The notes under the pieces are model-generated. The model was not told the DNA's origin and ran no database searches. It saw nothing but the letters and a program-made list of their open reading frames with translations. Below, piece by piece: positions 1-64,000 of a stretch of DNA of 64,000 nt. Source of the stretch: Pseudooceanicola batsensis HTCC2597 (GTDB taxonomy: Bacteria > Pseudomonadota > Alphaproteobacteria > Rhodobacterales > Rhodobacteraceae); assembly GCF_000152725.1 (NCBI RefSeq), contig NZ_CH724131.1, positions 1,705,739 to 1,769,738 on the forward strand. Direction: 5' to 3'. The position numbers were made by a program, and so were the translations under genes. Every line of letters starts with the position of its first letter. Position 1 is the first letter of the stretch.

Positions 1-449
1 TCGTCACCCTCGAGGCAGGCATGAACGTTGCCGCCTATTGGCCGATCCGGGGCGAGCCGGACCTGCGTCCCTGGATGGAGCGCGCGGATGCGGCCGGCGC
101 CCGGGTTCTGCTGCCGGTCGTCGTCGAGGAAAACGAACCGCTCGAGTTTCATACCTGGAGGCCGGGATGTCGCATGACCCGCGGCTTCTGGAACATCCTG
201 GTGCCGGCCGACGGGGAAAGGCATGCGCCCGACCTTGTCATCGCGCCGCTCGTCGGCGTCGACGATGAGCTCTACCGCCTCGGCAATGGCGGCGGATACT
301 ATGACCGCACGCTGGCACAGCTCGCGCCGCGTCCGCGCGTCATCGGTGTCGGGTTCTCCGGCTGCCATCTGCCCTCCATCTACCCGATGCCCTGGGACGT
401 GCCGATGAGCGAGCTGCTCTTGTCGGACGGGACGCACAAGAAGCGATGA
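1..449 (+). CDS. 5-formyltetrahydrofolate cyclo-ligase family protein (5' end outside window)
   Basis: The ATP-dependent enzyme of this family converts 5-formyl-THF to 5,10-methenyl-THF in the cytosol. Seen: the reading frame is open from base 3 and carries the family's C-terminal half, including GEPDLRP, the conserved Pro-Leu segment (APLVGVDD) and the signature GNGGGYYDRTL. The usual signature begins G(Y/N)GGGYYDR, so the key glycine/tyrosine loop is intact. The ATG at 21 is probably internal, because about 55-60 N-terminal residues with the ATP-binding basic patch are missing from a family of roughly 190 residues. It ends 168 bases before the arsH stop and is convergent with it. The family is clear; the folate role is known of the family, not shown here. 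Confidence 0.8.
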   Translation, partial: VTLEAGMNVAAYWPIRGEPDLRPWMERADAAGARVLLPVVVEENEPLEFHTWRPGCRMTRGFWNILVPADGERHAPDLVIAPLVGVDDELYRLGNGGGYYDRTLAQLAPRPRVIGVGFSGCHLPSIYPMPWDVPMSELLLSDGTHKKR

Positions 450-617
450 CCCCGGCGCGCGCCCCGTTCGGATCGCGGAAAACACCAGTGGCAACACAGC
501 GCCAATGCCGCGACCACGGAATAAAGCGCCTCTCGTGCCCTATGCGACGCGCCTGCTCGAGTCGCGCCCCCCGCCGGCAGACTGTTTGCCGACACAGAAG
601 GCCGCCAGCATGGTCGC

Positions 618-1331
618 TCAGACCGCCTTTGCCTGATTCACCCGCTTCGACAGCGCCTTGTGGCTTTCGACCCGCTCGGAATAGCGGTCGACGAGAGCAT
701 CCTTGATGTCACGTGTCAGCAGAGTGAACTTCACAAGTTCCTCCATCACATCGACGATGCGGTTGTAATAGGGAGAGGGTTTCATCCGCCCGTCCTCGTC
801 GAACTCGTCCCAGGCCTTGGCGACGGAGGATTGGTTGGAGATCGTCAGAAGCCGCATCCAGCGGCCGAGGATCCGCAGTTGATTGACCGTGTTGAATGAT
901 TGCGAACCACCACAGACCTGCATCACCGCCAGCGTCTTGCCCTGCGTCGGCCGAACGCCCCCCAGCGACAGCGGAATCCAGTCGATCTGACTTTTCATGA
1001 GCCCGGTCATGGCGCCATGACGTTCCGGAGATGACCAAACCATGCCCTCGCACCAGTTCACCAGATCGCGCAACTCGGCGACCTTGGGATGATCTTCCGG
1101 TTCGGCATCGGGAGCGGGCAGACCGTGAGGGTCGAAGATCACCACCTCGGCCCCGAAGCGGGTCAGGATACGCCCGGCCTCTTCAGCGGCGAACCGCGAG
1201 AAGCTGCGGGCGCGCAGTGAACCGTAAAGGATCAAGATGCGCGGCGCGTGGGTGCTTATGTCGGCAGGAAACAGCGCCTCGGGATCGATCGGCGCAAAAG
1301 CGTCTTCCGAGAGTTGCGCGGGGCTGGTCAT
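618..1331 (-). CDS. arsH: ArsH, NADPH-dependent FMN reductase of arsenic resistance
   Basis: 237 residues, the usual length for ArsH. The flavodoxin-like fold is seen in the FMN phosphate loop [12 protein letters not shown] (about residues 35-46) and in the strongly conserved [21 protein letters not shown] stretch (shown in part). Known ArsH proteins reduce FMN with NADPH and oxidise trivalent organoarsenicals or reduce quinones and metals in the cytosol. It is last in an acr3-arsC-arsH operon: its ATG overlaps the arsC stop by 4 bases (ATGA), so the two are probably translationally coupled. Control is expected through the arsR operators upstream of acr3. Nothing odd is seen in the sequence. 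Confidence 0.93.
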
Positions 1332-1744
1332 GGGCGGGCTCCGTTTTCATCAATCACCATCTGTCCGTCCTCCTTGAACAGCGGCCCGGGCGGCAGCTGA
1401 CCGAGCAGGTCGAACACGGCCTCTGATGGACGGCAGAGGCGGGTGCCCTTTGCCGTGCAGACAATCGGGCGGTTCACAAGAACGGGATGGGCGAGCATCG
1501 CGTCGATGAGCGCGTCCTCGGAAACGTCCTCTTCCAGAAGACCGAGCTCTCGGGCCGGGGATTTCGTCTCTCGCAGAGCTGCGCGCGGGGTGAGGCCTGC
1601 GGCTGCGAAGAGTGCCAGGAGCTGCGGCCGGGTCCAGCCTTCCTTCAGATACTCGATGACCACCGGTTCGACCCCGCTTGCCCGCAGGAAGGCCAGCACG
1701 TTGCGCGAGGTTCCGCAGTCAGGATTGTGATGGATGACGATCAT
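1328..1744 (-). CDS. arsC: Glutaredoxin-dependent arsenate reductase ArsC
   Basis: 138 residues. The N-terminal [12 protein letters not shown] holds the catalytic cysteine (residue 10) and the phosphate/arsenate-binding loop. Downstream basic residues, including the [15 protein letters not shown] segment near residues 93-107, match the glutaredoxin-coupled ArsC class (arsenate to arsenite in the cytosol). It lies 3 bases after the acr3 stop and overlaps arsH by 4 bases. The arsenite produced would be exported by the Acr3 protein next to it. The two-cysteine low-molecular-weight phosphatase type of ArsC is a different family and is not this protein. Confidence 0.94.
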
Positions 1745-1747
1745 CGC

Positions 1748-2800
1748 TCAGGCTCCGTGCTCGGCGCCGGGAAAGCGCGCCCGGGTCCGGTTGGCGAAGG
1801 CGACCAGGGACAGCATGACCGGCACTTCGACCAGCACCCCCACCACCGTGGCGAGCGCAGCGCCGGAGTTCAGTCCGAACAGGCTGATGGCGACGGCCAC
1901 CGCAAGTTCGAAGAAGTTCGAGGTGCCGATCATCGCGCAGGGCGCGGCGATGCGATGGGGCACCCTGAGAAGCCAGGCCGCACCGTAGGCGAGCGCGAAG
2001 ATGCCGTAGCTCTGGATCAGGATCGGCACGGCGATCAGGGCGATAATTCCAGGTCGCGAGAGGATCGTCTCGCCCTGGAGGCCGAAAAGGATTGCCACCG
2101 TTGCGACGAGACCGATCATCGAGACCGGCTTGATGCGGGCGGTGAAGGCGGAGACGGCCGCCTCCGTCCCCAGTGCGCGGCGGGTGAGCAGCCCCGCAAG
2201 CAATGGCAGGACGACGTAGAGCACGGTGGCCAGGACCAGCGTCTCCCATGGCACGGCGATCTCGGTCACCCCGAGCAGCAACGCCACGATCGGCGCGAAG
2301 GCCACCACCATGATGAGGTCGTTGACCGAGACCTGCACCAGCGTATAGGTGGCGTCGCCCCGCGTGAGCTGGCTCCAGACGAAGACCATCGCCGTACAGG
2401 GCGCCGCGCCGAGCAGGATCAGCCCCGCGATATACTGCGCGGCGTCCTCGGGCGCGATCCACGGCGCGAAGATGTGCTCGAAGAACAGCACCGCGAGCAA
2501 CGCCATGGTGAAGGGCTTGATCAGCCAGTTCACAACGAGCGTGACCAGCAGGCCCTTGGGCTGCCGTGCGACGCCGGCGACGGCGCCGAAATCGACGCCG
2601 ACCATCATCGGGTAGACCATCGCCCAGATCAGCACCGCGACCACGAGGTTGATCGAGGCGACTTCGGCGGCGGCGATGGCATCGACAGCACCCGGCACCA
2701 GGCTGCCGATGGCGATGCCGACCACCATGGCAAGCGCGACCCAGAGGCTCAACAGGCGTTCGAAGCGGCCCATCGTCGGCGGGGCTGAGGTATCTGACAT
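1748..2800 (-). CDS. acr3: Acr3-family arsenite efflux permease
   Basis: 350 residues with about ten hydrophobic segments, typical of Acr3 in the inner membrane. The fourth helix region reads [21 protein letters not shown] (shown whole as motif), which includes the conserved cysteine required for transport in studied Acr3 proteins. The C-terminal half has the paired [16 protein letters not shown]-type motif. Function by family: proton-coupled export of arsenite. It is the first gene of the acr3-arsC-arsH operon. The start at 2800 has a GGAG eight bases upstream. The divergent arsR begins at 2923, and the 122-base gap carries two palindromes, so arsenite-induced derepression is likely. Confidence 0.93.
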
Positions 2801-2834
2801 GAAGGGTCTCCGAAACAGTGCTGCGTCATAAATT

Positions 2835-2862
2835 CGTCATTTCGCGTATTCGCGAAGTGACG
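2835..2862. promoter_or_regulatory. Putative ArsR operator 1 (28-bp palindrome)
   Basis: The sequence is a near-perfect inverted repeat: CGTCA.TTCGCG on the left is mirrored by CGCGAA.TGACG on the right around a 4-base centre. It lies 34 bases upstream of the acr3 start in the acr3/arsR intergenic space. The core TTTCGCG...CGCGAA recurs in a second site at the arsR start. Binding by ArsR is inferred from position and symmetry. Confidence 0.65.
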
Positions 2863-2902
2863 CTTGGGTAGGCCGAAGACTCGCGCCTTGTCAACACTCC
2901 TC

Positions 2903-2922
2903 ATTTCGCGTAATCACGAAAT
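2903..2922. promoter_or_regulatory. Putative ArsR operator 2, abutting the arsR start codon
   Basis: A second palindrome, ATTTCGCGTAATCACGAAAT, shares its left arm with operator 1 and ends on the base before the arsR ATG. Because it fills the space where a ribosome-binding site would be, no Shine-Dalgarno sequence is present, and arsR may be translated from a leaderless or very short-leadered mRNA. Binding is inferred. Confidence 0.55.
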
Positions 2923-3246
2923 ATGGACCAAAGCTATGCCATCGACGCATTTGGCGCCCTTGCCCACGACACACGCTTGCAGATTTTCCGCCTCCTGGTG
3001 CAGCGCGGGCCGGCGGGCACGCCAGCGATGGAGGTCGGCCGGCTCCTCGACCTGAAGCCGTCGACCTTGTCCGGTCATCTCGCGACCTTGAAACGGGCCG
3101 GCTTGGTTCAGGCCGAGCGGCAGCACCGCGAGGTGCTGTATGCGCCCCGGCTCCAAACGGTGAACGGGCTGGTGCGCTTCTTGCTCGAGGATTGCTGTGG
3201 CGGTGACGAGGCCGCCTGCGCCGGGCTCGCCCCACCCCCGGCATGA
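2923..3246 (+). CDS. arsR: ArsR/SmtB-family arsenite-responsive repressor
   Basis: 107 residues with an ArsR winged helix: FGALAHDTRLQIFRLL, then the recognition helix LKPSTLSGHLATLKRAGLV (about residues 44-62) and the wing REVLYAP. There is no CxC metal site in the DNA-binding helix. Instead the C-terminus carries CCGGDEAAC (Cys91, Cys92, Cys99), which resembles the three-cysteine arsenite site known in Acidithiobacillus ferrooxidans ArsR. It is divergent from acr3-arsC-arsH, with two shared palindromes in between. The start at 2923 fits the family's N-terminal length but lacks a Shine-Dalgarno sequence. Role: repressor of the ars operon and itself, released by As(III) or Sb(III). Confidence 0.92.
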   Translation: MDQSYAIDAFGALAHDTRLQIFRLLVQRGPAGTPAMEVGRLLDLKPSTLSGHLATLKRAGLVQAERQHREVLYAPRLQTVNGLVRFLLEDCCGGDEAACAGLAPPPA

Positions 3247-3555
3247 GCGGGGAGCGGATCACCTGTCGGTGTTTGGTTCATTGCGCTGCCACCTGAGCGT
3301 TCCCGCGCGCGATCCGGGCGAAAACTCGGGGTGGCGCGCGCCGAAGTCAGGAGATAATGAAGGTCCATCCCTGAAAGGCGCGCGGCGACCGACCGGAGCC
3401 GCCGCGTGGATCAGGGACCGGATTTATCCGCTCGCCGACCTGATCGGGTGCACGCCCATGTCGAGACCGCCTACAAACCCGGCAATGTCGTCGTGGTGTG
3501 ATAGGCTCGCACGAAGGCCGGCCCCGGAACCGCCAATTCTATCGGAGATATTATC
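3247..3555. other. Intergenic stretch between arsR and the VOC gene
   Basis: 309 bases without an intact gene. It contains the frameshifted tail of a medium-chain dehydrogenase (3419-3501) and, next to the VOC gene, the GGAG that serves as its ribosome-binding site. No terminator hairpin with a T-run was seen after arsR. Confidence 0.5.
3419..3501 (+). pseudogene. 3' remnant of an MDR-type (zinc/quinone) alcohol dehydrogenase, frameshifted
   Basis: From 3419 one frame reads RIYPLADL, which matches the segment before the last helix of medium-chain dehydrogenases. Near 3442 the match jumps frame and continues as DRVHAHVETAYKPGNVVVV to a stop at 3499-3501, the typical C-terminus of this superfamily (an AH..vEtg...GnvV pattern). 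Restoring one base (a G near 3442) would join the two parts. Nothing recognisable of the catalytic or Rossmann domain remains upstream. Seen: the frame change and motif. Inferred: decay of a once-complete gene, possibly when the ars island was inserted. Confidence 0.45.
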
Positions 3556-3909
3556 ATGAATATGAACTACTTCGTCGTCGGAACGAACGACATGCGTGCA
3601 TCCCGCGCCTTTTACGACGCATTTTTCGAAGGCGCGGGTCTACAGAGCATGTCGCCCTCGGACCGCATGACCTATTGGCTTGGAGAGAATTTTGCCTTCG
3701 CGGTTGCGATACCCTTCGACGAAAAGCCGGCGACCAACGGGAACGGCACGATGGTGGGCTTTTGCGTTGGCAGAGACGATGTCGAAAGGATGCACCGTCT
3801 GGCGCTGGAGCTTGGTGGCACCTGCGAAGGTGCCCCCGGTCAGCGCGGACCGAAATTCTCGGCCTACGTGAGAGACCTCGACGGCAACAAGCTGTGCCTG
3901 TCCGACTGA
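3556..3909 (+). CDS. VOC (glyoxalase/bleomycin-resistance) superfamily protein
   Basis: 117 residues, one VOC module of paired beta-alpha-beta-beta-beta units. The N-terminus MNMNYFVVGTNDMRASRAFYDAFF and the C-terminal YVRDLDGNKLCLSD are the usual VOC edges. The final Glu metal ligand seen in metal-dependent members (DPDGN.iEl) is replaced by Cys-Leu, so metal-dependent lyase or dioxygenase chemistry is doubtful. GGAG lies about ten bases before the ATG. It stands alone between the dehydrogenase remnant and an SDR gene. The substrate is unknown; members of this superfamily near arsenic genes can be ArsI lyases, but the ArsI thiolate motif is not visible here. Confidence 0.75.
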   Translation: MNMNYFVVGTNDMRASRAFYDAFFEGAGLQSMSPSDRMTYWLGENFAFAVAIPFDEKPATNGNGTMVGFCVGRDDVERMHRLALELGGTCEGAPGQRGPKFSAYVRDLDGNKLCLSD

Positions 3910-3996
3910 GTATCCCCACTCCTGGTCGAACGGGTCCGGCCCCCATTCGCGGATTGTGTTCTTGGGACGAAGACGACGTGAACCGATAGGAACCCC

Positions 3997-4782
3997 ATGC
4001 CTCGGCTGAATACCAAGATCTGTATCGTCACCGGTGCCGCGCGCGGCATCGGTGCCGCCATCGCGCGGGCCTTCGCCCGCGAGGGCGCAACCGTCCTCGT
4101 GACCGACAAGGACAAAGGCGGCGCCGCCGATATCGCCCGCGAGATCGGCGGAGAGGCGATGCGCCTCGACGTGGCCTCGGAACCGGACTGGGCGGCGCTG
4201 GCCGAGGCCTGGCCGGAATGCGACGTGCTGGTGAACAACGCCGGCGTCACCGGCTTCGAAGCGAATTCGCGCCCCCACGACCCCGAGACCGCCAGCCTGG
4301 AGGACTGGCGCGCGGTCCATGCGGTCAATCTCGACGGGACCTTCCTGGAATGCCGCTACGGGATCCGCGCGATGCGGCCCCGCGGCGCGGGATCGATCAT
4401 CAACATCTCGTCCCGCTCGGGCCTTGTGGGCATACCGGCCGCGGCGGCCTATGCTTCGTCCAAGGCCGCCGTGCGGAACCACACGAAGTCGGTCGCGCTC
4501 TATTGCGCCGAACAGGGCCTCAACATCCGCTGCAACTCGATCCACCCCGCCGCCGTCCTGACGCCCATGTGGGAGCCGATGCTGGGCACCGGCCCGGACC
4601 GCGAAGCGCGCATGGCGGCCTTTGTCGCGGACACCCCGCTGCGCCGGTTCGGTGATCCAGACGAGGTCGCCGCCCTCGCCGTCATGCTGGCCTCGGACGA
4701 GGCGGCCTACATGAGCGGCGCCGAACTCAATATCGACGGCGGTTTGCTGGCCGGATCGGCGGCGGCGCCGAAGAGGGAGTGA
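3997..4782 (+). CDS. Short-chain dehydrogenase/reductase (classical SDR)
   Basis: 261 residues with all classical SDR landmarks: nucleotide loop TGAARGIG (about 12-19), NNAG (about 78-81), catalytic Ser in IINISSRSG, and YASSK (about 149-153) as the Tyr/Lys pair. The C-terminus has the [10 protein letters not shown] segment usual for 3-oxoacyl-ACP reductase/3-hydroxybutyrate dehydrogenase-like SDRs. The acidic Asp after strand 2 (VTDKDKGG) favours NAD(H). AGGAA precedes the ATG. Neighbours give no pathway clue. The substrate cannot be assigned; cyclic alcohol or hydroxy-acid dehydrogenases share this architecture. Confidence 0.85.
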
Positions 4783-4964
4783 CATGCTGCCGACCTCGGG
4801 TATGTCGCGAACAGGCCGATCCGGGAAAGCCGGGCCGCGGCTATGGATTTCACCGTGAAATCAGGACCGTCCCGGCATGGCATGGCGCCCGAACCGCGCA
4901 TGTGCCGCACCGCGTCCGAGGTCGGCGTCGCGCCCTTTCTGCCTCTGGATTGACGAACGGACAC

Positions 4965-5033
4965 ATGGACGATAGCCATGTGGCCATGGAAAACATTACG
5001 ACCATCGCAATGACCTGGTGGCTGGCCTCCTGA
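4965..5033 (+). CDS. Trp-rich leader peptide (trpL-like) upstream of trpS
   Basis: A short frame with two possible in-frame starts, ATG 4965 (22 residues) or ATG 4986 (15 residues). It ends with ...TIAMTWWLAS and a TGA at 5031-5033. The two tandem tryptophan codons (5016-5021) lie five residues before the end, and the stop codon is inside the first hairpin of the attenuator. Tryptophan is rare in proteins, so two adjacent codons in a 15-22 residue frame immediately before a tryptophanyl-tRNA synthetase are strong evidence of a control peptide, as in E. coli trpL. Neither start has a good Shine-Dalgarno sequence. TTGACG at 4950 could be a -35 box, but no convincing -10 follows. Confidence 0.75.
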   Translation: MDDSHVAMENITTIAMTWWLAS

Positions 5034-5092
5034 CAGGGTGGCCGGATGACCAAAGGTATTCCGAGGCCGCCGCATGGGCGGCCTTTTGTTTT
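5016..5092 (+). promoter_or_regulatory. Ribosome-mediated transcription attenuator responding to Trp-tRNA
   Basis: Three mutually exclusive pairings can be drawn. 1:2 pairs CTGGCC (5022-5027) with GGCCGG (5040-5045), with CCT/AGG inside. 2:3 pairs GGTGGCC (5037-5043) with GGCCGCC (5065-5071), extended by GGA/TCC; this is the antiterminator. 3:4 is the terminator stem 5065-5071/5077-5083. A ribosome stalled at the Trp codons 5016-5021 would cover strand 1, free strand 2 to pair with strand 3, and allow readthrough into trpS. With ample Trp-tRNA the ribosome reaches the stop, 1:2 or ribosome coverage persists and the terminator forms. The logic is inferred from established trp attenuators; the pairings are read from the sequence. 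Confidence 0.75.
5065..5092 (+). terminator. Intrinsic terminator of the trpS attenuator
   Basis: A perfect seven-base-pair GC stem, GGCCGCC (5065-5071) with GGCGGCC (5077-5083), encloses a five-base loop and is followed at once by TTTTGTTTT (5084-5092). It stands 45 bases before the trpS start, inside the transcribed leader, where a terminator makes sense only as a conditional one. Confidence 0.8.
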
Positions 5093-5137
5093 CCAAGCTT
5101 CCCGATGCGCTGCCTCTCGTTTCATGAGAAGACGCAA

Positions 5138-6139
5138 ATGAATAGACCAACCATTCTGACAGGCGATCGCACCACGGGGCCGCTTCACATCGGGCACTAT
5201 GCGGGCTCGCTTGCGAACCGGCTGCGGTATCAGGACAGCCACGACCAATTCCTTCTGCTGGCGGATACCCAGGCTCTGACCGACAACGCGCATGATCCTG
5301 AGAAAGTGCGGCGCAGCGTGATCGAGGTCGCGCTCGACTACCTGGCCGTGGGCATTGATCCCGGTCGCACGACCATCTGCCTGCAATCGCATCTTCCGGC
5401 GCTGGCCGAACTCTCGATGCTCTACCTGAACTTTGTCACGGTCGCGCGGCTCGAGCGGAACCCGACTATCAAGGATGAAATCCGCGCGCGAGGGTTCGGG
5501 CGCGATATTCCCGCAGGATTCCTCTGCTATCCGGCGGCGCAGGCGGCGGACATCACGGCCTTCAGGGCGACTGTCGTTCCGGTCGGCGAGGATCAGGCCC
5601 CGTTGATCGAGCAGACGAACGAGATCGTGCGGCGCATCAATGCGATGACAGATCGCGCCGTGCTGCCCGAGGCGCGGGCGATCATCCCCAGGACGGGTCG
5701 GCTGCCCGGGATCGACGGCAAGGCCAAGATGTCGAAATCCGGTGGCAACGCCATTGCGCTGTCAGCGTCGCCGGAAACGATCCGGAACGCCGTCAGGGCG
5801 ATGTTCACCGATCCGAACCACCTGCGTGTCGAGGACCCGGGCCGCATCGAGGGCAACGTCGTCTTCACCTATCTCGACGCCTTCGATCCCCACCCGGGCG
5901 GGCTTGCCGAACTCAAGGCTCGGTATCAACGCGGCGGGCTTGGCGATAGCAAGATCAAGGCGCGCCTGGAGGCCATCCTTCAGGAGCTTCTCGCCCCGAT
6001 TCGCGCGCGTAGGGCACAGCTCTCCGAGGACCGCGGATACGTTCTTGACGTGATCAGAGATGGCACGGAACGGGCGCGAGAGCGCACCGAGGCGACACGG
6101 CGGGATGTCGTCAATGCCTTGGGACTGTTCCAGTTGTAG
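5138..6139 (+). CDS. trpS: Tryptophanyl-tRNA synthetase, probably an auxiliary copy
   Basis: 333 residues from ATG 5138, the normal size of bacterial class I TrpRS. HIGH is seen as HIGHYAGSL near residue 17 and KMSKS as KAKMSKSGGNAI near 195. The frame is open further upstream, but the earlier start would fall inside the leader hairpins. The N-terminus ILTGDRTTGPLHIGHYAGSL resembles Firmicutes-type TrpRS more than the SGIQPSG.lHLGNYLGA form usual in Rhodobacterales, so this is likely a second, horizontally acquired enzyme. The preceding attenuator would raise its expression when charged tRNA-Trp is scarce. Auxiliary, inhibitor-resistant TrpRS genes controlled by attenuation are known in Streptomyces; resistance here is only a hypothesis. 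Confidence 0.9.
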   Translation: MNRPTILTGDRTTGPLHIGHYAGSLANRLRYQDSHDQFLLLADTQALTDNAHDPEKVRRSVIEVALDYLAVGIDPGRTTICLQSHLPALAELSMLYLNFVTVARLERNPTIKDEIRARGFGRDIPAGFLCYPAAQAADITAFRATVVPVGEDQAPLIEQTNEIVRRINAMTDRAVLPEARAIIPRTGRLPGIDGKAKMSKSGGNAIALSASPETIRNAVRAMFTDPNHLRVEDPGRIEGNVVFTYLDAFDPHPGGLAELKARYQRGGLGDSKIKARLEAILQELLAPIRARRAQLSEDRGYVLDVIRDGTERARERTEATRRDVVNALGLFQL

Positions 6140-6308
6140 GCGACCAGGGGCGGGCAAACCGGGTTAAGGCCCCTTCCGTCTGCGGTGCCGAGCTCAATGA
6201 TCAGGATGATGCGGTTGTGGCCAAAGCCTGAAAGGCCGGCTGCGACCGCAGCATTCGTGACCCGTGCTCCGCGAAAGAAGGGCTGTTTGCTTGTCCTGCA
6301 GCCCGGGA

Positions 6309-7373
6309 TCATGCCTCACCGAAAAAGCCCTGCGCTTGCCGGACCTGGTCGGATCGGCCCAGCCGGATGCTGCCCCAGAGGTTCCCGGCAATGCCGTTGT
6401 TGGAGAGGATCACGCAAGCCTCGGCCCGGTCTGGACAGATGTAGAGGGCGCAGCTCGACCCCGCCGTGCCGCCATTGTGAAACAGGAACCGGGGCCCGTC
6501 CGCATCGGGGGCCATGGACAGCCAGCCCGCGCATTGCGCCGCTGTCTCCATACTGCCGCCGCGGCCCAGGCCGAGGACGGGTATCGCCGACCGGCGGATC
6601 GCGCGATCCAGCGCGGTCTGCGGCGCGTCCAGCGCGCGCATCACGCTTGTGGCGAAGCGCGCGAGATCTTGTGCCGAAGACCGCAGGCATCCCGCCGCTG
6701 CAAGGGCGTCGAACGTCCAGGCCGGTGCGGGCCGTCCGCCGGGATACCGCGGCTGCGCGAAACGTCTCTGCCGCTCCTCGTCCAGATGATGCCTCGTGTC
6801 CGTCAGCCCCAGCGGTCCCGTGACCCTTTCGGCCAACAGGTCGACGAAGGGCACGCCCTCCCGCATCGCCATCGCCTCCCCCAGCAGGCCGAGCCCGAGG
6901 TTCGAATAGGCGTGGCGCGGGTGCAGCCCGGGCGCGCGACCGCGCCACCCGTCCAGCCAGACCAGCAGGTCGGAGCGGGAGAACCCCGCGTAGGGTCCGT
7001 CCGGCCAGGCGCGCAGCATCGCCTTCCAGATGGGCATGTAGAAATCGGGCAGGCCGCTGGTGTGGGTCACCAGGCGCTCCGGCGTGATCCAGTCCGGCAC
7101 GTGCGCAAGCTCGTCCGCCATGTGCCGGAGCGGCGCGCGGGGATCGACCTTGTCCTCCTCGACCAGAAGGCACAGCAGGACGGCCGCGAACACCTTGGTG
7201 ATCGACCCGATCTCGAAGATCGTCTCTGCCACGGCGGTCGCGGGAGGCGGGGCGCCCGCGACCAGGAACCGGTGGTCAGCGCCCCGGATGGCGGCCCCGA
7301 CGACCCTGTGCCGGGGGCTGGCGTAGGTCTGCATCATGGCCCGCAGCCGGGCGTCTTTCGCATCAATGGTCAC
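6309..7373 (-). CDS. Serine hydrolase, beta-lactamase/penicillin-binding-protein-like family
   Basis: 354 residues from a GTG at 7373, which has GAGG just upstream; ATG starts at 7336 and 7333 are alternatives. The active-site SxxK is SITK (about residue 56), the Tyr-x-Asn motif is YSN (in RHAYSNLGLGLLGE, about 146-148), and the third element is HNGGTAG near residue 308, replacing KTG. The family (class C beta-lactamase-like) covers esterases, D-aminopeptidases and peptidases. No signal peptide is seen, so it is probably cytosolic and not a resistance enzyme. It follows an alpha/beta hydrolase by 56 bases on the same strand and probably shares its transcript. The frame stays open far upstream only as an overlap artefact. 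Confidence 0.85.
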   Translation of the reverse strand: MTIDAKDARLRAMMQTYASPRHRVVGAAIRGADHRFLVAGAPPPATAVAETIFEIGSITKVFAAVLLCLLVEEDKVDPRAPLRHMADELAHVPDWITPERLVTHTSGLPDFYMPIWKAMLRAWPDGPYAGFSRSDLLVWLDGWRGRAPGLHPRHAYSNLGLGLLGEAMAMREGVPFVDLLAERVTGPLGLTDTRHHLDEERQRRFAQPRYPGGRPAPAWTFDALAAAGCLRSSAQDLARFATSVMRALDAPQTALDRAIRRSAIPVLGLGRGGSMETAAQCAGWLSMAPDADGPRFLFHNGGTAGSSCALYICPDRAEACVILSNNGIAGNLWGSIRLGRSDQVRQAQGFFGEA

Positions 7374-7429
7374 GGGACCTCGCGCGGCTTCGCGGGGGAA
7401 TGGCGGGTGCGGCACGGCGCGGGCCCCTC

Positions 7430-8440
7430 TCACCGGTCCCCTGCCCCCGGCCCGGGCGGCGCGGCGAGAAAGGACTTGATCACGGCGAGCGTGGCCTCGG
7501 GCTGGTCCCAGACGGTGTCGTGGCCCGCGCTCTCGATCACCTCCATCCGCGCGTCGGGGAACATCGCCGCGTGGCGGGCCTGAAGCGGCGCGCCGGTCCA
7601 GTCGTTGCATCCGCCGGCCAAGATCAGGACGGGACCGGCGTAGGAAAGACCGAGTGTCATGGCGTCGAGCGCAGGGGTCGGATCGCGCCAGAAGCTGTCG
7701 CTCGCGTGGCTGCCAAAGCGCCATGCGGGGGCGTCGTAGGCCTGCCCCGGGCAATGGTAGGGGTTCGCCGGATGGTTGGCGAAGGCATGCACGACGGTCT
7801 GGACGATGCTGTCCCGCGCAGCCTCCGCATCCCCGGTGACAGCCCGGGCGCGAAACCCGGCCAGCAGACCGGCCCAGATCACGCGCGGGCTGCGGGACAG
7901 CGCGGCGCGGCGCGTCTCGAACGCGGCAAGACCTTCCGCGTCGAGAAATCCCGGCTCGATCAGAACGGCACGGGAGATCGCATCGGGCCGGTGGCCGAGG
8001 TAGGCTGTCGCCAGCATCGCGCCCCAGGAATGGCCGATCAGCACGACCGAACCCCCGCCGTGCGCCGCGATCAGCGTATCGAGATCGGCCAGGTGATCCG
8101 CCACGCGCAGCCGGTCCTCCGCCACCCGCTCCGACAGGCCCGCACCGCGCTGGTCGTAGAACAGAACGCGGCGGGTGTCGCTCAGCCCCTCCAGCGCCAG
8201 CAGCGAGCGATGATCGCCCCCCGGCCCGCCATGCAGAACGACGACGAGCGGCGCGTCCTCCGCTCCGGTGACGCGGCCATGCAGCAGGACGCCCTCCCCG
8301 TGGAGCCGGGACAGGACCGCATCGCCCGTCACCGTCACCGGCACCTGCGGCGGTACCCGCGTGGCCCAGAGAAGCCAGGCGAAAGCGAGGGCGAAGAGAC
8401 AGAGAAGAGTGGCGATCAAAGCGAACATGCGGTGCAGCAT
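7430..8440 (-). CDS. Membrane-anchored alpha/beta hydrolase (proline iminopeptidase-like)
   Basis: 336 residues from ATG 8440. Residues 2-25 form one hydrophobic segment, an uncleaved anchor or signal. The oxyanion motif HGGPG, the nucleophile elbow GHSWGAM, and a late SAGHDTVWD with the catalytic His are all present, as in the S33 peptidase-like group. A YDQRGAGLS segment matches the proline iminopeptidase pattern YDQRG.G.S. It is divergent from the AraC-type regulator beginning at 8541 with only 100 bases between, so it is a candidate target of that regulator, together with the serine hydrolase downstream. The substrate is unknown. Confidence 0.85.
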   Translation of the reverse strand: MLHRMFALIATLLCLFALAFAWLLWATRVPPQVPVTVTGDAVLSRLHGEGVLLHGRVTGAEDAPLVVVLHGGPGGDHRSLLALEGLSDTRRVLFYDQRGAGLSERVAEDRLRVADHLADLDTLIAAHGGGSVVLIGHSWGAMLATAYLGHRPDAISRAVLIEPGFLDAEGLAAFETRRAALSRSPRVIWAGLLAGFRARAVTGDAEAARDSIVQTVVHAFANHPANPYHCPGQAYDAPAWRFGSHASDSFWRDPTPALDAMTLGLSYAGPVLILAGGCNDWTGAPLQARHAAMFPDARMEVIESAGHDTVWDQPEATLAVIKSFLAAPPGPGAGDR

Positions 8441-8540
8441 AGGGGTTGTCCTGACGTAATGTCTTGCGACAATCTGCCGGCGCCGGTTCGGCGAGGGCAT
8501 GACCGGGCGCACCAAGATATTGACCCGGGGAGACTGCCGC

Positions 8541-9551
8541 ATGCCCGATCAGACCATGGCCGCCGGTTTCGCGGCCGCGTTCCTTGCCTACGCGGTGGTC
8601 GAAGGGGCGCCCCGCGACGGCCTGCTGGCGGCCTGCGCGCTGACCGAGGATGACCTGACGGATCAGGACAGGCGCATCCCGGTCGCCTCCTACGAGGCGC
8701 TCATCGCCGCCGGGATAAAGGCGACGGGCGACACCTCGTTGCTTCTTCGTCATGTGCTGGAGAGCCAACTGGAGACGATGTCGATCGTCGGCCAGATCGT
8801 TCATGCCTCCGCTTCCTTCCCGCACAGCCTGGTCCAGCTGAACCGCTATGCCCGGCTCATGGCCGATGTGCCGATCCCCGGCGGGAGGGACCGGTTCGAA
8901 CTGGTCCGCGAGGGCGAGGCGGTCTGGCTGGTCGACCACCGCCCCAGTGACGGCACCTGGATGGCGACGGAGGCGAGTTTCGCGCGATTCATTTCCGAAT
9001 TTCGCCGTTCCGCCCCCGAACACCCGTTCGAGCAGGCGTTGGAGGTGACCTACGCGCCGCCGCCGCATGCCAATCGCTACCCGGAACTCTTCGGCGTACC
9101 GGTCAGTTTCCGGACCACGCGCAACGCGCTCCGGATCAATCCCGTCTGGCTCGACGAGACGTTTGACGGCGGCAAGGACTACGTCTTCGGCGTCTTCACG
9201 CGCCACGCCGACAGCCTGATGGAGGACCTCGCGACCAACGACACCGTGCGTTCGGCCGTGGAGGCGCATATACTTGCCGACCTGCACGAAGGCACGCTGT
9301 CGATGGACCGTATCGCCCGCGATCTCGGCATGAGCAGACAGACGCTCTACCGGCGCCTGAAGGACGAAGGCGTTTCGTTCGCGCAGGTCCATGACGACCT
9401 TCGGCGGCGAATGGCGATGGACTACCTGAACGCACGCAAGGTCTCGGTCGGAGAGACGGCCTACCTTCTGGGCTTCTCCGAGGCCTCGGCTTTCGTGAGG
9501 GCGTTCAGGCGCTGGACGGGCGTCAGCCCGACCGCCTGGCTCGGCAATTGA
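8541..9551 (+). CDS. AraC-family transcriptional regulator (OruR/ArgR-like architecture)
   Basis: 336 residues from ATG 8541, which has GGGGA about ten bases upstream; an in-frame ATG at 8499 lies inside the divergent promoter region and lacks a site. Residues about 15-210 match the arabinose-binding-like N-terminal domain of the OruR group. Residues about 235-335 are a double helix-turn-helix AraC domain (MDRIARDLGMSRQTLYRRLKDEG, shown in part, then AYLLGFSEASAFVRAFRRWTG). The second HTH has the canonical GFS..S.F.RAF.RW.G motif. It probably senses a small ligand and controls the divergent hydrolase pair. The ligand is not predictable. Confidence 0.88.
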   Translation: MPDQTMAAGFAAAFLAYAVVEGAPRDGLLAACALTEDDLTDQDRRIPVASYEALIAAGIKATGDTSLLLRHVLESQLETMSIVGQIVHASASFPHSLVQLNRYARLMADVPIPGGRDRFELVREGEAVWLVDHRPSDGTWMATEASFARFISEFRRSAPEHPFEQALEVTYAPPPHANRYPELFGVPVSFRTTRNALRINPVWLDETFDGGKDYVFGVFTRHADSLMEDLATNDTVRSAVEAHILADLHEGTLSMDRIARDLGMSRQTLYRRLKDEGVSFAQVHDDLRRRMAMDYLNARKVSVGETAYLLGFSEASAFVRAFRRWTGVSPTAWLGN

Positions 9552-9650
9552 TACCCGGGGTCAATACGCTGGCCCCTGCGGTCATGCCGCCACCCGGCGC
9601 GGAGGTATAGGTCCTCTCTCGACAAGTCCGACGGTCGAAGGAGCCACGGA

Positions 9651-10016
9651 ATGAAATCGAAGCTGATCGCCCACCTCGGCCTGATCGCCCTGCTGGGGGC
9701 CTGCGCCGACATGGGCACGGATGTGAACCCGATCCTGGACGGCCCCCCTAACGCGCAGTTCCAGAGTGACCTCACCGCTTGCCGCAGCCTCGCGCGCAGA
9801 CAGTCGCAGCTCGACCGCGAGACGATGGCCGCAACCGCCATCGGTGCCGGGATCGGCGGTGTGCTGGGCGGGGTCGCCGACGAAGGCGACGCGCTCGGCG
9901 GGGCCGTCGTCGGCGCGCTGGCCGGCGCCGCAGCGGGCGTGTCTGAGGCGAGTGACACGCGGGAAACCGTCGTCCTGAACTGCCTGCGCGGCCGCGGCCA
10001 TGCGGTCGTCAACTGA
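9651..10016 (+). CDS. Glycine-zipper lipoprotein
   Basis: 121 residues. A short signal ends in the lipobox LLGAC with the lipidated cysteine near residue 18. Residues about 60-100 form a glycine-zipper stretch (TAIGAGIGGVLGGVADEGD, AVVGALAGAAAGV) of the kind found in small outer-membrane-associated lipoproteins. Two further cysteines flank it (TACRSLA and VLNCLRG) and might form a disulfide in the periplasm. It is preceded by AAGGAG about ten bases upstream. Function unknown. Confidence 0.75.
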   Translation: MKSKLIAHLGLIALLGACADMGTDVNPILDGPPNAQFQSDLTACRSLARRQSQLDRETMAATAIGAGIGGVLGGVADEGDALGGAVVGALAGAAAGVSEASDTRETVVLNCLRGRGHAVVN

Positions 10017-10212
10017 GGGAGAGCGTGATGCACGTCGATCACAGCCGCATGACCAGCCTGCACCACGTGCTGACCGGGGAATCGCACCAGCCTTCCCGGC
10101 GGTGTGGCGGTCCGCCCCGGCGTCTCCGCGGCGACCTCGATCCGGCGGAGAGGGCGCACGGTCACCGACGGTCCCTTCCGAAGCGCCTGCTGCGATGCAA
10201 AGTGTCCGGCCC

Positions 10213-10581
10213 ATGACCCAGACCCTCGCCTTCGCCTATGCCGGGCTGGCCGCGTTGCCCGTGCTGATGCACCTGGCCAACGCCGCCGGCGCGCCGCTCG
10301 GCCGGCTGACGGTCGGCGGCCGCTTTCCCGGCCGACTGCCGCCGGCCTGGCGGGGGCTGGCGCTGGTTCAGGCCGCGCTGCTGTGCGTCATGGCCGGGGC
10401 CGTGCTTGCCCGGGCCGGCCTCGGCGCCCTGCCACTTGCGCCCCTGTTCTGGCCCGCCCTGGCGCTGACGATACTGTCACTCGCCGCTAACGCCGCGAGC
10501 CCCTCGCGCCCGGAACGCCTGCTCTGGACGCCAGTCCTTTTCCTCATGGCCGCCGCCGCGCTTGGCGTCGGTCTTTCCTGA
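10213..10581 (+). CDS. Small integral membrane protein
   Basis: 122 residues from ATG 10213 (ATG 10195 is an in-frame alternative; neither has a clear ribosome-binding site). Four hydrophobic segments of about 18-20 residues are seen, near residues 4-22, 47-68, 72-92 and 100-121. It lies 15 bases before an NAD(P)-binding oxidoreductase gene and may form an operon with it and the following membrane protein. No family was recognised. Confidence 0.55.
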   Translation: MTQTLAFAYAGLAALPVLMHLANAAGAPLGRLTVGGRFPGRLPPAWRGLALVQAALLCVMAGAVLARAGLGALPLAPLFWPALALTILSLAANAASPSRPERLLWTPVLFLMAAAALGVGLS

Positions 10582-10596
10582 ACACGGAGACGATCC

Positions 10597-11463
10597 ATGA
10601 ACGTTCTCGTTGCCGGCGCGACCGGCTACCTCGGGCGCTTTCTTTGCGCCGAATACGCGCGGCGGGGGCATCACGTCACCGCCCTGGTCCGCGACGCCCG
10701 GCGGGCCGAGGGTCTGGCCGACGTGCTGGTCGAGGCCGAAGTCACCCGGCCCGAAACGCTTCGCGGGATCATGGACGGCATGGACCTCGTCGTCTCATCG
10801 CTCGGAATCACGCGACAGGCCGACGGGCTCGGCTACCTGGAGGTCGACTTCCAGGCCAACCTGAACCTCCTGCGCGAGGCCGAAACGGCGGGTGTCCGGC
10901 GCTTCGCCTATGTGCATGTCCTGAATGCCGACGCCATGGCGGGCGTGCCGCTCGTCGATGCCAAGTCCGCCTTCGTGGACAAGCTCCATGCCTCCGACAT
11001 GCCCGCGACGGTGATCGCGCCCACGGGCTATTTCTCCGACATGGGCGACATGCTCGCAATGGCGCGCAAGGGCCGCGTCTGGCTGTTCGGTGACGGGACG
11101 CAGCGCCTGAACCCGATCCATGGCGCCGACCTTGCAGAGGCCATCGCCGACGCGACCGACGCGGGTCAAAGCTGGGCCGAGATCGGCGGACCCGATGTGA
11201 TGACGCAGGACGAGATCGCCCGCGCCGCCTTTGCCGCCCTCGGAACCGCGCCGCGCGTGACGCACCTGCCGGACGCTCTGCGCCGTGCCGTCCTCGCCGT
11301 TCTGCCGATCCTGCCCCGGCGGATCAGCGGCCCGGCGCGCTTCTTCCTGACCGCGCTCGGGCTGAACATGGTCGCGCCGCGGTTCGGCACGCGGCGCCTC
11401 ACCGATCACTTCGCGGCTCTTGCCGGTGAAGCGGCACGCCCACCCGAGGGATCACGAACATGA
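10597..11463 (+). CDS. NmrA-like/atypical SDR NAD(P)-binding oxidoreductase
   Basis: 288 residues. The N-terminus MNVLVAGATGYLGRFLCAEYA contains the GxxGxxG dinucleotide loop of atypical SDRs, and RDARR after strand 2 favours NADP. The classical YxxxK pair is absent; the equivalent region reads DAKSAFVDKL, so the protein may bind cofactor without typical dehydrogenase chemistry. The C-terminal part has a hydrophobic stretch. GGAGAC lies just before the ATG. The next gene overlaps it by 4 bases (ATGA), so they are likely co-translated. The nearest families are NmrA-like sensors and complex I assembly or chlorophyll-type reductases; no specific role can be set. Confidence 0.75.
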   Translation: MNVLVAGATGYLGRFLCAEYARRGHHVTALVRDARRAEGLADVLVEAEVTRPETLRGIMDGMDLVVSSLGITRQADGLGYLEVDFQANLNLLREAETAGVRRFAYVHVLNADAMAGVPLVDAKSAFVDKLHASDMPATVIAPTGYFSDMGDMLAMARKGRVWLFGDGTQRLNPIHGADLAEAIADATDAGQSWAEIGGPDVMTQDEIARAAFAALGTAPRVTHLPDALRRAVLAVLPILPRRISGPARFFLTALGLNMVAPRFGTRRLTDHFAALAGEAARPPEGSRT

Positions 11464-12137
11464 CTCTCCGCCAAGCCGGAGGTCTCGCCGCCCTGACCTG
11501 CGCAGCGACCTACATCGTAGGCTTTTCCTTTCTCGTCACCGTGCTCGCCCCACTGGGATACGGGACGGGCGAAAGCGACCCCGCGGCCGTCGCGGCCTTC
11601 ATCGCCGCGCGGCCGGGCGTGCTGATCGGCTGGAACATCCTCATCTACGTCGTCAACGCGCTGGCGCTGGTCGTTCTGGTCGTGACGCTCCGCCGGCTGA
11701 TCGCCCCGTCGCGTCCCGACGCTGCCGCTCTCACCGGGGCGATCGGCCTGATCTGGGCCGCCCTCGTACTCGGCGCCGGCATGATCGCCAACGTTGCCGT
11801 CGAAAGGACCCACGCGCTTGCCGCCGACCCGGCGGCTGCGGCGACCCTCTGGCAGACGCTCCACGCGGTCGAACTGGGGCTTGGCGGCGGCAATGAAATC
11901 GCTGGCGGCGCATGGATCCTGGGCGTCAGCCTCGCTGCACGCGCAAGTGGCCTCTTCGGCCGCGTCTCGACCGCGATCGGTGCGCTCAGCGGCCTCGCCG
12001 GGCTCGCGACCGTCCTGCCGCCGGTCGGAGAACTCGCTGGCGTCGTGTTCGGGCTTGGCGCAATCGCCTGGTTCGTGGCCGCGGGTCTGGTGCTCCTGCG
12101 GGGTCGAAGACCTTTCGCCAAGGAGATGACCGCATGA
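11460..12137 (+). CDS. DUF4386-like polytopic membrane protein
   Basis: 225 residues with about six hydrophobic segments. The pattern of an N-terminal QAGGLAALTCAATYIVGFSF helix, a periplasmic stretch, then FIAARPGVLIGWNILIYVVN resembles the DUF4386 membrane family. It overlaps the preceding oxidoreductase gene and the following tiny frame by 4 bases each. The function of the family is not known. Confidence 0.6.
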   Translation: MTLRQAGGLAALTCAATYIVGFSFLVTVLAPLGYGTGESDPAAVAAFIAARPGVLIGWNILIYVVNALALVVLVVTLRRLIAPSRPDAAALTGAIGLIWAALVLGAGMIANVAVERTHALAADPAAAATLWQTLHAVELGLGGGNEIAGGAWILGVSLAARASGLFGRVSTAIGALSGLAGLATVLPPVGELAGVVFGLGAIAWFVAAGLVLLRGRRPFAKEMTA

Positions 12138-12292
12138 CCCCCCTTGGCGAACCGATCGGCGCCAGCCTCACGCCGATCGCCCCGACCGCGCCCGGCGCCT
12201 CCACAGGCGACCGCTCCGTTGCGGCCGTTGCGCCTGAGGAGCGCGTGCGGCCCGACCGACAAGAGTTCGCCAACCCGGCCTCGCCGCGCTGA
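12134..12292 (+). CDS. Possible small protein of 52 residues
   Basis: The ATG overlaps the stop of the preceding membrane protein (ATGA), the arrangement used by the two genes before it, and the upstream AGGAG at 12121 would serve as a ribosome-binding site. The product is proline/alanine-rich, without a hydrophobic segment or recognised motif. It may be a real coupled gene or chance reading in GC-rich DNA. Confidence 0.3.
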   Translation: MTPLGEPIGASLTPIAPTAPGASTGDRSVAAVAPEERVRPDRQEFANPASPR

Positions 12293-12348
12293 CCCGACCT
12301 TTGCTGCGGCCACCGCCCGGTGCGGCCGCGGCAACGGCAATCCGGCGC

Positions 12349-13773
12349 CTATGCGGGCCTGCGGCGGAAGGGTCGCGCCTGCTCCACCTGATGGGCCGCG
12401 CGCAGCACGAGCGCATCCGCGGCCAGCGGCCCGACGATCTGCGCCGCCACCGGTAGCCCCTCGGCCGTCTGGTGGATCGGAAGCACGATCGCCGGCATCC
12501 CGCTGGCATTGAAGGGGGCCGAGAATGGGCTGAGATCGAACAGCTTTTCCAGGAAGGCGTCGAGATCGGTCGAGGTCATCGGCAGCGACCTGTGCGGCGG
12601 CGGCGGCGTGGCCGTCGCCGGTGTGATCATCAAATCGTAGCGGTCGAAATAGCTTGCCAGCCTGCGCACTTCGCGGTTCATCACCATCAGCCGCTGGAAA
12701 TGATCCGACAGGGACACGCTGCGCGAATAACGCAGCGCCGTCCGCGTCGTCGGCTCCAGCCCGGCCAGGTCGGCCTCCTCCAGCGCGCCGGCGCCGGGGA
12801 ACAGCCCCGCCAGCGACGCCAGCAGCACGCGGATCATGGCGTCGGTCAGGCCGTTCACGTCGAATTCCGGCATCGCCTCCTCGACCTCGTGTCCGAGATC
12901 GGACAGCAGCCGCCCCGTCATCGCCGCGGCCTCGGCGCAGTCCGGATCGACCGGCTGACCGTCGAACCGGGTCGTCACCAGCCCGATGCGCAGCCGCTCC
13001 GGCGCGCGGGCGATCAGGCTCTCGAACGGCTCGTCCGGCTTGGGCGTGAAATAGGGCGCACCGGTGTCCGGCCCGGCCGTCACATCGAGCAGGGCGGCGC
13101 TGTCGCGCACGCTGACGGTGACCGCGTGTTCATGGCTGATGCCGTGATTGGGATCGCCGCGATGCGGGCCGAAGGGGTTCAGCGCGCGGCTGGGCTTAAG
13201 GCCCACCAGCCCGTTGTAGGCGGCGGGGATGCGGATCGACCCGGCGCTGTCGGTGGCGTGCGCCGCGGGCATCATGCCGCTGGCGACCGCCGCACCCGCG
13301 CCGCCGCTCGATCCCCCTGCCCCGCGCTCGGGGTCCCACGGGTTGCGCGTCGTGCCCCAGGCGGCGCTGTCGGTCTCGAGCGTCAGGCCGAACTCCGGCG
13401 AGGCGCTGCGCCCGAGAAAACCGAACCCCGCCGCCCGCAGCCGACCCACCAGCGTGGAATCGAAATCGAAGACCGTTCCCTTGAATCGTCCCGACCCGTT
13501 GGACAGCGGCATCCCCTTTACCGGCGCATGCAGGTCCTTGATCAGGTACGGAACCCCGAGAAAGCGCGGCCGCTCGCCCTGCGCCACCCGCGCCTCGAGC
13601 GCGTCCAGCGCCTCTTCGAACTGCGTCACCACCACCGCGTTCACCCGGGGGTTCTGCGCCTCGATCTCGCGAATCGCGGTCTGCAACAGCTCGCGCGGGG
13701 CGACCTTGCCACTTTCGACCATCGCCGCCAGGGCCACCATGTCCCTGTCGATCCATTCCTCACGTGTCAGCAT
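12349..13773 (-). CDS. Amidase (amidase-signature family)
   Basis: 474 residues, typical for the amidase-signature fold. The Ser-cisSer-Lys triad is visible: Lys in VPYLIKDLHAPVKG (about residue 79), the cis-Ser in the glycine/serine-rich ERGAGGSSGGAGAAVASG, and the nucleophile in ATDSAGSIRIPAAYNGLVG (about 175). The family hydrolyses a wide range of amides in the cytosol. Its start lies one base after the stop of the XRE-cupin regulator gene, so the two form an operon. The divergent TRAP transporter suggests the substrate is an imported small amide, lactam or acylated amine. The precise substrate is unknown. Confidence 0.88.
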   Translation of the reverse strand: MLTREEWIDRDMVALAAMVESGKVAPRELLQTAIREIEAQNPRVNAVVVTQFEEALDALEARVAQGERPRFLGVPYLIKDLHAPVKGMPLSNGSGRFKGTVFDFDSTLVGRLRAAGFGFLGRSASPEFGLTLETDSAAWGTTRNPWDPERGAGGSSGGAGAAVASGMMPAAHATDSAGSIRIPAAYNGLVGLKPSRALNPFGPHRGDPNHGISHEHAVTVSVRDSAALLDVTAGPDTGAPYFTPKPDEPFESLIARAPERLRIGLVTTRFDGQPVDPDCAEAAAMTGRLLSDLGHEVEEAMPEFDVNGLTDAMIRVLLASLAGLFPGAGALEEADLAGLEPTTRTALRYSRSVSLSDHFQRLMVMNREVRRLASYFDRYDLMITPATATPPPPHRSLPMTSTDLDAFLEKLFDLSPFSAPFNASGMPAIVLPIHQTAEGLPVAAQIVGPLAADALVLRAAHQVEQARPFRRRPA

Positions 13774-13774
13774 G

Positions 13775-14410
13775 TCAGCCCTCCAATGCGGTGAAACCGG
13801 CCCCGCCGGCCACGATGTTCAGCAGCGTCGCGTCCTCGTCGCCGACCGAGATCAGCGCGTGGCCCATTCCCGCGTCGTAATAGACGCTGTCCCCCGCCCC
13901 GAGCCGGATCGGCGCATAGAGGTCCGAGTGCAGCTCGACCTCTCCGGACAGCACGTAGATCAGCTCTTCCCCCGGATGCGAGACGAGCTGGTCGAACTCG
14001 GCCACGTCGCGGGCCTTGACCACGACATAGGTGGCATCGATCAGCTTCTGCTTGAGGCCCATGGCGAGCGGTTCGTAGATGTAGGTCGCGGCGTCATGCG
14101 CCCCCCGGGACGCCGCCCGGGTGACATCGAGCCGTCCGATCGACGGTGCCGGAGAGGTCGCGGTCGCCCCCCCCTCGCCCTCGAGCAGGGTCGACAGGTC
14201 CACGTCCAACCCCCGCGCGAGCTTGAGCAACCCGTCAAATGTCGGCGACAGGTTCGAATTCTCGATCTTGGAAATCGTCGAGCCCGCCATCCCCGCCCGG
14301 TCGGCCACCTGCTGAAGCGTCAACCCCTTGCCGCGCCGCAGGGTGCGCACCTTCTGCCCGAAAGCGGTCAGGGCCTTGGCGGTCGTCTTGTCCCCGGTCG
14401 ATTGAGGCAT
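13775..14410 (-). CDS. XRE-family regulator with C-terminal cupin sensor domain
   Basis: 211 residues. An N-terminal HTH (about 17-72) has QQVADRAGMAGSTISKIENSNLSP, shown in part. A cupin barrel (about 115-200) has the PGEELIYVLSGEVELH strand pair and GDSVYYDAGMGHAL. This architecture (PuuR-like) usually represses catabolic and uptake genes for the ligand bound by the cupin. Transcribed with the amidase and divergent from the dctM gene 76 bases away, it very likely controls both directions. Two direct copies of ACATATT in that gap may be its site. Confidence 0.88.
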   Translation of the reverse strand: MPQSTGDKTTAKALTAFGQKVRTLRRGKGLTLQQVADRAGMAGSTISKIENSNLSPTFDGLLKLARGLDVDLSTLLEGEGGATATSPAPSIGRLDVTRAASRGAHDAATYIYEPLAMGLKQKLIDATYVVVKARDVAEFDQLVSHPGEELIYVLSGEVELHSDLYAPIRLGAGDSVYYDAGMGHALISVGDEDATLLNIVAGGAGFTALEG

Positions 14411-14428
14411 GGAAATTTCCCATCCGCA

Positions 14429-14447
14429 ACATATTCCTTGACATATT
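14429..14447. promoter_or_regulatory. Direct repeat in the XRE-cupin/TRAP divergent promoter region
   Basis: ACATATT occurs at 14429-14435 and again at 14441-14447, a 12-base period close to one helical turn. TTGACA at 14438-14443 overlaps the second copy and could be a -35 element for the transporter operon, though no clear -10 is seen. Binding by the adjacent XRE regulator is inferred from position only. Confidence 0.35.
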
Positions 14448-14486
14448 GCCTATACGAAAGTGACCATCCCGGCAAGGAGCACGATC

Positions 14487-15806
14487 ATGGCAACCGGCCT
14501 CATATTCGGATTCATCGCCCTCGCCATCGCCGGCGGGGTCGCGATCAGCTATGTCGCCGGGTCGGCGGCGGTGCTGGCCTTCGTGGCCACCGGCTTCGGC
14601 AACTACCTCGCGATCCTGCCGCAGCGCATCTTCAGCCAGATCGACGTCTTCACCTTCCTGTCGATGCCCCTCTTCATCCTCGCGGGAGAGCTGATGACCC
14701 GGGGCGGCGTGACCCGGGCGCTGATCGACCTCGCCATGCTGATGGTCGGTCGGCTCAAGGGCGGGCTGGGCTATGTGAACATATCTGCCAGCGTCTTCCT
14801 GGCCGGGGTCTCGGGCTCGGCCGTGGCGGATGCGGCCGCCACCACCCGGACGCTTGTGCCCGCCATGGTCGATCGCGGCTATCGCCCGGATTTCGCGGCC
14901 GCCCTGACGGCGGCCAGCTGCGTCATCGGCCCGATCATCCCGCCCTCCATCGTCATGATCTTCTACGGCGCGCTGATGAACGTCTCGGTGGCCGCGATGT
15001 TCGCGGGCGGCATCGTCCCGGGCCTGCTCATGGCGGTCTTCCTTTTCGCCTACAACTTCTGGGCCGCGAAACGCGAGGGGCACCCGGGCGGCGCGGGGGT
15101 CGAATTGCCGCCGGTCTGGCCGACGCTCACCCGCGCCGTTCCGGCCCTGCTGATCCCGATCGTCATCGTGGGCGGCATCGTCTTCGGCGTCGTCACCCCG
15201 ACCGAGGCCGCCGCGCTGGCCGTCGCGATCACCGTCATCCTGGTGCTGGTCTACCGCCTGCTCGACCGGAGCCGCCCCGCCGAGGCGCTGCGCCACACGA
15301 TCTCGGAAGGGTCCCGCGCGGTCGAGAGCGCGGTGATGCTGACCGGGTCGATCTTCATGATCCTCTTCGCCGCCGCGATCTTCGGTTACCTCGTGGGAAT
15401 CATGCAGGTCCCGCAGATGATCGCCGAGACGGTGACCGCGCTGGACCTGAGCGCCACGAGCTATTTCCTCATCGCCAGCCTTATCATGTTCGCCGCCGGC
15501 ATGGTGATGGACGTGACCATGGCGCTGGTCCTGATGGTGCCGGTCCTGATCCCCGCTGCGGTCACGGCGGGGGCCGATCCGGTGCATGTCGGCGTGGTGA
15601 GCTGCCTGAACCTGACGCTCGGCCTGATCTCGCCGCCCTTCGGCGGGATCCTCATGGTGGTCTCGGCGGCCAGCCGGGTGTCCTACCTGCGCCTTTCGCT
15701 GACGATCCTGCCGTTCCTGGGGGTGCAGGTCGCGCTCCTGCTGCTGCTCATCCTCGTGCCCGACCTGACGCTGGCCGTGCCGCGCCTGGTCGGACTGATC
15801 GACTAG
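14487..15806 (+). CDS. dctM: TRAP transporter large permease subunit (DctM type)
   Basis: 439 residues with about twelve membrane segments. AAGGAG stands before ATG 14487; the longer frame from 14460 has no site. Typical DctM features are the early FLSMPLFILAGELM and the VSGSAVADAAA and IIPPSIVMIFYG motifs of the ion-coupled substrate path. It acts in the inner membrane with DctQ and the periplasmic DctP. The gene order M-P-Q is followed by an ornithine cyclodeaminase-like gene. The substrate is unknown, but the linked amidase and cyclodeaminase point to an amide, imino acid or amino acid derivative. Confidence 0.93.
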   Translation: MATGLIFGFIALAIAGGVAISYVAGSAAVLAFVATGFGNYLAILPQRIFSQIDVFTFLSMPLFILAGELMTRGGVTRALIDLAMLMVGRLKGGLGYVNISASVFLAGVSGSAVADAAATTRTLVPAMVDRGYRPDFAAALTAASCVIGPIIPPSIVMIFYGALMNVSVAAMFAGGIVPGLLMAVFLFAYNFWAAKREGHPGGAGVELPPVWPTLTRAVPALLIPIVIVGGIVFGVVTPTEAAALAVAITVILVLVYRLLDRSRPAEALRHTISEGSRAVESAVMLTGSIFMILFAAAIFGYLVGIMQVPQMIAETVTALDLSATSYFLIASLIMFAAGMVMDVTMALVLMVPVLIPAAVTAGADPVHVGVVSCLNLTLGLISPPFGGILMVVSAASRVSYLRLSLTILPFLGVQVALLLLLILVPDLTLAVPRLVGLID

Positions 15807-15836
15807 ACCCACAAATCGAAAAACAGGGAGACCACA

Positions 15837-16829
15837 ATGCTCAGAACACTACGCCACACCTTGCCGGGCCTCGCGCTCGGCCTCGCGATCGCCGCCCCCG
15901 CCGCCGCGCAGGAGGTCCGCATCGCGGTCCAGTGCCCCCCCGTCGCCGCCTGCTCCGACTGGGTCTATGCCGAGGACTTCGCCGCCGCCCTGCGCGAGGG
16001 CGGGATGGAGGCCACCGTCTTTGCCGGCGCCAGCCTCGGCAAGGATCCGGAAATCGTCGACCAGCTGTCGCAGGGGCTGCTGCAGTTCGGGGTGACCAAC
16101 TTCGTGATGATCGCGCAGGTCGATCCGCGCATCCTGGGCTTTCTCGCGCCCTACGTCTTCGAGGACAGCGCCCAGTTCTTCCGCGCCACGCAGGAAACCG
16201 ACAGCCCCCTGCTCGACGGCATCCGCGAGAACATGGAATCTCAGGGCATCAAGGTTGCGGGCCTGCCGGGTCTCGGCGGGCAGATGGGCCTTTTCAACGA
16301 CACCAAGGCGGTCGCCACGGTCGATGACCTGACCGATCTGCGCCTGCGCGCCATCGACGCCAATCAGGTCAAGCTCTTCGAGGCCTGGGGCACCCAGGGC
16401 GTCGTGGTCGACATGCCGGAGTTCGCGGGCGCCGTGCAGCAGGGCATCGTGGACGGCTATTTCAACCCGCCCGCCGTGCCGCTGATCTTCAAGCACACCG
16501 AATTTCTGACCCATTTCACCGACCTCAAGGCCGGCACGCCCTTCCGTGCCGCGCTGATGTCGGCCGACTGGTACGACGCGCTCGGCGATGACGAGAAGGC
16601 GGTGGTCGACGCGGCGGTCGAAACCGCCAACGCCAGGAACCGCGAGTGGACCTACGCCGCCGAAAAGACCGAGATCGAGCAGCTCGAGGCCGCCGGCGTC
16701 ACCATCACGACACCGACCGAGGAAGCGCTCGCCGAGTTCAAGCGCCGCTCCCAAGAGGTCTGGGACACGCTGATGCCCGCCGGCTCCGTGGCCGACATGC
16801 AGGCCCTCGCCGACGCCTCCGCGGAATAG
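15837..16829 (+). CDS. dctP: TRAP transporter substrate-binding protein (DctP type)
   Basis: 330 residues. A signal peptide (about 1-24, ending PAAAQ) directs it to the periplasm. The family's mid-domain pattern is seen: LPGLGGQMGLFNDTKAV, then LTDLRLRAIDANQVKLFEAWGTQ, which includes the conserved Arg that contacts a carboxylate in known DctP proteins. It sits between dctM (30 bases upstream) and dctQ (2 bases downstream). It binds a carboxylate-containing solute and hands it to DctQM. Confidence 0.93.
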   Translation: MLRTLRHTLPGLALGLAIAAPAAAQEVRIAVQCPPVAACSDWVYAEDFAAALREGGMEATVFAGASLGKDPEIVDQLSQGLLQFGVTNFVMIAQVDPRILGFLAPYVFEDSAQFFRATQETDSPLLDGIRENMESQGIKVAGLPGLGGQMGLFNDTKAVATVDDLTDLRLRAIDANQVKLFEAWGTQGVVVDMPEFAGAVQQGIVDGYFNPPAVPLIFKHTEFLTHFTDLKAGTPFRAALMSADWYDALGDDEKAVVDAAVETANARNREWTYAAEKTEIEQLEAAGVTITTPTEEALAEFKRRSQEVWDTLMPAGSVADMQALADASAE

Positions 16830-16831
16830 GA

Positions 16832-17347
16832 ATGCGTCGGATCGAGCAGTTGAGCGCGGGGCTGGACAAAATCTGCCTCGCGCTCGCCAAGGCCGGGCTG
16901 TTCGGGATCGCGCTGGTCATCCTCCTCCAGGTCGGGGTGCGCTACGGCATGCGCTCCCCCTTCGCCTGGACTGAGGAGATGGCGCGCTACCTGATGGTCT
17001 GGAGCGGCCTGCTCGGTGCCACCTGCGCCTTCCGGCGCGGACTCGACCCGGTGATCCTGACGGTCACCGCCGAGCATTCGCGACGGCGACAGGCGCTGGC
17101 ACGCGCGATGCTCGCGCTGGCGGTCGCGATATTCCTGCTGCCGATGCTGCACTACTCGATCTTCGGACCGGGCTGGAACATCGAACGCGGCTTCCTCTGG
17201 CGCGGCATGGGGCGCAACTCGCCCGGGCTGGGGCTGAACATGGCGCTGGTCGGCGCGGTCATCCCCATCACCTGCCTCGTCATCCTCATCCACTGCGCGG
17301 CGCGGGTCACCGGCCCCTTCGCCCCTCCCAAAGGTCCGACGGAATGA
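16832..17347 (+). CDS. dctQ: TRAP transporter small permease subunit (DctQ type)
   Basis: 171 residues from ATG 16832, which begins 2 bases after the dctP stop. Four membrane segments are seen, with the family's conserved FAWTEEMARYLMVWSGLLGA around the second helix (FxWteElar.l.vW). It complexes with DctM in the inner membrane. The last codons overlap the start of the cyclodeaminase-like gene by 4 bases, so that gene is coupled to uptake. Confidence 0.92.
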   Translation: MRRIEQLSAGLDKICLALAKAGLFGIALVILLQVGVRYGMRSPFAWTEEMARYLMVWSGLLGATCAFRRGLDPVILTVTAEHSRRRQALARAMLALAVAIFLLPMLHYSIFGPGWNIERGFLWRGMGRNSPGLGLNMALVGAVIPITCLVILIHCAARVTGPFAPPKGPTE

Positions 17348-18279
17348 AGGTCATCACAGCGAAACAGGTTCTCGGCCGCATCACGGTCGCCGAACTGGTC
17401 CCGGTCATGGAGGCGGCGATGCGCGACGTCTCCTCCGGCCATGCGCTGCACCCGCCCCGCTTTGCCATCCCGATCAACGATGCGGGACGGATGGGCCTGA
17501 TGTACGGCGCGCTGCGGAACCCGCCCCTGCACGGCGCCAAGGTCCTCAGCCTCTACCCGGACGCCCCGAAACACGGGCTGTCGAGCCATCAGGGGTTCGT
17601 GCTGCTGTTCGAGAGCGATACGGGCCGGCCCGTCGCCGCGATCGAGGCCGACGCGCTGACCGCGCTGCGCACCGCCGCGGTCTCGATGCTGGCCACGCGC
17701 GCCCTCGCCCGGCCCGATCCCGAGACCTTCTGCATCTGCGGCGCCGGCGAACAGGCCGACCTGCACCTGCAGGGCCTCCTCCAGTGCTTTGCCCCGAGGG
17801 AGGTTCGCATCTGGGCCCGCCGCCCCGACGCCGCCCGCGCGCTCGCCGCCCGTTTCCCCGATGCCCCCGTCCGCGTGGTCGAAGCGCTGGACCGGGCCGT
17901 GGCGGGGGCCGACGTGGTGATCACCGCCACCTCGGCCCGGCAGGCCTTTCTGCGCGGTGCGGACCTCGGCCCCGGCCAGCACGTCAACCTCGTCGGAGCG
18001 AGCCTCGCCGACTCGCGCGAGATCGACGACACCGGCGTCGCCCGGATGGTGATGTTCACGGATTCGCTGGAAAGCTCGGGCCGGGAGTCGGGCGAAATCC
18101 TCGGCGCGAAACAGGCCGGGGCCATTGCTGAAGACTACCCTGTCAGCGAACTCGGCGCGGTGCTGTCGGGTGACGCCACGGGCCGCACCGCGGCCGACCA
18201 GATCACCGCCTACAAGTCCCACGGCCTCATCGTGCAGGACCTCGCCGCCGGCTGGCACATCGCCCAAACCCTCGGCTGA
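17344..18279 (+). CDS. Ornithine cyclodeaminase / mu-crystallin family protein
   Basis: 311 residues. The Rossmann loop ICGAGEQADLHLQGL (about 137-151) and the N-terminal Lys in HGAKVLSLYP match the family, which includes ornithine cyclodeaminase, alanine dehydrogenase, ketimine reductases and lysine/arginine-type cyclodeaminases. It is translationally coupled to dctQ. In this context it likely acts on the imported solute or its amidase product, releasing ammonium or reducing a cyclic imine in the cytosol. True OCD and ketimine reductase cannot be told apart by eye. It ends 3 bases from the convergent AI-2E-type gene. Confidence 0.88.
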   Translation: MKVITAKQVLGRITVAELVPVMEAAMRDVSSGHALHPPRFAIPINDAGRMGLMYGALRNPPLHGAKVLSLYPDAPKHGLSSHQGFVLLFESDTGRPVAAIEADALTALRTAAVSMLATRALARPDPETFCICGAGEQADLHLQGLLQCFAPREVRIWARRPDAARALAARFPDAPVRVVEALDRAVAGADVVITATSARQAFLRGADLGPGQHVNLVGASLADSREIDDTGVARMVMFTDSLESSGRESGEILGAKQAGAIAEDYPVSELGAVLSGDATGRTAADQITAYKSHGLIVQDLAAGWHIAQTLG

Positions 18280-18282
18280 CCC

Positions 18283-19350
18283 TCAGACCTTTCCGCTTGC
18301 CGAGAGCATGACGGCGACGGGTCGCGTGGTGCCGATCTCGGACAGGACGAGCACCAGGCTCGCCGTCATCGGCACGGCGAGCAGCGCCCCGGGCAGCCCC
18401 CACAACGTGCTCCAGAACGCAAGCGCGAGCAGGACGACGAAGGGGCTGAGGTTGAACGCCCGACCCATCATCCGCGGCTCGAGATAGGCCGCCACGAAGG
18501 TCTGCGCAGCCGTCAGCGTCACCAGAACGACGCTGGCCATCAGCAGGGTCCCGAACTGTGCCAGGCTGAGAAGCACCGGAAAGATCACGCCGACGATCGA
18601 CCCGATGTAGGGAATGTAGTTGAGGAAGGCGATCAGCACCGCCCAGAACAGCGCGAACTCGATCCCGAGGACCAGCATGATGCCGAAGCACAGCGCCCCC
18701 AGGATCGCGTTCACCGCGGTCTTGACGAACAGGTAACGCCCGATCCGTTCGTTGACGCGCGACAGCAGGAGCAGGGCCCGACTGCCCGCTTCCTCGCCGC
18801 CCATGGCGATCACCACCTTGCGCGCCATCGACCCCCGCTCGGCCATGAAGAAGCTGGAATAGAGCACGACGAGGAACAGCGTCACGCCGAATCCGCGCAG
18901 CGACAGCAGCGCCGGCGTCACCCACGAGGTCACGTCGATCCGGTCCAGCGTCATGCGCCGGACATTCGCCCAGGTCGGCTCGTCCTCGATGCCGAGCAGG
19001 TTGGCGCTGCGGGTCACGAGCGCGTCCAGGTTGGACTCGTAACGCGGCAACGCCGCCGCGACCTGCGAAAGGTTGTTGATCACCAGGAGGAAGAGCAGGC
19101 CCATCCCCAGGGCGAAGGCGATCAGGATCACCGTGCGTCGCGCCCAGCCCGGAAACCGGCCCAGCACCGGCAGCGACTGCATGGCCGCGGCCGCCGTGGA
19201 CAGCACGTAGACCGAAATCATTGCGGCGATGACGGGCAACAGCACCGGCTTGCCGATCCAGAGCAGCCAGCCGAGCATCAGCGTCAGTGCGGTTCCGTAT
19301 GTGGCCTTTTCGATCATCATCCCAGCCGCGAGAGCGTGTCTGTCGAGCAC
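18283..19350 (-). CDS. AI-2E family transporter / permease
   Basis: 355 residues from GTG 19350, chosen because a perfect AAAGGAGG lies ten bases upstream (19361-19368); ATGs at 19320 and 19317 are internal alternatives. About seven membrane segments and a central soluble region (about 75-130) are present. The C-terminal block FLNYIPYIGSIVGVIFPVLL and LEPRMMGRAFNLSPFVVLL are family hallmarks. Family members have been linked to AI-2 export or sodium/proton exchange; the role here is open. The 294 bases upstream hold no gene. Confidence 0.85.
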   Translation of the reverse strand: MLDRHALAAGMMIEKATYGTALTLMLGWLLWIGKPVLLPVIAAMISVYVLSTAAAAMQSLPVLGRFPGWARRTVILIAFALGMGLLFLLVINNLSQVAAALPRYESNLDALVTRSANLLGIEDEPTWANVRRMTLDRIDVTSWVTPALLSLRGFGVTLFLVVLYSSFFMAERGSMARKVVIAMGGEEAGSRALLLLSRVNERIGRYLFVKTAVNAILGALCFGIMLVLGIEFALFWAVLIAFLNYIPYIGSIVGVIFPVLLSLAQFGTLLMASVVLVTLTAAQTFVAAYLEPRMMGRAFNLSPFVVLLALAFWSTLWGLPGALLAVPMTASLVLVLSEIGTTRPVAVMLSASGKV

Positions 19351-19644
19351 CGGGGGAATACCTCCTTTGTGGGTGACGCACCACCGCCAGAATGCGTTTG
19401 CCGGGCCTTGCGACGCGGCCGGGACCTGCCCCCGTGGCAGGGCGCGCAGAGACCGGCGCCCGCATTTCTGCCGTTCCCGGGCGAAAGAAGGCAATCGCGT
19501 TCCGCCCGCAACGGCGCCGGCACCGGCGAATTTCTGGGCTTTCGGACGGGCGGTGCCGCGAAATTCGTCACTCTCGCCCGATGATGTGGCGCTGACACGG
19601 CAGCGCGACGCGGCGCCCCCGCGCCGGCAACCGGGGCGACGCGG

Positions 19645-20538
19645 TCAGCTGTCCCGACCCGCGCCCCGGTCTTCGGCAGCGCGCTCCCGGAAGACGATGA
19701 ACAGTCCGCTCGCCGCGATGATCCCGGCACCGAGGTAGGTGGCCAGGTCCGGCACGTCCCGCCAGACCAGCCAGCCCAGCGCCGTCGCCCAGAGCAGCGC
19801 GGTATAGTCGAAGGGCGCCACGACCGGAGCCGGCGCGAACCGGAACGCCTGCGTCATCATCGTGATCCCGGCGGTCCCGAAGATCGCGATGGCGATGAAC
19901 AGCGCGGCGTCCTCGCCGCGGACCGGCGTCCAGAAGAAGGGGCTGACAAGGCCCGCCAGCAGCGCCCCCGCCCCGACCAGGTAGAGCATGAGGGTCCAGA
20001 CGCTCTCGCGCGGGTCGACCCAGCGTGCCCCGATCATCAGCACCGCATAGAGGACCGCCGCCGCGACCGGCAGGACCGAGGCCGCCTGGAACGCGTCGCT
20101 GCCCGGCCGCACGACGACCAGCACGCCCGCGAACCCCACCAGCACGGCCGACCATCTCCGCCACCCCACCTCTTCGCGCAGCCACATCGCCGACAGGGCC
20201 GTGATGAAGACCGGGGCCGCGAAGATCAGCGTCGTCGCCTCGGCCAGCCCCAGATGGCGCAGGCTGGTGAAGAACAGCGCCGCGGCGCCCAGCCAGAGCG
20301 CACCGCGCAGCACGTGTGCCATCGGCCTGTAGGACCGCAGGGCGGCGGTGCCCCCCATCGCCACGGCGATGACAAGCGCGCCGGGCAGGGCCAGGAGGTT
20401 GCGCAGGAACAGGATCTGGACCGGCGCGTAATGCACGGCCAGCGTCTTGGCGATCGCGTCGTTGATGCACAGGCAGGCGACCCCGGTACACATCAGCAGG
20501 ATACCGGTCATCGCCCCGCCTCGTGTCTCCTCCGGCAT
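19645..20538 (-). CDS. EamA/DMT-superfamily transporter
   Basis: 297 residues with ten membrane segments in two EamA repeats (about 1-135 and 145-285). The first repeat has the conserved LFLRNLLALPGAL. Starts at 20538 and 20511 (MTGILLMC) both have purine-rich sites upstream; the second fits the family's N-terminus better. Family members export amino acids, nucleosides or other metabolites across the inner membrane. It follows no clear operon, though kynU lies upstream on the other side of 117 bases. The substrate is unknown. Confidence 0.85.
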   Translation of the reverse strand: MPEETRGGAMTGILLMCTGVACLCINDAIAKTLAVHYAPVQILFLRNLLALPGALVIAVAMGGTAALRSYRPMAHVLRGALWLGAAALFFTSLRHLGLAEATTLIFAAPVFITALSAMWLREEVGWRRWSAVLVGFAGVLVVVRPGSDAFQAASVLPVAAAVLYAVLMIGARWVDPRESVWTLMLYLVGAGALLAGLVSPFFWTPVRGEDAALFIAIAIFGTAGITMMTQAFRFAPAPVVAPFDYTALLWATALGWLVWRDVPDLATYLGAGIIAASGLFIVFRERAAEDRGAGRDS

Positions 20539-20655
20539 GATCTCGTCCCCCTTGGCCCGCCCTCCTCTTGATCATCCCGCAAGGTGAGAGACAAGGCCCG
20601 GACCGGCAGCACCGATCGCGCGGTGCGGCCTTGCCCGCCGCCCGCCGCCGGGTGT

Positions 20656-21858
20656 TCAGGTCACGCGGGCGGTCCGCCTGTAGGCCGGATCGTCCCAGAG
20701 CCGGTTGTCGAGGATATCGGCGAGGATGGAGACCGCGCGGCGCACGTCCGCCTCGTCCACGTAGAGCGGCGTGAAACCGAAACGCATGACGTCGGGCGCG
20801 CGGAAATCGCCGATCACGTCGCGCGCGATCAGCGCCTGCATCGCCGCATAGCCGTTCTCGAAACGGAACGAGACCTGGCTGCCCCGCATCGCCGCCTCGC
20901 GCGGGCTGGCCAGGGTCAGCTGCGGACACCGGGCCTCGACTTCGGCGATGAACAGCTCGCACAGCGCGACCGAGGCGGCCCTCACGTCCTCCATGTCGAT
21001 GCCGTTCCAGACGCCGAGCGCCACCTCCAGCGCCGACATCTGCAGCACCGGCGGCGTGCCGACCCGCATCCGTTCGATATCCCCGGCCGGCCTGTAGCTC
21101 GGCTCGAAGGCAAAGGGCGCGTCATGGCCCAGCCAGCCGGACAGGGCCGGCCGGATGCCGCCCACGAGATCGGGGCGGACATAGATGAAGGCCGGCGCCC
21201 CGGGTCCGCCGTTGAGATACTTGTAGGTGCAGCCGACCGCGAACTCGCAGCCCGAGGCGGCCAGGTCCACCGGCACCGCCCCCGCACTATGCGCGAGATC
21301 CCAGAGCATCACCGCCCCCGCGGCATGGGCGGCTTCGGTGATCCCGGCCATGTCGTGCATCCGTCCCGTGCGGTAGTCGACCTGGGTGATCATCACCACG
21401 GCCACATCCTCGCCGATGACCGAAGCCACCTCCTCCGGGGCCACGACACGCAGCTCGTGCCCCTGCCCCAGGTGCCGGATCAACCCCTCGGCCATGTAGA
21501 GATCGGAGGGGAAATTGCCGCTGTCGGACAGGATGACCTTGCGCTCGGGCCGCATCTCCAGGGCCGCGGACAACGCCTGGTAGACCTTGATCGAGAGCGT
21601 GTCCCCCATCACGACCGATCCTTCTGGGGCACCGATCAGCCCGGCGATGGCATTGCCGACGCGCATCGGCTGTTCCATCCATCCGTCGAGGTTCCATCCC
21701 TTGATCAGATGCCCGCCCCACTGGTCGGTCACGACCGCGCCGAGATGATCCTTCACGGCGCGGGGCAGAGGCCCGAGCGAATTGCCGTCGAGATAGATCA
21801 TCCCCTCGGGCAGATCGAAAAGATGCTTTCTCGGCAGTGAATTGACGTCGGTCTTCAT
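20656..21858 (-). CDS. kynU: Kynureninase
   Basis: 400 residues from ATG 21858, the usual size. The PLP enzyme cleaves L-kynurenine to anthranilate and alanine in the cytosol. Seen: the substrate-pocket N-terminus [12 protein letters not shown], the PLP-binding [13 protein letters not shown] (Asp187, His190) and the Schiff-base lysine in [14 protein letters not shown] (Lys213). The start overlaps the tryptophan 2,3-dioxygenase stop by 4 bases (ATGA), so the two are coupled. The product anthranilate would feed the CoA ligase and 2-aminobenzoyl-CoA enzymes encoded 2-16 kb away in the same region. The frame extends through the preceding gene only as an overlap. Confidence 0.95.
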
Positions 21859-22685
21859 AGCTGCCCCCGCAGTTTCCAGAGTTCGGGGAAAAGCTCGACC
21901 TCGAGCATCCGCCGCAGGTAGGTCACCCCGCTCGTCCCCCCCGTGCCGCGTTTGAAGCCGATGATGCGCTCGACCGTGGTGACGTGATTGAAGCGCCAGC
22001 GCCGGAAATAGTCCTCGAGATCGACGAGCTTCTCCGCCAGTTCGTAAAGCGACCAGTGGGCCTCGGGGTCGCGGTAGACGCGGGACCACGCCTCCATCAC
22101 CGCCTCGTCCGCCTCGTGCGGCCGGTCCAGGCGATAGACCGCGGGATCGAACTCGGCCCCCACCCCGGCGGCCAGCTTGTTCAGCGCCACGTGATAGAGC
22201 GACTTGCGGCCCAGCTCCTGTTCCAGCATGCCATGCAGTTCGGGCCGGTGCGCGTGCACCTTCATCATCGACCGGTTCCGGTTGCCCAGGATGAACTCGA
22301 TCAGCCGGTACTGATGGGACTGAAAGCCCGAGGACTCGCCCAGCTGATCGCGGAAGGTGGTGTATTCGCTGGGCGTCATGGTGCGCAGCACGTCCCAGGC
22401 GCTGTTGAGCTGCTCCCACACCCGCGCCACCCGCGTCAGCATCTTGAAGGTCGGAGCGAAGTTCCCCCGTTCGAGGTTCTCTCGGGCGGCGGAAAGTTCG
22501 TAGAGCGCCAGCCGCATCCACAGCTCCGAGGTCTGGTGCTGGATGATGAACAGCATCTCGTCATGCGCGTCCGAGCGCAGCTTCTGCGCCCCCAGGATCG
22601 GGTCGAGCGAGAGATAGTCGATATAGCTCATGTCCCCGGAAAAGGACATTTTCGCGCCGTCGCGCGTCGGGTCGTATGCGGTCAT
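21855..22685 (-). CDS. kynA: Tryptophan 2,3-dioxygenase
   Basis: 276 residues. The heme enzyme opens L-tryptophan to N-formylkynurenine. Seen: [12 protein letters not shown] (His50, the active-site His of bacterial TDO), the substrate-binding [11 protein letters not shown], and the heme-ligand His234 in [20 protein letters not shown]. The GTGGTSG loop near residue 248 is complete. It leads a coupled pair with kynU; the arylformamidase needed between them is at 32987-33817. It lies 34 bases after the stand-alone Lrp-type domain gene on the same strand, so a RidA/Lrp/kynA/kynU transcript beginning near 23788 is likely. Confidence 0.95.
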
Positions 22686-22719
22686 GGCGCGCGCCCCCTG
22701 TCTGCCCGGATAGGCGGTC

Positions 22720-22956
22720 TCAGAACGTCTTGAAGGTCATGGTGGTCAGGGTCCGTTCGATCCCCGGCACGCCGAAGACGCTATCGTGCAGGAAATGGCC
22801 GATGTCCCTGTCGTCGGGAATGTAGATCTTCACCAGCAGGTCGAATTCGCCGCTGGTCGAGTAAAGTTCCGAATGCACCTCGAGAAGCGCGATCTCGTCC
22901 GCGACCTCGTAGGCCTTGCCGGGTTCGCACTGGATCTGGACAAAAACGCACTGCAT
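22720..22956 (-). CDS. Stand-alone Lrp/AsnC ligand-binding (RAM) domain protein
   Basis: 78 residues from ATG 22956, which has AGGGAG six bases upstream; ATG 22971 is an alternative. The whole protein is an AsnC-type effector domain ([20 protein letters not shown], then [19 protein letters not shown] and [15 protein letters not shown]). No helix-turn-helix is present, so it cannot act as a normal Lrp repressor. Such stand-alone domains may buffer an amino-acid ligand or pair with a full Lrp protein. Lying between ridA and kynA, it probably binds tryptophan or a related aromatic amino acid. Ligand inferred only. Confidence 0.8.
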
Positions 22957-22967
22957 TCCGATCTCCC

Positions 22968-23372
22968 TCATGCGCTGGCAGGCAGGACTGCCGTCGCCTC
23001 GATCTCGACCTTGGCCTCGTCCTCGACCAGCGCGGCGACGACGACCATGGTCATTGCGGGGAAGTGGTAGCCCATAACCTCGCGGTAGGCCACGCCGACC
23101 TCGGACTGGCGGGCGAGATATTCCTGCTTGTCGGTCACGTACCAGGTCAGACGCGTGATGTCCCGGACCTCGCCGCCGGCGGCCTCGACCACCTCGACGA
23201 TGTTCCGCAGGGCCTGCTCCATCTGCCCGATGAAATCGTGTGACTCGAAGACCTGCTGCGCCGTCCAGCCGATCTGGCCGCCGACAAACAGCACCCGGCC
23301 TTCGGCAACCACGCCGTTCGCATAGCCCTTGGCCGGCTTCCAGCCCTCCGGGTGAATGGTGATCGTGCTCAA
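22968..23372 (-). CDS. RidA/YjgF-family protein
   Basis: 134 residues. The start is read as TTG 23372: GGAGG lies seven bases upstream, and the codon overlaps the thioesterase stop (TTGA). The family core GYANGVVAEGRVLFVGGQIGW and the terminal VEIEATAVLPAS are present. The usual catalytic Arg of RidA, in an (I/V)ECxAxA-type or R105-like C-terminal context, is not seen (VEIEATAVL follows instead), so classical 2-aminoacrylate deaminase activity is uncertain. RidA-like subgroups occur in aromatic degradation operons such as aminomuconate deaminases. Here an enamine/imine hydrolysis step in anthraniloyl-CoA breakdown is plausible. Confidence 0.85.
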   Translation of the reverse strand: MSTITIHPEGWKPAKGYANGVVAEGRVLFVGGQIGWTAQQVFESHDFIGQMEQALRNIVEVVEAAGGEVRDITRLTWYVTDKQEYLARQSEVGVAYREVMGYHFPAMTMVVVAALVEDEAKVEIEATAVLPASA

Positions 23373-23788
23373 ACCCTGTCCTCCGCATAGCTTTCCAGTG
23401 TCGCGCGCCGCCCCTCCGGCCAGCGGGTCGACGTCATCCGGTCGAGATCGACGAGCACGAGCGTCCCCCGTGCCGTCAGCCGCGCCTCGCTTTCGCAGGC
23501 GGCCCGGATCTCGATCTCGGCGCTCGCGCCGCCGATCCGCGTGACGGCGAGGGACCAGTCGAGTTCGTCGCCCAGGCGCGAGGCCGCATGGAAGTCGGTC
23601 GCGAGCCGCCGCATCGGCACGCCCAGCCGTTCGACCATGTGCATCTGGCGGAAGGACCAGCCGAGGGCCCGCGCGAAGAAGACCTCGACCACTTCGTTGA
23701 TCATTTCGAAATAGCGCGGGTAGAAGACGATCCCGGCGGGATCGCAGTGCTGGAACATCACCGCGTTGCGATGCGCGAAGGCTGGCAT
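23369..23788 (-). CDS. 4-hydroxybenzoyl-CoA thioesterase-like (hotdog) thioesterase
   Basis: 139 residues from ATG 23788 with GGGGAG upstream. The hotdog active-site segment is MFQHCDPAGIVFYPRYFEMIN, shown in part (Asp16 in HCDPAG), the pattern of 4-HBA-CoA thioesterases. It would cleave an aromatic or ring-reduced CoA ester in the cytosol. It is first on the minus-strand transcript thioesterase-ridA-Lrp domain-kynA-kynU, and divergent from the bifunctional hydroxylase at 23984; a 36-base palindrome lies between. It may recycle CoA from dead-end or hydroxylated intermediates. Confidence 0.85.
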   Translation of the reverse strand: MPAFAHRNAVMFQHCDPAGIVFYPRYFEMINEVVEVFFARALGWSFRQMHMVERLGVPMRRLATDFHAASRLGDELDWSLAVTRIGGASAEIEIRAACESEARLTARGTLVLVDLDRMTSTRWPEGRRATLESYAEDRV

Positions 23789-23893
23789 GTTCAGCTCCCC
23801 TCGGCCCGCGGGCGAGACGCCCGCACATATTCCGCCCTGGCGGCGCGTCGGCGGGTCGTCCCGCCTTCGAAGGCACAATCGTCCAGCCCGACA

Positions 23894-23929
23894 GAAATTT
23901 CAAGCCTAAAGTTTTAGGCTTGAAATTTC
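23894..23929. promoter_or_regulatory. Perfect 36-bp palindrome, candidate MarR operator A
   Basis: GAAATTTCAAGCCTAAA (23894-23910) is repeated inverted at 23913-23929, a 17-base-pair arm around two bases. It lies in the divergent promoter space of the thioesterase (minus) and the bifunctional monooxygenase/reductase (plus). The core ATTTCAAGC-N12-GCTTGAAAT recurs with N13 at 33898-33928 beside the MarR gene, so the same regulator probably binds both. In RNA it would also form a strong hairpin, but no T-run follows. Confidence 0.7.
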
Positions 23930-23983
23930 GGCGCCGGGCATGGAAGATCCCGTCTGTACCCGCGCCAGCAAGGAGGGAAAGGC

Positions 23984-26272
23984 ATGAAGACCGTCTGTAT
24001 CGGGGGTGGTCCCTCTGGCCTCTACTTCGCCATCAGCCTCAAGCTCCGCGACCCCGAGGCCGAGATCCTCGTCCTGGAACGCAACAGGCCCGACGACACC
24101 TTCGGCTGGGGCGTCGTTCTGTCGGACGAGACGCTCGAGAATCTCGAGCGGAACGACCCCGTCAGCGCCGCCGCGATCCGCGACCACTTCGCCTACTGGG
24201 ACGACATCAAGGTGGTGAAGGAGGACGTGGCCATCACGTCGACCGGGCACGGGTTCTGCGGACTGGGACGCAAGCAGATGCTTCTCCTCTTGCAGCAGCG
24301 CTGTCGCGAGCTGGGCATCGAGATGCGCTTCGAGACCGAGGTGGACGACATCGAGACGCTGCGCGCCGAATACGACCTCGTGGTCGCCGCCGACGGGATC
24401 AATTCGAAGACCCGCCAGCACTTTGCCGCGCATTTCAGACCCGAGATCGACACCCGCGCCTGCAAGTTCGTCTGGCTGGGCACCCATGCCAAGTTCGACG
24501 ACGCCTTCACCTTCATCTTCAAGAAGACGCCGCAGGGCTGGATCTGGGCGCACGCCTACCAGTTCGACGCCGACACCGCGACCTTCATCGTCGAATGCGC
24601 CGAAGACACCTGGCGGGGGCTCGGCTTCGACGAGATGGGACAGGAGGCGATGATCGCGGAATGCGAGCGTATCTTCGCCGACCACCTGAACGGCAACGCC
24701 CTGATCTCGAACATGAAACACCTGCGCGGTTCCGCCTGGCTGAACTTCAACCGCGTGCTCTGCGAGACATGGCATCACGAGAATGTTGTGCTGCTGGGCG
24801 ACGCCTCGGCCACGGCGCATTTCTCGATCGGCTCGGGCACGAAACTGGCGCTCGAATCCGCCATCGCCCTGGCCGAACTGGTCCACACCCGCCCCACGCT
24901 GGAAGAGGCCTTCCGGACGTACCAGGAGGATCGCCGCCTCGACGTGCTGCGCCTGCAATCGGCGGCCCGCAACTCCACCGAATGGTTCGAGGATGTCGAA
25001 CGCTACCTCCACCTCGACCCGGTCCAGTTCAACTATTCTCTGCTGACCCGGTCGCAGCGCATCAGCCACGAGAACCTGCGCCTGCGCGATCCCGGCTGGC
25101 TGAAGGAGGCCGAGGAGTGGTTCCAGGCCCGGGCCGGCGCCAACGGCGTGCATCGCGCGCCCATGTTCGCCCCGTTCCAGCTGCGCGGGATGCGGCTGAA
25201 GAACCGCGTCGTCGTCTCGCCCATGGCGCAATACAAGGCCGTGGAGGGCTGCCCGACCGACTGGCATTTCGCGCATTACGCGGAACGGGCCAAGGGCGGC
25301 GCGGGGCTGGTCCATATCGAGATGACCTGCGTCTCGCCCGAGGGGCGGATCACCCCGGGCTGTCCGGGCCTCTACGCTCCGGAACACGAAGCGGCGTGGA
25401 AGCGCCTGACCGATTTCGTCCACGCCGAAACCGACGCCCGGCTCTGCATGCAGATCGGGCACTCCGGCCGCAAGGGCTCGACCCAGCTGGGGTGGGAGAC
25501 GATGGACGCCCCCCTGCCCGAGGGCAACTGGCCGACCGTCTCGGCCTCGGACATTCCCTGGGACGAAGGGCATGCCGCCCCCCGCGCCATCGACCGGGCC
25601 GAGATGGACCTGATCCGCGATCAGTTTGTCGCCGCCGCCCAGATGGCAGACCGCGCGGGCTTTGACATGATCGAACTGCACGCCGCGCACGGCTATCTGC
25701 TGTCCTCCTTCATCTCGCCGATCTCCAACCACCGGACCGACGACTACGGCGGATCGCTGGAGAACCGGATGCGCTATCCGCTCGAGGTCTTCCGCGCCAT
25801 GCGTGCCGCCTGGCCCGAGGACAAGCCGATGTCCGTCCGCATCTCGGCCACCGACTGGATCGGCGACCGGGGCGTCGAGGGCGAGGAAGCGGTCGAGATC
25901 GCCGCCCTCTTCCACGAGGCCGGGGTCGACATCGTCGACGTCTCGGCCGGACAGACCAGCGTCGAGGCCCGGCCGGTCTATGGCCGCATGTTCCAGACCC
26001 CCTTCTCGGACCGGATCCGGAACGAACGCGGCATCCCGACCATGGCGGTCGGTAATATCTACGAACCCGACCACGTGAACTCGATCCTCATGGCGGGGCG
26101 CGCGGATCTCGTCTGCCTCGCCCGGCCGCACCTGGCCGACCCCTACTGGACCCTGCACGCCGCAGCGGCCCTCGGCGACGAGGAAACGCAATGGCCGCTG
26201 CCCTACCTGCCCGGCCGCGACCAGATGCGGCGGCTCGCGGAACGTGGCGAAGGGCTGGGCATCCGGGTCTAG
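23984..26272 (+). CDS. Bifunctional 2-aminobenzoyl-CoA (or salicylyl-CoA) monooxygenase/reductase
   Basis: 762 residues, two fused flavoenzymes. Residues about 1-380 are a class A FAD monooxygenase ([11 protein letters not shown] at 7-17; [20 protein letters not shown] near 270). Residues about 385-755 are an Old Yellow Enzyme-type FMN domain ([53 protein letters not shown]). This architecture is that of Azoarcus 2-aminobenzoyl-CoA monooxygenase/reductase, which hydroxylates and then reduces the ring, and of salicylyl-CoA 5-hydroxylase. The TDO/kynureninase genes and the CoA ligase nearby favour 2-aminobenzoyl-CoA. AAGGAGGG precedes the ATG. A MarR-type palindrome lies 55 bases upstream. Confidence 0.92.
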
Positions 26273-26579
26273 GCTGCGCCGGCCCCCTCACCTCCTTCGA
26301 GGGGACGGGGAGTTTTTCACGCGGGATGGGAGGGATGGAATTCGGCCCATCTTCCCGACCGCCCCCATGCAAACCGGCGCAACGCCGGCCCGGGAGCCGA
26401 TGCGCGTAAACCGCTGGACCTCTTGGCGTGTGCCTGCCGTGGCAGTTCTCCGACACGGCACCAAAGCGCCGGCCCGCGGGGGCGGGCCCGGTTTCACGCT
26501 GAAACCGGCGGACGCACCGCGCCCCGAACGCCGCTGGCCGGGGCTCAGGCCCGGCCTGCACCGCCACCCGGACCAGAGC
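26273..26579. other. Convergent intergenic region with stacked hairpins
   Basis: 307 bases between two convergent stops. Near the plus-strand gene, CCCCTC (26284-26289) can pair with GAGGGG (26299-26304), and a TTTTT follows at 26313-26317, a weak terminator candidate. Further on, GGCCCGC pairs with GCGGGCC (26471-26487), and next to it CCGGTTTCA pairs with TGAAACCGG (26488-26508). No coding sequence is recognised. Confidence 0.45.
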
Positions 26580-27824
26580 TCACCGCCTTATGCCCGCCTT
26601 CACCTTCGAGAACCCCGCCATCGAGGCATAGCCGCCGACGATCCCCTTGCGTTCCTCGCGCGAGAGGACCTGGTTCACGTCCTTGAAACCGGCCGGCGCC
26701 AGTCGCTCCACGGCATCGATCACCCGCTCGGGTCCGCCGACCCGGTTGGTGCGCACGATGTCGGAGGTCTTGGGCAGCCGTTCCTTCTCGTAGGCCCACA
26801 GCGCCGCCCGCGGGTGTTCGGCGCGGGCCAGCGCGTCCGCCAGGCATCGCGCGTCGAGGATCGCCTGGCTGGCCCCGTTCGACCCGACCGGATACATCGG
26901 ATGGGCCGCGTCGCCCAGCAGCGTCACACGTCCGAATGTCCAGCGCGGCAGCGGGTCGCGGTCGGCCATCGGATATTCGTAGATCGCCGGCGCGGCCTTC
27001 ACGAGACCTCCGATATCCATGCCCGGCACGTGGAACCGCAGCGCATGCGGCAGGACCTGCGCCAGCGACGCCTGCCGCGACCAGGAATCCGGCGGCGGCG
27101 GCGAGGCCTCGCCGTCCTTGATCCGCACGTTCACGACCCAGTTCGTCAGCTGCCGGCCGTTCTCTGCCGGCGCGATCGGATAGAGCACGAACTTGCCGCC
27201 CAGTCCGCCGCCGATGGCCATGCTCTCGCCATCCTCCCAGACCGGCCAGTCGCTCGCGCCGCGCCACATCACCACGCCCTGCCACGACGGCGCCCCCTCG
27301 CCCGGATAGAAGACGCGGCGGCCGACCGAATGGATCCCGTCGGCGCAGATCAGCACCTCGCCCCGGCAGCTCTCGCCGTCGCCGCCGATCGTGCTGTCGC
27401 TGAAATGCGCGGTGACGCCGGCATCGTCCTGCACGAAGCCCTCAAGCCGCCGCCCGGTCCGCAGCGCGTCCTGGCCCAGCCGCGCGACAACCGCATCGTG
27501 GATGACCTTCTGCAGCCGGCCCCGGTGGATCGAGAACTGCGGCACCTCGTGGCCGGCATGCATGCCGCGCAGTTCCGACCAGACCTCCTGCCCCTGCCGC
27601 GTCAGATAGGCAAGCTTGCGCGTCCGCACCCCGACCGCATCCAGGGCCGGAAGAAGCCCGAGATCCGCGAGCTCGCGGATCGCATGGGGCAGCACGTTGA
27701 TGCCGACGCCCACCTCGCGGACCTCGCGCGCCGCCTCGTAGATGCGAACGGGAACGCCGCGCGCATGCAGCATGAGCGCCGTGGTCAGCCCGCCGATTCC
27801 CGCCCCCGCGACGATCACCGTCAT
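26580..27824 (-). CDS. FAD-dependent aromatic monooxygenase (salicylate / 3-hydroxybenzoate hydroxylase-like)
   Basis: 414 residues from ATG 27824. Class A flavin hydroxylase landmarks are VAGAGIGGLTTALML (4-18), the CADGIHSVGR DG motif (about 165) and LLGDAAHPMYPVGSNGASQ (about 295). The sequence resembles salicylate 1-hydroxylase and 3-hydroxybenzoate 6-hydroxylase. It would hydroxylate an aromatic acid with NAD(P)H and O2 in the cytosol. It is the distal gene of a minus-strand operon after livK-H-M-G-F and a small cupin (4 bases upstream). The imported compound is probably the substrate. Whether it belongs to the kynurenine branch (for example kynurenate or a hydroxyanthranilate) is unknown. 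Confidence 0.85.
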   Translation of the reverse strand: MTVIVAGAGIGGLTTALMLHARGVPVRIYEAAREVREVGVGINVLPHAIRELADLGLLPALDAVGVRTRKLAYLTRQGQEVWSELRGMHAGHEVPQFSIHRGRLQKVIHDAVVARLGQDALRTGRRLEGFVQDDAGVTAHFSDSTIGGDGESCRGEVLICADGIHSVGRRVFYPGEGAPSWQGVVMWRGASDWPVWEDGESMAIGGGLGGKFVLYPIAPAENGRQLTNWVVNVRIKDGEASPPPPDSWSRQASLAQVLPHALRFHVPGMDIGGLVKAAPAIYEYPMADRDPLPRWTFGRVTLLGDAAHPMYPVGSNGASQAILDARCLADALARAEHPRAALWAYEKERLPKTSDIVRTNRVGGPERVIDAVERLAPAGFKDVNQVLSREERKGIVGGYASMAGFSKVKAGIRR

Positions 27825-27828
27825 CGGA

Positions 27829-28275
27829 TCAGTCCTCGTCCGGGGGCAGGAAATCCACCTCGTGCTTGGCCGAGATCGCCACCACGTCGGCCGGGTTGGG
27901 CTCGGGCCCGAGGTTGTGCAGCGCCCAGAACAGATCATAGAGCCGCCGCGTCGGCGCCACCCAGAACAGGCACTTGATGGTGGTGTCGGTCTTGTTGAAG
28001 ATCCCGTGCGGGATGCCCATGGGCAGACGGATCGTGTCGCCCGGTTCGGCATAGGTCTCGACCCCGTTCAGAAGCAGGTCGAACCGCCCCTCCAGCACAT
28101 AGATGAACTCGTCCTGCGTCGGGTGGATATGCGGCGGCACGAAGGTGCCCTTGGGCAGGGTCGCATGCCAGGCCATCGAGTTCTTCGACTTGAGCTTGGG
28201 GACATAGGTCTGGCCGAGAATGTTCCAGGAGATGTCGTCGATGCCGGAATTCGACTTGGTAACGCCGGGTATCAT
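27829..28275 (-). CDS. Single-domain cupin protein with full metal site
   Basis: 148 residues. The cupin motifs are complete: PPHIHPTQDEFIYVLEG supplies His, His and Glu, and GIPHGIFN supplies the last His. A bound Fe or Mn is therefore likely, and an enzymatic role (dioxygenase, isomerase or cyclase) is possible beyond mere binding. The C-terminal extension (APTRRLYDLFWALHNLGPEP) is conserved-looking and Trp/Tyr-rich. It is located between the LivF gene (17 bases) and the FAD monooxygenase (4 bases), so it may act on the hydroxylated product. A substrate is not known. Confidence 0.8.
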   Translation of the reverse strand: MIPGVTKSNSGIDDISWNILGQTYVPKLKSKNSMAWHATLPKGTFVPPHIHPTQDEFIYVLEGRFDLLLNGVETYAEPGDTIRLPMGIPHGIFNKTDTTIKCLFWVAPTRRLYDLFWALHNLGPEPNPADVVAISAKHEVDFLPPDED

Positions 28276-28292
28276 GGTGTTGTCCTTTCAGA

Positions 28293-28979
28293 TCAGACGT
28301 GCAGGAAACGGTCTTTGACGTCGGGCGTGGCGAGGATCTCGGCCGTCGTGCCGGTCCAGACCACGCGGCCCTTTTCGATCACGACGTGACGGTCGGCGAA
28401 CCGTGTCAGCGCGTCGACGTTCTTGTCGATGACGAGAATCGCCTCGCCCTCGGCCTTGAGCCGGGCGAGACAGGCCCAGATGTCGGCGCGGATCAGCGGC
28501 GCCAGCCCCTCGGTCGCCTCGTCCAGCACCATGAGCCGCGGGTTGGTCATCAGCGCCCGACCGATGGCCAGCATCTGCTGCTCTCCGCCCGAAAGCTGGG
28601 TGCCCATGTTGCGCCGCCGCTCCTCCAGCCGGGGGAACAGCTCGTAGATCCGGTTCAGCGTCCACTTGCCCGGCCGGGCCGTGGCGCGCAGGTTCTCCTC
28701 GACGTTCAGCGTCGGAAAGACCTGGCGTCCCTCGGGCACCAGTCCCAGCCCCGCCAGCGCCATGCGGTGCGGCTCGGCCCCCGTCAGATCCTGCCCCTCC
28801 ACCCTGACCTGGCCGCCGCGCGGGCGCAGCAGTCCGAAGATCGACTTGACGGTGGTCGTCTTGCCCATCCCGTTCCGGCCGAGCAGCGTCACCACCTCGC
28901 CCGGCCCGACGCTCAGGTCGATCCCGAAGAGGATGCGGCTTTCGCCATAGGCCGCCTCCAGGCCCGAAACCTCCAGCAT
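28293..28979 (-). CDS. livF: Branched-chain-type ABC transporter ATP-binding protein LivF
   Basis: 228 residues. Walker A is LLGRNGMGKTT (about 32-42), the signature is QLSGGEQQMLAIGRAL (about 133-148) and Walker B is LMVLDEATEGLAP (about 154-166), typical of LivF. Its ATG overlaps the livG stop. With LivG it drives the LivHM permease in the inner membrane. Given the flanking FAD monooxygenase and aromatic genes, the importer may carry an aromatic acid or tryptophan-derived compound rather than leucine. Confidence 0.92.
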   Translation of the reverse strand: MLEVSGLEAAYGESRILFGIDLSVGPGEVVTLLGRNGMGKTTTVKSIFGLLRPRGGQVRVEGQDLTGAEPHRMALAGLGLVPEGRQVFPTLNVEENLRATARPGKWTLNRIYELFPRLEERRRNMGTQLSGGEQQMLAIGRALMTNPRLMVLDEATEGLAPLIRADIWACLARLKAEGEAILVIDKNVDALTRFADRHVVIEKGRVVWTGTTAEILATPDVKDRFLHV

Positions 28980-29734
28980 CAGGCGACCTCCTCTTCTTCC
29001 TCGCCCAGGTAGGCGGCCCGCACCTCCGGGTCCGAGCGGATCGCCTCGGGCGTGCCCGTGGCGATGATCCGGCCGTAGACCAGCACCGACACGCGGTCGG
29101 CCAGCGCGAACACGGCCTCCATGTCGTGTTCGATCAGCACCATGGTGAACCGGCCCTTGAACCGCTTGAGCCGGTCGATGAACGCCTCGGCATCCTCGCC
29201 GCCCACGCCGGCCAGCGGCTCGTCCAGCAGCAGCACCTTCGGCTCGGTCGCCAGCGCGATCGCCAGCTCCAGCCGCCGGTGTTCGCCGTGGCTGAGCGAA
29301 CTGGCGCGGACATGGGCGCGATCACCCAGCCCCGCCTCCTCGAGCGCGCGCAGCGCGGCCGCGTTCAGCGCCTCTTCCTCGGCGACCCTGCCGAAGAAGC
29401 GAAAGCTCGAGCCGGACCGCGCCTGCACGGCGACCGCCACGTTCTCGAGCGCGGTGAAGCCGGGCAGGACGCAGGTGATCTGAAAGGACCGCGCGAGGCC
29501 CCGCCCCACGCGGTCGGGCATCGACAGCTGCGAGATATCCTCGCCCCCCACCAGGACCCGCCCGGCGTCGGACCGCAGCTGCCCCGACAACTGCGCGATC
29601 AGCGTCGTCTTGCCCGCCCCGTTCGGGCCGATCACGGCGTGGATCTCGCCCGACGCCACCTCGAGCGAGACGTCGTCGGTCACCTTCAGCGCGCCGAAGT
29701 TCTTCGACAGGTTCTGCACGCTCAGAGAGGTCAT
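28979..29734 (-). CDS. livG: Branched-chain-type ABC transporter ATP-binding protein LivG
   Basis: 251 residues from ATG 29734, overlapping the livM stop by 4 bases. Walker A is IGPNGAGKTTL (about 35-45). The signature loop is SSLSHGEHRRLELAIAL, in which the usual SGGQ/SYGEQR is read as SHGEHR as in other LivG proteins. Walker B is VLLLDEPLAGVGGED. A run of five glutamates ends the protein. It pairs with LivF as the ATPase of the Liv-type importer. Confidence 0.92.
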   Translation of the reverse strand: MTSLSVQNLSKNFGALKVTDDVSLEVASGEIHAVIGPNGAGKTTLIAQLSGQLRSDAGRVLVGGEDISQLSMPDRVGRGLARSFQITCVLPGFTALENVAVAVQARSGSSFRFFGRVAEEEALNAAALRALEEAGLGDRAHVRASSLSHGEHRRLELAIALATEPKVLLLDEPLAGVGGEDAEAFIDRLKRFKGRFTMVLIEHDMEAVFALADRVSVLVYGRIIATGTPEAIRSDPEVRAAYLGEEEEEVA

Positions 29735-30726
29735 CGCCGCCCCCTCCCGATGCCCAGCCTCTCGATCAGCCCGGTGATCCCGCGCGGCGAGAAGAGCACC
29801 ATGAGCACCAGGAAGGTGCCGAAGAGCAGCGGCCAGTGATGGGTGAGCATCCCCAGCCACTCCTCGAGCAGCAGCGCCACCACCGCCCCCACGATGCCGC
29901 CCGTCAGCGTCCCCACGCCGCCCAGCACCACCATGACGATCAACTCGCCCGAGCGGTGCCAGGACATGAAGGCCGGCGACACGAACTGCGCCTGGTTGGC
30001 CAGCAGCACGCCGGCGACCGAGGTCAGGCAGGCCGAGATCACGAAGGCGGTCAGCTGGAACCGGAACGGGGCATAGCCGACCGCCTCCATCCGGGTCCGG
30101 TTCTCGCGAATGCCGGTGAAGACCCGTCCGAACCGCGAATTGACGATCCGGTTGCACAGCACGAAGACCGCGATCAGCAGGGCGAGCGTCGTGTAGTAGA
30201 GGCCATAGTCGCTGCCGAGCAGGTCGGTGCCGAGGACGCCGGAGCGCTGCGACAGCGAATAGCCGTCGTCGCCGCCATAGGCCGAAAGCGAGATGAAGAA
30301 GAAGAACGCCATTTGCCCGAAGGCCAGCGTGATCATGATGAAATAGACGCCCTGCGTCCTGAGCGAGATCGCGCCCGTGATCAGCGCGAACCCGGCCGAC
30401 ATCACGATGCCCGCGGCGATCTGCAGGAACAGGTCGTCGATCCCGTAGCTCGACAGGATCGCGACGGCATAGGCCCCGAAGCCGAGATAGGCGGCATGGC
30501 CGAAGGACACCAGCGCCCCGAACCCCAGGATCAGGTCCAGCGCCATGGCGGCGATGGCATAGGCCAGGATGCGCGTGCCGATCAGCACGTAGAACGGATC
30601 GTTCAGCGCCGAGGCGAGCGGCGGCATCAGCGCGAAGAGGACGAAGAGCACCAGCGCCGCCTTTACCCGGCCGGCCAGGGCGGGCGTCCGGGGGGCGGGG
30701 CGCATCGCGGGGGCGTCGGACATCAT
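29731..30726 (-). CDS. livM: Branched-chain-type ABC transporter permease LivM
   Basis: 331 residues from ATG 30726 (ATG 30723 follows directly); the start overlaps the livH stop. About nine membrane segments are seen, with the conserved ALDLILGFGALVSFGHAAYL and GVYFIMITLAFGQM motifs and the late HRSGELIVMVVLGGVGTLTG ATPase-contact loop. It forms the transmembrane channel with LivH. The frame runs open through livH only as an overlap. Confidence 0.92.
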   Translation of the reverse strand: MMSDAPAMRPAPRTPALAGRVKAALVLFVLFALMPPLASALNDPFYVLIGTRILAYAIAAMALDLILGFGALVSFGHAAYLGFGAYAVAILSSYGIDDLFLQIAAGIVMSAGFALITGAISLRTQGVYFIMITLAFGQMAFFFFISLSAYGGDDGYSLSQRSGVLGTDLLGSDYGLYYTTLALLIAVFVLCNRIVNSRFGRVFTGIRENRTRMEAVGYAPFRFQLTAFVISACLTSVAGVLLANQAQFVSPAFMSWHRSGELIVMVVLGGVGTLTGGIVGAVVALLLEEWLGMLTHHWPLLFGTFLVLMVLFSPRGITGLIERLGIGRGRR

Positions 30727-31640
30727 GCGCGCCTCCCGAACAGGCCGGCGGGCCGCGCGAACAGGATCACCGCCATCAGGATGTAGACCAGCATCGGCGC
30801 CAGCACCCGGCCCATCTGTCCGGCCGCCGCCGGGTCGAGCAGCGATCGCAGGAGGAAGGGCCCGAACACGCCGCCGAGCGTGTCCACCACGGCCACCAGC
30901 AGCGCCCCGAGAAAGGCCCCCTTGATCGACCCGATACCGCCGATGACCACGACGACGAAGGCCAGGATCAGCACGCTTTCCCCCATGCCGGTATCCACCG
31001 ACAGGATCGGCGCGACCAGGGCTCCGGCCAGGCAGGCCAGCACGGCCCCGAGCGTAAAGACGATGGCGAAGAGCTTGTTGATGTCCACGCCGAGCGCCGA
31101 GACCATCATCCGGTTCGTCGCCCCGGCCCGCAGCAGCATCCCGATGCGCGTGTGATTGACCACCACGTAGAGCCCTGCCGCCACGGCCAGCCCGGCGAGG
31201 ATCACGGCGATGCGGTAGACCGGATAGCGCAGCGGGCCCATCAGGGGCACGGACCCCGACAGCATCTCGGGCATCGGCACCGACAGCGGCGAGGTGCCCC
31301 AGACGATCTCGACCAGTTCGCTGGCGATCATGACCAGCCCGAAGGTGGCGAGCACCTGGTCCAGATGCGACCGGGCGTATAATCGCCTTATGATCACCAC
31401 TTCGATCAGCAGCCCCACCACGACCGCCGCCGGCAGCATCAGCAGGAGACCCCACCAGAAGCTGCCGGTCAGCGCCGCGAAGGTCGCGATGAGATAGGCG
31501 CCCACCATGTAGAGGACGCCATGGGCGAGGTTGATCACGTCCATGATCCCGAAGACGAGCGTCAGCCCCGCCGCGATCAGGAACAGCAGAACGCCCAGCT
31601 GAACCCCGTTGAGGAGCTGGAGAACGAAAAGGTTCATCAT
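30723..31640 (-). CDS. livH: Branched-chain-type ABC transporter permease LivH
   Basis: 305 residues with eight or so membrane segments. The family segment LTLVFGIMDVINLAHGVLYMVGAY (shown in part as VFGIMDVINLAHG) and the coupling motif VVVIGGIGSIKGAFLGALLV are present. Two consecutive ATGs open the gene (31640, 31637). It lies 28 bases after livK and overlaps livM. Confidence 0.92.
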   Translation of the reverse strand: MMNLFVLQLLNGVQLGVLLFLIAAGLTLVFGIMDVINLAHGVLYMVGAYLIATFAALTGSFWWGLLLMLPAAVVVGLLIEVVIIRRLYARSHLDQVLATFGLVMIASELVEIVWGTSPLSVPMPEMLSGSVPLMGPLRYPVYRIAVILAGLAVAAGLYVVVNHTRIGMLLRAGATNRMMVSALGVDINKLFAIVFTLGAVLACLAGALVAPILSVDTGMGESVLILAFVVVVIGGIGSIKGAFLGALLVAVVDTLGGVFGPFLLRSLLDPAAAGQMGRVLAPMLVYILMAVILFARPAGLFGRRA

Positions 31641-31668
31641 GGACGCGATCCCCCGCCGACCTTGTCGA

Positions 31669-32859
31669 TCACTGCATCGCGCACTGATCGGCGTAGTTGT
31701 CGACGTAGTCGTCGAAGATCTTCTCCTTCACGGAGGTGCCGTAATAGCCGTCATCGCGCTTCACCGCCTCGACGAGGTAGAAGTCCTGCACCGGGTAGTT
31801 GTTCGCACCAAAGCTGAAATCGCCGCGCGGGCTGTCGAAATCGGCCTCCGTGATCGCCGCGCGCAGCGCGTCGCGGTCGGTGAGGTCGCCGCCCGTCTTG
31901 CGCACCGCGCTGTCGATCAGCTGCGCCGCGTCATAGGCCTGCATCGCGTAGGTGCCGGGCACCGAGTCGTATTTCTCGATATACGCCGACACGAAAGTCC
32001 GGTTCGCCTCGTTGTCCATGTCCGGCGCCCAGTTCGCCCCGCCCAGAAGGCCGACGGCGGCCTCCTGCGTGGCCGGCAGCGTGGTCTCGTCCACGGTGAA
32101 GGCCGACAGGAACGGGATCGAGGTGAGCCCGGCCTGCGAATACTGCTTCACCAGGTTCACGCCCATGCCGCCCGGCATGAAGGTGAAAAGCGCGTCGGGC
32201 TGGAACGCCGCGATCTGCGCCAGCTCCGAGCTGAAATCGAGCTGACCGAGTTCGGTATAGACCTCGCCCGCGACATTGCCGGTGTACGAGTTCTTGAACC
32301 CCGCGACGCTGTCCTTGCCCGCCTGGTAGTTCGGCACCATCAGGAACACGTTCTGATAGCCCTGCTGTTCGGCATAGGCGCCCATCACCTCGTGGTTCTG
32401 GTCGTTCTGGTAGGAGGTCGTGAAGAAGTTCGGGTTGCACTCGGCCCCCGCGAAGTTCGACGTTCCGGCATTGGTCGAGATCAGGATGGTGCCCGTGCTG
32501 GTGACCGGCTGGTGGATCGCCATCAGGATGTTCGAGAAGATCGGGCCGACGACGAAATCGACATTCTCGCGCTGCACCAGTTCGCGCGCCTTGTCGGCGG
32601 CGAGGTCCGGACGGCCCTCGTCGTCCACGACGATGATCTCGGTTTCCATGCCGCCGATCTCGCCGATCCGCTCGGCCGCCAGCATGAACCCGTCGCGCGC
32701 CTGCACGCCGAGCGCGGCCGGCGGGCCGGAGAGGGTGTAGATCAGGCCGATCTTCAGCACGTCGTCATTCGCCGAAGCGGGCACGTCCTGCGCCATGGCC
32801 GGCGCGGCGAGGCCGAGGGCCAGCACCGTCGAAGCGAACAGTCTTGTCTTGTGGGTCAT
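31669..32859 (-). CDS. livK: ABC transporter substrate-binding protein (LivK/peripheral type 1)
   Basis: 396 residues from ATG 32859 with GGGAG upstream. A signal peptide (about 1-24, ending APAMAQ) leads into a Leu/Ile/Val-binding-protein-like fold: LKIGLIYTLSGPPAALGVQ, VVDDEGRPDLAADKARELV and VDFVVGPIFSNILMAI. It captures the solute in the periplasm for LivHMGF. The close relatives of this type bind aromatic acids as well as amino acids. It heads the operon livKHMGF-cupin-FAD monooxygenase; a perfect 14-base palindrome lies 93 bases upstream. Confidence 0.92.
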   Translation of the reverse strand: MTHKTRLFASTVLALGLAAPAMAQDVPASANDDVLKIGLIYTLSGPPAALGVQARDGFMLAAERIGEIGGMETEIIVVDDEGRPDLAADKARELVQRENVDFVVGPIFSNILMAIHQPVTSTGTILISTNAGTSNFAGAECNPNFFTTSYQNDQNHEVMGAYAEQQGYQNVFLMVPNYQAGKDSVAGFKNSYTGNVAGEVYTELGQLDFSSELAQIAAFQPDALFTFMPGGMGVNLVKQYSQAGLTSIPFLSAFTVDETTLPATQEAAVGLLGGANWAPDMDNEANRTFVSAYIEKYDSVPGTYAMQAYDAAQLIDSAVRKTGGDLTDRDALRAAITEADFDSPRGDFSFGANNYPVQDFYLVEAVKRDDGYYGTSVKEKIFDDYVDNYADQCAMQ

Positions 32860-32951
32860 GTTGAACTCCCTGGTTGTCGTTATGCGGCTTGGCCGTCTGG
32901 TTGGGCCCCGGGGGCCTGTCGGGCATCCGCGCCCCGTGCCGCATTCAGCGG

Positions 32952-32965
32952 CGTAACGCGTTACG
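32952..32965. promoter_or_regulatory. Perfect 14-bp palindrome upstream of livK
   Basis: CGTAACGCGTTACG equals its own reverse complement. It lies between the arylformamidase stop and the livK start, where the livK promoter is expected. Size and symmetry suit a LacI- or TetR-type site, but no cognate regulator is next to it. It differs from the ATTTCAAGC sites of the same region. Confidence 0.4.
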
Positions 32966-32986
32966 GATGCAAGCATTTATCCTGTG

Positions 32987-33817
32987 TCACCTCTCCTCGA
33001 CCGGTGCCAGCGCGGCGCGCATCATGGGCGAGCCCGCGTCGCACAGCCCGTCTATCACGTTGAAATGATGACGATCCGGCTCGACCACCGAAGCGGTCCG
33101 GGCGCCGAGGCCATGCCAGATGTTCGGCAGCAGCGCGGTCTGGCGAAGGAACTCCTGACGCTCTCCGCCCCCGACCCAGCAGGTCAGCGCCACCCCGGGC
33201 AGCGGCCGCTTCAGCGCGGGGCTGTTCGCTTCGGCGCTGTCCATGTCGAGACGCAGCATCTCGTTGCGCGCGGTCTGCAGCATCGGGCGCAGGTCATGCA
33301 GGCCCGAGATCGACAGGACATGCCGCAGCCGCGCCCGCAGCTCCTCGGAGAGGGGGCTGTCATGGCACATCATCGCCGAGACGAGATGCCCGCCGGCCGA
33401 ATGGCCCGACAGCACGAGGGGCCCGTCGATCTCGCCCGCCGCATGCGCGATCGCCTGCCCGACCTGGGCGATGATCCCGGCGATGCTCACGTCGGGGCAC
33501 AGGTCGTAGGACGGGATCGCCACGGCCCAGCCGCGCGCCACCGCCCCCGCCGCCAGGTGCGACCAGTAGGACTTGTCCAGCGCGATCCAGTAGCCCCCGT
33601 GCACGAAGACGAACAGGCCGCGCGGCGACCCTTCGGGAAGAAACAGATCATAGCGGTGACGCGCGCCGGACCCGTAGGCGACATCGCACCGGGCCTGCGT
33701 CGCCTCGCGAAAGGCGGCGGCCGGTTCGACCCAGGCCGCCGGGTAGTCGGTTCCGCCGGGAATGTTCCGCCCGTTCTCATAGGCGTCATCCCAGTCTTTC
33801 ACGTCGAAGGAAAACAC
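32987..33817 (-). CDS. Arylformamidase (kynurenine formamidase), alpha/beta-hydrolase type
   Basis: 276 residues from GTG 33817, preceded by AGGGGG; the longer frame from 33910 starts inside the palindromic operator and is unlikely. The oxyanion motif HGGYW (in FVFVHGGYWIALDK), the nucleophile elbow LSGHSAGGHL and a C-terminal HHFNVIDGL with the catalytic His are those of the AFMID-type kynurenine formamidase, which turns N-formylkynurenine into kynurenine. It fills the step between TDO and kynureninase, which are 11 kb away. It is divergent from marR. A general alpha/beta esterase cannot be ruled out, but context and the HGGYW motif support the call. Confidence 0.82.
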   Translation of the reverse strand: MFSFDVKDWDDAYENGRNIPGGTDYPAAWVEPAAAFREATQARCDVAYGSGARHRYDLFLPEGSPRGLFVFVHGGYWIALDKSYWSHLAAGAVARGWAVAIPSYDLCPDVSIAGIIAQVGQAIAHAAGEIDGPLVLSGHSAGGHLVSAMMCHDSPLSEELRARLRHVLSISGLHDLRPMLQTARNEMLRLDMDSAEANSPALKRPLPGVALTCWVGGGERQEFLRQTALLPNIWHGLGARTASVVEPDRHHFNVIDGLCDAGSPMMRAALAPVEER

Positions 33818-33897
33818 GACGCACCCCCTGTTGGATCTGCCGGACGTCCTGCGTGGGACACCGGTCCTTGCACCTATCGTTACGCCGGGAATCGTAT

Positions 33898-33928
33898 ATT
33901 TCAAGCTCAAACCTTTTTTGCTTGAAAT
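33898..33928. promoter_or_regulatory. Candidate MarR operator B
   Basis: ATTTCAAGC (33898-33906) is inverted as GCTTGAAAT (33920-33928) with 13 bases between. The half-sites are identical to those of operator A, 10 kb away. The site lies between the arylformamidase start (33817, minus) and the marR start (33988, plus), suited to autoregulation and control of the formamidase. Confidence 0.68.
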
Positions 33929-33987
33929 AATTTTTGGCGCTGCCTAGCCTTCCGTCAGTTCCGTCGAAATCACCGTAGGAGACGACC

Positions 33988-34488
33988 GTGGCGCCCAACG
34001 GCACCGATGCCAACACCCGGACCTCCGCCGCCGCCCCCGATGCCGCCTCGAAGGAACGGCTGCGCATGTGGCTCAGGATGCTGAAAAGCACCCGCCGGGT
34101 CGAGGCCGCGCTGCGCGAAAGGCTGCGGCGCGACTTCGGCACCACCCTGCCCCGGTTCGACGTGATGGCCGCCCTGGCGCGCTACGACGACGGCCTGAAG
34201 ATGAGCGCGCTCTCGGGCGTGCTCCGCGTATCCAACGGCAACGTCACCGGCATCGTCGACCGCCTGGCCGAAGAGGGGCTCGTGGTGCGCGTGCAGGTCC
34301 CCGGCGACCGCCGCGCATCCCTCGTCCGGCTGACGCGCAAGGGACAGGAGGTCTTTGCCCGCCAGGCCGCCGCGCACGAGGCATGGATCAGCGAACTTCT
34401 CGAGGACTTCACGCCCGAGGAGGCGCGGATCTTCTCGGACCGCTTCGACGCGGTGACACACAGAAACGAGGAGGAGGACCCGGAATGA
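33988..34488 (+). CDS. MarR-family transcriptional regulator
   Basis: 166 residues with a winged helix (about 55-125): [21 protein letters not shown] as recognition region (shown in part) and the wing [18 protein letters not shown]. The N-terminal 25 residues are a flexible Ala/Thr-rich extension. It heads a coupled operon with an enoyl-CoA hydratase, an acyl-CoA dehydrogenase and probably the CoA ligase. MarR proteins of aromatic CoA pathways typically release DNA on binding an aryl-CoA; anthraniloyl-CoA is the natural candidate ligand here (inference). Operators A and B are its likely targets. Confidence 0.9.
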
Positions 34489-35285
34489 GGGCCGATACGA
34501 CACATTTCCGCTGCGACATCGACGACGGGATCGCGACGATCCGGCTCGACCGTCCGGACCGCAAGAACCCCCTGACCTTCGACAGCTATGCCGAGCTGCG
34601 CGACTGGTTCCGCGAGCTGCACTACGACGACGAGGTCAAGGCGGTGGTCTTCGCCTCGAACGGCGGCAATTTCTCCTCCGGCGGGGACGTGCATGACATC
34701 ATCGGCCCGCTGACGAAGATGACGATGAAGGAACTGCTGCGCTTCACCCGCATGACCGGCGACCTGGTCAAGTCGATGATCAACTGCGGCAAGCCGATCA
34801 TCGCCGCCGCCGACGGCGTCTGCGTCGGCGCCGGCGCGATCATCGCCATGGCCTCGGATTTGCGGCTGGCCACGCCCGAGGCGAAATGCGCCTTCCTCTT
34901 CACCCGCGTGGGGCTGGCGGGCTGCGACATGGGCGCCTGCGCGATGCTGCCCCGCATCATCGGCCAGGGCCGCGCCAACGACCTGCTCTACACCGGCCGC
35001 GCCATGTCCGCCGAGGAAGGCGAAAGATGGGGCTTCTGGAACCGGCTCGTCGCGGCGGAGGATCTCGAGGCCGAGGCCGTGAAACTCGCCCGCCGGATCG
35101 CCGACGGCCCGAACTTCGGCCACATGATGACCAAGACCATGCTCCAGCAGGAATGGTCCATGTCGCTCGACCAGGCGATCGAGGCCGAGGCGCAGGCGCA
35201 GGCGATCTGCATGCAGACCCAGGACTTCACCCGCGCCTACGAGGCCTTCGTCGCCAAAGAAACGCCCGTATTCGAGGGCGACTGA
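34485..35285 (+). CDS. Enoyl-CoA hydratase/isomerase family protein
   Basis: 266 residues; its ATG overlaps the marR stop (ATGA). Crotonase-fold signatures are [20 protein letters not shown], the first oxyanion segment [10 protein letters not shown] and the second [25 protein letters not shown] (shown in part). One catalytic Glu is replaced by Asp-Met ([16 protein letters not shown]), so hydratase chemistry may differ from crotonase; ring hydrolysis or isomerisation of the reduced aminobenzoyl-CoA is possible. It lies directly before the acyl-CoA dehydrogenase gene (1-base overlap). Confidence 0.85.
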
Positions 35286-36445
35286 TGGCCGACCGCTCCT
35301 ATCTCGACTGGCCCTTCCTGACGTCCCCCCACAAGGACCACGCCACCGCGCTGGACGACTGGGCCGGCACGCTCGGCCCGATCGATCATCACGACGCCGA
35401 CGCCACCTGCCGCTCTCTCGTGGCGCGGCTCGGCGCCGACGGCTGGCTGGAACCCACGGCCGTCGATCCCGCGACCCCCCAGCCGCTCGACGTCCGCACC
35501 CTGTGCCTCAGCCGCGAGACGCTGGCGCGGCATGACGGCCTGGCCGATTTCGCCTTCGCCATGCAGGGGCTGGGCACCGGGGCGCTCTCGCTCTTCGGAT
35601 CGCCCGACCAGCAGGCCGAATGGCTCCCCCTCACCCGCAAGGGCAAGGCGATCTCGGCCTTCGCCCTGACCGAACCGCAATCGGGCTCGGACGTGGCGAA
35701 TTCCACCATGACCGCCCGCGACGACGGCGACGCCTGGGTGCTGGATGGCGAGAAGACCTGGATCTCCAACGGCGGGATCGCCGATGTCTACACCCTCTTC
35801 GCCCGCACCGGCGAAGGCCCCGGCGCCAAGGGGCTCTCGGCTTTCATCCTGCCCGGCGACACCCCCGGGCTGGAGATCGCCGAGCGGCTCGACACCATCG
35901 CGCCGCATCCGCTGGCGACCCTGCGCTTCTCCGGCGCGCGCCTGCCGAAATCGGCGCTGATCGGCCAGCCGGGCCAGGGTTTCAGGATCGCCATGTCCGT
36001 GCTCGACGTGTTCCGCACCACCGTGGCGGCCGCCGCTCTCGGTTTTGCCCGCCGCGCCCTCGACGAGGCGACCGCCCGCGTGATGTCCCGCGAGGTGCAG
36101 GGCAAGCCGCTGGCCGACCTCCAGATGGTGCAGGCCCATATCGCCGAGATGGCGCTGCGCGTCGATGCCGCCGCCCTTCTCGTCTACCGCGCCGCCTGGA
36201 CCAAGGACAGCGGCGCGTCCCGCGTCAGCCGCGAGGCCGCGATGGCCAAGCTTTTTGCCACCGACGAGGCGCAGAAGGTCATCGACGCCGCCGTCCAGCT
36301 GCACGGCGGGGACGGCGTACGGTCCGGTAACACCGTGGAAAGGCTTTACCGCGAGATTAGGGCGCTTCGCATCTACGAGGGCGCGTCCGACGTCCAGAAA
36401 GTGATCATCGCCCGCCAGACGCTCGACGCAGCCATGGCGGGCTGA
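35285..36445 (+). CDS. Acyl-CoA dehydrogenase
   Basis: 386 residues from ATG 35285, overlapping the hydratase stop. FAD/CoA-binding motifs are [20 protein letters not shown] (about 122-141), the [11 protein letters not shown] segment, [20 protein letters not shown] and [15 protein letters not shown] at the C-terminus. It would oxidise an alicyclic or short-chain acyl-CoA and pass electrons to ETF. In context it probably acts on the ring-reduced or ring-opened CoA thioester of the anthranilate branch. It lies 43 bases before the CoA-ligase gene. Confidence 0.88.
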
Positions 36446-36488
36446 AGAACAGAAACCGGCACGAACCGGCACAAGGGAGACCGAACAC

Positions 36489-38132
36489 ATGACGGCGCAG
36501 AAAATCATCGACCTCGGCCCCTCGGCCCATGTCGATACCTTCACCCGCGACAACCTCCCGCCCGCCGATCAATGGCCCGACATCCTGCTCGACCGGTTCA
36601 ACTATCCCGAACGGATCAACGTGGGCGTCGAGCTGACCGACGCGATGGTCGAGCGCGGCTTCGGCGACCGCACCGCGCTCATCGGCAACGGCCGCCGCCG
36701 CACCTACAAGGAACTGGCCGACTGGACCAACCGGCTGGCCCACGCCATGGTGGCCGATCTCGGGATCAGGCCGGGCAACCGCGTGTTGATCCGGTCCGCC
36801 AACAACCCCGCCATGGTCGCCGTGTGGCTGGCCGCGACCAAGGCCGGCGCGGTCGTCGTGAACACCATGCCGCTGCTGCGCGCGGGCGAGCTGACGGCCA
36901 TCGTGGACAAGGCGAAGATCCAGTTCGCCTTCTGTGACACGCGGCTGATGGACGAGATGGCGACCTGTGCCAAGACCTCGGAATACCTCGAGAAGGTCGT
37001 GGGTTTCGACGGCACCTCGAACCACGACGCGGAACTCGACCGGCTGGCGCTGGAAAAGCCGGTGACCTTCGACGCGGTGGACACCGGCCGCGACGACGTG
37101 GCCCTGCTGGGCTTCACCTCCGGCACGACCGGCGCGCCCAAGGCAACGATGCACTTCCATCGCGACATCCTGATCATCGCCGATGGCTATGCGAAAGAGG
37201 TGCTGAACGTCACGCCCGAGGATGTCTTCGTCGGCTCCCCCCCGCTCGCCTTCACCTTCGGCCTGGGGGGGCTCGCCGTCTTCCCCCTGCGCTTCGGCGC
37301 AGCGGCCACGCTGCTCGAGAACGCCAGCCCGCCCAACATGATCGACATCATCCAGAAGTACAAAGCGACGGTCAGCTTCACCGCGCCGACCGCCTATCGC
37401 GTCATGCTGCGGGCGATGGACGAGGGCGCGGACCTCTCGTCCCTGCGCGCGGCCGTCTCGGCCGGCGAGACCCTGCCCGCCCCGATCTACGACGAATGGA
37501 TCGAGAAGACGGGCAAACCCATGCTCGACGGGATCGGCGCGACCGAGATGCTCCACATCTTCGTCACCAACCGTTTCGACGACCACCGCCCCGCCTGCAC
37601 CGGCAGGCCGGTCACGGGCTACGAGGCCCGGGTCGTGGACGACGAGGGCAACGACGTGCCCCCCGGCACCACCGGCCGCCTCGCCGTGCGGGGGCCGACG
37701 GGCTGCCGCTATCTCGCCGACGAACGGCAGGCGGGCTACGTGCTCGACGGCTGGAACATCACCGGCGATGCCTTCACCATGGACGAGGACGGCTATCTCC
37801 ACTTCGCCGCGCGCAACGACGACATGATCATCTCCTCGGGCTACAACATCGCCGGCCCCGAGGTCGAGGCCGCGCTCCTGTCGCACCCGGCGGTGGCGGA
37901 ATGTGCCGTCGTCGGCCAGCCCGACGAGGATCGCGGCAGCATCGTCGAGGCCCATGTCGTCGTGGCCGAGGGGCACACCGCCGGCGAAAAGCTGGTCAAG
38001 GCCCTGCAGGAACACGTCAAGGCGGTGATCGCGCCCTACAAGTACCCGCGCTCCGTCCGGTTCATCGACGCTTTGCCCAAGACCGAAACCGGCAAGGTCC
38101 AGCGCTTCCGCCTGAAACGCGCGCCCCGCTGA
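36489..38132 (+). CDS. 2-aminobenzoate-CoA ligase (benzoate-CoA ligase family)
   Basis: 547 residues of the ANL superfamily. Adenylation motifs are GFTSGTTGAPKATMHFHRD (about 200-218), the ATEML substrate/AMP motif (GIGATEMLHIF) and the C-terminal catalytic lysine in PKTETGKVQRFRLK. The ATEMLHIF element is characteristic of benzoate/2-aminobenzoate-CoA ligases rather than fatty-acid ligases. It converts anthranilate, CoA and ATP to anthraniloyl-CoA, the substrate of the bifunctional enzyme at 23984. Position after the dehydrogenase gene supports one operon marR-ech-acad-ligase. Benzoate or salicylate as substrate remains possible. Confidence 0.87.
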   Translation: MTAQKIIDLGPSAHVDTFTRDNLPPADQWPDILLDRFNYPERINVGVELTDAMVERGFGDRTALIGNGRRRTYKELADWTNRLAHAMVADLGIRPGNRVLIRSANNPAMVAVWLAATKAGAVVVNTMPLLRAGELTAIVDKAKIQFAFCDTRLMDEMATCAKTSEYLEKVVGFDGTSNHDAELDRLALEKPVTFDAVDTGRDDVALLGFTSGTTGAPKATMHFHRDILIIADGYAKEVLNVTPEDVFVGSPPLAFTFGLGGLAVFPLRFGAAATLLENASPPNMIDIIQKYKATVSFTAPTAYRVMLRAMDEGADLSSLRAAVSAGETLPAPIYDEWIEKTGKPMLDGIGATEMLHIFVTNRFDDHRPACTGRPVTGYEARVVDDEGNDVPPGTTGRLAVRGPTGCRYLADERQAGYVLDGWNITGDAFTMDEDGYLHFAARNDDMIISSGYNIAGPEVEAALLSHPAVAECAVVGQPDEDRGSIVEAHVVVAEGHTAGEKLVKALQEHVKAVIAPYKYPRSVRFIDALPKTETGKVQRFRLKRAPR

Positions 38133-38381
38133 AGACCCGCCGCCGCGCTCCGGTCACCCCTGCACCGGCCCTGCGCTCCCACTTCGAGCTCTCTCCGCAT
38201 CCGGCCTATCGCGACATCATGCTGCGCGAGGGGTTCCGGCAACCGCCGGTCGCAGCCGGTCTTCAACCCGAAGGTCGGGCCCGCAACGGCCTGACGGTGG
38301 CAACCGCGGAACTTCGCGGTATGGTCGCCGCCATCGAGAGAGACAATCGACACACGACATGACAGACAAGGACCCGAGCCA

Positions 38382-39140
38382 ATGAAGATCGCGAGATACA
38401 CGCACAACGACCAAATCGCCTGCGGGATGGTCGAAGGCGACACGCTGCGCCCGATAAGGGGCGACATCTTCGGCGATTTCTCGACCACCGAGGACAGGCT
38501 GCCGCTGTCCGACGTCGCCCTCCTGCCGCCGGTTGAGCCGGGCAAGCTGGTGTGCGTCGGGTTGAACTACAAGCGTCACGCCGAGGAATCCGGTGCCGCG
38601 ATCCCCGAAGAGCCGATGCTCTTCATGTGCGCCCCGTCCGCCGTCATCCCCGACGGCGGCACCATCCTGCTGGACAGCCAGGACGCCAGGATCGACTACG
38701 AGGCGGAAATCGCCATCGTGATCGGCAAGCAGGCCCGCAACCTGCCCGAGGCCGACGCCCGGTCCTGCATCTTCGGCTACACGATCTGCAACGACGTCTC
38801 GAACCGCGACTATCAGAAGAAGGACGGGCAGTTCACCCGGGCGAAGTCCTTCGACACCTACAAGCCCCTCGGCCCCTGGATCGAAACCGGGCTCGACCCG
38901 GACAACGCGGCAATATCGCTCCGCCAGAACGGCGAACTCCGGCAGCAGTCGAACACCAGCGACATGATCTTTTCGATCGACCGGATCGTGGCCTTCGTCT
39001 CGGGCATCATGACCCTGAACCCCGGCGACGTGATCATCACCGGCACGCCCGAAGGCGTGGGTCCCATGAGGTCCGGCGACCGCATCGAGATCGAAATCGA
39101 GGGCATCGGCACGCTCGCCAATTCCGTCGCCAACGCGTAG
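38382..39140 (+). CDS. Fumarylacetoacetate hydrolase family protein
   Basis: 252 residues. Metal-binding signatures are LVCVGLNYKRHAEESG, the acidic IDYEAEIAIVIGK (about 105-117) and the GYTICNDVSNRDYQKKDGQF block, then TSDMIFSIDRIVAF and a terminal GVGPMRSGDRIEIEI. The family cleaves or decarboxylates beta-keto or dienoic acids (fumarylpyruvate hydrolase, 2-hydroxyhepta-diene-dioate isomerase and others). Placed 250 bases after the CoA ligase, it may belong to the same catabolic region, but no gentisate or catechol dioxygenase is seen to supply a substrate. The gap before it contains inverted repeats but no gene. Confidence 0.85.
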   Translation: MKIARYTHNDQIACGMVEGDTLRPIRGDIFGDFSTTEDRLPLSDVALLPPVEPGKLVCVGLNYKRHAEESGAAIPEEPMLFMCAPSAVIPDGGTILLDSQDARIDYEAEIAIVIGKQARNLPEADARSCIFGYTICNDVSNRDYQKKDGQFTRAKSFDTYKPLGPWIETGLDPDNAAISLRQNGELRQQSNTSDMIFSIDRIVAFVSGIMTLNPGDVIITGTPEGVGPMRSGDRIEIEIEGIGTLANSVANA

Positions 39141-39314
39141 GCCAAGGCAGGCGCCCAAGCCCCCTGCGCCATGCCGCCCGCCCGGCGCATGGCGCGCCCC
39201 GGCAGCCGACCCTTCCGGCCGCGCGAGCGACGGCACCCCGCCTGCGCCTGTCGCCCGACCGCTTCCGTAAACGGCGCCACGCGCCGCGGGGCGGGGGACA
39301 GGCTGCCGGCAAAG

Positions 39315-39404
39315 TGGCGGAGGAGGTGGGATTCGAACCCACGGTACGCTTTCACGCACGCCGGTTTTCAAGACCGGTGCATTCGACCACTCTGCCACTC
39401 CTCC
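39315..39404 (-). tRNA. tRNA-Ser, anticodon UGA
   Basis: Read on the minus strand, the acceptor stem GGAGGAG pairs with CTCCTCC, followed by the discriminator G and an encoded CCA (39315-39317). The anticodon loop is CTTGAAAA with anticodon TGA. A long variable arm (GCGTGCGTGAAAGCGTACC region) and the T-loop GGTTCGAATCC are present, as in class II serine tRNAs. Intact by eye. Confidence 0.95.
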
Positions 39405-39595
39405 CGGTCGCGCCGGTCTAGCGGGACCCGGGCGATTCTGGAAGCGCGGATCGGGACCACGCGCCGCGGGGAAAAATCGCCGATCGCGGACGCCAGACTT
39501 TTCACGGCACGCCGCAAGGGGTAGACTGCGCCAAAACAAAGGGCAGGGCCGGAACTCCGGCCGCGCGGCTCGGCCGTGCAGGAAAGGGGCGAAGA

Positions 39596-40648
39596 ATGGC
39601 GTTCGGGAAATGGATCACCGGCGGGCCGCGGCACCGGCTTGTGGCGGGCGTATGCGCGGCCGCGCTGCTGGCGGGCTGCGCCGAGGATGGCGGGCAGCTC
39701 TTTCAGTCCTCCGGTGCGGCGGCGACCACCGCGGGCGGATCGACCCGCCTGGTGGAACGCGATGTCGAGGCGCCCGAGGTCTTCCAGGAATCCGAGGCCG
39801 GGCTCTGGGACGGGCGCCCCTCGCTCGGCGGTGTCTGGGTCGCGCACCCGGCGGTGACGGAACCCGAACGCGCCCTGATCCGCAACACCGCGAATAACAA
39901 GTTCGTCATCGGCGCGCTGTTCAAACCCTCGGTCGAACGCTCGGGCCCGCGCTTCCAGGTCTCCTCGGACGCGGCCGAGGCGCTCGGCATGCTGGCCGGG
40001 CAGCCGGTGAACCTCAACGTCACCGCCCTGCGCCGCGAAGAGGTGCCGACAGCGCCATCCGCGGCCCCTGCCCCGGAGCAGGCCGACACGGCCGAGGCTG
40101 CCGATCCGGGCGAAACCATGCCCGCCCCCGAGGCGGTCGAGACGGCGACGCTCGATCCCGTGGCGGGCGCCGCGGCGGCGCTCGACCGGGCCGAGGATGC
40201 GGGGCAAGCGGCTGAAACGGTGGGCGAAACCGCCGTCGATGCCGCCGCTCCCGAAGCGCCGAGGAAAAAGCGCCGCTGGTTCTGGCAGAAGAAGGAGCCC
40301 GAGGTCGCCACCACCGCCGCGCCCCCCGCCCCTGCGGCTGCACCCGCAGCGCCCGAGGCCGCCGCCGCCCCCGCGGCGGCCACCCCCGCACCCGCCCCGA
40401 GGCCGGTGTCGCGGCTCGACAAGCCCTATCTGCAGATCGGCATCTTCAGCGTCGAGCGGAACGCCCGCAACACCGCCGTCGCCATGCGCCAGGCCGGGAT
40501 GATCCCGACGGTTCTCGAACAGTCCTCGCAGGGCAAGACCTTCTGGCGAGTCATCGTCGGCCCCGCTACAACATCGGACGAACGCGCCGCGCTGCTCGAC
40601 AAGATCAAGGCGGCCGGTTTCACGGATGCCTACGCGGTGACGAACTGA
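39596..40648 (+). CDS. SPOR-domain lipoprotein
   Basis: 350 residues. An N-terminal lipoprotein signal ends in LLAGC (Cys about 27). The middle (about 150-285) is rich in Ala, Pro and Glu with a basic patch (KKRRWFWQKKEPE). Residues about 275-350 are a SPOR domain (YLQIGIFSVERNARNTAVAM, then FWRVIVGPATTSDERAALLD), which binds denuded septal peptidoglycan. It is probably anchored in the outer membrane and acts at the division site. The neighbouring D,D-carboxypeptidase gene 50 bases downstream fits a peptidoglycan role. Confidence 0.85.
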   Translation: MAFGKWITGGPRHRLVAGVCAAALLAGCAEDGGQLFQSSGAAATTAGGSTRLVERDVEAPEVFQESEAGLWDGRPSLGGVWVAHPAVTEPERALIRNTANNKFVIGALFKPSVERSGPRFQVSSDAAEALGMLAGQPVNLNVTALRREEVPTAPSAAPAPEQADTAEAADPGETMPAPEAVETATLDPVAGAAAALDRAEDAGQAAETVGETAVDAAAPEAPRKKRRWFWQKKEPEVATTAAPPAPAAAPAAPEAAAAPAAATPAPAPRPVSRLDKPYLQIGIFSVERNARNTAVAMRQAGMIPTVLEQSSQGKTFWRVIVGPATTSDERAALLDKIKAAGFTDAYAVTN

Positions 40649-40697
40649 CGGAGCCTTCCGTCCGGCGCGTCACCCGACACTGCCTGAAGGAGAAAGG

Positions 40698-41927
40698 ATG
40701 ACGCGCATGCCCCGCACCTCCGCACGCCTGATCCGGACCGTCAAAGGTCTCGCCCTCGGCCTGATCCTGCTGGCCGCCGCGCCCGCCACGGCCTTCGACA
40801 CGCAGGCCCGTGCCGCCTATGTCATGGACCTGACCACCCGGACCGTGCTGCTGGACAAGAACGCCGACATGCCCCTGCCGCCTGCCTCGATGTCCAAGCT
40901 GATGACGCTCTACATCGCGTTCGAGGCGTTGCGCGACGGCCGGCTGCGGCTCGACGAGGAACTGCCCGTCTCGTCGCATGCGATGAGCTACGGCGGCTCG
41001 ACCATGTTCCTCGACACCACCGACCGCGTGAAGGTCGAGGACCTGCTCAGGGGCATCATCGTGCTGTCCGGCAACGACGCCTGCGTCGTCCTTGCCGAGG
41101 CTCTGTCGCCCGACGGAACCGAGGCCGGGTTCGCCCGCTACATGACACAGCGCGCGCAGAAGATGGGGATGACCAACTCGACCTTCGCCAATTCCAACGG
41201 CTGGCCGGCCGCCGGTCACCGCATGTCGATGCGCGACCTGGCGCTGCTCGCAGCGCGCCTGATCGAGGATTTCCCGAATTTCTACCCGCTCTTCGCGGAA
41301 CGGACCTTCGCCTTCGACGGCCGCGCCCCGCAGAACAACACCAACCGCAATCCGCTGCTGGGGCTGGGGATCGGGGCGGACGGGCTCAAGACCGGCCACA
41401 CCGAAGAGGCCGGCTATGGCCTCGTGGGGTCCGCCAAGCAGGGCGACCGGCGCGTGATCTTCGCCCTGTCGGGCCTGCCGACCACCGCGGCGCGGGCACA
41501 GGAATCCGAGGCGATCATCAACTGGGCCTTCCGCCAGTTCACCCAGAAATCCCTGCTCAAGGCCGGCGAGACGGTGACCAAGGCCACCGTGCACATGGGC
41601 GACGTGCCGACCGTCTCGCTCACCACCGAGGACGACCTGACCGCGCTCCTGCCCGTGCTCGCCGGAGACGAGATCCCGGCCGAGGTGGTCTACAACGGCC
41701 CGATCAGCGCACCCGTCGCCCTGGGACAGCCGGTGGCCGAACTGATCCTCTCGCCCGAGGGCCTGCCCGAGACCCGCGTGCCGCTGGTCGCCGGCGAGGC
41801 GGTGCGCAAGGGGGGGTTCATGGTCACCGTGACCACCGCGCTCGACCACCTGCTGACAGAGATCGGCGGCGGCAAGCCCTCGGACACGCCCCCCGCCGAG
41901 GTCGAGGCGGAGGAGGCGAACTCTTGA
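40698..41927 (+). CDS. D-alanyl-D-alanine carboxypeptidase (DacA/PBP5-type)
   Basis: 409 residues. A signal peptide (about 1-32, ending ATAFD) exports it. The active-site SMSK (Ser64, Lys67), SGNDAC (about 122) and KTG in GLKTGHTEEAGYG (about 235) form the complete S11 peptidase triad of motifs. A beta-rich C-terminal domain follows, and residues near 360-395 could form an amphipathic membrane anchor. It removes the terminal D-Ala of peptidoglycan stem peptides in the periplasm. Its stop overlaps the tmk start. Confidence 0.92.
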   Translation: MTRMPRTSARLIRTVKGLALGLILLAAAPATAFDTQARAAYVMDLTTRTVLLDKNADMPLPPASMSKLMTLYIAFEALRDGRLRLDEELPVSSHAMSYGGSTMFLDTTDRVKVEDLLRGIIVLSGNDACVVLAEALSPDGTEAGFARYMTQRAQKMGMTNSTFANSNGWPAAGHRMSMRDLALLAARLIEDFPNFYPLFAERTFAFDGRAPQNNTNRNPLLGLGIGADGLKTGHTEEAGYGLVGSAKQGDRRVIFALSGLPTTAARAQESEAIINWAFRQFTQKSLLKAGETVTKATVHMGDVPTVSLTTEDDLTALLPVLAGDEIPAEVVYNGPISAPVALGQPVAELILSPEGLPETRVPLVAGEAVRKGGFMVTVTTALDHLLTEIGGGKPSDTPPAEVEAEEANS

Positions 41928-42577
41928 GCGACGGGACCGGGCGGCGCGGGCTGTTCCTCAGCTTCGAGGGGATCGACGGCTCGGGCAAGTCCACCCAGGC
42001 CCGGATGCTGGCCGAGGCGCTGCGGGCCGAGGGGCGCGACGTCGTCCTGACCCGCGAGCCGGGCGGCAGCCCGGGGGCCGAGGAGATCCGGGCGCTCGTC
42101 CTGCAGGGCGATCCCGACCGCTGGTCCGCCGCGACCGAGATACTGCTCTTCACCGCCGCCCGCCGCGATCATCTGGAACGCACCATCCGGCCCGCGCTCG
42201 ACCGCGGGGCCGTGGTGATCTGCGACCGCTTTGCCGACAGTACCCGGATGTACCAGGGGCTCAGCCGGGGCGACCTGCGGCGCACGGTCGACGACCTGCA
42301 CGCGCTGATGATCGGGATCGAACCCGACCTCACCCTTCTCATCGACATGGACCCCGAGGTCGGCCTCTCGCGCGCAAAGGGGCGGCAGGGGATCGAAGAG
42401 AGGTTCGAGGACTTCGGCGCCGGCCTGCAAGCGAGGATGCGCACCGGGTTTCTCGACCTTGCGCGGGAATTTCCCGCCCGGTTCCGCGTGATCGACGGCG
42501 CCCGCCCGGAAGGGACCGTCGCGGCCGATGTGCTGACGGCGGCGCGCACCGCCCTGTCCGAGGGCGAAACCGCATGA
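41924..42577 (+). CDS. tmk: Thymidylate kinase
   Basis: 217 residues from TTG 41924, which overlaps the dac stop (TTGA) and has GAGG upstream. The P-loop is FEGIDGSGKSTQ (about 14-25), the DR(F/Y/H) motif is ICDRFADSTRMYQG (about 98-111) and the lid region contains RAKGRQG with catalytic Arg residues. It phosphorylates dTMP to dTDP. It is coupled to holB by a 4-base overlap, an order common in bacteria. Confidence 0.93.
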   Translation: MSDGTGRRGLFLSFEGIDGSGKSTQARMLAEALRAEGRDVVLTREPGGSPGAEEIRALVLQGDPDRWSAATEILLFTAARRDHLERTIRPALDRGAVVICDRFADSTRMYQGLSRGDLRRTVDDLHALMIGIEPDLTLLIDMDPEVGLSRAKGRQGIEERFEDFGAGLQARMRTGFLDLAREFPARFRVIDGARPEGTVAADVLTAARTALSEGETA

Positions 42578-43734
42578 GCGAGGCGGAGCTTCCCGAACCC
42601 GACCGGATCGAAGGCGCGCCCCACCCGCGCGAGACCCCCCGCCTGATCGGTCAGGACGCCGCCGAGGCGGCCTTTCTCACCGCCTTCACCTCGGGCCGGC
42701 TGCACCACGGCTGGCTGATCACGGGGCCGCGCGGCGTCGGCAAGGCGACGCTCGCCTGGCGCATCGCCCGGTTCCTGCTGGCTACCCCCGATCCCGGCGA
42801 CGACGGCCTCTTCGGCGCGCCCCACCCGCCCGCATCGCTGGATATCGCGGCCGAGCATCCGGTGGCGCGGCGGATGCTTTCGGGCGCAGAGCCGGGGCTC
42901 TTCGTCCTGCGGCGCGGCGGCGCCGGATCGACCGACAAAGAGCGGGAAAAGAACCTGCGCGACGGCAAGTTCTCGAAGGTGATCCGGGTCGAGGACGCGC
43001 GCCCGCTCAAGGCCTTCTTCTCGCTCTCCTCGGTCGATGGGGGCCGCCGGGTCGTCATCATCGACGCGGCCGACGACCTGAACCCCAACGCGGCCAACGC
43101 CATCCTCAAGCTGCTCGAAGAGCCACCGGCGCGCACGGTCCTGCTGCTGATCGCGCACCAGCCCTCGCGCCTCCTGCCGACGATCCGGTCCCGCTGTCGC
43201 GAACTGCGCCTCGCGCCGCTGCCGCCACCGGCCATCGCCGAGGCGCTCGATCAGGCCGAGATCGCGACGGGCGCCGCCCCCGAGGCGCTGGCCGAGCTTG
43301 CCGGCGGCTCGGTCGGAGAGGCGGTCCGCCTCGTCGCGCTGGACGGGCTGGCCACCTATCACAACCTCGTCGCCCTGCTGGGCACTATGCCCCGGTTCGA
43401 CGCCGCCCGCGCCCAGGCCCTGGCCGACATGGCGGCGGCGCGCGGCGGCGAAGAGCGGCGCGCCCTGCTTTTCCACCTGATCGACCTGGCGCTGTCGCGA
43501 CTGGCGCGGACGGGCGCGACGGGCCGCCCCCCCGCCGTCGAGGCCGCGCCGGACGAGGCCGCGATCTTGGCCCGGCTGGCCCCCTCGCCCGCCGCGGGAC
43601 GGGCCTGGGCACAGGCGGCGGAAGAGATCGGCGCGCGGCTCCGCCACGGCGAGGCGGTCAACCTTGACCCTGCCGCGCTGATCCTTGATACCGTCTTCAA
43701 ACTTCAGAGCATCGCGGGCGGTCAGGCCGCCTGA
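42574..43734 (+). CDS. holB: DNA polymerase III delta-prime subunit
   Basis: 386 residues. AAA+ clamp-loader features are LITGPRGVGKATLAWRIARF (about 50-69), VVIIDAADDLNPNAANAILK (about 155) and LEEPPARTVLLLIAHQPSRLLPTIRSRC (shown in part; sensor and SRC motif). It is the stationary subunit of the gamma complex that loads the beta clamp. It lies between tmk and tatD, a standard neighbourhood. Insertions between about 85 and 130 are longer than in E. coli, as is usual in alphaproteobacteria. Confidence 0.92.
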   Translation: MSEAELPEPDRIEGAPHPRETPRLIGQDAAEAAFLTAFTSGRLHHGWLITGPRGVGKATLAWRIARFLLATPDPGDDGLFGAPHPPASLDIAAEHPVARRMLSGAEPGLFVLRRGGAGSTDKEREKNLRDGKFSKVIRVEDARPLKAFFSLSSVDGGRRVVIIDAADDLNPNAANAILKLLEEPPARTVLLLIAHQPSRLLPTIRSRCRELRLAPLPPPAIAEALDQAEIATGAAPEALAELAGGSVGEAVRLVALDGLATYHNLVALLGTMPRFDAARAQALADMAAARGGEERRALLFHLIDLALSRLARTGATGRPPAVEAAPDEAAILARLAPSPAAGRAWAQAAEEIGARLRHGEAVNLDPAALILDTVFKLQSIAGGQAA

Positions 43735-43746
43735 TTTCAGGGCCCT

Positions 43747-44562
43747 ATGACCTCCCAGACCGTTCAGATCACCGACAGCCACTGCCATCTCGACTTTCCC
43801 GATTTCGACGACGAGCGCGACGCGGTGATCGCCCGCGCGATCGAGGCCGGGGTCGGCCGCATGGTCACCATCTGCACCAAGCTGCCCTCGCTGCCCAAGG
43901 TGCAGGCCATCTCCGAGGCGCATCCCGAGGTGTTCCACGCCTTCGGCGTACACCCGATGTCGGCGGCCGAGCACGAGCCCGTGACCGTGGATCAGCTGGT
44001 CGGGATCGCGAAGCACCCCAAGCTGGTCGGCATCGGGGAAAGCGGGCTCGACTATCACTACACCGCCGAAAGCGCCGGGGTGCAGCAGGCCTCTCTCCGC
44101 GTCCATTGCGCGGCCGCGGCCGAGACCGGGCTGCCCCTGATCATCCACGCCCGCGCGGCCGATGACGACATGGCCCGCATCCTGGCCGAGGAACATGCCA
44201 ACGCGCCCTTTTCCTGCGTGATGCACTGCTTTTCCTCGGGAGCGGACCTTGCCAGGTCCGCGCTCGACCTGGGGTTCTACCTGTCCATGTCCGGCATCGC
44301 CGCCTTCCCCAAGTCGCAGGAGCTGCGCGACATCTTCGCCGCCGCGCCCCTCGACCGGATCCTGGTCGAGACCGACAGCCCCTATCTCGCCCCCCCGCCG
44401 CACCGGGGCAAGCGGAACGAACCGGCCTATACCGCCCATACCGCCAGGGTCGGGGCCGAGGTCTTCGGCCTGTCCTACCCGGACTTCGCCGCCGCGACCC
44501 AGGCGAATTTCGACCGTCTGTTCCAGAAGGCGGTGCAATGGCAGGAGGCGCAGGCCGCCTGA
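43747..44562 (+). CDS. TatD-family metal-dependent hydrolase
   Basis: 271 residues. The metal ligands are seen in DSHCHLDFP (about 10-18), the GIGESGLDYH segment with Glu and Asp, LIIHARAAD, VMHCFSSG and ETDSPYLAPPPHRGKRNEP near the C-terminus. TatD/YcfH proteins are 3'-5' DNA exonucleases or deacylases. It follows holB by 12 bases, and its stop is fused to the start of the next gene (TGATG). Confidence 0.92.
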   Translation: MTSQTVQITDSHCHLDFPDFDDERDAVIARAIEAGVGRMVTICTKLPSLPKVQAISEAHPEVFHAFGVHPMSAAEHEPVTVDQLVGIAKHPKLVGIGESGLDYHYTAESAGVQQASLRVHCAAAAETGLPLIIHARAADDDMARILAEEHANAPFSCVMHCFSSGADLARSALDLGFYLSMSGIAAFPKSQELRDIFAAAPLDRILVETDSPYLAPPPHRGKRNEPAYTAHTARVGAEVFGLSYPDFAAATQANFDRLFQKAVQWQEAQAA

Positions 44563-45359
44563 TGGGAGAACTGCGCTTTACCATTCTCGGCTGCGGGTCG
44601 TCGGGCGGCGTGCCCCGGCTCGGCGGACACTGGGGGGCCTGCGATCCGGCCGATCCCCGCAACACCCGCCGCCGCTGCGCCCTGCTGGTCGAACAGGAAC
44701 AGGACAGCGGCATCACCCGCGTGCTGATCGACACCGGGCCGGACATGCGCAGCCAGCTGCTCGACGCGGGCGTCGGCACGCTCGACGCCGTGGTCTATAC
44801 CCATGCCCATGCCGATCACGTCCACGGGCTCGACGACCTGCGGATGATCGTCTTCAACATGCGCCAGCGGCTGACGGTCTGGGCCGATGGCGACACGCAG
44901 ACCGCCCTGCTCGACCGGTTCGCCTATGCCTTCGTCCAGCCCGAGGGCTCGCCCTATCCGCCGATCCTGCGGATGAAGACCATCGACGGCCCCTTCGTCA
45001 TCGACGGCGCCGGCGGTCCGGTGACCTTCACGCCGTTCCGCGTGAACCACGGCTCGATCGACGCGCTCGGCTTCCGCATCCGCGACTTCGCCTATCTCCC
45101 CGACGTGGCGGACATGTCGAACGAGGCATGGGAGGCCGTGCAGGATCTCGACTGCTGGGTGCTCGACTCGCTGCGCCGCGACCCGCACCCGACGCATTCG
45201 CACCTGGAGCAGTCGCTCGACTGGATCGCCCGGGCGGACCCGAGACGCGCGGTGCTGACGAACATGCATATCGACCTCGACTATGCGACCGTCGACGGCG
45301 AGACACCCGCGCACATCCGCCCCGCCCATGACGGGATGCAGATCGTGTACGCCATCTGA
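44562..45359 (+). CDS. MBL-fold metallo-hydrolase (PhnP-like)
   Basis: 265 residues from ATG 44562 (TGATG junction with tatD). The zinc motif is YTHAHADHVHGLDDLR (about 79-94), with additional ligands in VNHGS and NMHIDLDY near the C-terminus. The N-terminus ILGCGSSGGVPRLGGHWGACDP matches the phosphodiesterase group related to PhnP and RNase Z. An insertion of cysteines (GACDP and RRRCALLV) resembles the structural zinc of PhnP. The natural substrate is not known; the tatD-linked position is conserved in alphaproteobacteria. Confidence 0.88.
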   Translation: MGELRFTILGCGSSGGVPRLGGHWGACDPADPRNTRRRCALLVEQEQDSGITRVLIDTGPDMRSQLLDAGVGTLDAVVYTHAHADHVHGLDDLRMIVFNMRQRLTVWADGDTQTALLDRFAYAFVQPEGSPYPPILRMKTIDGPFVIDGAGGPVTFTPFRVNHGSIDALGFRIRDFAYLPDVADMSNEAWEAVQDLDCWVLDSLRRDPHPTHSHLEQSLDWIARADPRRAVLTNMHIDLDYATVDGETPAHIRPAHDGMQIVYAI

Positions 45360-46294
45360 TGGGATCCCTGATCACCGTCATCCTGCCGGTGTTCCTGCTG
45401 ATCGGCGCGGGCTATGCCGCCACGCGCTTTGGCGGCTTTTCCCAGGGCGCCGTCGACGGGCTGATGCGGTTCACGCAGAACTATGCCTTTCCCTGCCTGC
45501 TGTTCAACGCCGTCGCCGGGTTCGACATCGGCGAGCAGTTCCGCGCGCCCCTGCTGCTGAGCTATTATGCCGCCGCGACGATCAGCTACGTCCTCGGCTT
45601 CCTCGCCGCCCTGCTGATCTTCCGGCGCGATCTCGAGGATTGCGTCGCCATCGGCTTCTGCTGCCTCTTCTCGAACACGCTGATGCTGGGCCTTCCGATC
45701 ACCGAACGCGCCTACGGCACCTCGGCGCTCGAGGCGAATTTCGCCATCATCGCGATCCACGCCCCATTCTGCTACACGGTCGGCATCGCATCGATGGAGG
45801 CGGTGCGGGCCCGCGGCGCCGGGCTCAACCCGCTGCGCGTCATGGGCCAGATCGGGCGCCAAATGATCCGCAACCCGCTGGTCATCGCCTTGCTACTGGG
45901 TTTTGCGGTCAACCTCGGGCGGGTCCCGATCCCGGCGCCGGTCATGGACGCGGTGACCATGATGGTGGCGGCCACCGTGCCGGCGGCGCTCTTCGCCGTC
46001 GGCGGCGTGCTGGTGCAGTACCGGATCGAGGGCGACCTGCGCATCGTCCTGGTCATCGCGATGATCACCCTGCTGATCCACCCCGCGCTGGTCTGGGTCT
46101 TCGGCGGACTGGCCGCGCTGGACACCGCCCAGTTCCGCTCGGCCCTCATCACCGCCGCCGTGGCGCCCGGCATCAACACCTACGTCTTCGCCAGCCTCTA
46201 CGACCGGGCCAAGCGCATCGCGGCCTCGTCCGTGCTGCTGACGACCATCGGCTCGATCCTGACGGTCTGGTTCTGGCTCTCGATCCTGCCGTGA
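45359..46294 (+). CDS. AEC-family (auxin efflux carrier-type) transporter
   Basis: 311 residues with ten membrane segments in two halves split by a soluble loop near residues 145-170. The N-terminus VILPVFLLIGAGYAATRFG and the AVAPGINTYVFASLYDRAKR motif are typical. Its ATG overlaps the stop of the MBL gene. Members transport small organic acids such as malonate or malate. The substrate is unknown. Confidence 0.85.
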   Translation: MGSLITVILPVFLLIGAGYAATRFGGFSQGAVDGLMRFTQNYAFPCLLFNAVAGFDIGEQFRAPLLLSYYAAATISYVLGFLAALLIFRRDLEDCVAIGFCCLFSNTLMLGLPITERAYGTSALEANFAIIAIHAPFCYTVGIASMEAVRARGAGLNPLRVMGQIGRQMIRNPLVIALLLGFAVNLGRVPIPAPVMDAVTMMVAATVPAALFAVGGVLVQYRIEGDLRIVLVIAMITLLIHPALVWVFGGLAALDTAQFRSALITAAVAPGINTYVFASLYDRAKRIAASSVLLTTIGSILTVWFWLSILP

Positions 46295-46324
46295 CCTCCG
46301 CGCCTCTGGACACCCATTTCGATC

Positions 46325-46343
46325 TGCGGAATAGTCTTCCGCA
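46325..46343. promoter_or_regulatory. Inverted repeat upstream of enoyl-CoA hydratase
   Basis: TGCGGAA (46325-46331) and TTCCGCA (46337-46343) are perfect inverted arms around five bases, 14 bases before the gene start. The place fits an operator or an RNA hairpin near the ribosome-binding site. No regulator gene is adjacent. Confidence 0.4.
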
Positions 46344-46357
46344 AAATGGAGGATAGT

Positions 46358-47152
46358 ATGACCGATGATCTGCTGATCGAACGCAAGGGCGGGATCCTCG
46401 TCCTGACGCTGAACCGTCCGGACCGGCGCAACGCCATGAGCCGGCCCATGATCTTCGGCCTGCACGATGAGCTGGAGAAGGCCGCCGAGGACCCCGAGGT
46501 GCGCGCCGTGATCCTGACCGGGGCGGGCGGCGCCTTCTGCGCCGGCGGCGACGTCAAGGCGATGAACGAGGGGTCCGGCCGCGACCAGAGTTTTTACGAA
46601 CAGCGCCGCAACCTGCGGCACCGCATGGACTGCAGCCGTCTGCTGCACGAGATGCCGAAACCGACCATCGCCGCCATCGAGGGCGCGGCCGCGGGCGCAG
46701 GGCTGTCGCTGGCGCTCGCCTGCGATTTCCGCATCGCAAGCGACACCGCCAAGCTGACCACGGCCTTCGCCAAGGTCGCCCTCTCGGGGGATTTCGGAGG
46801 CACCTATTTCCTGACCCAGATCCTCGGGACCGCCAAGGCGAAGGAGCTCTACCTCTTCTCGCCCGTGATCTCGGGGAAGGAGGCCGAACGCATCGGCCTG
46901 GTGACCCGCGCGGTCGACGCGGGCGCGGCCCTGGACGAGGCTCTGACCTTCGCCGCACCGCTGGCCGAGGGCGCGCCGCTGGCCCTGGGCCGGATGAAAC
47001 AGAACCTCAACCTCGCGGCGGGCGGCGGATCGCTCGTCGAGGTGATGGATCTCGAGGCCGACAATCACACCTGCAGCACCGACACGAAGGATCACCGCGA
47101 GGCGGCGGCGGCCTTCGTCGAAAAGCGCAAGCCGGCCTTCCGCGGTTCCTGA
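46358..47152 (+). CDS. Enoyl-CoA hydratase/isomerase family protein (second copy)
   Basis: 264 residues from ATG 46358 with GGAGGA upstream. The crotonase motifs LTLNRPDRRNAMSRPM, FCAGGDVKAMNEG and AAIEGAAAGAGLSLALACDFRIA (shown in part) are complete. The position of the catalytic Glu pair reads KVALSGDFGGTYFL, with Asp where the first or second Glu is usual, so strict hydratase activity is not certain. It is preceded by an inverted repeat and stands alone after the AEC gene. It is not close to the 34485 hydratase in sequence by eye. Confidence 0.85.
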   Translation: MTDDLLIERKGGILVLTLNRPDRRNAMSRPMIFGLHDELEKAAEDPEVRAVILTGAGGAFCAGGDVKAMNEGSGRDQSFYEQRRNLRHRMDCSRLLHEMPKPTIAAIEGAAAGAGLSLALACDFRIASDTAKLTTAFAKVALSGDFGGTYFLTQILGTAKAKELYLFSPVISGKEAERIGLVTRAVDAGAALDEALTFAAPLAEGAPLALGRMKQNLNLAAGGGSLVEVMDLEADNHTCSTDTKDHREAAAAFVEKRKPAFRGS

Positions 47153-47416
47153 TCCATCCGGCCCGGGCGAGCACGCGCCCCCGCCCCTGTGGAAGAGGCG
47201 CGGCCCATCCGGTGCGGGAGCCTGCGCCCGCCGCGCATTGTTGCCCCGGGCAGCGCACCTCGGCCCGCGGGACTGTGCCGGCGGCAGGGGTCCCCCCGAG
47301 GTCCGGTCCGGCCGCAAGGCCGGCCCTGCCCGCCGGTGAGTTCGTGATGGACGGGATCGCCGGACCTCTCGCAAGCGGGTATTCCCCTTCTCGCGGCGGG
47401 GCGCTAGAAACGGCGC

Positions 47417-47779
47417 ATGGATGACTTCAGCCCCGGCACACATCTTCTGGTCGACCATCGCGGCGGCGCGGGCATGACCGATCCGGACGTGCTGGAACAG
47501 GCCATGCGCGGCGCCGCCGAGGCGGCCGAGGCCACGGTCCTGTCCGCCCATTTCCACCAGTTCCCGGACAGCGCCGGCGTGACCGGCGTGCTGCTGCTGG
47601 CCGAGAGCCATATCTCCGTCCACACCTGGCCGGAACACGACTACGCCGCCTTCGACATCTTCGTCTGCGGCGAAGGCCAGGGCAAGAAGGCCGCGGACTT
47701 CCTCGCGCGCGCGCTACTGCCCGACTGGACCCAGATCCGGGCGGTTCAGCGGAACCATTTCTCCCACGCACCGACGTAA
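47417..47779 (+). CDS. speD: S-adenosylmethionine decarboxylase proenzyme
   Basis: 120 residues, the short (SpeH-type) prokaryotic form. The self-cleavage site is ES in LAESHISVHTWPEHDYAAFD (Glu63-Ser64, Ser64 becomes pyruvoyl), with His69 and Cys84 (FVCGEG) as processing and catalytic residues. It produces decarboxylated AdoMet, the aminopropyl donor for the synthase encoded on the opposite strand. The two coding regions overlap tail to tail by 34 bases, so pairing of the 3' mRNA ends is unavoidable. The 264 bases upstream hold no gene. Confidence 0.93.
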   Translation: MDDFSPGTHLLVDHRGGAGMTDPDVLEQAMRGAAEAAEATVLSAHFHQFPDSAGVTGVLLLAESHISVHTWPEHDYAAFDIFVCGEGQGKKAADFLARALLPDWTQIRAVQRNHFSHAPT

Positions 47780-49284
47780 AATCCCAGCAGCGCGTGATCG
47801 CGGATCGAATTGACGCGGGCCGCGATGCGGTCGGTGTCGCCGTCGAAACTTTGCGCCGCCGCCCATGTGCCGCGCGTGAGGAAACCCAGCCCCTCGGGCA
47901 GAGGCAGTGGACGCGGCGCCGGGTCCTCGACGGTGGCGAGGACGAACCCCCAATCGCCGAACGAGGGCACCAGCGCGTGATAGGGGATCACGTTGAGCCC
48001 CGCGCCCGGAGCATAGGGGTTGCGGGTCGCCTCCCACGTCTCGACGATGGACCAGAAGGCCTGGCGGGCGTAGAAGGGCGACCCCGCCTGCGTGACGACA
48101 GCCCCGCCGGCGGCCAGGCGATCGACGAGCATGGCGTAGAACTCGCGGCTGTAGAGCTTGGAGAGGGCCAGGGTCTTGGGATCCGGCAGGTCCAGGATGA
48201 TGACATCATACGCCTCTTCCGTGTCCTCGACGAACCGCCACGCGTCAAAGTTGACAGCTGTCAACCTTGGGTCGTCGTAGCTGTGGCCGTTCAGCGCGGC
48301 GAGATCGGGATGGGACGAAAAGATCTCGGTCACGCGGGGATCGAGATCGACGAGCGTGACCGCCTCGACCGGGTGGCGCAGCACCTCGCGCAGGGCCATG
48401 CCGTCGCCGCCGCCCAGGATCAGCACGCGTTTCGGGGCAGGCACGAGCCCCATGGCGGGATGCACCAGCGCCTCGTGATAGCGGTACTCGTCGTAGCTGT
48501 CGAACTGGATCGAGTGATCGAGGAACAGGCGGATCCGGTCGCGGAACCGGGTCACGGTGATGTGCTGATAGGCCGTGTCCTCGGACAGGATCACGTCGTC
48601 CTCGTATAGCTGCGCCTCGGTGAGCGAGACGATCCGCTCCGCCTGCCAGAGCCCGAGGCCCGTCGCCACGGCCGCCACCGCCCAGACCGCCAGCGGCGCG
48701 AGCGACAGGTCCCGGCGGAAGATCCACAGCGAGAGGGCCGCCACCGCGAGATTCAGCGCTCCGAAGGCGAGCGAGGCGGACATCAGGCCGAGATGCGGGA
48801 TGATCAGGACCGGAAAGGCGAGCGAGGCCGCCAGCGCCCCGAGATAATCGAAGCTGAGCACGTTCTCGAACCGGAACTCGGGCGCGCCGATCCCGTGCAA
48901 CGTGCGGGCGATCAACGGAATCTCCATACCCGACAGGATCCCGACGGCGATCAGCAGGCTGTAGAGCGGCACCGCCACCTCGCCCGTCCAGGCGTAGAGG
49001 CCGAAGACCACCGGCGCGAGGAAACCGCCGGCGATGCCCAGCAGGATCTGCGCCCAGACGAAGCCGGGCAGCGGGTCGCGGACATAGCGCGACACCCAGG
49101 CGCCCAGCCCCATCGAGGCGAGGAAGATGCCGATGACGAACGAGAACTGCCGCACCGAATCCCCCAGCAGGTAGCTGGAGAGGGTCGCGGCGATGAGTTC
49201 GTAGATCAGTCCGGCCACCGCGACGAGGAAGGTCGCGGTCAGCAGCCAGACCTCGCGCGGCTGCACGCGCGGGCGGGATGTCAT
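47746..49284 (-). CDS. Membrane-embedded polyamine aminopropyltransferase (spermidine synthase-like)
   Basis: 512 residues. Residues about 1-215 contain six or seven hydrophobic segments. Residues about 235-500 are a spermidine synthase domain: YQHITVTRF, FLDHSIQFDSYDEYRYHEAL, the AdoMet loop VLILGGGDGMALREVL and DVIILDLPDPKTLALSKLYS with the catalytic Asp region. It uses decarboxylated AdoMet, made by the adjacent SpeD, on an amine acceptor at the membrane. Such fused forms occur in DUF350/DUF4178 gene sets and probably serve envelope or stress functions rather than bulk spermidine synthesis (inference). DUF350 lies 4 bases upstream. Confidence 0.9.
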   Translation of the reverse strand: MTSRPRVQPREVWLLTATFLVAVAGLIYELIAATLSSYLLGDSVRQFSFVIGIFLASMGLGAWVSRYVRDPLPGFVWAQILLGIAGGFLAPVVFGLYAWTGEVAVPLYSLLIAVGILSGMEIPLIARTLHGIGAPEFRFENVLSFDYLGALAASLAFPVLIIPHLGLMSASLAFGALNLAVAALSLWIFRRDLSLAPLAVWAVAAVATGLGLWQAERIVSLTEAQLYEDDVILSEDTAYQHITVTRFRDRIRLFLDHSIQFDSYDEYRYHEALVHPAMGLVPAPKRVLILGGGDGMALREVLRHPVEAVTLVDLDPRVTEIFSSHPDLAALNGHSYDDPRLTAVNFDAWRFVEDTEEAYDVIILDLPDPKTLALSKLYSREFYAMLVDRLAAGGAVVTQAGSPFYARQAFWSIVETWEATRNPYAPGAGLNVIPYHALVPSFGDWGFVLATVEDPAPRPLPLPEGLGFLTRGTWAAAQSFDGDTDRIAARVNSIRDHALLGFYVGAWEKWFR

Positions 49285-49288
49285 GGGG

Positions 49289-49507
49289 TCAGGACAGGAT
49301 CACGGCGGCGATGATGATCGCCATGCCGACGAAGACCGCGCCCATCAGGATGGCGAGGGCCATGTTCTGGTCCTCTTCGATCTCCTTCACCACCGGAAAG
49401 GGAGCGAGCCAGGTGATGACGAACCAGACCACCCCCATCAGGACCAGGCCGAGGACGGAATAGAAGACGGTCGAGAGGACCTCGGCCAGAATGATCGCTT
49501 CGAACAT
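49289..49507 (-). CDS. DUF350-family membrane protein
   Basis: 72 residues from ATG 49507, with AAGGA seven bases upstream; ATG 49513 is too near that site. Two transmembrane helices (about 10-32 and 47-70) flank a conserved acidic loop KEIEEDQNMALA, the DUF350 hallmark. The function is unknown; the family recurs with spermidine synthase, AdoMetDC and DUF4178 genes. It lies between the aminopropyltransferase (4 bases) and the 54-residue gene on the same strand. Confidence 0.88.
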   Translation of the reverse strand: MFEAIILAEVLSTVFYSVLGLVLMGVVWFVITWLAPFPVVKEIEEDQNMALAILMGAVFVGMAIIIAAVILS

Positions 49508-49519
49508 AGGCATTCCTTT

Positions 49520-49684
49520 CTACTTGATGCGCCCGCCGGTGCCGATGACCCGCCCGGCCGAGCCGGCCCGCACCGAACGGTCGAGATCGGTGCTGTCCCT
49601 GCCGATCCCGTAATAGCCGAGCCACGCCGTCCCCGCGATGGCCGAGAGGCCGATTGCCAGAAAGAGGATCCTGAGCACCATCAT
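49520..49684 (-). CDS. 54-residue single-helix membrane protein in the DUF350/DUF4178 set
   Basis: An intact short gene, ATG 49684 (second ATG 49681) to TAG 49520-49522. AGGGGGCGG precedes the start, and it fills the exact gap between the DUF4178 stop and the DUF350 gene with about 12 bases on either side. The product has one N-terminal hydrophobic helix (VLRILFLAIGLSAIAGTAWL) and a polar tail rich in Arg and Gly (GSAGRVIGTGGRIK). Codon use resembles its neighbours (almost all GC-ending). I do not recognise a family. Confidence 0.6.
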   Translation of the reverse strand: MMVLRILFLAIGLSAIAGTAWLGYYGIGRDSTDLDRSVRAGSAGRVIGTGGRIK

Positions 49685-49696
49685 GATCGCCGCCCC

Positions 49697-50989
49697 CTAG
49701 TCATCCTCATCCGTCCAGTCGCTGCCGCTCCAGCGCCGCTTGTGGGCCAGAAGCGCACGCAGCAGGAAGAGGCCCGGGATCAGCCCGAAGACGAACGCCA
49801 GGAGAAAGAGCCACAGGCCCGACGACTGGCTTTCGACGACGCGGACCGAGAGCGCGCTGGCCGCCGCGCCGCCGCGCTGCCAGGTGCCGCTTTCCGGCAT
49901 GTCGAGCGAAAGGGTGTAGCGGCCGGGCATCGGCGGGTGGAAACGCAGGGTCGAAACGGTCGAGCCTTCGGTCCAGCGCCCGTCGGCGTCACGGCCATGG
50001 TAGAACCCGATCTCACGCCCCGCCTCGAAGACGGGCCGGTCCTCGGGGTCGGTCAGGGCGACGTCGACATAGGCCCAGGAGTTCGAGACATCCGCCTGCA
50101 GCCGGATCGTGGCAAGCCGGTCGGTATCTGTCAGATCGAAGGCGATGTCGACCGGCAGCGAGGCGACGGGGATCTCGGGCGCCGAGGCGACGGCACGGCC
50201 GCGCATCGAGGACAGGCCCAGTCCGGCGATCACCGCCAGCACCGCGAGGCCGACCGCGGCCAGCGTATAGAACCGGGGAAGGCGTCGTCCTGGATAGGGC
50301 ATCAGCGGGTGATTGCGGCTGGCCCGCGCCGGCGCGACGGCCCCGAAGGCGGCGTAGGTCGCGGGCGGAAGCCAGGTCGAGATTTCCACCTCGCGCTCGG
50401 TCGTGCTGTGTTCGAACGTCAGCATCGCGTCCCGCCCCAGGATCGAGACGGCCGTCGCGCGGTCGCCCACCTTCGGCTCCCAGTTGAACTCCCCCTCGGC
50501 GAAGGTGATGCGCGCGGTGCTGGTCTCGTAATAGCGGTAGGTGCCGCTTCCGGTCCGAACGACGGGGCGGCTTTCGGCCCGTTCGACGGTGGCGGACGTG
50601 AGAAAGGCGGGTCGGGTCGGTTTCCTATAGCGGCGCGAGAAGATCAGGTGCCCCTCCTCGACCGTCAGCCAGGCATAGCCATGGGTGGGCGAAAAGACCT
50701 GGTGATCCACCCAGGTCCAGACGCTGCCCTGCCAGATTTCCTCCCACGCCAGGATCCCGATGACGGTGAAGGCCACGCCGTCGATCTCGCCCGCCATGCC
50801 GAGGGCGAGGGGCGTCTCGGGCCGCTGAAGACCGCTGTACCTCGCGATGACCGCGTAATCCTGGTTGGCATCGAGCGCGGCGCCGCAATAGCCGCAGACA
50901 TGGGTGCTGACGCGGCCGCCGCCGAGAATGTCGAGCCCCGCCCCGCAGGAGGTGCAGTTGACGGCGGTGATCCCCTGCGCCCGGGTCAT
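49697..50989 (-). CDS. DUF4178 protein with N-terminal zinc ribbon and C-terminal membrane helices
   Basis: 430 residues from ATG 50989, overlapping the preceding stop by 4 bases. Residues about 10-40 are a zinc ribbon (NCTSCGAGL and HVCGYCGAAL). A DUF4178-like beta domain follows (about 60-200, with WTWVDHQVFSPTHGYAWLTV). After a transmembrane helix near 240-258 comes a periplasmic beta-sandwich (about 275-385) and a final helix (SSGLWLFLLAFVFGLIPGLFLL, in part). The domain order suggests a sensor that spans the membrane. Function unknown. Confidence 0.75.
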   Translation of the reverse strand: MTRAQGITAVNCTSCGAGLDILGGGRVSTHVCGYCGAALDANQDYAVIARYSGLQRPETPLALGMAGEIDGVAFTVIGILAWEEIWQGSVWTWVDHQVFSPTHGYAWLTVEEGHLIFSRRYRKPTRPAFLTSATVERAESRPVVRTGSGTYRYYETSTARITFAEGEFNWEPKVGDRATAVSILGRDAMLTFEHSTTEREVEISTWLPPATYAAFGAVAPARASRNHPLMPYPGRRLPRFYTLAAVGLAVLAVIAGLGLSSMRGRAVASAPEIPVASLPVDIAFDLTDTDRLATIRLQADVSNSWAYVDVALTDPEDRPVFEAGREIGFYHGRDADGRWTEGSTVSTLRFHPPMPGRYTLSLDMPESGTWQRGGAAASALSVRVVESQSSGLWLFLLAFVFGLIPGLFLLRALLAHKRRWSGSDWTDEDD

Positions 50990-51597
50990 GCCGCGCGCTC
51001 CGTCCGGACCTCGAACGGGTCGATCCATTCGCCCTCGAACCACAGGGCGCTGCCGTCCTGGAATTCTCCCGACAGGAGCGCGCCACCCTGCGAGAGCGCG
51101 TTGATGAAACGATAGGTCTCGCCGACCGAGAGGGCCTCGTCGAATTCGCCGCGCAGGGCGATGCACTCGGCCAGGTCGATCTCGGTCACGCGGTAGTCGT
51201 CGCCGCGGAACCGGAAGCCGTCACCGAGGCGCAGCGCCATGCCGCCGCCCGGCCCCGCCTCGCCCCGCAGCCGGCGCTGCACGGCCACGTCCCCCTCGTC
51301 GATGGAGAGCCAGGCCGGGTGACCTTCTGCATCGAGGGCCCAGAATTCGTCCCACCAGCCGCGGCCATAGCTGAACCGCGCATGGCCGAGGATGTCGAAG
51401 ACGCCCGCCGGACAGTGCACCCGGTCGCCGATGCCGAAGAGCAGCGGCGCTTCGTGCATCACGCCGGCCTGCCCTGCAGCCTTCACCACCTCGTCCTCGA
51501 TCAGCAGGGTCGTCCCGCAGGAGGGACAGGTGAGCATCCGCACCCCGGACCGCGTCTCGACGCGGTCTCCGCAGTTGGGGCAGGACATCTGGACCAT
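50986..51597 (-). CDS. DUF4178 protein with N-terminal zinc ribbon
   Basis: 203 residues. A zinc ribbon opens it (MSCPNCGDRVETRSG, then LTCPSCGTTLL, four cysteines), and residues about 55-195 form one DUF4178 domain (GRGWWDEFWALDAEGHPAWLSID and GFRFRGDDYRVTEIDLAECI, each shown in part or at limit). It is first of the five-gene minus-strand set ending in the aminopropyltransferase. No membrane segment is seen, so it is likely cytosolic. Function unknown; it probably works with the larger DUF4178 protein. Confidence 0.82.
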   Translation of the reverse strand: MVQMSCPNCGDRVETRSGVRMLTCPSCGTTLLIEDEVVKAAGQAGVMHEAPLLFGIGDRVHCPAGVFDILGHARFSYGRGWWDEFWALDAEGHPAWLSIDEGDVAVQRRLRGEAGPGGGMALRLGDGFRFRGDDYRVTEIDLAECIALRGEFDEALSVGETYRFINALSQGGALLSGEFQDGSALWFEGEWIDPFEVRTERAA

Positions 51598-52097
51598 GTA
51601 ACGCGGAGCCTTCGTGACGGATGTTCGGTCGGGAACGGCCCCAGCTTGCCGCGTCGGCGGGGCGGGCGCAACCGGCGACGCCCCACGCTTGTCAGGGACC
51701 GGCTTTCAACTTACCAATTCGGTGAACCGGCGCTGCCGGTGCGCTGCGGCACGAGGCGGGCCATGCACTTCACCATCACCCATCTGCGCGGTCCCGACGC
51801 CCCGAAAAGCGGGTCGGTCGCGGTCGGCCGGCGCCTGGGCGACACCGAGAGCCCGGTGTTGCACGACCCGCCGCGCCGGATGGGTTCCCGCGCGGCGCGG
51901 CGCGATCACGCCAAAGGCCCCGCGCGCTCTCCGGCGGTGCCGAACCCCGTGGACCGGTATGACGAGACCCCCTGCCCCTTCGGCATCAACCTCGCTTGCA
52001 CGCGGAACGCCCGGGGGCGGCCGATGCCGCGCAGCGCGGTGAACGACGAGGCGGCCGAGCGGGTGCCGCCCGCAAGGCTCGCCACGCCGAGGTCGCC
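51598..52097. other. Intergenic region between DUF4178 genes and the sulfotransferase fusion
   Basis: 500 bases that hold the minus-strand promoter of the DUF4178 set and possibly a small plus-strand gene (51763-52101). No palindrome or terminator stood out. Confidence 0.4.
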
Positions 52098-52101
52098 GTG
52101 A
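51763..52101 (+). CDS. Possible 112-residue hypothetical protein
   Basis: ATG 51763 has GAGG about five bases upstream, and the TGA overlaps the GTG start of the next gene (GTGA), as coupled genes do. Codon third positions are mostly G or C, as in the neighbours. The product is Arg/Pro-rich and shows no motif, signal or membrane segment. It may equally be a chance frame in GC-rich DNA. Confidence 0.3.
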   Translation: MHFTITHLRGPDAPKSGSVAVGRRLGDTESPVLHDPPRRMGSRAARRDHAKGPARSPAVPNPVDRYDETPCPFGINLACTRNARGRPMPRSAVNDEAAERVPPARLATPRSP

Positions 52102-54002
52102 CGGAGGAGGCTGGCACGATTCTCGCCCGGGCGCAGGAGGCCTTCAACGCGGGCCGGGTCTCGGACTGCCACACCCTGATCGAGCCGCTGATCCCGGCCC
52201 CGCCCGAGGATCCGCGCGACCGGGCCCGTCTGGCCTATCTCCAGCTGGGCTGCGCGCTCTACCAGACCGGCGACCTCGCCCTGGCGCGGCGCCTGAACGC
52301 CGAGCTTCCGACGCAGCTCTGGCGGCCGATGCGCTATCGCCTCTCGCTGAGGCTGCGCGACCCGGCGACGGCCAGGCGGCTGCGCACCGACCCCGGCGTC
52401 ACCGAGAAGGAGCGCGACGATTTCCGGACGACGGCGGGGCTGCACATGCTCTGGGCGCGGCGGTATCGCACCGGGTTCCCCCTCTATGCCTGCCGGCACA
52501 ACGCCATCCTCTTTCCGCGCACGGTGCCCAAGGCGATGGTGCACGTGCCCCTGCCCGCCGATCCCGGACAGGACGAGGACACGATCATCCTGGAACAGGG
52601 GCTGGGCGACGTGCTGTTCCACCTGGCGCATGTCCGCCACGAGGGCGCGCACGAGACCGCGCGCTTTGTCGGCCTGCGCAAGTACGGGCCGCTCATCCGC
52701 CGGTATTTTCCCCGCGCCACCTACCTCCCCTACGAGGAGCTGACCGAGACGCATCAGGGCCTGCGCGCCCATCTGGCCGGCGATTTCGTCGGGCGCGGCT
52801 TTGCCCGGACCGGCCGTGTCGCGGCACCCGTCACCTTCGACAGCCCGCGCCGCAGGACGGGCGAGCCGCCGGTCTGGGGGATCTGCTGGCGCGGCGGCTC
52901 GGGCCAGAACCGGCGCGAGGAACGGCATATCGCGCTCAGGGTCTTTCTCGACCTGCTGCCGCGCGACGCCCGGTTCCTGGCCCTGCAGTTCGACATGACC
53001 CCCGAGGAGCGCGAGATCCTCACCGCCGACGCACGCTGCATGGTGCCGCTGGCGGATGTCGCCGCGAACCCGGTCGAGACGATCAACATGATCCGGCCGC
53101 TGGCCGGCGTGATCTCGGTCGACAGTGCCAACTGGCACATGGCGGGGCTGTGCGGCGTGCCCCTTCTCGCCATCATGAACCGGACCGCGCACTGGTTCTG
53201 GGGCCCTGACGCCCGCGCCGAGAATGCCTATCCCTGCGCCACCACCATCCGAAAGGAGGTGCTGGACCCGGGCCACATCGCGGATTGGATCGACGAGACG
53301 CGGAAGGCGTGGTCCGCACGCCCCGCCTCGGTGCGCCCGGCCATCGCCGACATCCGGCGGCGGCCCGTCCTGGTCACCGGCCTGCCCCGGTCCGCCACGT
53401 CGATGACGATGCGCGTGCTGCATGCGCACGGGCTCTGGCTGGGCGAGACCGTGCCGGGCAACCGCGAGAACCCGCAGGGCTATTTCGAGAGCCGCGTGAT
53501 CCGCGACGGCATCGTCAAGCCGCTGCTGTCGGACATGGGGGCCGATCCGCTCGGCGTGCGCAGCTTTCCCCCCCGGGACGTGCTTCCCCCCTGCCCGCCG
53601 CTGGCGCGCCGGATCACCCGGGCGCTGCGGCGCGAAGGCTATGACGGCAGCGGACCCTGGGGGTTCAAGGACCCCAAGCTCACCCTGCTGTGGCAGCTGT
53701 TCGACCGCGCCTATCCGCAGGCGATCTGGGTGATCGTGCGCCGTGACCGCGGCAAGGTTCTCGACAGCCTCTGCCGGACTTCTTTCATGGCACGCCATTC
53801 CACCAGCCCGGAATACTGGACACCGTTCTGCAATGCCTACGATTTCCGGCTGAACCTGCTGCGCGGCAGCGGCGCGCGGATCTTCGAGGTGGACGCGGAT
53901 GCGCTCTCGTCCGGGGACCTCGACCAGATCAGGCCGGTGATCGACGCGGCGGGACTGACCTTCGAGGCGGCTACGGCGCGCGCGGCCCTGGCCCGGCCCT
54001 GA
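52098..54002 (+). CDS. Fusion of a heptosyltransferase-like domain and a sulfotransferase domain
   Basis: 634 residues from GTG 52098 (GAGG upstream). Residues about 1-110 look like TPR-type helices. Residues about 120-410 resemble the GT-B fold of ADP-heptose-type or TPR-linked glycosyltransferases (ILEQGLGDVLFHLAHVR, GICWRGGSGQNRREERHI, VDSANWHMAGLCGVPLLAIM). Residues about 425-630 carry a PAPS-binding sulfotransferase pattern: VTGLPRSATSMTMRVLHAHG (5'-phosphosulfate loop) and WVIVRRDRGKVLDSL (3'-phosphate site). It would decorate surface glycan or protein with sugar and sulfate. It stands alone; the acceptor is unknown. Confidence 0.75.
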   Translation: MTEEAGTILARAQEAFNAGRVSDCHTLIEPLIPAPPEDPRDRARLAYLQLGCALYQTGDLALARRLNAELPTQLWRPMRYRLSLRLRDPATARRLRTDPGVTEKERDDFRTTAGLHMLWARRYRTGFPLYACRHNAILFPRTVPKAMVHVPLPADPGQDEDTIILEQGLGDVLFHLAHVRHEGAHETARFVGLRKYGPLIRRYFPRATYLPYEELTETHQGLRAHLAGDFVGRGFARTGRVAAPVTFDSPRRRTGEPPVWGICWRGGSGQNRREERHIALRVFLDLLPRDARFLALQFDMTPEEREILTADARCMVPLADVAANPVETINMIRPLAGVISVDSANWHMAGLCGVPLLAIMNRTAHWFWGPDARAENAYPCATTIRKEVLDPGHIADWIDETRKAWSARPASVRPAIADIRRRPVLVTGLPRSATSMTMRVLHAHGLWLGETVPGNRENPQGYFESRVIRDGIVKPLLSDMGADPLGVRSFPPRDVLPPCPPLARRITRALRREGYDGSGPWGFKDPKLTLLWQLFDRAYPQAIWVIVRRDRGKVLDSLCRTSFMARHSTSPEYWTPFCNAYDFRLNLLRGSGARIFEVDADALSSGDLDQIRPVIDAAGLTFEAATARAALARP

Positions 54003-54155
54003 GCGGGCGGGCCGTCCGCGCGGGCAGCAGGGGCGCGGCCCGGACAGCCCGGCACCCGGGCGAGCAGGACAGGGGCGATCAGGACAGGGGCGACAAATCG
54101 CCCGCGGCGTACTATCCCGTATCCCGGTCGGAAGGCGGACCGGAACGGGGGGAAC

Positions 54156-54791
54156 ATGTCACGCACCAAAAAGGACGATAAACCGGCCGGCTGGCGCAAG
54201 GCCGAGATCATCGAGGCCGCGGCACAGTGCTTCATGGAGCGCGGCTACCATGCGACCACGGTCGACGATGTCGCCACGCGGCTGAACGCGACCAAGGGCC
54301 GGATCTATCACCACTACGCGACCAAGACCGACCTCTTCTTCGACGTGCACCGGACGGGGATGGACCGGCTTTTCTCTGCCATCAGGCCGGTCCACGACCG
54401 CGGCGGACCGGCGCGGGAGCGCCTGGTCGCCATGCTGCTGGCCCATGCCCGCGCCATGCTGGAGCACCACACTTACGAGACCGTCGTGGCCCAGGGCGTC
54501 CAGGTTCACCGGTTCGACCAGACGACCGAGGGCCAGCGCCAGACCATGCGCGACCTGATCGCCACGCGCGACACGCTCGAGCAGCTCTTCAAGTCGACGC
54601 TGGAGGACGCCATCGCCGAGGGAACGCTCGCCGCGCGCGACGTGTCGATCGCCGTCAAGGTGCTGCTCGGCGGGCTGCAGTGGTCGATCTTCTGGTACCG
54701 CCCGCAACCCGGAGAAACCGAGGCCGACCGGGTCGCGCTGGCCGAAAAGATGGTGGCGCCGCTGGTCGCGGGTTTGCGCGCGGCCGATTGA
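54156..54791 (+). CDS. TetR-family transcriptional regulator
   Basis: 211 residues. The HTH is AAQCFMERGYHATTVDDVA, then LNATKGRIYHHYATKTDLFF (about 22-66). The C-terminal helical domain (about 75-205) resembles regulators of fatty-acid or CoA-ester pathways (TetR_C_33-like, with GGLQWSIFWYRP near 168). It is followed after 48 bases by an epimerase gene; the gap has an 18-base palindrome, its probable operator. The ligand is unknown. Confidence 0.9.
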   Translation: MSRTKKDDKPAGWRKAEIIEAAAQCFMERGYHATTVDDVATRLNATKGRIYHHYATKTDLFFDVHRTGMDRLFSAIRPVHDRGGPARERLVAMLLAHARAMLEHHTYETVVAQGVQVHRFDQTTEGQRQTMRDLIATRDTLEQLFKSTLEDAIAEGTLAARDVSIAVKVLLGGLQWSIFWYRPQPGETEADRVALAEKMVAPLVAGLRAAD

Positions 54792-54800
54792 CAGACAAAA

Positions 54801-54818
54801 ACATACTCGTCAGTATGT
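54801..54818. promoter_or_regulatory. Probable TetR operator
   Basis: ACATACT (54801-54807) and AGTATGT (54812-54818) are perfect seven-base inverted arms around CGTC. Size and base content are typical of TetR operators. It lies downstream of the tetR gene and upstream of the epimerase gene, so it would control the epimerase/monooxygenase pair. No second copy was seen before tetR, so autoregulation is unclear. Confidence 0.65.
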
Positions 54819-54835
54819 CTCCTCGAAAGAGGAGG
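54819..54835 (+). promoter_or_regulatory. Hairpin enclosing the Shine-Dalgarno sequence of the epimerase gene
   Basis: CTCCTC (54819-54824) pairs fully with GAGGAG (54829-54834) across a GAAA (GNRA) tetraloop. The right arm is the ribosome-binding site GAGGAGG, four bases before ATG 54840. Two G-U pairs could extend the stem outward. If the transcript includes the left arm, translation initiation would be restrained. Confidence 0.5.
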
Positions 54836-54839
54836 TTTC

Positions 54840-55802
54840 ATGCGCGTGATCATCACCGGCGCGGCCGGATTTCTTGGGCGGCGACTGACAGCGGCGCTGA
54901 TTGCCAGGGGGCGCCTCATCGGCCCCGGCGGGGCGGAAGAGGCGATTTCCGAGCTGCTGCTGTGCGACATCGGCAAGCTTTCGGTGCCCGAGGCGCCGGC
55001 GGGCCTCTCCATCCGCACCTTCCAGGGCGACCTTTCGGACCCCGAGCGACTGGCCGCCCTGACGGCCGAGCCGTTCGACAGCCTGTTCCACCTGGCCTCG
55101 CAGCTGACCTTTCACGCCGAACAGGACCCGGACCAGGCCTGGCAGGTGAATGTCGCGCCGCTCCGTGCGATCATCGCGGCCGCCCGCGACTGTCCCCGGA
55201 TTGTCTTTGCCTCGTCCATCGCGGTCTTCGGCGGCTCTCTGCCGCCCGAGGTGGACGACGCCCTGGCCCCGCTGCCCGAGACCACCTACGGCACGCACAA
55301 GGCGGTGAACGAGCTGATCCTGGCCGATGCCTCGCGCCACGGGCGCGTCGATGCGCGGTCGCTGCGATTGCCGATCGTCCTGATACGCCCGGGCGTGACC
55401 CAGCCCGTCGTCTCGGACCGGGTCGCGGCGATCCTGCGCGAACCGCTTGAGGGGCGGGACACCGACGCCCCACTGTCCGCCGAGACCGAGGTGCCGGTGG
55501 TATCGGCTGGCCGGGTCGTGGCGGGGCTGATCGCGCTGCATGACGTCCCGGCGGACCGCCTGCCGCCGAAACGCGCGCTCAACCTTCCTGCGTTGACGGT
55601 GAGCGTCGGCGAGATGATCTCGGCCGCATCGCGGGCCGGCGGCACGGGCCGCGTGCGGGTCGTGCCCGACGACGCGATGCAGGCGGTGGTCGAGGGCTGG
55701 CCGACGCGCTTCGTCTCGCGCCACGCCGCCGGACTGGGCATCGCGGCGGACGAGAGCGCGGACGCCATTATCGCGGATTACCTGGACCACAGGGACATCT
55801 GA
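54840..55802 (+). CDS. NAD-dependent epimerase/dehydratase (D-erythronate dehydrogenase-like)
   Basis: 320 residues. The extended-SDR loop is ITGAAGFLGRRLTAALI (4-20), the catalytic SSIAVFGGSLP and TYGTHKAVNELI give Ser, Tyr and Lys (YxxxK as YGTHK). The TYGTHKAVNELIL motif and the C-terminal PDDAMQAVVEGWP match the D-erythronate dehydrogenase group (DenD). Substrate assignment within the group is uncertain, since the usual isomerase/kinase partners are missing. It is coupled closely to a flavin monooxygenase (1 base). Confidence 0.82.
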   Translation: MRVIITGAAGFLGRRLTAALIARGRLIGPGGAEEAISELLLCDIGKLSVPEAPAGLSIRTFQGDLSDPERLAALTAEPFDSLFHLASQLTFHAEQDPDQAWQVNVAPLRAIIAAARDCPRIVFASSIAVFGGSLPPEVDDALAPLPETTYGTHKAVNELILADASRHGRVDARSLRLPIVLIRPGVTQPVVSDRVAAILREPLEGRDTDAPLSAETEVPVVSAGRVVAGLIALHDVPADRLPPKRALNLPALTVSVGEMISAASRAGGTGRVRVVPDDAMQAVVEGWPTRFVSRHAAGLGIAADESADAIIADYLDHRDI

Positions 55803-55803
55803 C

Positions 55804-57096
55804 ATGGGCAGGACATGCATCATCGGCGCCGGCTCGTCCGGGGTCACGGTTGCGAAGGCTCTCAAGCAGGCCGGGGCAGAGTTCGACGTCTTCGAGAAGG
55901 GCAGCAACATCGGCGGGATGTGGCGCTACGAGAACGACAACGGCCAGTCCTCCTGCTATGCCTCGCTGCACATCGACACCAGCCGCCCGAACCTCGGCTA
56001 TTCGGATTTTCCGATTGATCCGAAACTTCCGGATTTTCTGAGTCATCAGCAATTTCTGGAGCATCTGGAGCGCTACGCCCAGCATTTCGACATCCCGCGC
56101 CATGTCACCTTCGGCACGCGCATCAACTCGGTCGTTCCGAAGGAGGGGGGCTACGCCGTCACGCTGGGGTCCGGGGAAAGCCGGGAATACGACCGGGTGG
56201 TGATCGCGACCGGCCACCTGTCGGATCCGCGCATGCCCGACTTTCCCGGCCATTTCGACGGCGAGACGATCCATTCGCATCACTACAGGACCGCCGATCC
56301 CTATATCGGCAAGCGCGTCCTGGTGGTGGGAATCGGCAACTCGGCGGTGGACATCGCCGTCGATCTCTGCCGCCGGGCCAAGCATGTCACCCTGTCGACG
56401 CGGCGCTCGGCCTGGGTCATGCCGAAGTACCTGATGGGCATTCCGATCGACCAGTGGTCGGGATTTCTGGGCCGGCGGCTGCGGTTGCCGACACCGGCGG
56501 TCCGCCGGATCATGGCGCAGCTGATCAAGCTGGGGGTCGGGGACCAGCGACGCTTCGGCCTGCCGCGCCCCGAACATCCCATGTACCGTGAACACGCCAC
56601 GCTGAGCCAGGATCTGCTGCCCAACATCGGCCACGGCTATATCGACGTGAAACCCAATGTCTCCGGGCTGAACGGCGCCCGGGTGGCCTTCGAGGACGGC
56701 TCGGACGCGCCCTATGACGCGATCATCTTCGCCACCGGATACAAGGTCGGCTTTCCGTTTCTCGACCGGGGCGTGTTCGACCCGGACCTGCAACTGGGCG
56801 AGCTCTACCGCCGGATGGTGGTGCCGGCCCATCCCGGCCTGATCCACGCGGGGCTGCTGCAACCGGTCGGGCCGACGATCCCGCTGGTGGAGACGCAGGG
56901 CAAATGGATCGCCGCGCTGGCTTCGGGCCGGATGTCGCTGCCCGACCGCCCGACCATGGACGAGGAGATCCGCAGGCACCGGGACTATCAGCGGCGCACC
57001 TATCTCGACGCGCCGCGGTACATCCTCGAGGTGGATTACAAGCTCTATACCGCGCAGATGAAATCGGACATGGCCTCGGGGCGGGCCGGCACCTAG
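55804..57096 (+). CDS. Flavin-containing monooxygenase (FMO/Baeyer-Villiger type)
   Basis: 430 residues. The FAD loop is IIGAGSSGVTVAKAL (6-20), the NADP loop is VVGIGNSAVDIAVDL (about 176-190). The FMO/BVMO fingerprint is FPGHFDGETIHSHHYRT (FxGxxxHxxxY). It oxygenates a soft nucleophile or ketone with NADPH and O2 in the cytosol. Its ATG follows the epimerase stop by 1 base, and the TetR operator lies before the pair. It ends 4 bases into the convergent GNAT gene. Confidence 0.9.
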   Translation: MGRTCIIGAGSSGVTVAKALKQAGAEFDVFEKGSNIGGMWRYENDNGQSSCYASLHIDTSRPNLGYSDFPIDPKLPDFLSHQQFLEHLERYAQHFDIPRHVTFGTRINSVVPKEGGYAVTLGSGESREYDRVVIATGHLSDPRMPDFPGHFDGETIHSHHYRTADPYIGKRVLVVGIGNSAVDIAVDLCRRAKHVTLSTRRSAWVMPKYLMGIPIDQWSGFLGRRLRLPTPAVRRIMAQLIKLGVGDQRRFGLPRPEHPMYREHATLSQDLLPNIGHGYIDVKPNVSGLNGARVAFEDGSDAPYDAIIFATGYKVGFPFLDRGVFDPDLQLGELYRRMVVPAHPGLIHAGLLQPVGPTIPLVETQGKWIAALASGRMSLPDRPTMDEEIRRHRDYQRRTYLDAPRYILEVDYKLYTAQMKSDMASGRAGT

Positions 57097-57680
57097 GGGG
57101 TCAGGTCGCGCATCCAGAACTGAAGCCGATGGTCGGTCTCGCCCGGCTGGTCGATGTCGCGCCACCTGAAATGCGCCACCACGCCCGGCAGCGGCAGATA
57201 GCCCCGCCCCCGCCAGAAGGCGTCATGCGTCCGCGCGCCCTCGGGCCGCAGCGGGTGGTCCTCGGGGCGGATCACCCCGCAGAAGGCGCAATAGCGGCGG
57301 CCGAGGCTGCGGGCATGGTCCTCGCGCGCGTCGAAGAAGGCGTGGCCGAGGCCCCGGCCCCGGTACTCCGGCAGAAGGACCGACTCGGCGCAGTAGAATA
57401 TGCGGTCGAGCGGCTCGGGCCTTTTGGCGAAGGGGGCGGCGAAATCCTCGGCATGGACCTCGAGCGCCATGCCCGTGGCCGCGCCGACGATCCGGGGCCC
57501 GTCGAGCGCGGCGACGACGATCGCCGTGGGATGGTTGTAGTCGCGAAGGTAACTGCGCTCGTAGTCGAGATCGCCGTCGTAGAGATAGGGCCAGTCGCGG
57601 AAGACCGCGATCCGCAGCCGGGCGATGTCATCGATCGCCGTCTCGAGCGCGGCGCCCGTGAGCGTCCGGATCTCGATCAC
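57093..57680 (-). CDS. GNAT-family N-acetyltransferase
   Basis: 195 residues. The acetyl-CoA loop is seen in LPEYRGRGLGHAFFDAREDHAR (shown in part; RGRGLG is motif A), near residues 115-135. Its ATG overlaps the stop of the NTF2-like gene by 4 bases, so it is the last of a minus-strand coupled set. The substrate is unknown. Convergent with the flavin monooxygenase, with a 4-base overlap of stops. Confidence 0.85.
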   Translation of the reverse strand: MIEIRTLTGAALETAIDDIARLRIAVFRDWPYLYDGDLDYERSYLRDYNHPTAIVVAALDGPRIVGAATGMALEVHAEDFAAPFAKRPEPLDRIFYCAESVLLPEYRGRGLGHAFFDAREDHARSLGRRYCAFCGVIRPEDHPLRPEGARTHDAFWRGRGYLPLPGVVAHFRWRDIDQPGETDHRLQFWMRDLTP

Positions 57681-58066
57681 GAGACCTGCCGCACCCAGTC
57701 CGCCAGGTTGTAGTAGGTCGTCACCCGGCAGATCAGCCCGTCGCGCAGGGTGAAGAACGACCCCGCCGGCAGGCGATAGTCTTGGCCGCGCGCCTCGGGC
57801 AGCCCCTCGTCGGTCGCGAGATAGGTACCGTTCACCACGAACTCGGCCGCGGCACGTGTCCCGTCACCGTTCACGAAAACGACCATGTCGGTCAGCCTCT
57901 CGCGGTAGCAGCGGGACATGTGGGCGCAGAACGCGGCGAAGGGGACCTTGCCGGTCCGCACCTGCCCCTCGTTCACGTGATGCGCAATGTCATCGGTCAG
58001 GCAGGCGAGCATGCCCTCGGTGTCGCCCCTGTTGAAGGCGTCGAAATAGCTGTCGATGATCGTCAT
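57677..58066 (-). CDS. NTF2-like / SnoaL-like ketosteroid-isomerase-fold protein
   Basis: 129 residues from ATG 58066, overlapping the phosphatase stop. The fold signature is IIDSYFDAFNRGDTEGMLAC, then HHVNEGQVRTGKVPFAAF and a terminal FFTLRDGLICRVTTYYNLADW. Proteins of this kind isomerise, cyclise or merely bind small hydrophobic ligands. It is coupled between an LMW phosphatase and a GNAT protein; no substrate is evident. Confidence 0.8.
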   Translation of the reverse strand: MTIIDSYFDAFNRGDTEGMLACLTDDIAHHVNEGQVRTGKVPFAAFCAHMSRCYRERLTDMVVFVNGDGTRAAAEFVVNGTYLATDEGLPEARGQDYRLPAGSFFTLRDGLICRVTTYYNLADWVRQVS

Positions 58067-58524
58067 GGGGATACCGCCGGAGGTCCGAAGCGTTGCCGCA
58101 GGTTCTGGATGATCTGGTCGCGGCACTGGCGATAGGCGTTCAGCTTCTGCTCGCGCGTTTCGCCGATGCCGGTCGGGTCCATGATCGGCCAGTAATCCAC
58201 CGTCAGATGATAGTATTTCGTCAGGTCCAGCGCGCGTTTCTGACTGGCTGGCGAGAGCGCGACAACCATGTCGAAGCTGGAAAGGTCGTCGCCGAAGCGC
58301 TCCATCTCGTCGAACGATCGGGACCGGTGGCGGGACAGCTCGACCCCGATCTCTTCGCAGACGGCGATGGCGAAGCCGTCGATTTCGAGATCGTTGTAGC
58401 AGCCCGCCGACTGGACGTAGGTGTCCGTCCCGTAGAGCTTTTTCATGATGCCTTCGGCCATCGGGGACCGGACCGCGTTATGGTCGCAGCAGAACAGAAC
58501 GGATTGCGGAAGTTCTGCTGCCAC
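58063..58524 (-). CDS. Low-molecular-weight protein-tyrosine phosphatase family protein
   Basis: 153 residues. The P-loop Cys-x5-Arg is CDHNAVRS (about 13-20), with the second CCDHN cysteine before it. The acid-containing loop is YWPIMDPTG (about 112-120). The P-loop differs from the CxGNxCRS of canonical enzymes, and matches a Rhodobacterales subgroup located after UPF0262 and hisD. It may act on phosphoprotein or phosphate esters; an arsenate reductase role is less likely, since the C-terminal cysteines of ArsC are missing. Confidence 0.82.
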   Translation of the reverse strand: MAAELPQSVLFCCDHNAVRSPMAEGIMKKLYGTDTYVQSAGCYNDLEIDGFAIAVCEEIGVELSRHRSRSFDEMERFGDDLSSFDMVVALSPASQKRALDLTKYYHLTVDYWPIMDPTGIGETREQKLNAYRQCRDQIIQNLRQRFGPPAVSP

Positions 58525-58528
58525 GCGG

Positions 58529-59008
58529 TCAGCCTCCGAAGTGCAGGACGCAGATCAGCGTGAACAGACGGCGGGCTGTGTCGTGATCGACCTCGGCCTT
58601 GCCCTCGAGACGCTCGATCAGGATGCGCGCGCCTTCGTCGTGAATGCCGCGCCGGGCCATGTCGATGGTCTCGATCTGCGCGGGCGGCAGGTTCTTGACC
58701 GCGTCGAAATAGCTTTTGCAGATGGCGAAGTAGTCCTTGACCACCTGTCGGAACGGGCCGAGCGACATGATGAATTGCGCGGCCGGGCTGCCATCTTCGG
58801 TCTGCACGTCGAAGACGAGCCGTTTCTCCTGGATCGACAGCGCGATCTTGTAGGGGCCGTCGGGCACGACGCGGTCATCCCGGTTCGGCAGGCTGAAACT
58901 GTTTTCCTCGAGAAGATCGAACATGGCGACGCGCCGCTCCTGTTCGATTTCGGGGGTGGGCGGCGGCAGATTGCGGTCGTCCAATTCTATCTGGGCAATG
59001 TAGGACAT
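58529..59008 (-). CDS. UPF0262 family protein
   Basis: 159 residues from ATG 59008 with GGGAA upstream; the frame opens further but without a site. The sequence begins MSYIAQIELDDRNLPPPTPE and contains VVPDGPYKIALSIQEKRLVF and IDMARRGIHDEGA, all features of the alphaproteobacterial UPF0262 family. Its function is unknown. It lies after hisD and 4 bases before the LMW phosphatase gene; this order is recurrent in the group and probably forms one operon. Confidence 0.88.
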   Translation of the reverse strand: MSYIAQIELDDRNLPPPTPEIEQERRVAMFDLLEENSFSLPNRDDRVVPDGPYKIALSIQEKRLVFDVQTEDGSPAAQFIMSLGPFRQVVKDYFAICKSYFDAVKNLPPAQIETIDMARRGIHDEGARILIERLEGKAEVDHDTARRLFTLICVLHFGG

Positions 59009-59116
59009 GGGTCCGGTTCCCTCTGATCGGATGCAGGTCTCCCTGCGCTCCAATCTATGCTGCACCGCAGCGAATTTCCACTTCTTCGCGAAGGTAGGTT
59101 AACTTTTGCGGGTTTG

Positions 59117-60436
59117 TCACCCCGTATTCGTGCCCTGCGCGTTCAGCTTTTCCCGCCGTGCCCGGACCGAGAGACCGTGCGCCCCGAGGCTTTCCGACGT
59201 GGCCAGCGTTTCGGCGGCCGGGCCGATGGCGGTCAGCGCCTGCGGCGTCATCCGCGCCATGGTGGTCCGCTTGAGGAAGTCCATGACCGACAGGCCCGAG
59301 GAAAAGCGGGCCGAGCGCGCGGTCGGCAGGACGTGGTTCGGCCCCCCGACATAGTCGCCGATCGCCTCGGGCGTCCACTGCCCGAGAAAGATCGCGCCGG
59401 CATGGATGCAGGACCGGGCCAGCCCCTCGGGATCGGCCACGCAGAGTTCGAGATGCTCGGGTGCGATGCGGTTCGAAAGCTCGGCCGCCTCGTCGAGGTC
59501 GCGCACCGTGATCACGGCGCCGTTCCCGGCCCATGAGGCCCCGGCGACCTCGCGGCGGTCGAGTGTCTCCAGACGTGCCTCGACGGCCTGCGCTACGGCC
59601 TGCCCGAAGGCGGCGTCGGTTGTGATCAGGATGGATTGCGCACTCTCGTCGTGTTCGGCCTGGCTGAGCAGGTCGAGCGCGATCCAGTCAGGGTCGTTGT
59701 CCCGGTCGGCGATCACCAGAATCTCCGAGGGGCCGGCGATCATGTCGATGCCGACCTTGCCGAAGACGCGGCGCTTGGCGGCGGCGACGAAGGCGTTGCC
59801 CGGCCCGGTGATCTTGTCGACCGGCGGGATCGTCTGCGTGCCGTAGGCGAGGGCCGCGATCGCCTGAGCACCGCCGAGCCGGTAGATCCGGTCCACCCCG
59901 GCGATGCGCGCGGCCATCAGCACCAGCGGATTCACCTGGCCGTCGGGCGTCGGCACGCAGACGGCCAGTTGCGGCACGCCCGCCACCTTGGCGGGAATGG
60001 CGTTCATCAGCATCGACGAGGGATAGGAGGCGATCCCACCCGGCACATAGAGACCGGCGGCCGAAACCGGCGTCCAGCGCCAGCCGAGCGTCGCGCCCTC
60101 GGGATCGGTCCAGCTGACGTCTTCGGGCATCTGCCGGACGTGATAGGCGCGGATGCGTTCGGCGGCGGTTTCCAGCGCCTCGCGCTCCTGCGGAGTGACG
60201 AGCGCGCAGTTCCGGTCGATCTCGGCAGCGGAAAAGGCCAGCGTGTCGGGCGTCAGGTCCAGCCGGTCGAAGCGCGAGGTCAGCTCAATCAGGGCGGCAT
60301 CGCCGCGCGCACATACATCGGCGATGATCCCGGCCACCACGTCATCCACATCGGGGCTGTCTTCACGCTTCATCGACAGAAGCGCCGTGAAACGCTCTTC
60401 GAAATCGGCATCGGTCGTGGACAGGATGTGGGGCAT
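59117..60436 (-). CDS. hisD: Histidinol dehydrogenase
   Basis: 439 residues. It oxidises L-histidinol to histidine with two NAD. Zinc-site and catalytic segments are DLLSQAEHDESAQSIL (Gln/His ligands, about 256-271), RIAPEHLELCV with the base Glu-His pair (about 326-336), and a C-terminal MTPQALTAIGP. The AGLYVPGGIASYPSSMLMN segment is the family hallmark. It begins the hisD-UPF0262-phosphatase set; yacG lies 55 bases upstream. Confidence 0.95.
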   Translation of the reverse strand: MPHILSTTDADFEERFTALLSMKREDSPDVDDVVAGIIADVCARGDAALIELTSRFDRLDLTPDTLAFSAAEIDRNCALVTPQEREALETAAERIRAYHVRQMPEDVSWTDPEGATLGWRWTPVSAAGLYVPGGIASYPSSMLMNAIPAKVAGVPQLAVCVPTPDGQVNPLVLMAARIAGVDRIYRLGGAQAIAALAYGTQTIPPVDKITGPGNAFVAAAKRRVFGKVGIDMIAGPSEILVIADRDNDPDWIALDLLSQAEHDESAQSILITTDAAFGQAVAQAVEARLETLDRREVAGASWAGNGAVITVRDLDEAAELSNRIAPEHLELCVADPEGLARSCIHAGAIFLGQWTPEAIGDYVGGPNHVLPTARSARFSSGLSVMDFLKRTTMARMTPQALTAIGPAAETLATSESLGAHGLSVRARREKLNAQGTNTG

Positions 60437-60491
60437 GGCACTCTCCGGCTTTCGGCGCTTGTTACCGGTCGGGCCGGGGCGTCACAAGCCG

Positions 60492-60692
60492 CTAGTGGCG
60501 CGTCGGTTCATCATCCTCGCCCGTCTCGCCGCGCTCGATGGCCTCGATGGCCTCTTCGACATCCTCGGGATTGGTCGAGGGGATCGTGTACCCGCCCTTG
60601 AACCAGCGGGCCAGGTCCACGTCGGCGCAATGCTTCGAGCAGAAGGGGCGGTATGTCGCCTCCGAGGGCTTGTGGCAGATCGGGCAGCTCAT
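60492..60692 (-). CDS. yacG: DNA gyrase inhibitor YacG (zinc protein)
   Basis: 66 residues. MSCPICHKP with FCSKHCADVDLARW supplies the four zinc cysteines, and the WF.GGY.IP motif follows (KGGYTIPST). YacG is known to bind GyrB and inhibit gyrase. The start overlaps the RNase G-type gene stop by 4 bases. The acidic tail (EEAIEAIERGETGEDDEP) is usual. Confidence 0.92.
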   Translation of the reverse strand: MSCPICHKPSEATYRPFCSKHCADVDLARWFKGGYTIPSTNPEDVEEAIEAIERGETGEDDEPTRH

Positions 60693-61750
60693 CGCAGCAT
60701 CTCCTCCGTCACGATCTGGGTCAGCGGCTGGCGGGCGCGCTTGCGCTGAAGCTCGTAATTGCCGAGCGGGGTCCAGCCGGCCAGCACCGTGTCGGTGTCG
60801 TCGGCCCTGAGCGCGGCGCGCAAGACGGTTTCGAAGGTGCGGCGGTCCTTCTTGGGCATAGGGGCGAGGTCGAGGATGATCTGGCCGCCCAGCCCCCGCA
60901 GCCGCAGCTGGCGCGGCAGATCGCGTGCCGTGGCAAGGTTCGCCTTCAGCCCGGCGGCAAGCGAGGTATCGCCGCCGGTGTTCACGTCTACCGCGGTGAA
61001 GGCGCGGGTCGGCTCAACGAACATCGTGGCAGAGCCGAGCGTCACCGCCGGCCGCAGCAGGGCCTCGATCTTCTCGAGGATGCCGTGATCTTCGAGACAG
61101 CCCGCCTCGGTCTCGATCTGCGCGGGTTCGGTCCATTCGCGCCAGGCGGTGGCATGGGGGCCGTCGCCCTCGGTCAGCTTCTCGGGCGCTCCGGCGACAT
61201 CGCCCAGCACCTGCACGGCGAGGTCGGCCATGGCGCGGATGTCCTCGGCCACCGCCTCTTCGTCCGCGCCCTCGCAGGAGGATCGCAGGATCAGCCCGCC
61301 GTTGCGGTCGAGGATCGCATGGCCCGCAAGCGTGTCATGGGCAATTTCCAGAAGGGCGTCGCGAGCGGCCTCGTCCCGGACCTGTCGCGAGACATTCAGC
61401 CCCGGCGCCTCGGGCGTGACGATGGCGTGGCGGCTCTTGAACAGCAGCCGGGTGGTGACGGGGATGGCCTTGCCCGGTTCGGCGTGGCCGGTGACCTGCA
61501 CCAGCAGCGGCTCGCCCGGCGACAGCCCCTTGACCTGCCGCAGGAAGGCCGGCCCGTCCGGGGTCGCGAGGAACATCCCCCCCTGCCCCTTCACCGGCCG
61601 GTCGGCCTGCGCGCGGTAGATCGTGCCCGGCCGCGGGGCGTCGCTGTCGATCAGCAGATCCTCGAGCCGGCCGTCGCGCATGAGGGCGGCGGCCTCGACC
61701 GGACCGTCCCGGCCCGGCAGGTGATCGAGCAGGATCAGCGTGCCTTTCAT
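60689..61750 (-). CDS. Short RNase E/G-family ribonuclease
   Basis: 353 residues, shorter than RNase G (about 490). It keeps the catalytic core: [13 protein letters not shown] (Asp of the DxN motif) and [11 protein letters not shown] (second catalytic Asp). The zinc-link CPxCxGxG sequence that follows in typical members is not seen, and the end is at [17 protein letters not shown]. This short form is usual next to maf and yacG in Rhodobacterales. It probably processes rRNA or other RNA. Its start overlaps the maf stop. Confidence 0.85.
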
Positions 61751-62322
61751 TCGGTCCTCCAGACCGGGTAGCCGGCCGCTTTGAGCAGGTTGGCCGTTTC
61801 GGCGACAGGCAGGCCCATGACGGCGGTATAGCTGCCCTGCAGCCAGGGGATGAAAGCGCCCGCCGGCCCCTGGATGCCGTAGCCGCCCGCCTTGCCCCGC
61901 CAGTCGTCAGTGGCGAGGTAGGCGTTCAGTTCCAGATCGTCCAGCCGTTTCATGCGGACGGTGGTGACCACGTCCCTTTCCCACAGGCGGTCGCCACGGC
62001 GGACGGCCACGGCGGTGATCACCTTGTGCCGGCGCCCCGACATGGCCAGCAGGAATTCCGCCGCCTCGCCGGCATCGCGCGGTTTGCCCATGATCCGACG
62101 GCCGAGTGCGACGGTCGTGTCGGCACAGAGCACCACCTCGTCCGCGCCGGCCTGGACCGTCCGCGCCTTTTCGCGGCTCATCCGCGCGCAATAGGGACGC
62201 GGCAGTTCGCCCTTGCCGGGTGTCTCGTCGATATCGGGGGGGCGGATCGCGTCGGGCGTCAGCCCGAGCGTGGCGAGAAGGTCCAGACGGCGGGGACTGC
62301 CGGATCCGAGGATCAGCTTCAT
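61747..62322 (-). CDS. maf: Maf-type nucleoside triphosphate pyrophosphatase
   Basis: 191 residues. The N-terminal [17 protein letters not shown] (4-20) is the phosphate-binding signature, and [14 protein letters not shown] carries the catalytic Asp (about 68-81). The family removes methylated or non-canonical UTP/TTP/CTP. Located 22 bases after infA on the same strand and coupled to the RNase G-type gene, as in related genomes. Confidence 0.93.
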
Positions 62323-62344
62323 ATCGCCCGCGCCGCCGGGGCGC

Positions 62345-62563
62345 TTACTTGAAACGATAGTTGATCCGACCCTTGGTCAGATCATAGGGGGTCATCTCGA
62401 CCTGCACCTTGTCGCCGGCCAGAACACGGATGCGGTTCTTGCGCATCTTGCCTGCCGTATGTGCGATGATTTCATGGCCGTTCTCGAGTTCGACCCGGAA
62501 AGTCGCATTGGGCAGGAGTTCCTTCACGACGCCGGGGAATTCGAGAGTGTCTTCCTTGGCCAT
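62345..62563 (-). CDS. infA: Translation initiation factor IF-1
   Basis: 72 residues, the exact IF-1 size. The OB fold is seen in [40 protein letters not shown] and [16 protein letters not shown]. The start has GGAGAC upstream. It leads the infA-maf-RNase G-yacG set. Essential factor binding the ribosomal A site. Confidence 0.97.
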
Positions 62564-62796
62564 GTAGTCTCCATCCTTGCGTTGCTCGCGAATGGACGCG
62601 CGAGTGCGCGTTAAATGGGGGCAAACGCCGACGTTTTCAAGTGGATTATGCGTGAGCGGGGCAGGTAGGGCGCAGGGCGCGGGCGGCGGCCGTCAAAGCC
62701 CTCTGCGGGGACCCGGGCCGCCCGACCGCAGGAAACTGCCGATCGGGCCTGCGGGGGCAGGACGGTCCCGCGAGCGGCCGCGCGGGCCGCCCCGGC

Positions 62797-63366
62797 TCAG
62801 GCCTTGCGACGACGCGCGACGTAGCCCATGCCGCCGATACCGGCCAGCAGAAGCGGCAGCGAGGCGGGCAGCGGGATGGCGGGCGTGATGGCACCGGTGA
62901 CGGTCAAATTCACATCACCCGCAAATCCTACAGCGAAAAACCCGCCCAAGGCGTCGAGATCGCCCGTCAGCGTAGCGATTGCGTATGGCGTCGCGCCACC
63001 AAAGCTCCTCACAAGAAGAAGTGTCAGCACGTCATCGCCGGGGCCGAAGTCTTGGCTCAGGGAATGGTCCTCGACGGTACCATCAAACAAGATAGAAAAA
63101 TCTGTATCGAAAACGGTCAGCGAAGAAGAAATGAATGCATCAGTGAGGGAATCGAAAGAGAGGTTCCCGCCGACTGGGAAGGGGCCAACAAGATCCGTAA
63201 TTGAACCGGCATCCGGCCCGAATGTGAGATTATAGTCGAGGTCAACTATGCCATTGAAGTATTCGGGTCCTGTCGCAACCACGTCGTCCAGAGATACCGC
63301 CTGAGCCGCCCCCGCCGACAGGGCAATGGCGGCCGCGCCGATCGCCGTCTTGATAAAATGTTTCAT
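62797..63366 (-). CDS. VPLPA-CTERM sorted exported protein
   Basis: 189 residues. A signal peptide (about 1-23, ending AAQA) and a C-terminal tripartite sorting signal are present: the motif IPLPASLPLLLAGIGGMGYV followed by ARRRKA. This matches VPLPA-CTERM proteins, which are cleaved and placed at the cell surface by an exosortase-type system in Rhodobacterales. The body is beta-rich, Asp/Gly/Ser/Thr-rich with no known enzyme domain (about 25-160). The exosortase gene is not in the window. It lies 63 bases from the cadherin-like gene on the same strand. Confidence 0.88.
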   Translation of the reverse strand: MKHFIKTAIGAAAIALSAGAAQAVSLDDVVATGPEYFNGIVDLDYNLTFGPDAGSITDLVGPFPVGGNLSFDSLTDAFISSSLTVFDTDFSILFDGTVEDHSLSQDFGPGDDVLTLLLVRSFGGATPYAIATLTGDLDALGGFFAVGFAGDVNLTVTGAITPAIPLPASLPLLLAGIGGMGYVARRRKA

Positions 63367-63429
63367 TCCAATTTCCCCCGTGTGGTCGGGCGCGGCTTGG
63401 CCGTCGCGCCCGGAAAATAATGTCGGGCC

Positions 63430-64000
63430 TCAAACATCCAGCCCGAAGAGCGAATTAATACCGCCGGAGACGTCCCCGGTAATCGTCATCATATCGTTAT
63501 CCGGCCCATAGGTGAAAAGCAATGCGGTCGGCAGCGAACGGACTGTTGCCATTTCGACATCAGCCAGGGTGATGCCCGACAAGGCATCATCCTCGCTCCA
63601 GTCGAAGATCCGCGAGGCGTCGCGCACCCCGTTCGACATGTTGACCGATACATCGAAGACATCCGCCCCGCCCTGCCCGCGGGCCATGTCACCAAAGCCC
63701 CCGTTGAAGATGAAGACGTCCGCCTCGGACGTGCCGAGCAGGTAGTCGCGGCCCGTGGTGCCCAGGATCTCGTTGAGCTCCGGCCCCTCGTCCTCGTCGG
63801 TCACGTTGACGGTGACCTCGGTCGTGACTGTTTCCGTTCCGTCAAAGACCGTGACGTCGATGAGGTAGGAATTGTCCGTATTGCCGTCACCCGGGGCCTC
63901 GTAGTCCGGCGCCACCTTGAAGCTGAGCGTACCGTCCGAGGAGATGTCGAACAGACCGCCATCCTTGCCGGCAGCGATACCGAAGCTGAGACCGTCGCCA
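63430..64000 (-). CDS. C-terminal part of a large cadherin-like / RTX-type surface protein (5' end outside window)
   Basis: At least 189 residues continue to the window edge with an open frame. The N-terminal part shows a cadherin-type repeat (FDISSDGTLSFKVAPDYEAP, then YLIDVTVFDGTETVTTEVTV and NVTDEDEGPELNE), with calcium-binding DxD/DE loops. The C-terminal 130 residues (GTTGRDYLLGTSEADVFIF and then GGADVFDVSV) read like a hemolysin-type calcium-binding (RTX) end, typical of type I secreted proteins. The secretion system is not in the window. Confidence 0.78.
   Translation of the reverse strand, partial: GDGLSFGIAAGKDGGLFDISSDGTLSFKVAPDYEAPGDGNTDNSYLIDVTVFDGTETVTTEVTVNVTDEDEGPELNEILGTTGRDYLLGTSEADVFIFNGGFGDMARGQGGADVFDVSVNMSNGVRDASRIFDWSEDDALSGITLADVEMATVRSLPTALLFTYGPDNDMMTITGDVSGGINSLFGLDV

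Follow-up and report, generated by a model that had tools for sequence, protein, structure and literature searches.

Upstream of a tryptophanyl-tRNA synthetase (TrpRS) gene in Pseudooceanicola batsensis HTCC2597 lies a short open reading frame with two adjacent Trp codons, followed by hairpins and a T-run, which raises the question of whether and how these elements control the synthetase gene. The gene lies in a stretch of 64 000 nucleotides (contig NZ_CH724131.1, positions 1 705 739–1 769 738; hereafter the window), for which a first-pass annotation had proposed ribosome-mediated Trp attenuation. This is still the best reading: judged by its anatomy, spacing and covariation, the leader is very probably a transcription attenuator that works through the ribosome, responds to the level of charged tRNA-Trp and governs an auxiliary TrpRS gene.

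The auxiliary TrpRS gene and its leader

The window TrpRS matches TIGR00233 (trpS) with 221.8 bits, the cut-off being 176.75, and also matches Pfam PF00579. The nearest solved structures are those of Deinococcus TrpRS II (2a4m/1yi8; 381 bits versus 219 for the next). A second trpS of the same genome, at C2:1552265, is 29% identical to the window protein and has no upstream open reading frame (uORF) with tandem Trp codons (WW) within 450 nt upstream. The window gene is an auxiliary synthetase of the TrpRS II type, i.e. a second copy beside a housekeeping one to which it is ∼30% identical. For other auxiliary TrpRSs, a review reports inhibitor resistance or Trp nitration together with NO synthase (PMC9437257). 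At an E value of 1e-60 or better, an auxiliary TrpRS was found in 14 of 394 family-level genomes, P. batsensis included; its distribution is therefore patchy. Plasmids carry TrpRS-II relatives as well (104 records, including 24 from Staphylococcus and 22 from Klebsiella). One locus labelled Streptomyces griseorubiginosus (L179, NZ_CP107771.1) is an AT-rich plasmid in which TrpRS is followed by a transporter gene of the same kind as on a Staphylococcus epidermidis plasmid (L180), and is possibly an assembly contaminant.

The elements of the leader are summarized in Table 1. The tandem Trp codons, the stop codon, both strands of the 2:3 helix, the terminator, the T-run and the TrpRS ATG (5138) all lie where the first-pass annotation had placed them. 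The terminator stem that it gave as seven base pairs does contain seven GC pairs, but is longer, with two additional A-U/G-U pairs. The parts by which an attenuator is recognized are all present: a short uORF with regulatory codons for the amino acid to be sensed, an antiterminator and a terminator that share one strand and exclude each other, with the 1:2 hairpin lying over the end of the uORF, and an intrinsic terminator with a U-tract before the gene. The stretch 4960–5095 folds with a z score of −4.66, and none of 200 shuffled sequences folds as well. By eye, region 4 of the window is complementary to region 3 except for one mismatch and one G-U pair. The TrpRS frame is open upstream through the leader (5018–5137; a 387-codon open frame), and homology begins at the ATG.

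Table 1. Features of the TrpRS leader and gene, in window coordinates
Feature	Positions	Strand	Remarks
Predicted sigma-70-type promoter	4950–4978	+	−35 TTGACG 4950–4955; 17-nt spacer; −10 TAGCCA 4973–4978
Leader with uORF, 1:2, 2:3 and terminator with U-tract	4986–5092	+	Ends 45 nt before the TrpRS gene
uORF MENITTIAMTWWLAS	4986–5033	+	15 codons; stop 5031–5033; read from the sequence
Tandem Trp codons TGGTGG	5016–5021	+	Within the uORF
1:2 hairpin	5024–5043	+	5024–5031 with 5036–5043; overlaps the uORF end; fold and covariation
2:3 antiterminator	5037–5071	+	GGTGGCC 5037–5043 with GGCCGCC 5065–5071
Intrinsic terminator	5063–5092	+	3:3b hairpin 5063–5085, 9 bp; 5-nt loop 5072–5076; T-run 5084–5092; letters GAGGCCGCC-GCATG-GGCGGCCTT, then TTTTGTTTT
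Region 4 AUGCGCUG	5105–5112	+	Degenerate copy of the region-3-complementary element, just upstream of the ribosome-binding site
Putative Shine–Dalgarno (SD) sequence GAGAAG of the TrpRS gene	5126–5131	+	Predicted hairpin with upstream CTCTC
Auxiliary tryptophanyl-tRNA synthetase, TrpRS-II-like	5138–6139	+	333 aa; TIGR00233 and structure matches

A leader family in the Proteobacteria

Genome searches, together with a scan of named genomes from which the 80 best loci were taken, yielded 151 loci, which are numbered with the prefix L. With the housekeeping locus set aside, a WW uORF lies within 450 nt upstream in 88 of 150 loci and is lacking in 62. One of these leaders, at a contig edge (L080), is an artefact and was dropped, and removal of six repeats from the remaining 87 left 81 unique leaders, 35 with a detected terminator and 46 without. 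The family extends over Alpha-, Beta- and other Proteobacteria.

The first-pass annotation had named conserved WW codons and compensatory stem changes in related genomes as the check on its proposal; both are found, and the spacing is conserved too. WW lies 116–137 nt from the TrpRS start in 71 of the 81 unique leaders; 9–12 codons precede WW in all 87 leaders, and 2–4 codons separate WW from the stop codon in 86 of them. Any WW uORF of up to 50 aa precedes 15 of 625 other genes of the fetched loci, and under a single rule for both groups the leader-like geometry is seen at 84 of 141 TrpRS loci versus none of these 625 background genes. The uORF peptide is variable across the family apart from its start and WW; close relatives do share its last residues, the codons of which are also part of the 1:2 stem there. 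Loci L078 (Nitrospira MAG ACE_NIT12) and L079 (Parvibaculum MAG ACE_PRO2) have identical leader regions in bins with like names, and the Nitrospira assignment of the former may be a binning error.

Promoter and start of the uORF

In the window, the predicted +1 is position 4986, the A of the uORF AUG. Among the 81 unique upstream sequences, 67 have TTG at −36 or −35 relative to the uORF ATG; applied to other positions, this two-position test gives at most 13 of 81 (mean 2.6). A/T is enriched at −13 to −11 and C occupies −1 in 81% of the leader upstream sequences. SD words before the uORF are not enriched and are rarer than in shuffled sequences (8 of 81 versus a shuffled rate of 0.16). By these sequence signals, a promoter spaced for transcription start at the uORF AUG is conserved, and the leader transcript is predicted to be leaderless because this spacing puts +1 on the A of the AUG.

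The frame of the window uORF is open further upstream than 4986, and a peptide of 15–22 residues had been noted. The 15-residue form, from ATG 4986, is the likeliest; the start at 4965 is disfavoured by the conserved promoter and by stop codons in relatives. Seven of the 12 closest leaders (five of ten without duplicates) have a stop codon 2–3 codons before the equivalent of ATG 4986, so that a longer uORF is ruled out in these seven. On both counts ATG 4986 rather than 4965 is most likely to be the start.

Leader and TrpRS copy number

WW is conserved within the 87 leaders by construction, and the unbiased measure is a count per genome. A first set of 67 genomes was taken from the 85 that gave a match; truncated genes, matches for which no locus had been fetched and 11 more remote members of family f188 were set aside. 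A second set, drawn from 50 of the 80 named loci, comprised 49 genomes. The WW leader is present in 34 of 36 genomes with two TrpRSs and one of 31 with one (L053) in the first set (Fisher p = 1.5e-15, with genomes counted as independent and shared descent uncorrected), and in 37 of 38 with at least two and none of 11 with one in the second. When the sets are combined, the leader is present in 71 of the 74 genomes that have at least two TrpRSs and in one of the 42 that have only one. Of the exceptions with two or more, L020 has a single-Trp uORF ending RFYWPSP, and no WW uORF was found at L052 and L127. In Cupriavidus (second set), the two-TrpRS genome of C. basilensis (L110) has the leader and seven one-TrpRS genomes are without it. 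The leader tracks the auxiliary TrpRS copy.

In the Cupriavidus loci that lack the leader (L093, L097, L098, L100–L102 and L120) the sole TrpRS is of the auxiliary type; at L093 and L101 the gene comes after the end of a frame that we take to be of the ksgA type. The auxiliary-type TrpRS is likewise the only one found, and lacks a WW leader, in 23 small-genome Alphaproteobacteria (L022–L044; 0.6–2.1 Mb). The link of the leader to a second copy, and its absence from sole TrpRS genes, can serve as a natural experiment on the circumstances in which a synthetase has to be inducible.

Covariation, folding and the proposed mechanism

Covariation was analysed in a hand-picked set of 27 of the 35 terminator-type leaders (L013, L021, L057–L059, L087, L104 and L108 were left out). 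For the 1:2 hairpin and terminator together, 92.1% of cells are paired, with slid partners reaching at most 60.3%; both sides have changed in six of 16 pairs, which none of 500 shuffles matches. Taken singly, the 1:2 hairpin has 85.9% of cells paired with compensatory change in three of seven pairs, and the terminator 96.7% with compensatory change in three of nine. When own and swapped partners are compared, the 1:2 hairpin gives a z score of −10.5 over 81 leaders. The 2:3 helix is paired in 94.7% of cells (slid controls at most 69.3%), and we regard it as conserved rather than covarying because it has a single compensatory pair, which 70 of 500 shuffles reach.

Folding at full equilibrium was dropped as a test of switching, since it discriminates little: the terminator dominates all states in most leaders, including that of the window, and is lower by more than 0.1 in the stalled than in the stop state in eight of 40 leaders, the window leader not being among them. 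To represent co-transcriptional folding, the leaders were instead folded only as far as region 3 reaches, with the ribosome stalled at WW or positioned at the stop codon. The probability of the 2:3 helix then exceeds 0.5 in all 35 terminator-type leaders when stalled and in nine of 35 at the stop codon (window leader, 0.76 and 0.01); a control with shuffled spacers has a median of 0.41 and exceeds 0.5 in five of 35. Because the terminator wins at equilibrium even with a stalled ribosome, the switch would depend on the order of synthesis.

In the attenuation mechanism that we propose, transcription would start at the AUG of the 15-codon uORF. When charged tRNA-Trp is plentiful, the ribosome would reach the stop codon and cover region 2 (or be released, allowing 1:2 to form), so that region 3 would pair with the downstream arm and form the terminator. 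When charged tRNA-Trp is scarce, either from a shortage of Trp or because the housekeeping TrpRS is blocked, the ribosome would stall at the tandem Trp codons and mask region 1; region 2 would then capture the nascent region 3, no terminator would form and the backup synthetase would be transcribed. We infer the stalling, termination, induction and physiological trigger from the anatomy, spacing and covariation of the leader, its promoter placement and its link to auxiliary copies, all of which come from sequence and comparison. Because the leader would read charged tRNA-Trp itself, the backup TrpRS would be switched on whatever the cause of the shortage, and by this logic a spare synthetase could be kept off for as long as the main one functions.

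Leaders without a U-tract

The scan for U-tract terminators was positive in the 35 leaders mentioned above, mostly of the clade of the window, and detected none in the other 46. In leaders of the latter kind, region 4, which forms a long helix with region 3, is the segment just upstream of the TrpRS SD, adjoining the SD helix, and the local 3:3b hairpin is placed as the terminator is in the window clade. This suggests an alternative to attenuation, namely that control is mainly translational, with the 3:4 helix beside the ribosome-binding site and the SD hairpin deciding and the terminator a late addition or of minor effect. A hand-picked set of 30 of the 46 (beta- and gamma-type leaders as well as L067, L112 and L118, all expected to align poorly, were left out) has helices 1:2, 3:4 and SD paired in 94.6% of cells with 36 compensatory cells, and on each of five measures none of 500 shuffles equals this. 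The 3:4 helix is also detectable in terminator-type leaders, with own-versus-swapped z scores of −6.6 for the 35 of these and −13.8 for 80 leaders; the swapped-pair test gives a z of about −14 for the 3:3b hairpin (80 leaders). The SD is mostly paired in both types (median unpaired probability 0.22 for 28 leaders of the terminator type and 0.17 for 44 others); the SD of the window, GAGAAG, falls below the four-letter SD score and is excluded from these counts. Translational control would also suit the position of the terminator-type leaders of the window's group, which form one clade nested among the others.

Against these points, region 4 of the window has a mismatch, whereas its U-tract terminator is intact and conserved, and the folding results show no clear effect on SD accessibility. 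The median SD accessibility is nearly equal in the stalled and stop states (0.24 and 0.21; 0.21 and 0.18). Holding region 4 raises the mean accessibility from 0.18 to 0.30 versus 0.28 for shifted controls in 42 leaders, and from 0.20 to 0.38 versus 0.35 in 25, i.e. hardly beyond the controls; increases of more than 0.2 are commoner, with 18 versus nine controls of 42 and 11 versus eight of 25. On these figures the 3:4 helix might either open or close the ribosome-binding site. We therefore consider it unlikely that translational control is the main output at the window locus, and retain transcription attenuation.

The minimum-energy fold of L109, a Rhizobium-type leader without a terminator, had suggested that region 2 acts as an SD mimic which captures the anti-SD. 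This candidate was rejected, as 2:4 complementarity is no better than in swapped pairs (p = 0.31 for 81 leaders; p = 0.04 for the 46 without a terminator). Related leaders with and without a U-tract provide one sensor with which a move between translational and transcriptional output could be tested.

Relation to known systems

T-box RNAs sense uncharged tRNA and control aminoacyl-tRNA synthetase genes. They differ from the window leader, which is uORF-based, in that tRNA binds the RNA directly with no uORF. They are described as the Firmicutes way of regulation (PMC1262725). No T-box match at gathering score was found in the window, nor one at E values up to 1 within 4900–5150.

Among Streptomyces, a Trp attenuator has been predicted for S. 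avermitilis trpS2 (PMC1262725), and S. lividans trpL2-trpS has been described from RNA-seq (PMC8079986). These share with the window a Trp-codon leader peptide before a TrpRS gene, and trpL2 is likewise transcribed leaderless. In trpL2, however, there is a single Trp codon and a U-rich tract is lacking, whereas the Trp codons of the window leader are two and adjacent and a U-tract follows its terminator hairpin. Streptomyces also belongs to a different phylum from the organism studied here. According to Vecchione and Sello (2010), the attenuated TrpRS gene of S. coelicolor is reportedly the auxiliary, inhibitor-resistant one. Because trpS attenuation is known in Streptomyces, we file the leader within the known class of Trp attenuators; what appears to be new is a widespread leader on auxiliary TrpRS genes of Proteobacteria. 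In Caulobacter crescentus, a small CDS mapped before trpS has been called a likely leader peptide (PMC4117421); what it shares with the window leader is its position before an alphaproteobacterial trpS. Apart from this CDS, a literature search that covered few subscription journals found no description of the leader in Rhodobacterales or across Proteobacteria. To the first-pass annotation, sequence comparison adds the assignment of the gene as an auxiliary copy, the spread of the leader over Proteobacteria and the predicted alternative helix to the ribosome-binding region in relatives without a U-tract.

Sinorhizobium meliloti trpL/rnTrpL, of trpE(G), is similar to the window leader in having a leaderless uORF, consecutive Trp codons and a terminator, and in belonging to an alphaproteobacterium, but it controls Trp biosynthesis and encodes a 14-aa peptide, whereas the window leader precedes a synthetase gene (PMC7298713). 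The likeness invites the thought that the released short RNA and/or the leader peptide acts in trans, as do rnTrpL and peTrpL in Sinorhizobium. The predicted start at a leaderless AUG, as described for rnTrpL (PMC7298713), and a predicted terminated RNA of about 107 nt would suit such a role, but the variability of the peptide, noted above, does not, and we hold action in trans to be improbable.

Specificity and evolution

A covariance model was built from 24 of the 35 terminator-type leaders, including that of the window. In the P. batsensis genome it has one strong match, 5004–5092 (92 bits; E = 2.8e-23, the sequence being part of the model), followed by one of 23 bits. That the hairpin is simply the terminator of the upstream SDR gene, with a uORF there by chance, is scarcely credible: GC-rich terminators are common, and the weak model matches examined in this genome (L153–L158) lack a TrpRS and look like GC-rich hairpins, but the leader geometry is absent from the background genes, the leader precedes TrpRS genes in many genomes as well as on a plasmid, and WW, 1:2 and 2:3 are conserved across divergent loci, with compensatory changes, as would not be so for a chance arrangement.

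A quick protein tree (135 sequences) places 31 of the 34 terminator-type leaders, together with L014, which has no terminator, on one branch (support 99) that is nested within a larger group of leaders lacking a U-tract. The three remaining terminator calls (L057–L059) lie elsewhere and have poor T-runs; L021 was counted as lacking a terminator here, as its hairpin has no U-tract behind it. The single branch suggests one gain of the terminator in the group of the window. We infer the polarity of this gain, rather than observe it, because the TrpRS gene is also transferred from one lineage to another; both gene and leader are present on a Roseibium plasmid.

A tentative scenario, quite possible if somewhat short of probable, is that Proteobacterial auxiliary TrpRS genes inherited one leaderless Trp-codon leader, the ancestral output of which was control of the ribosome-binding site through 3:4, that a U-tract added behind 3:3b in the ancestor of the window clade turned this hairpin into a terminator under the same sensor, and that the leader was lost once the auxiliary synthetase became the sole TrpRS. 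If true, a ribosome-sensing switch would here have changed its expression platform in a way that can be traced.

The Rfam search of the window gave no match at gathering score in the leader. RF00513 (Trp_leader) matches over its full length (1–100 of 100) with 29 bits and an E value of 3.2e-4 (251 bases searched), below its gathering score of 41; the leader would work like Trp_leader but is not filed in the Rfam family. In 244 genomes of the order, our own covariance model has 31 matches at E values up to 1e-4. Three of the 14 weaker ones were examined and none of these three precedes a TrpRS gene. All 17 matches with E < 1e-10 precede TrpRS, three of them a truncated or broken copy. Within the bacterial order of the window, WW leaders stand before truncated or broken TrpRS-II genes at L162, L172 and L173.
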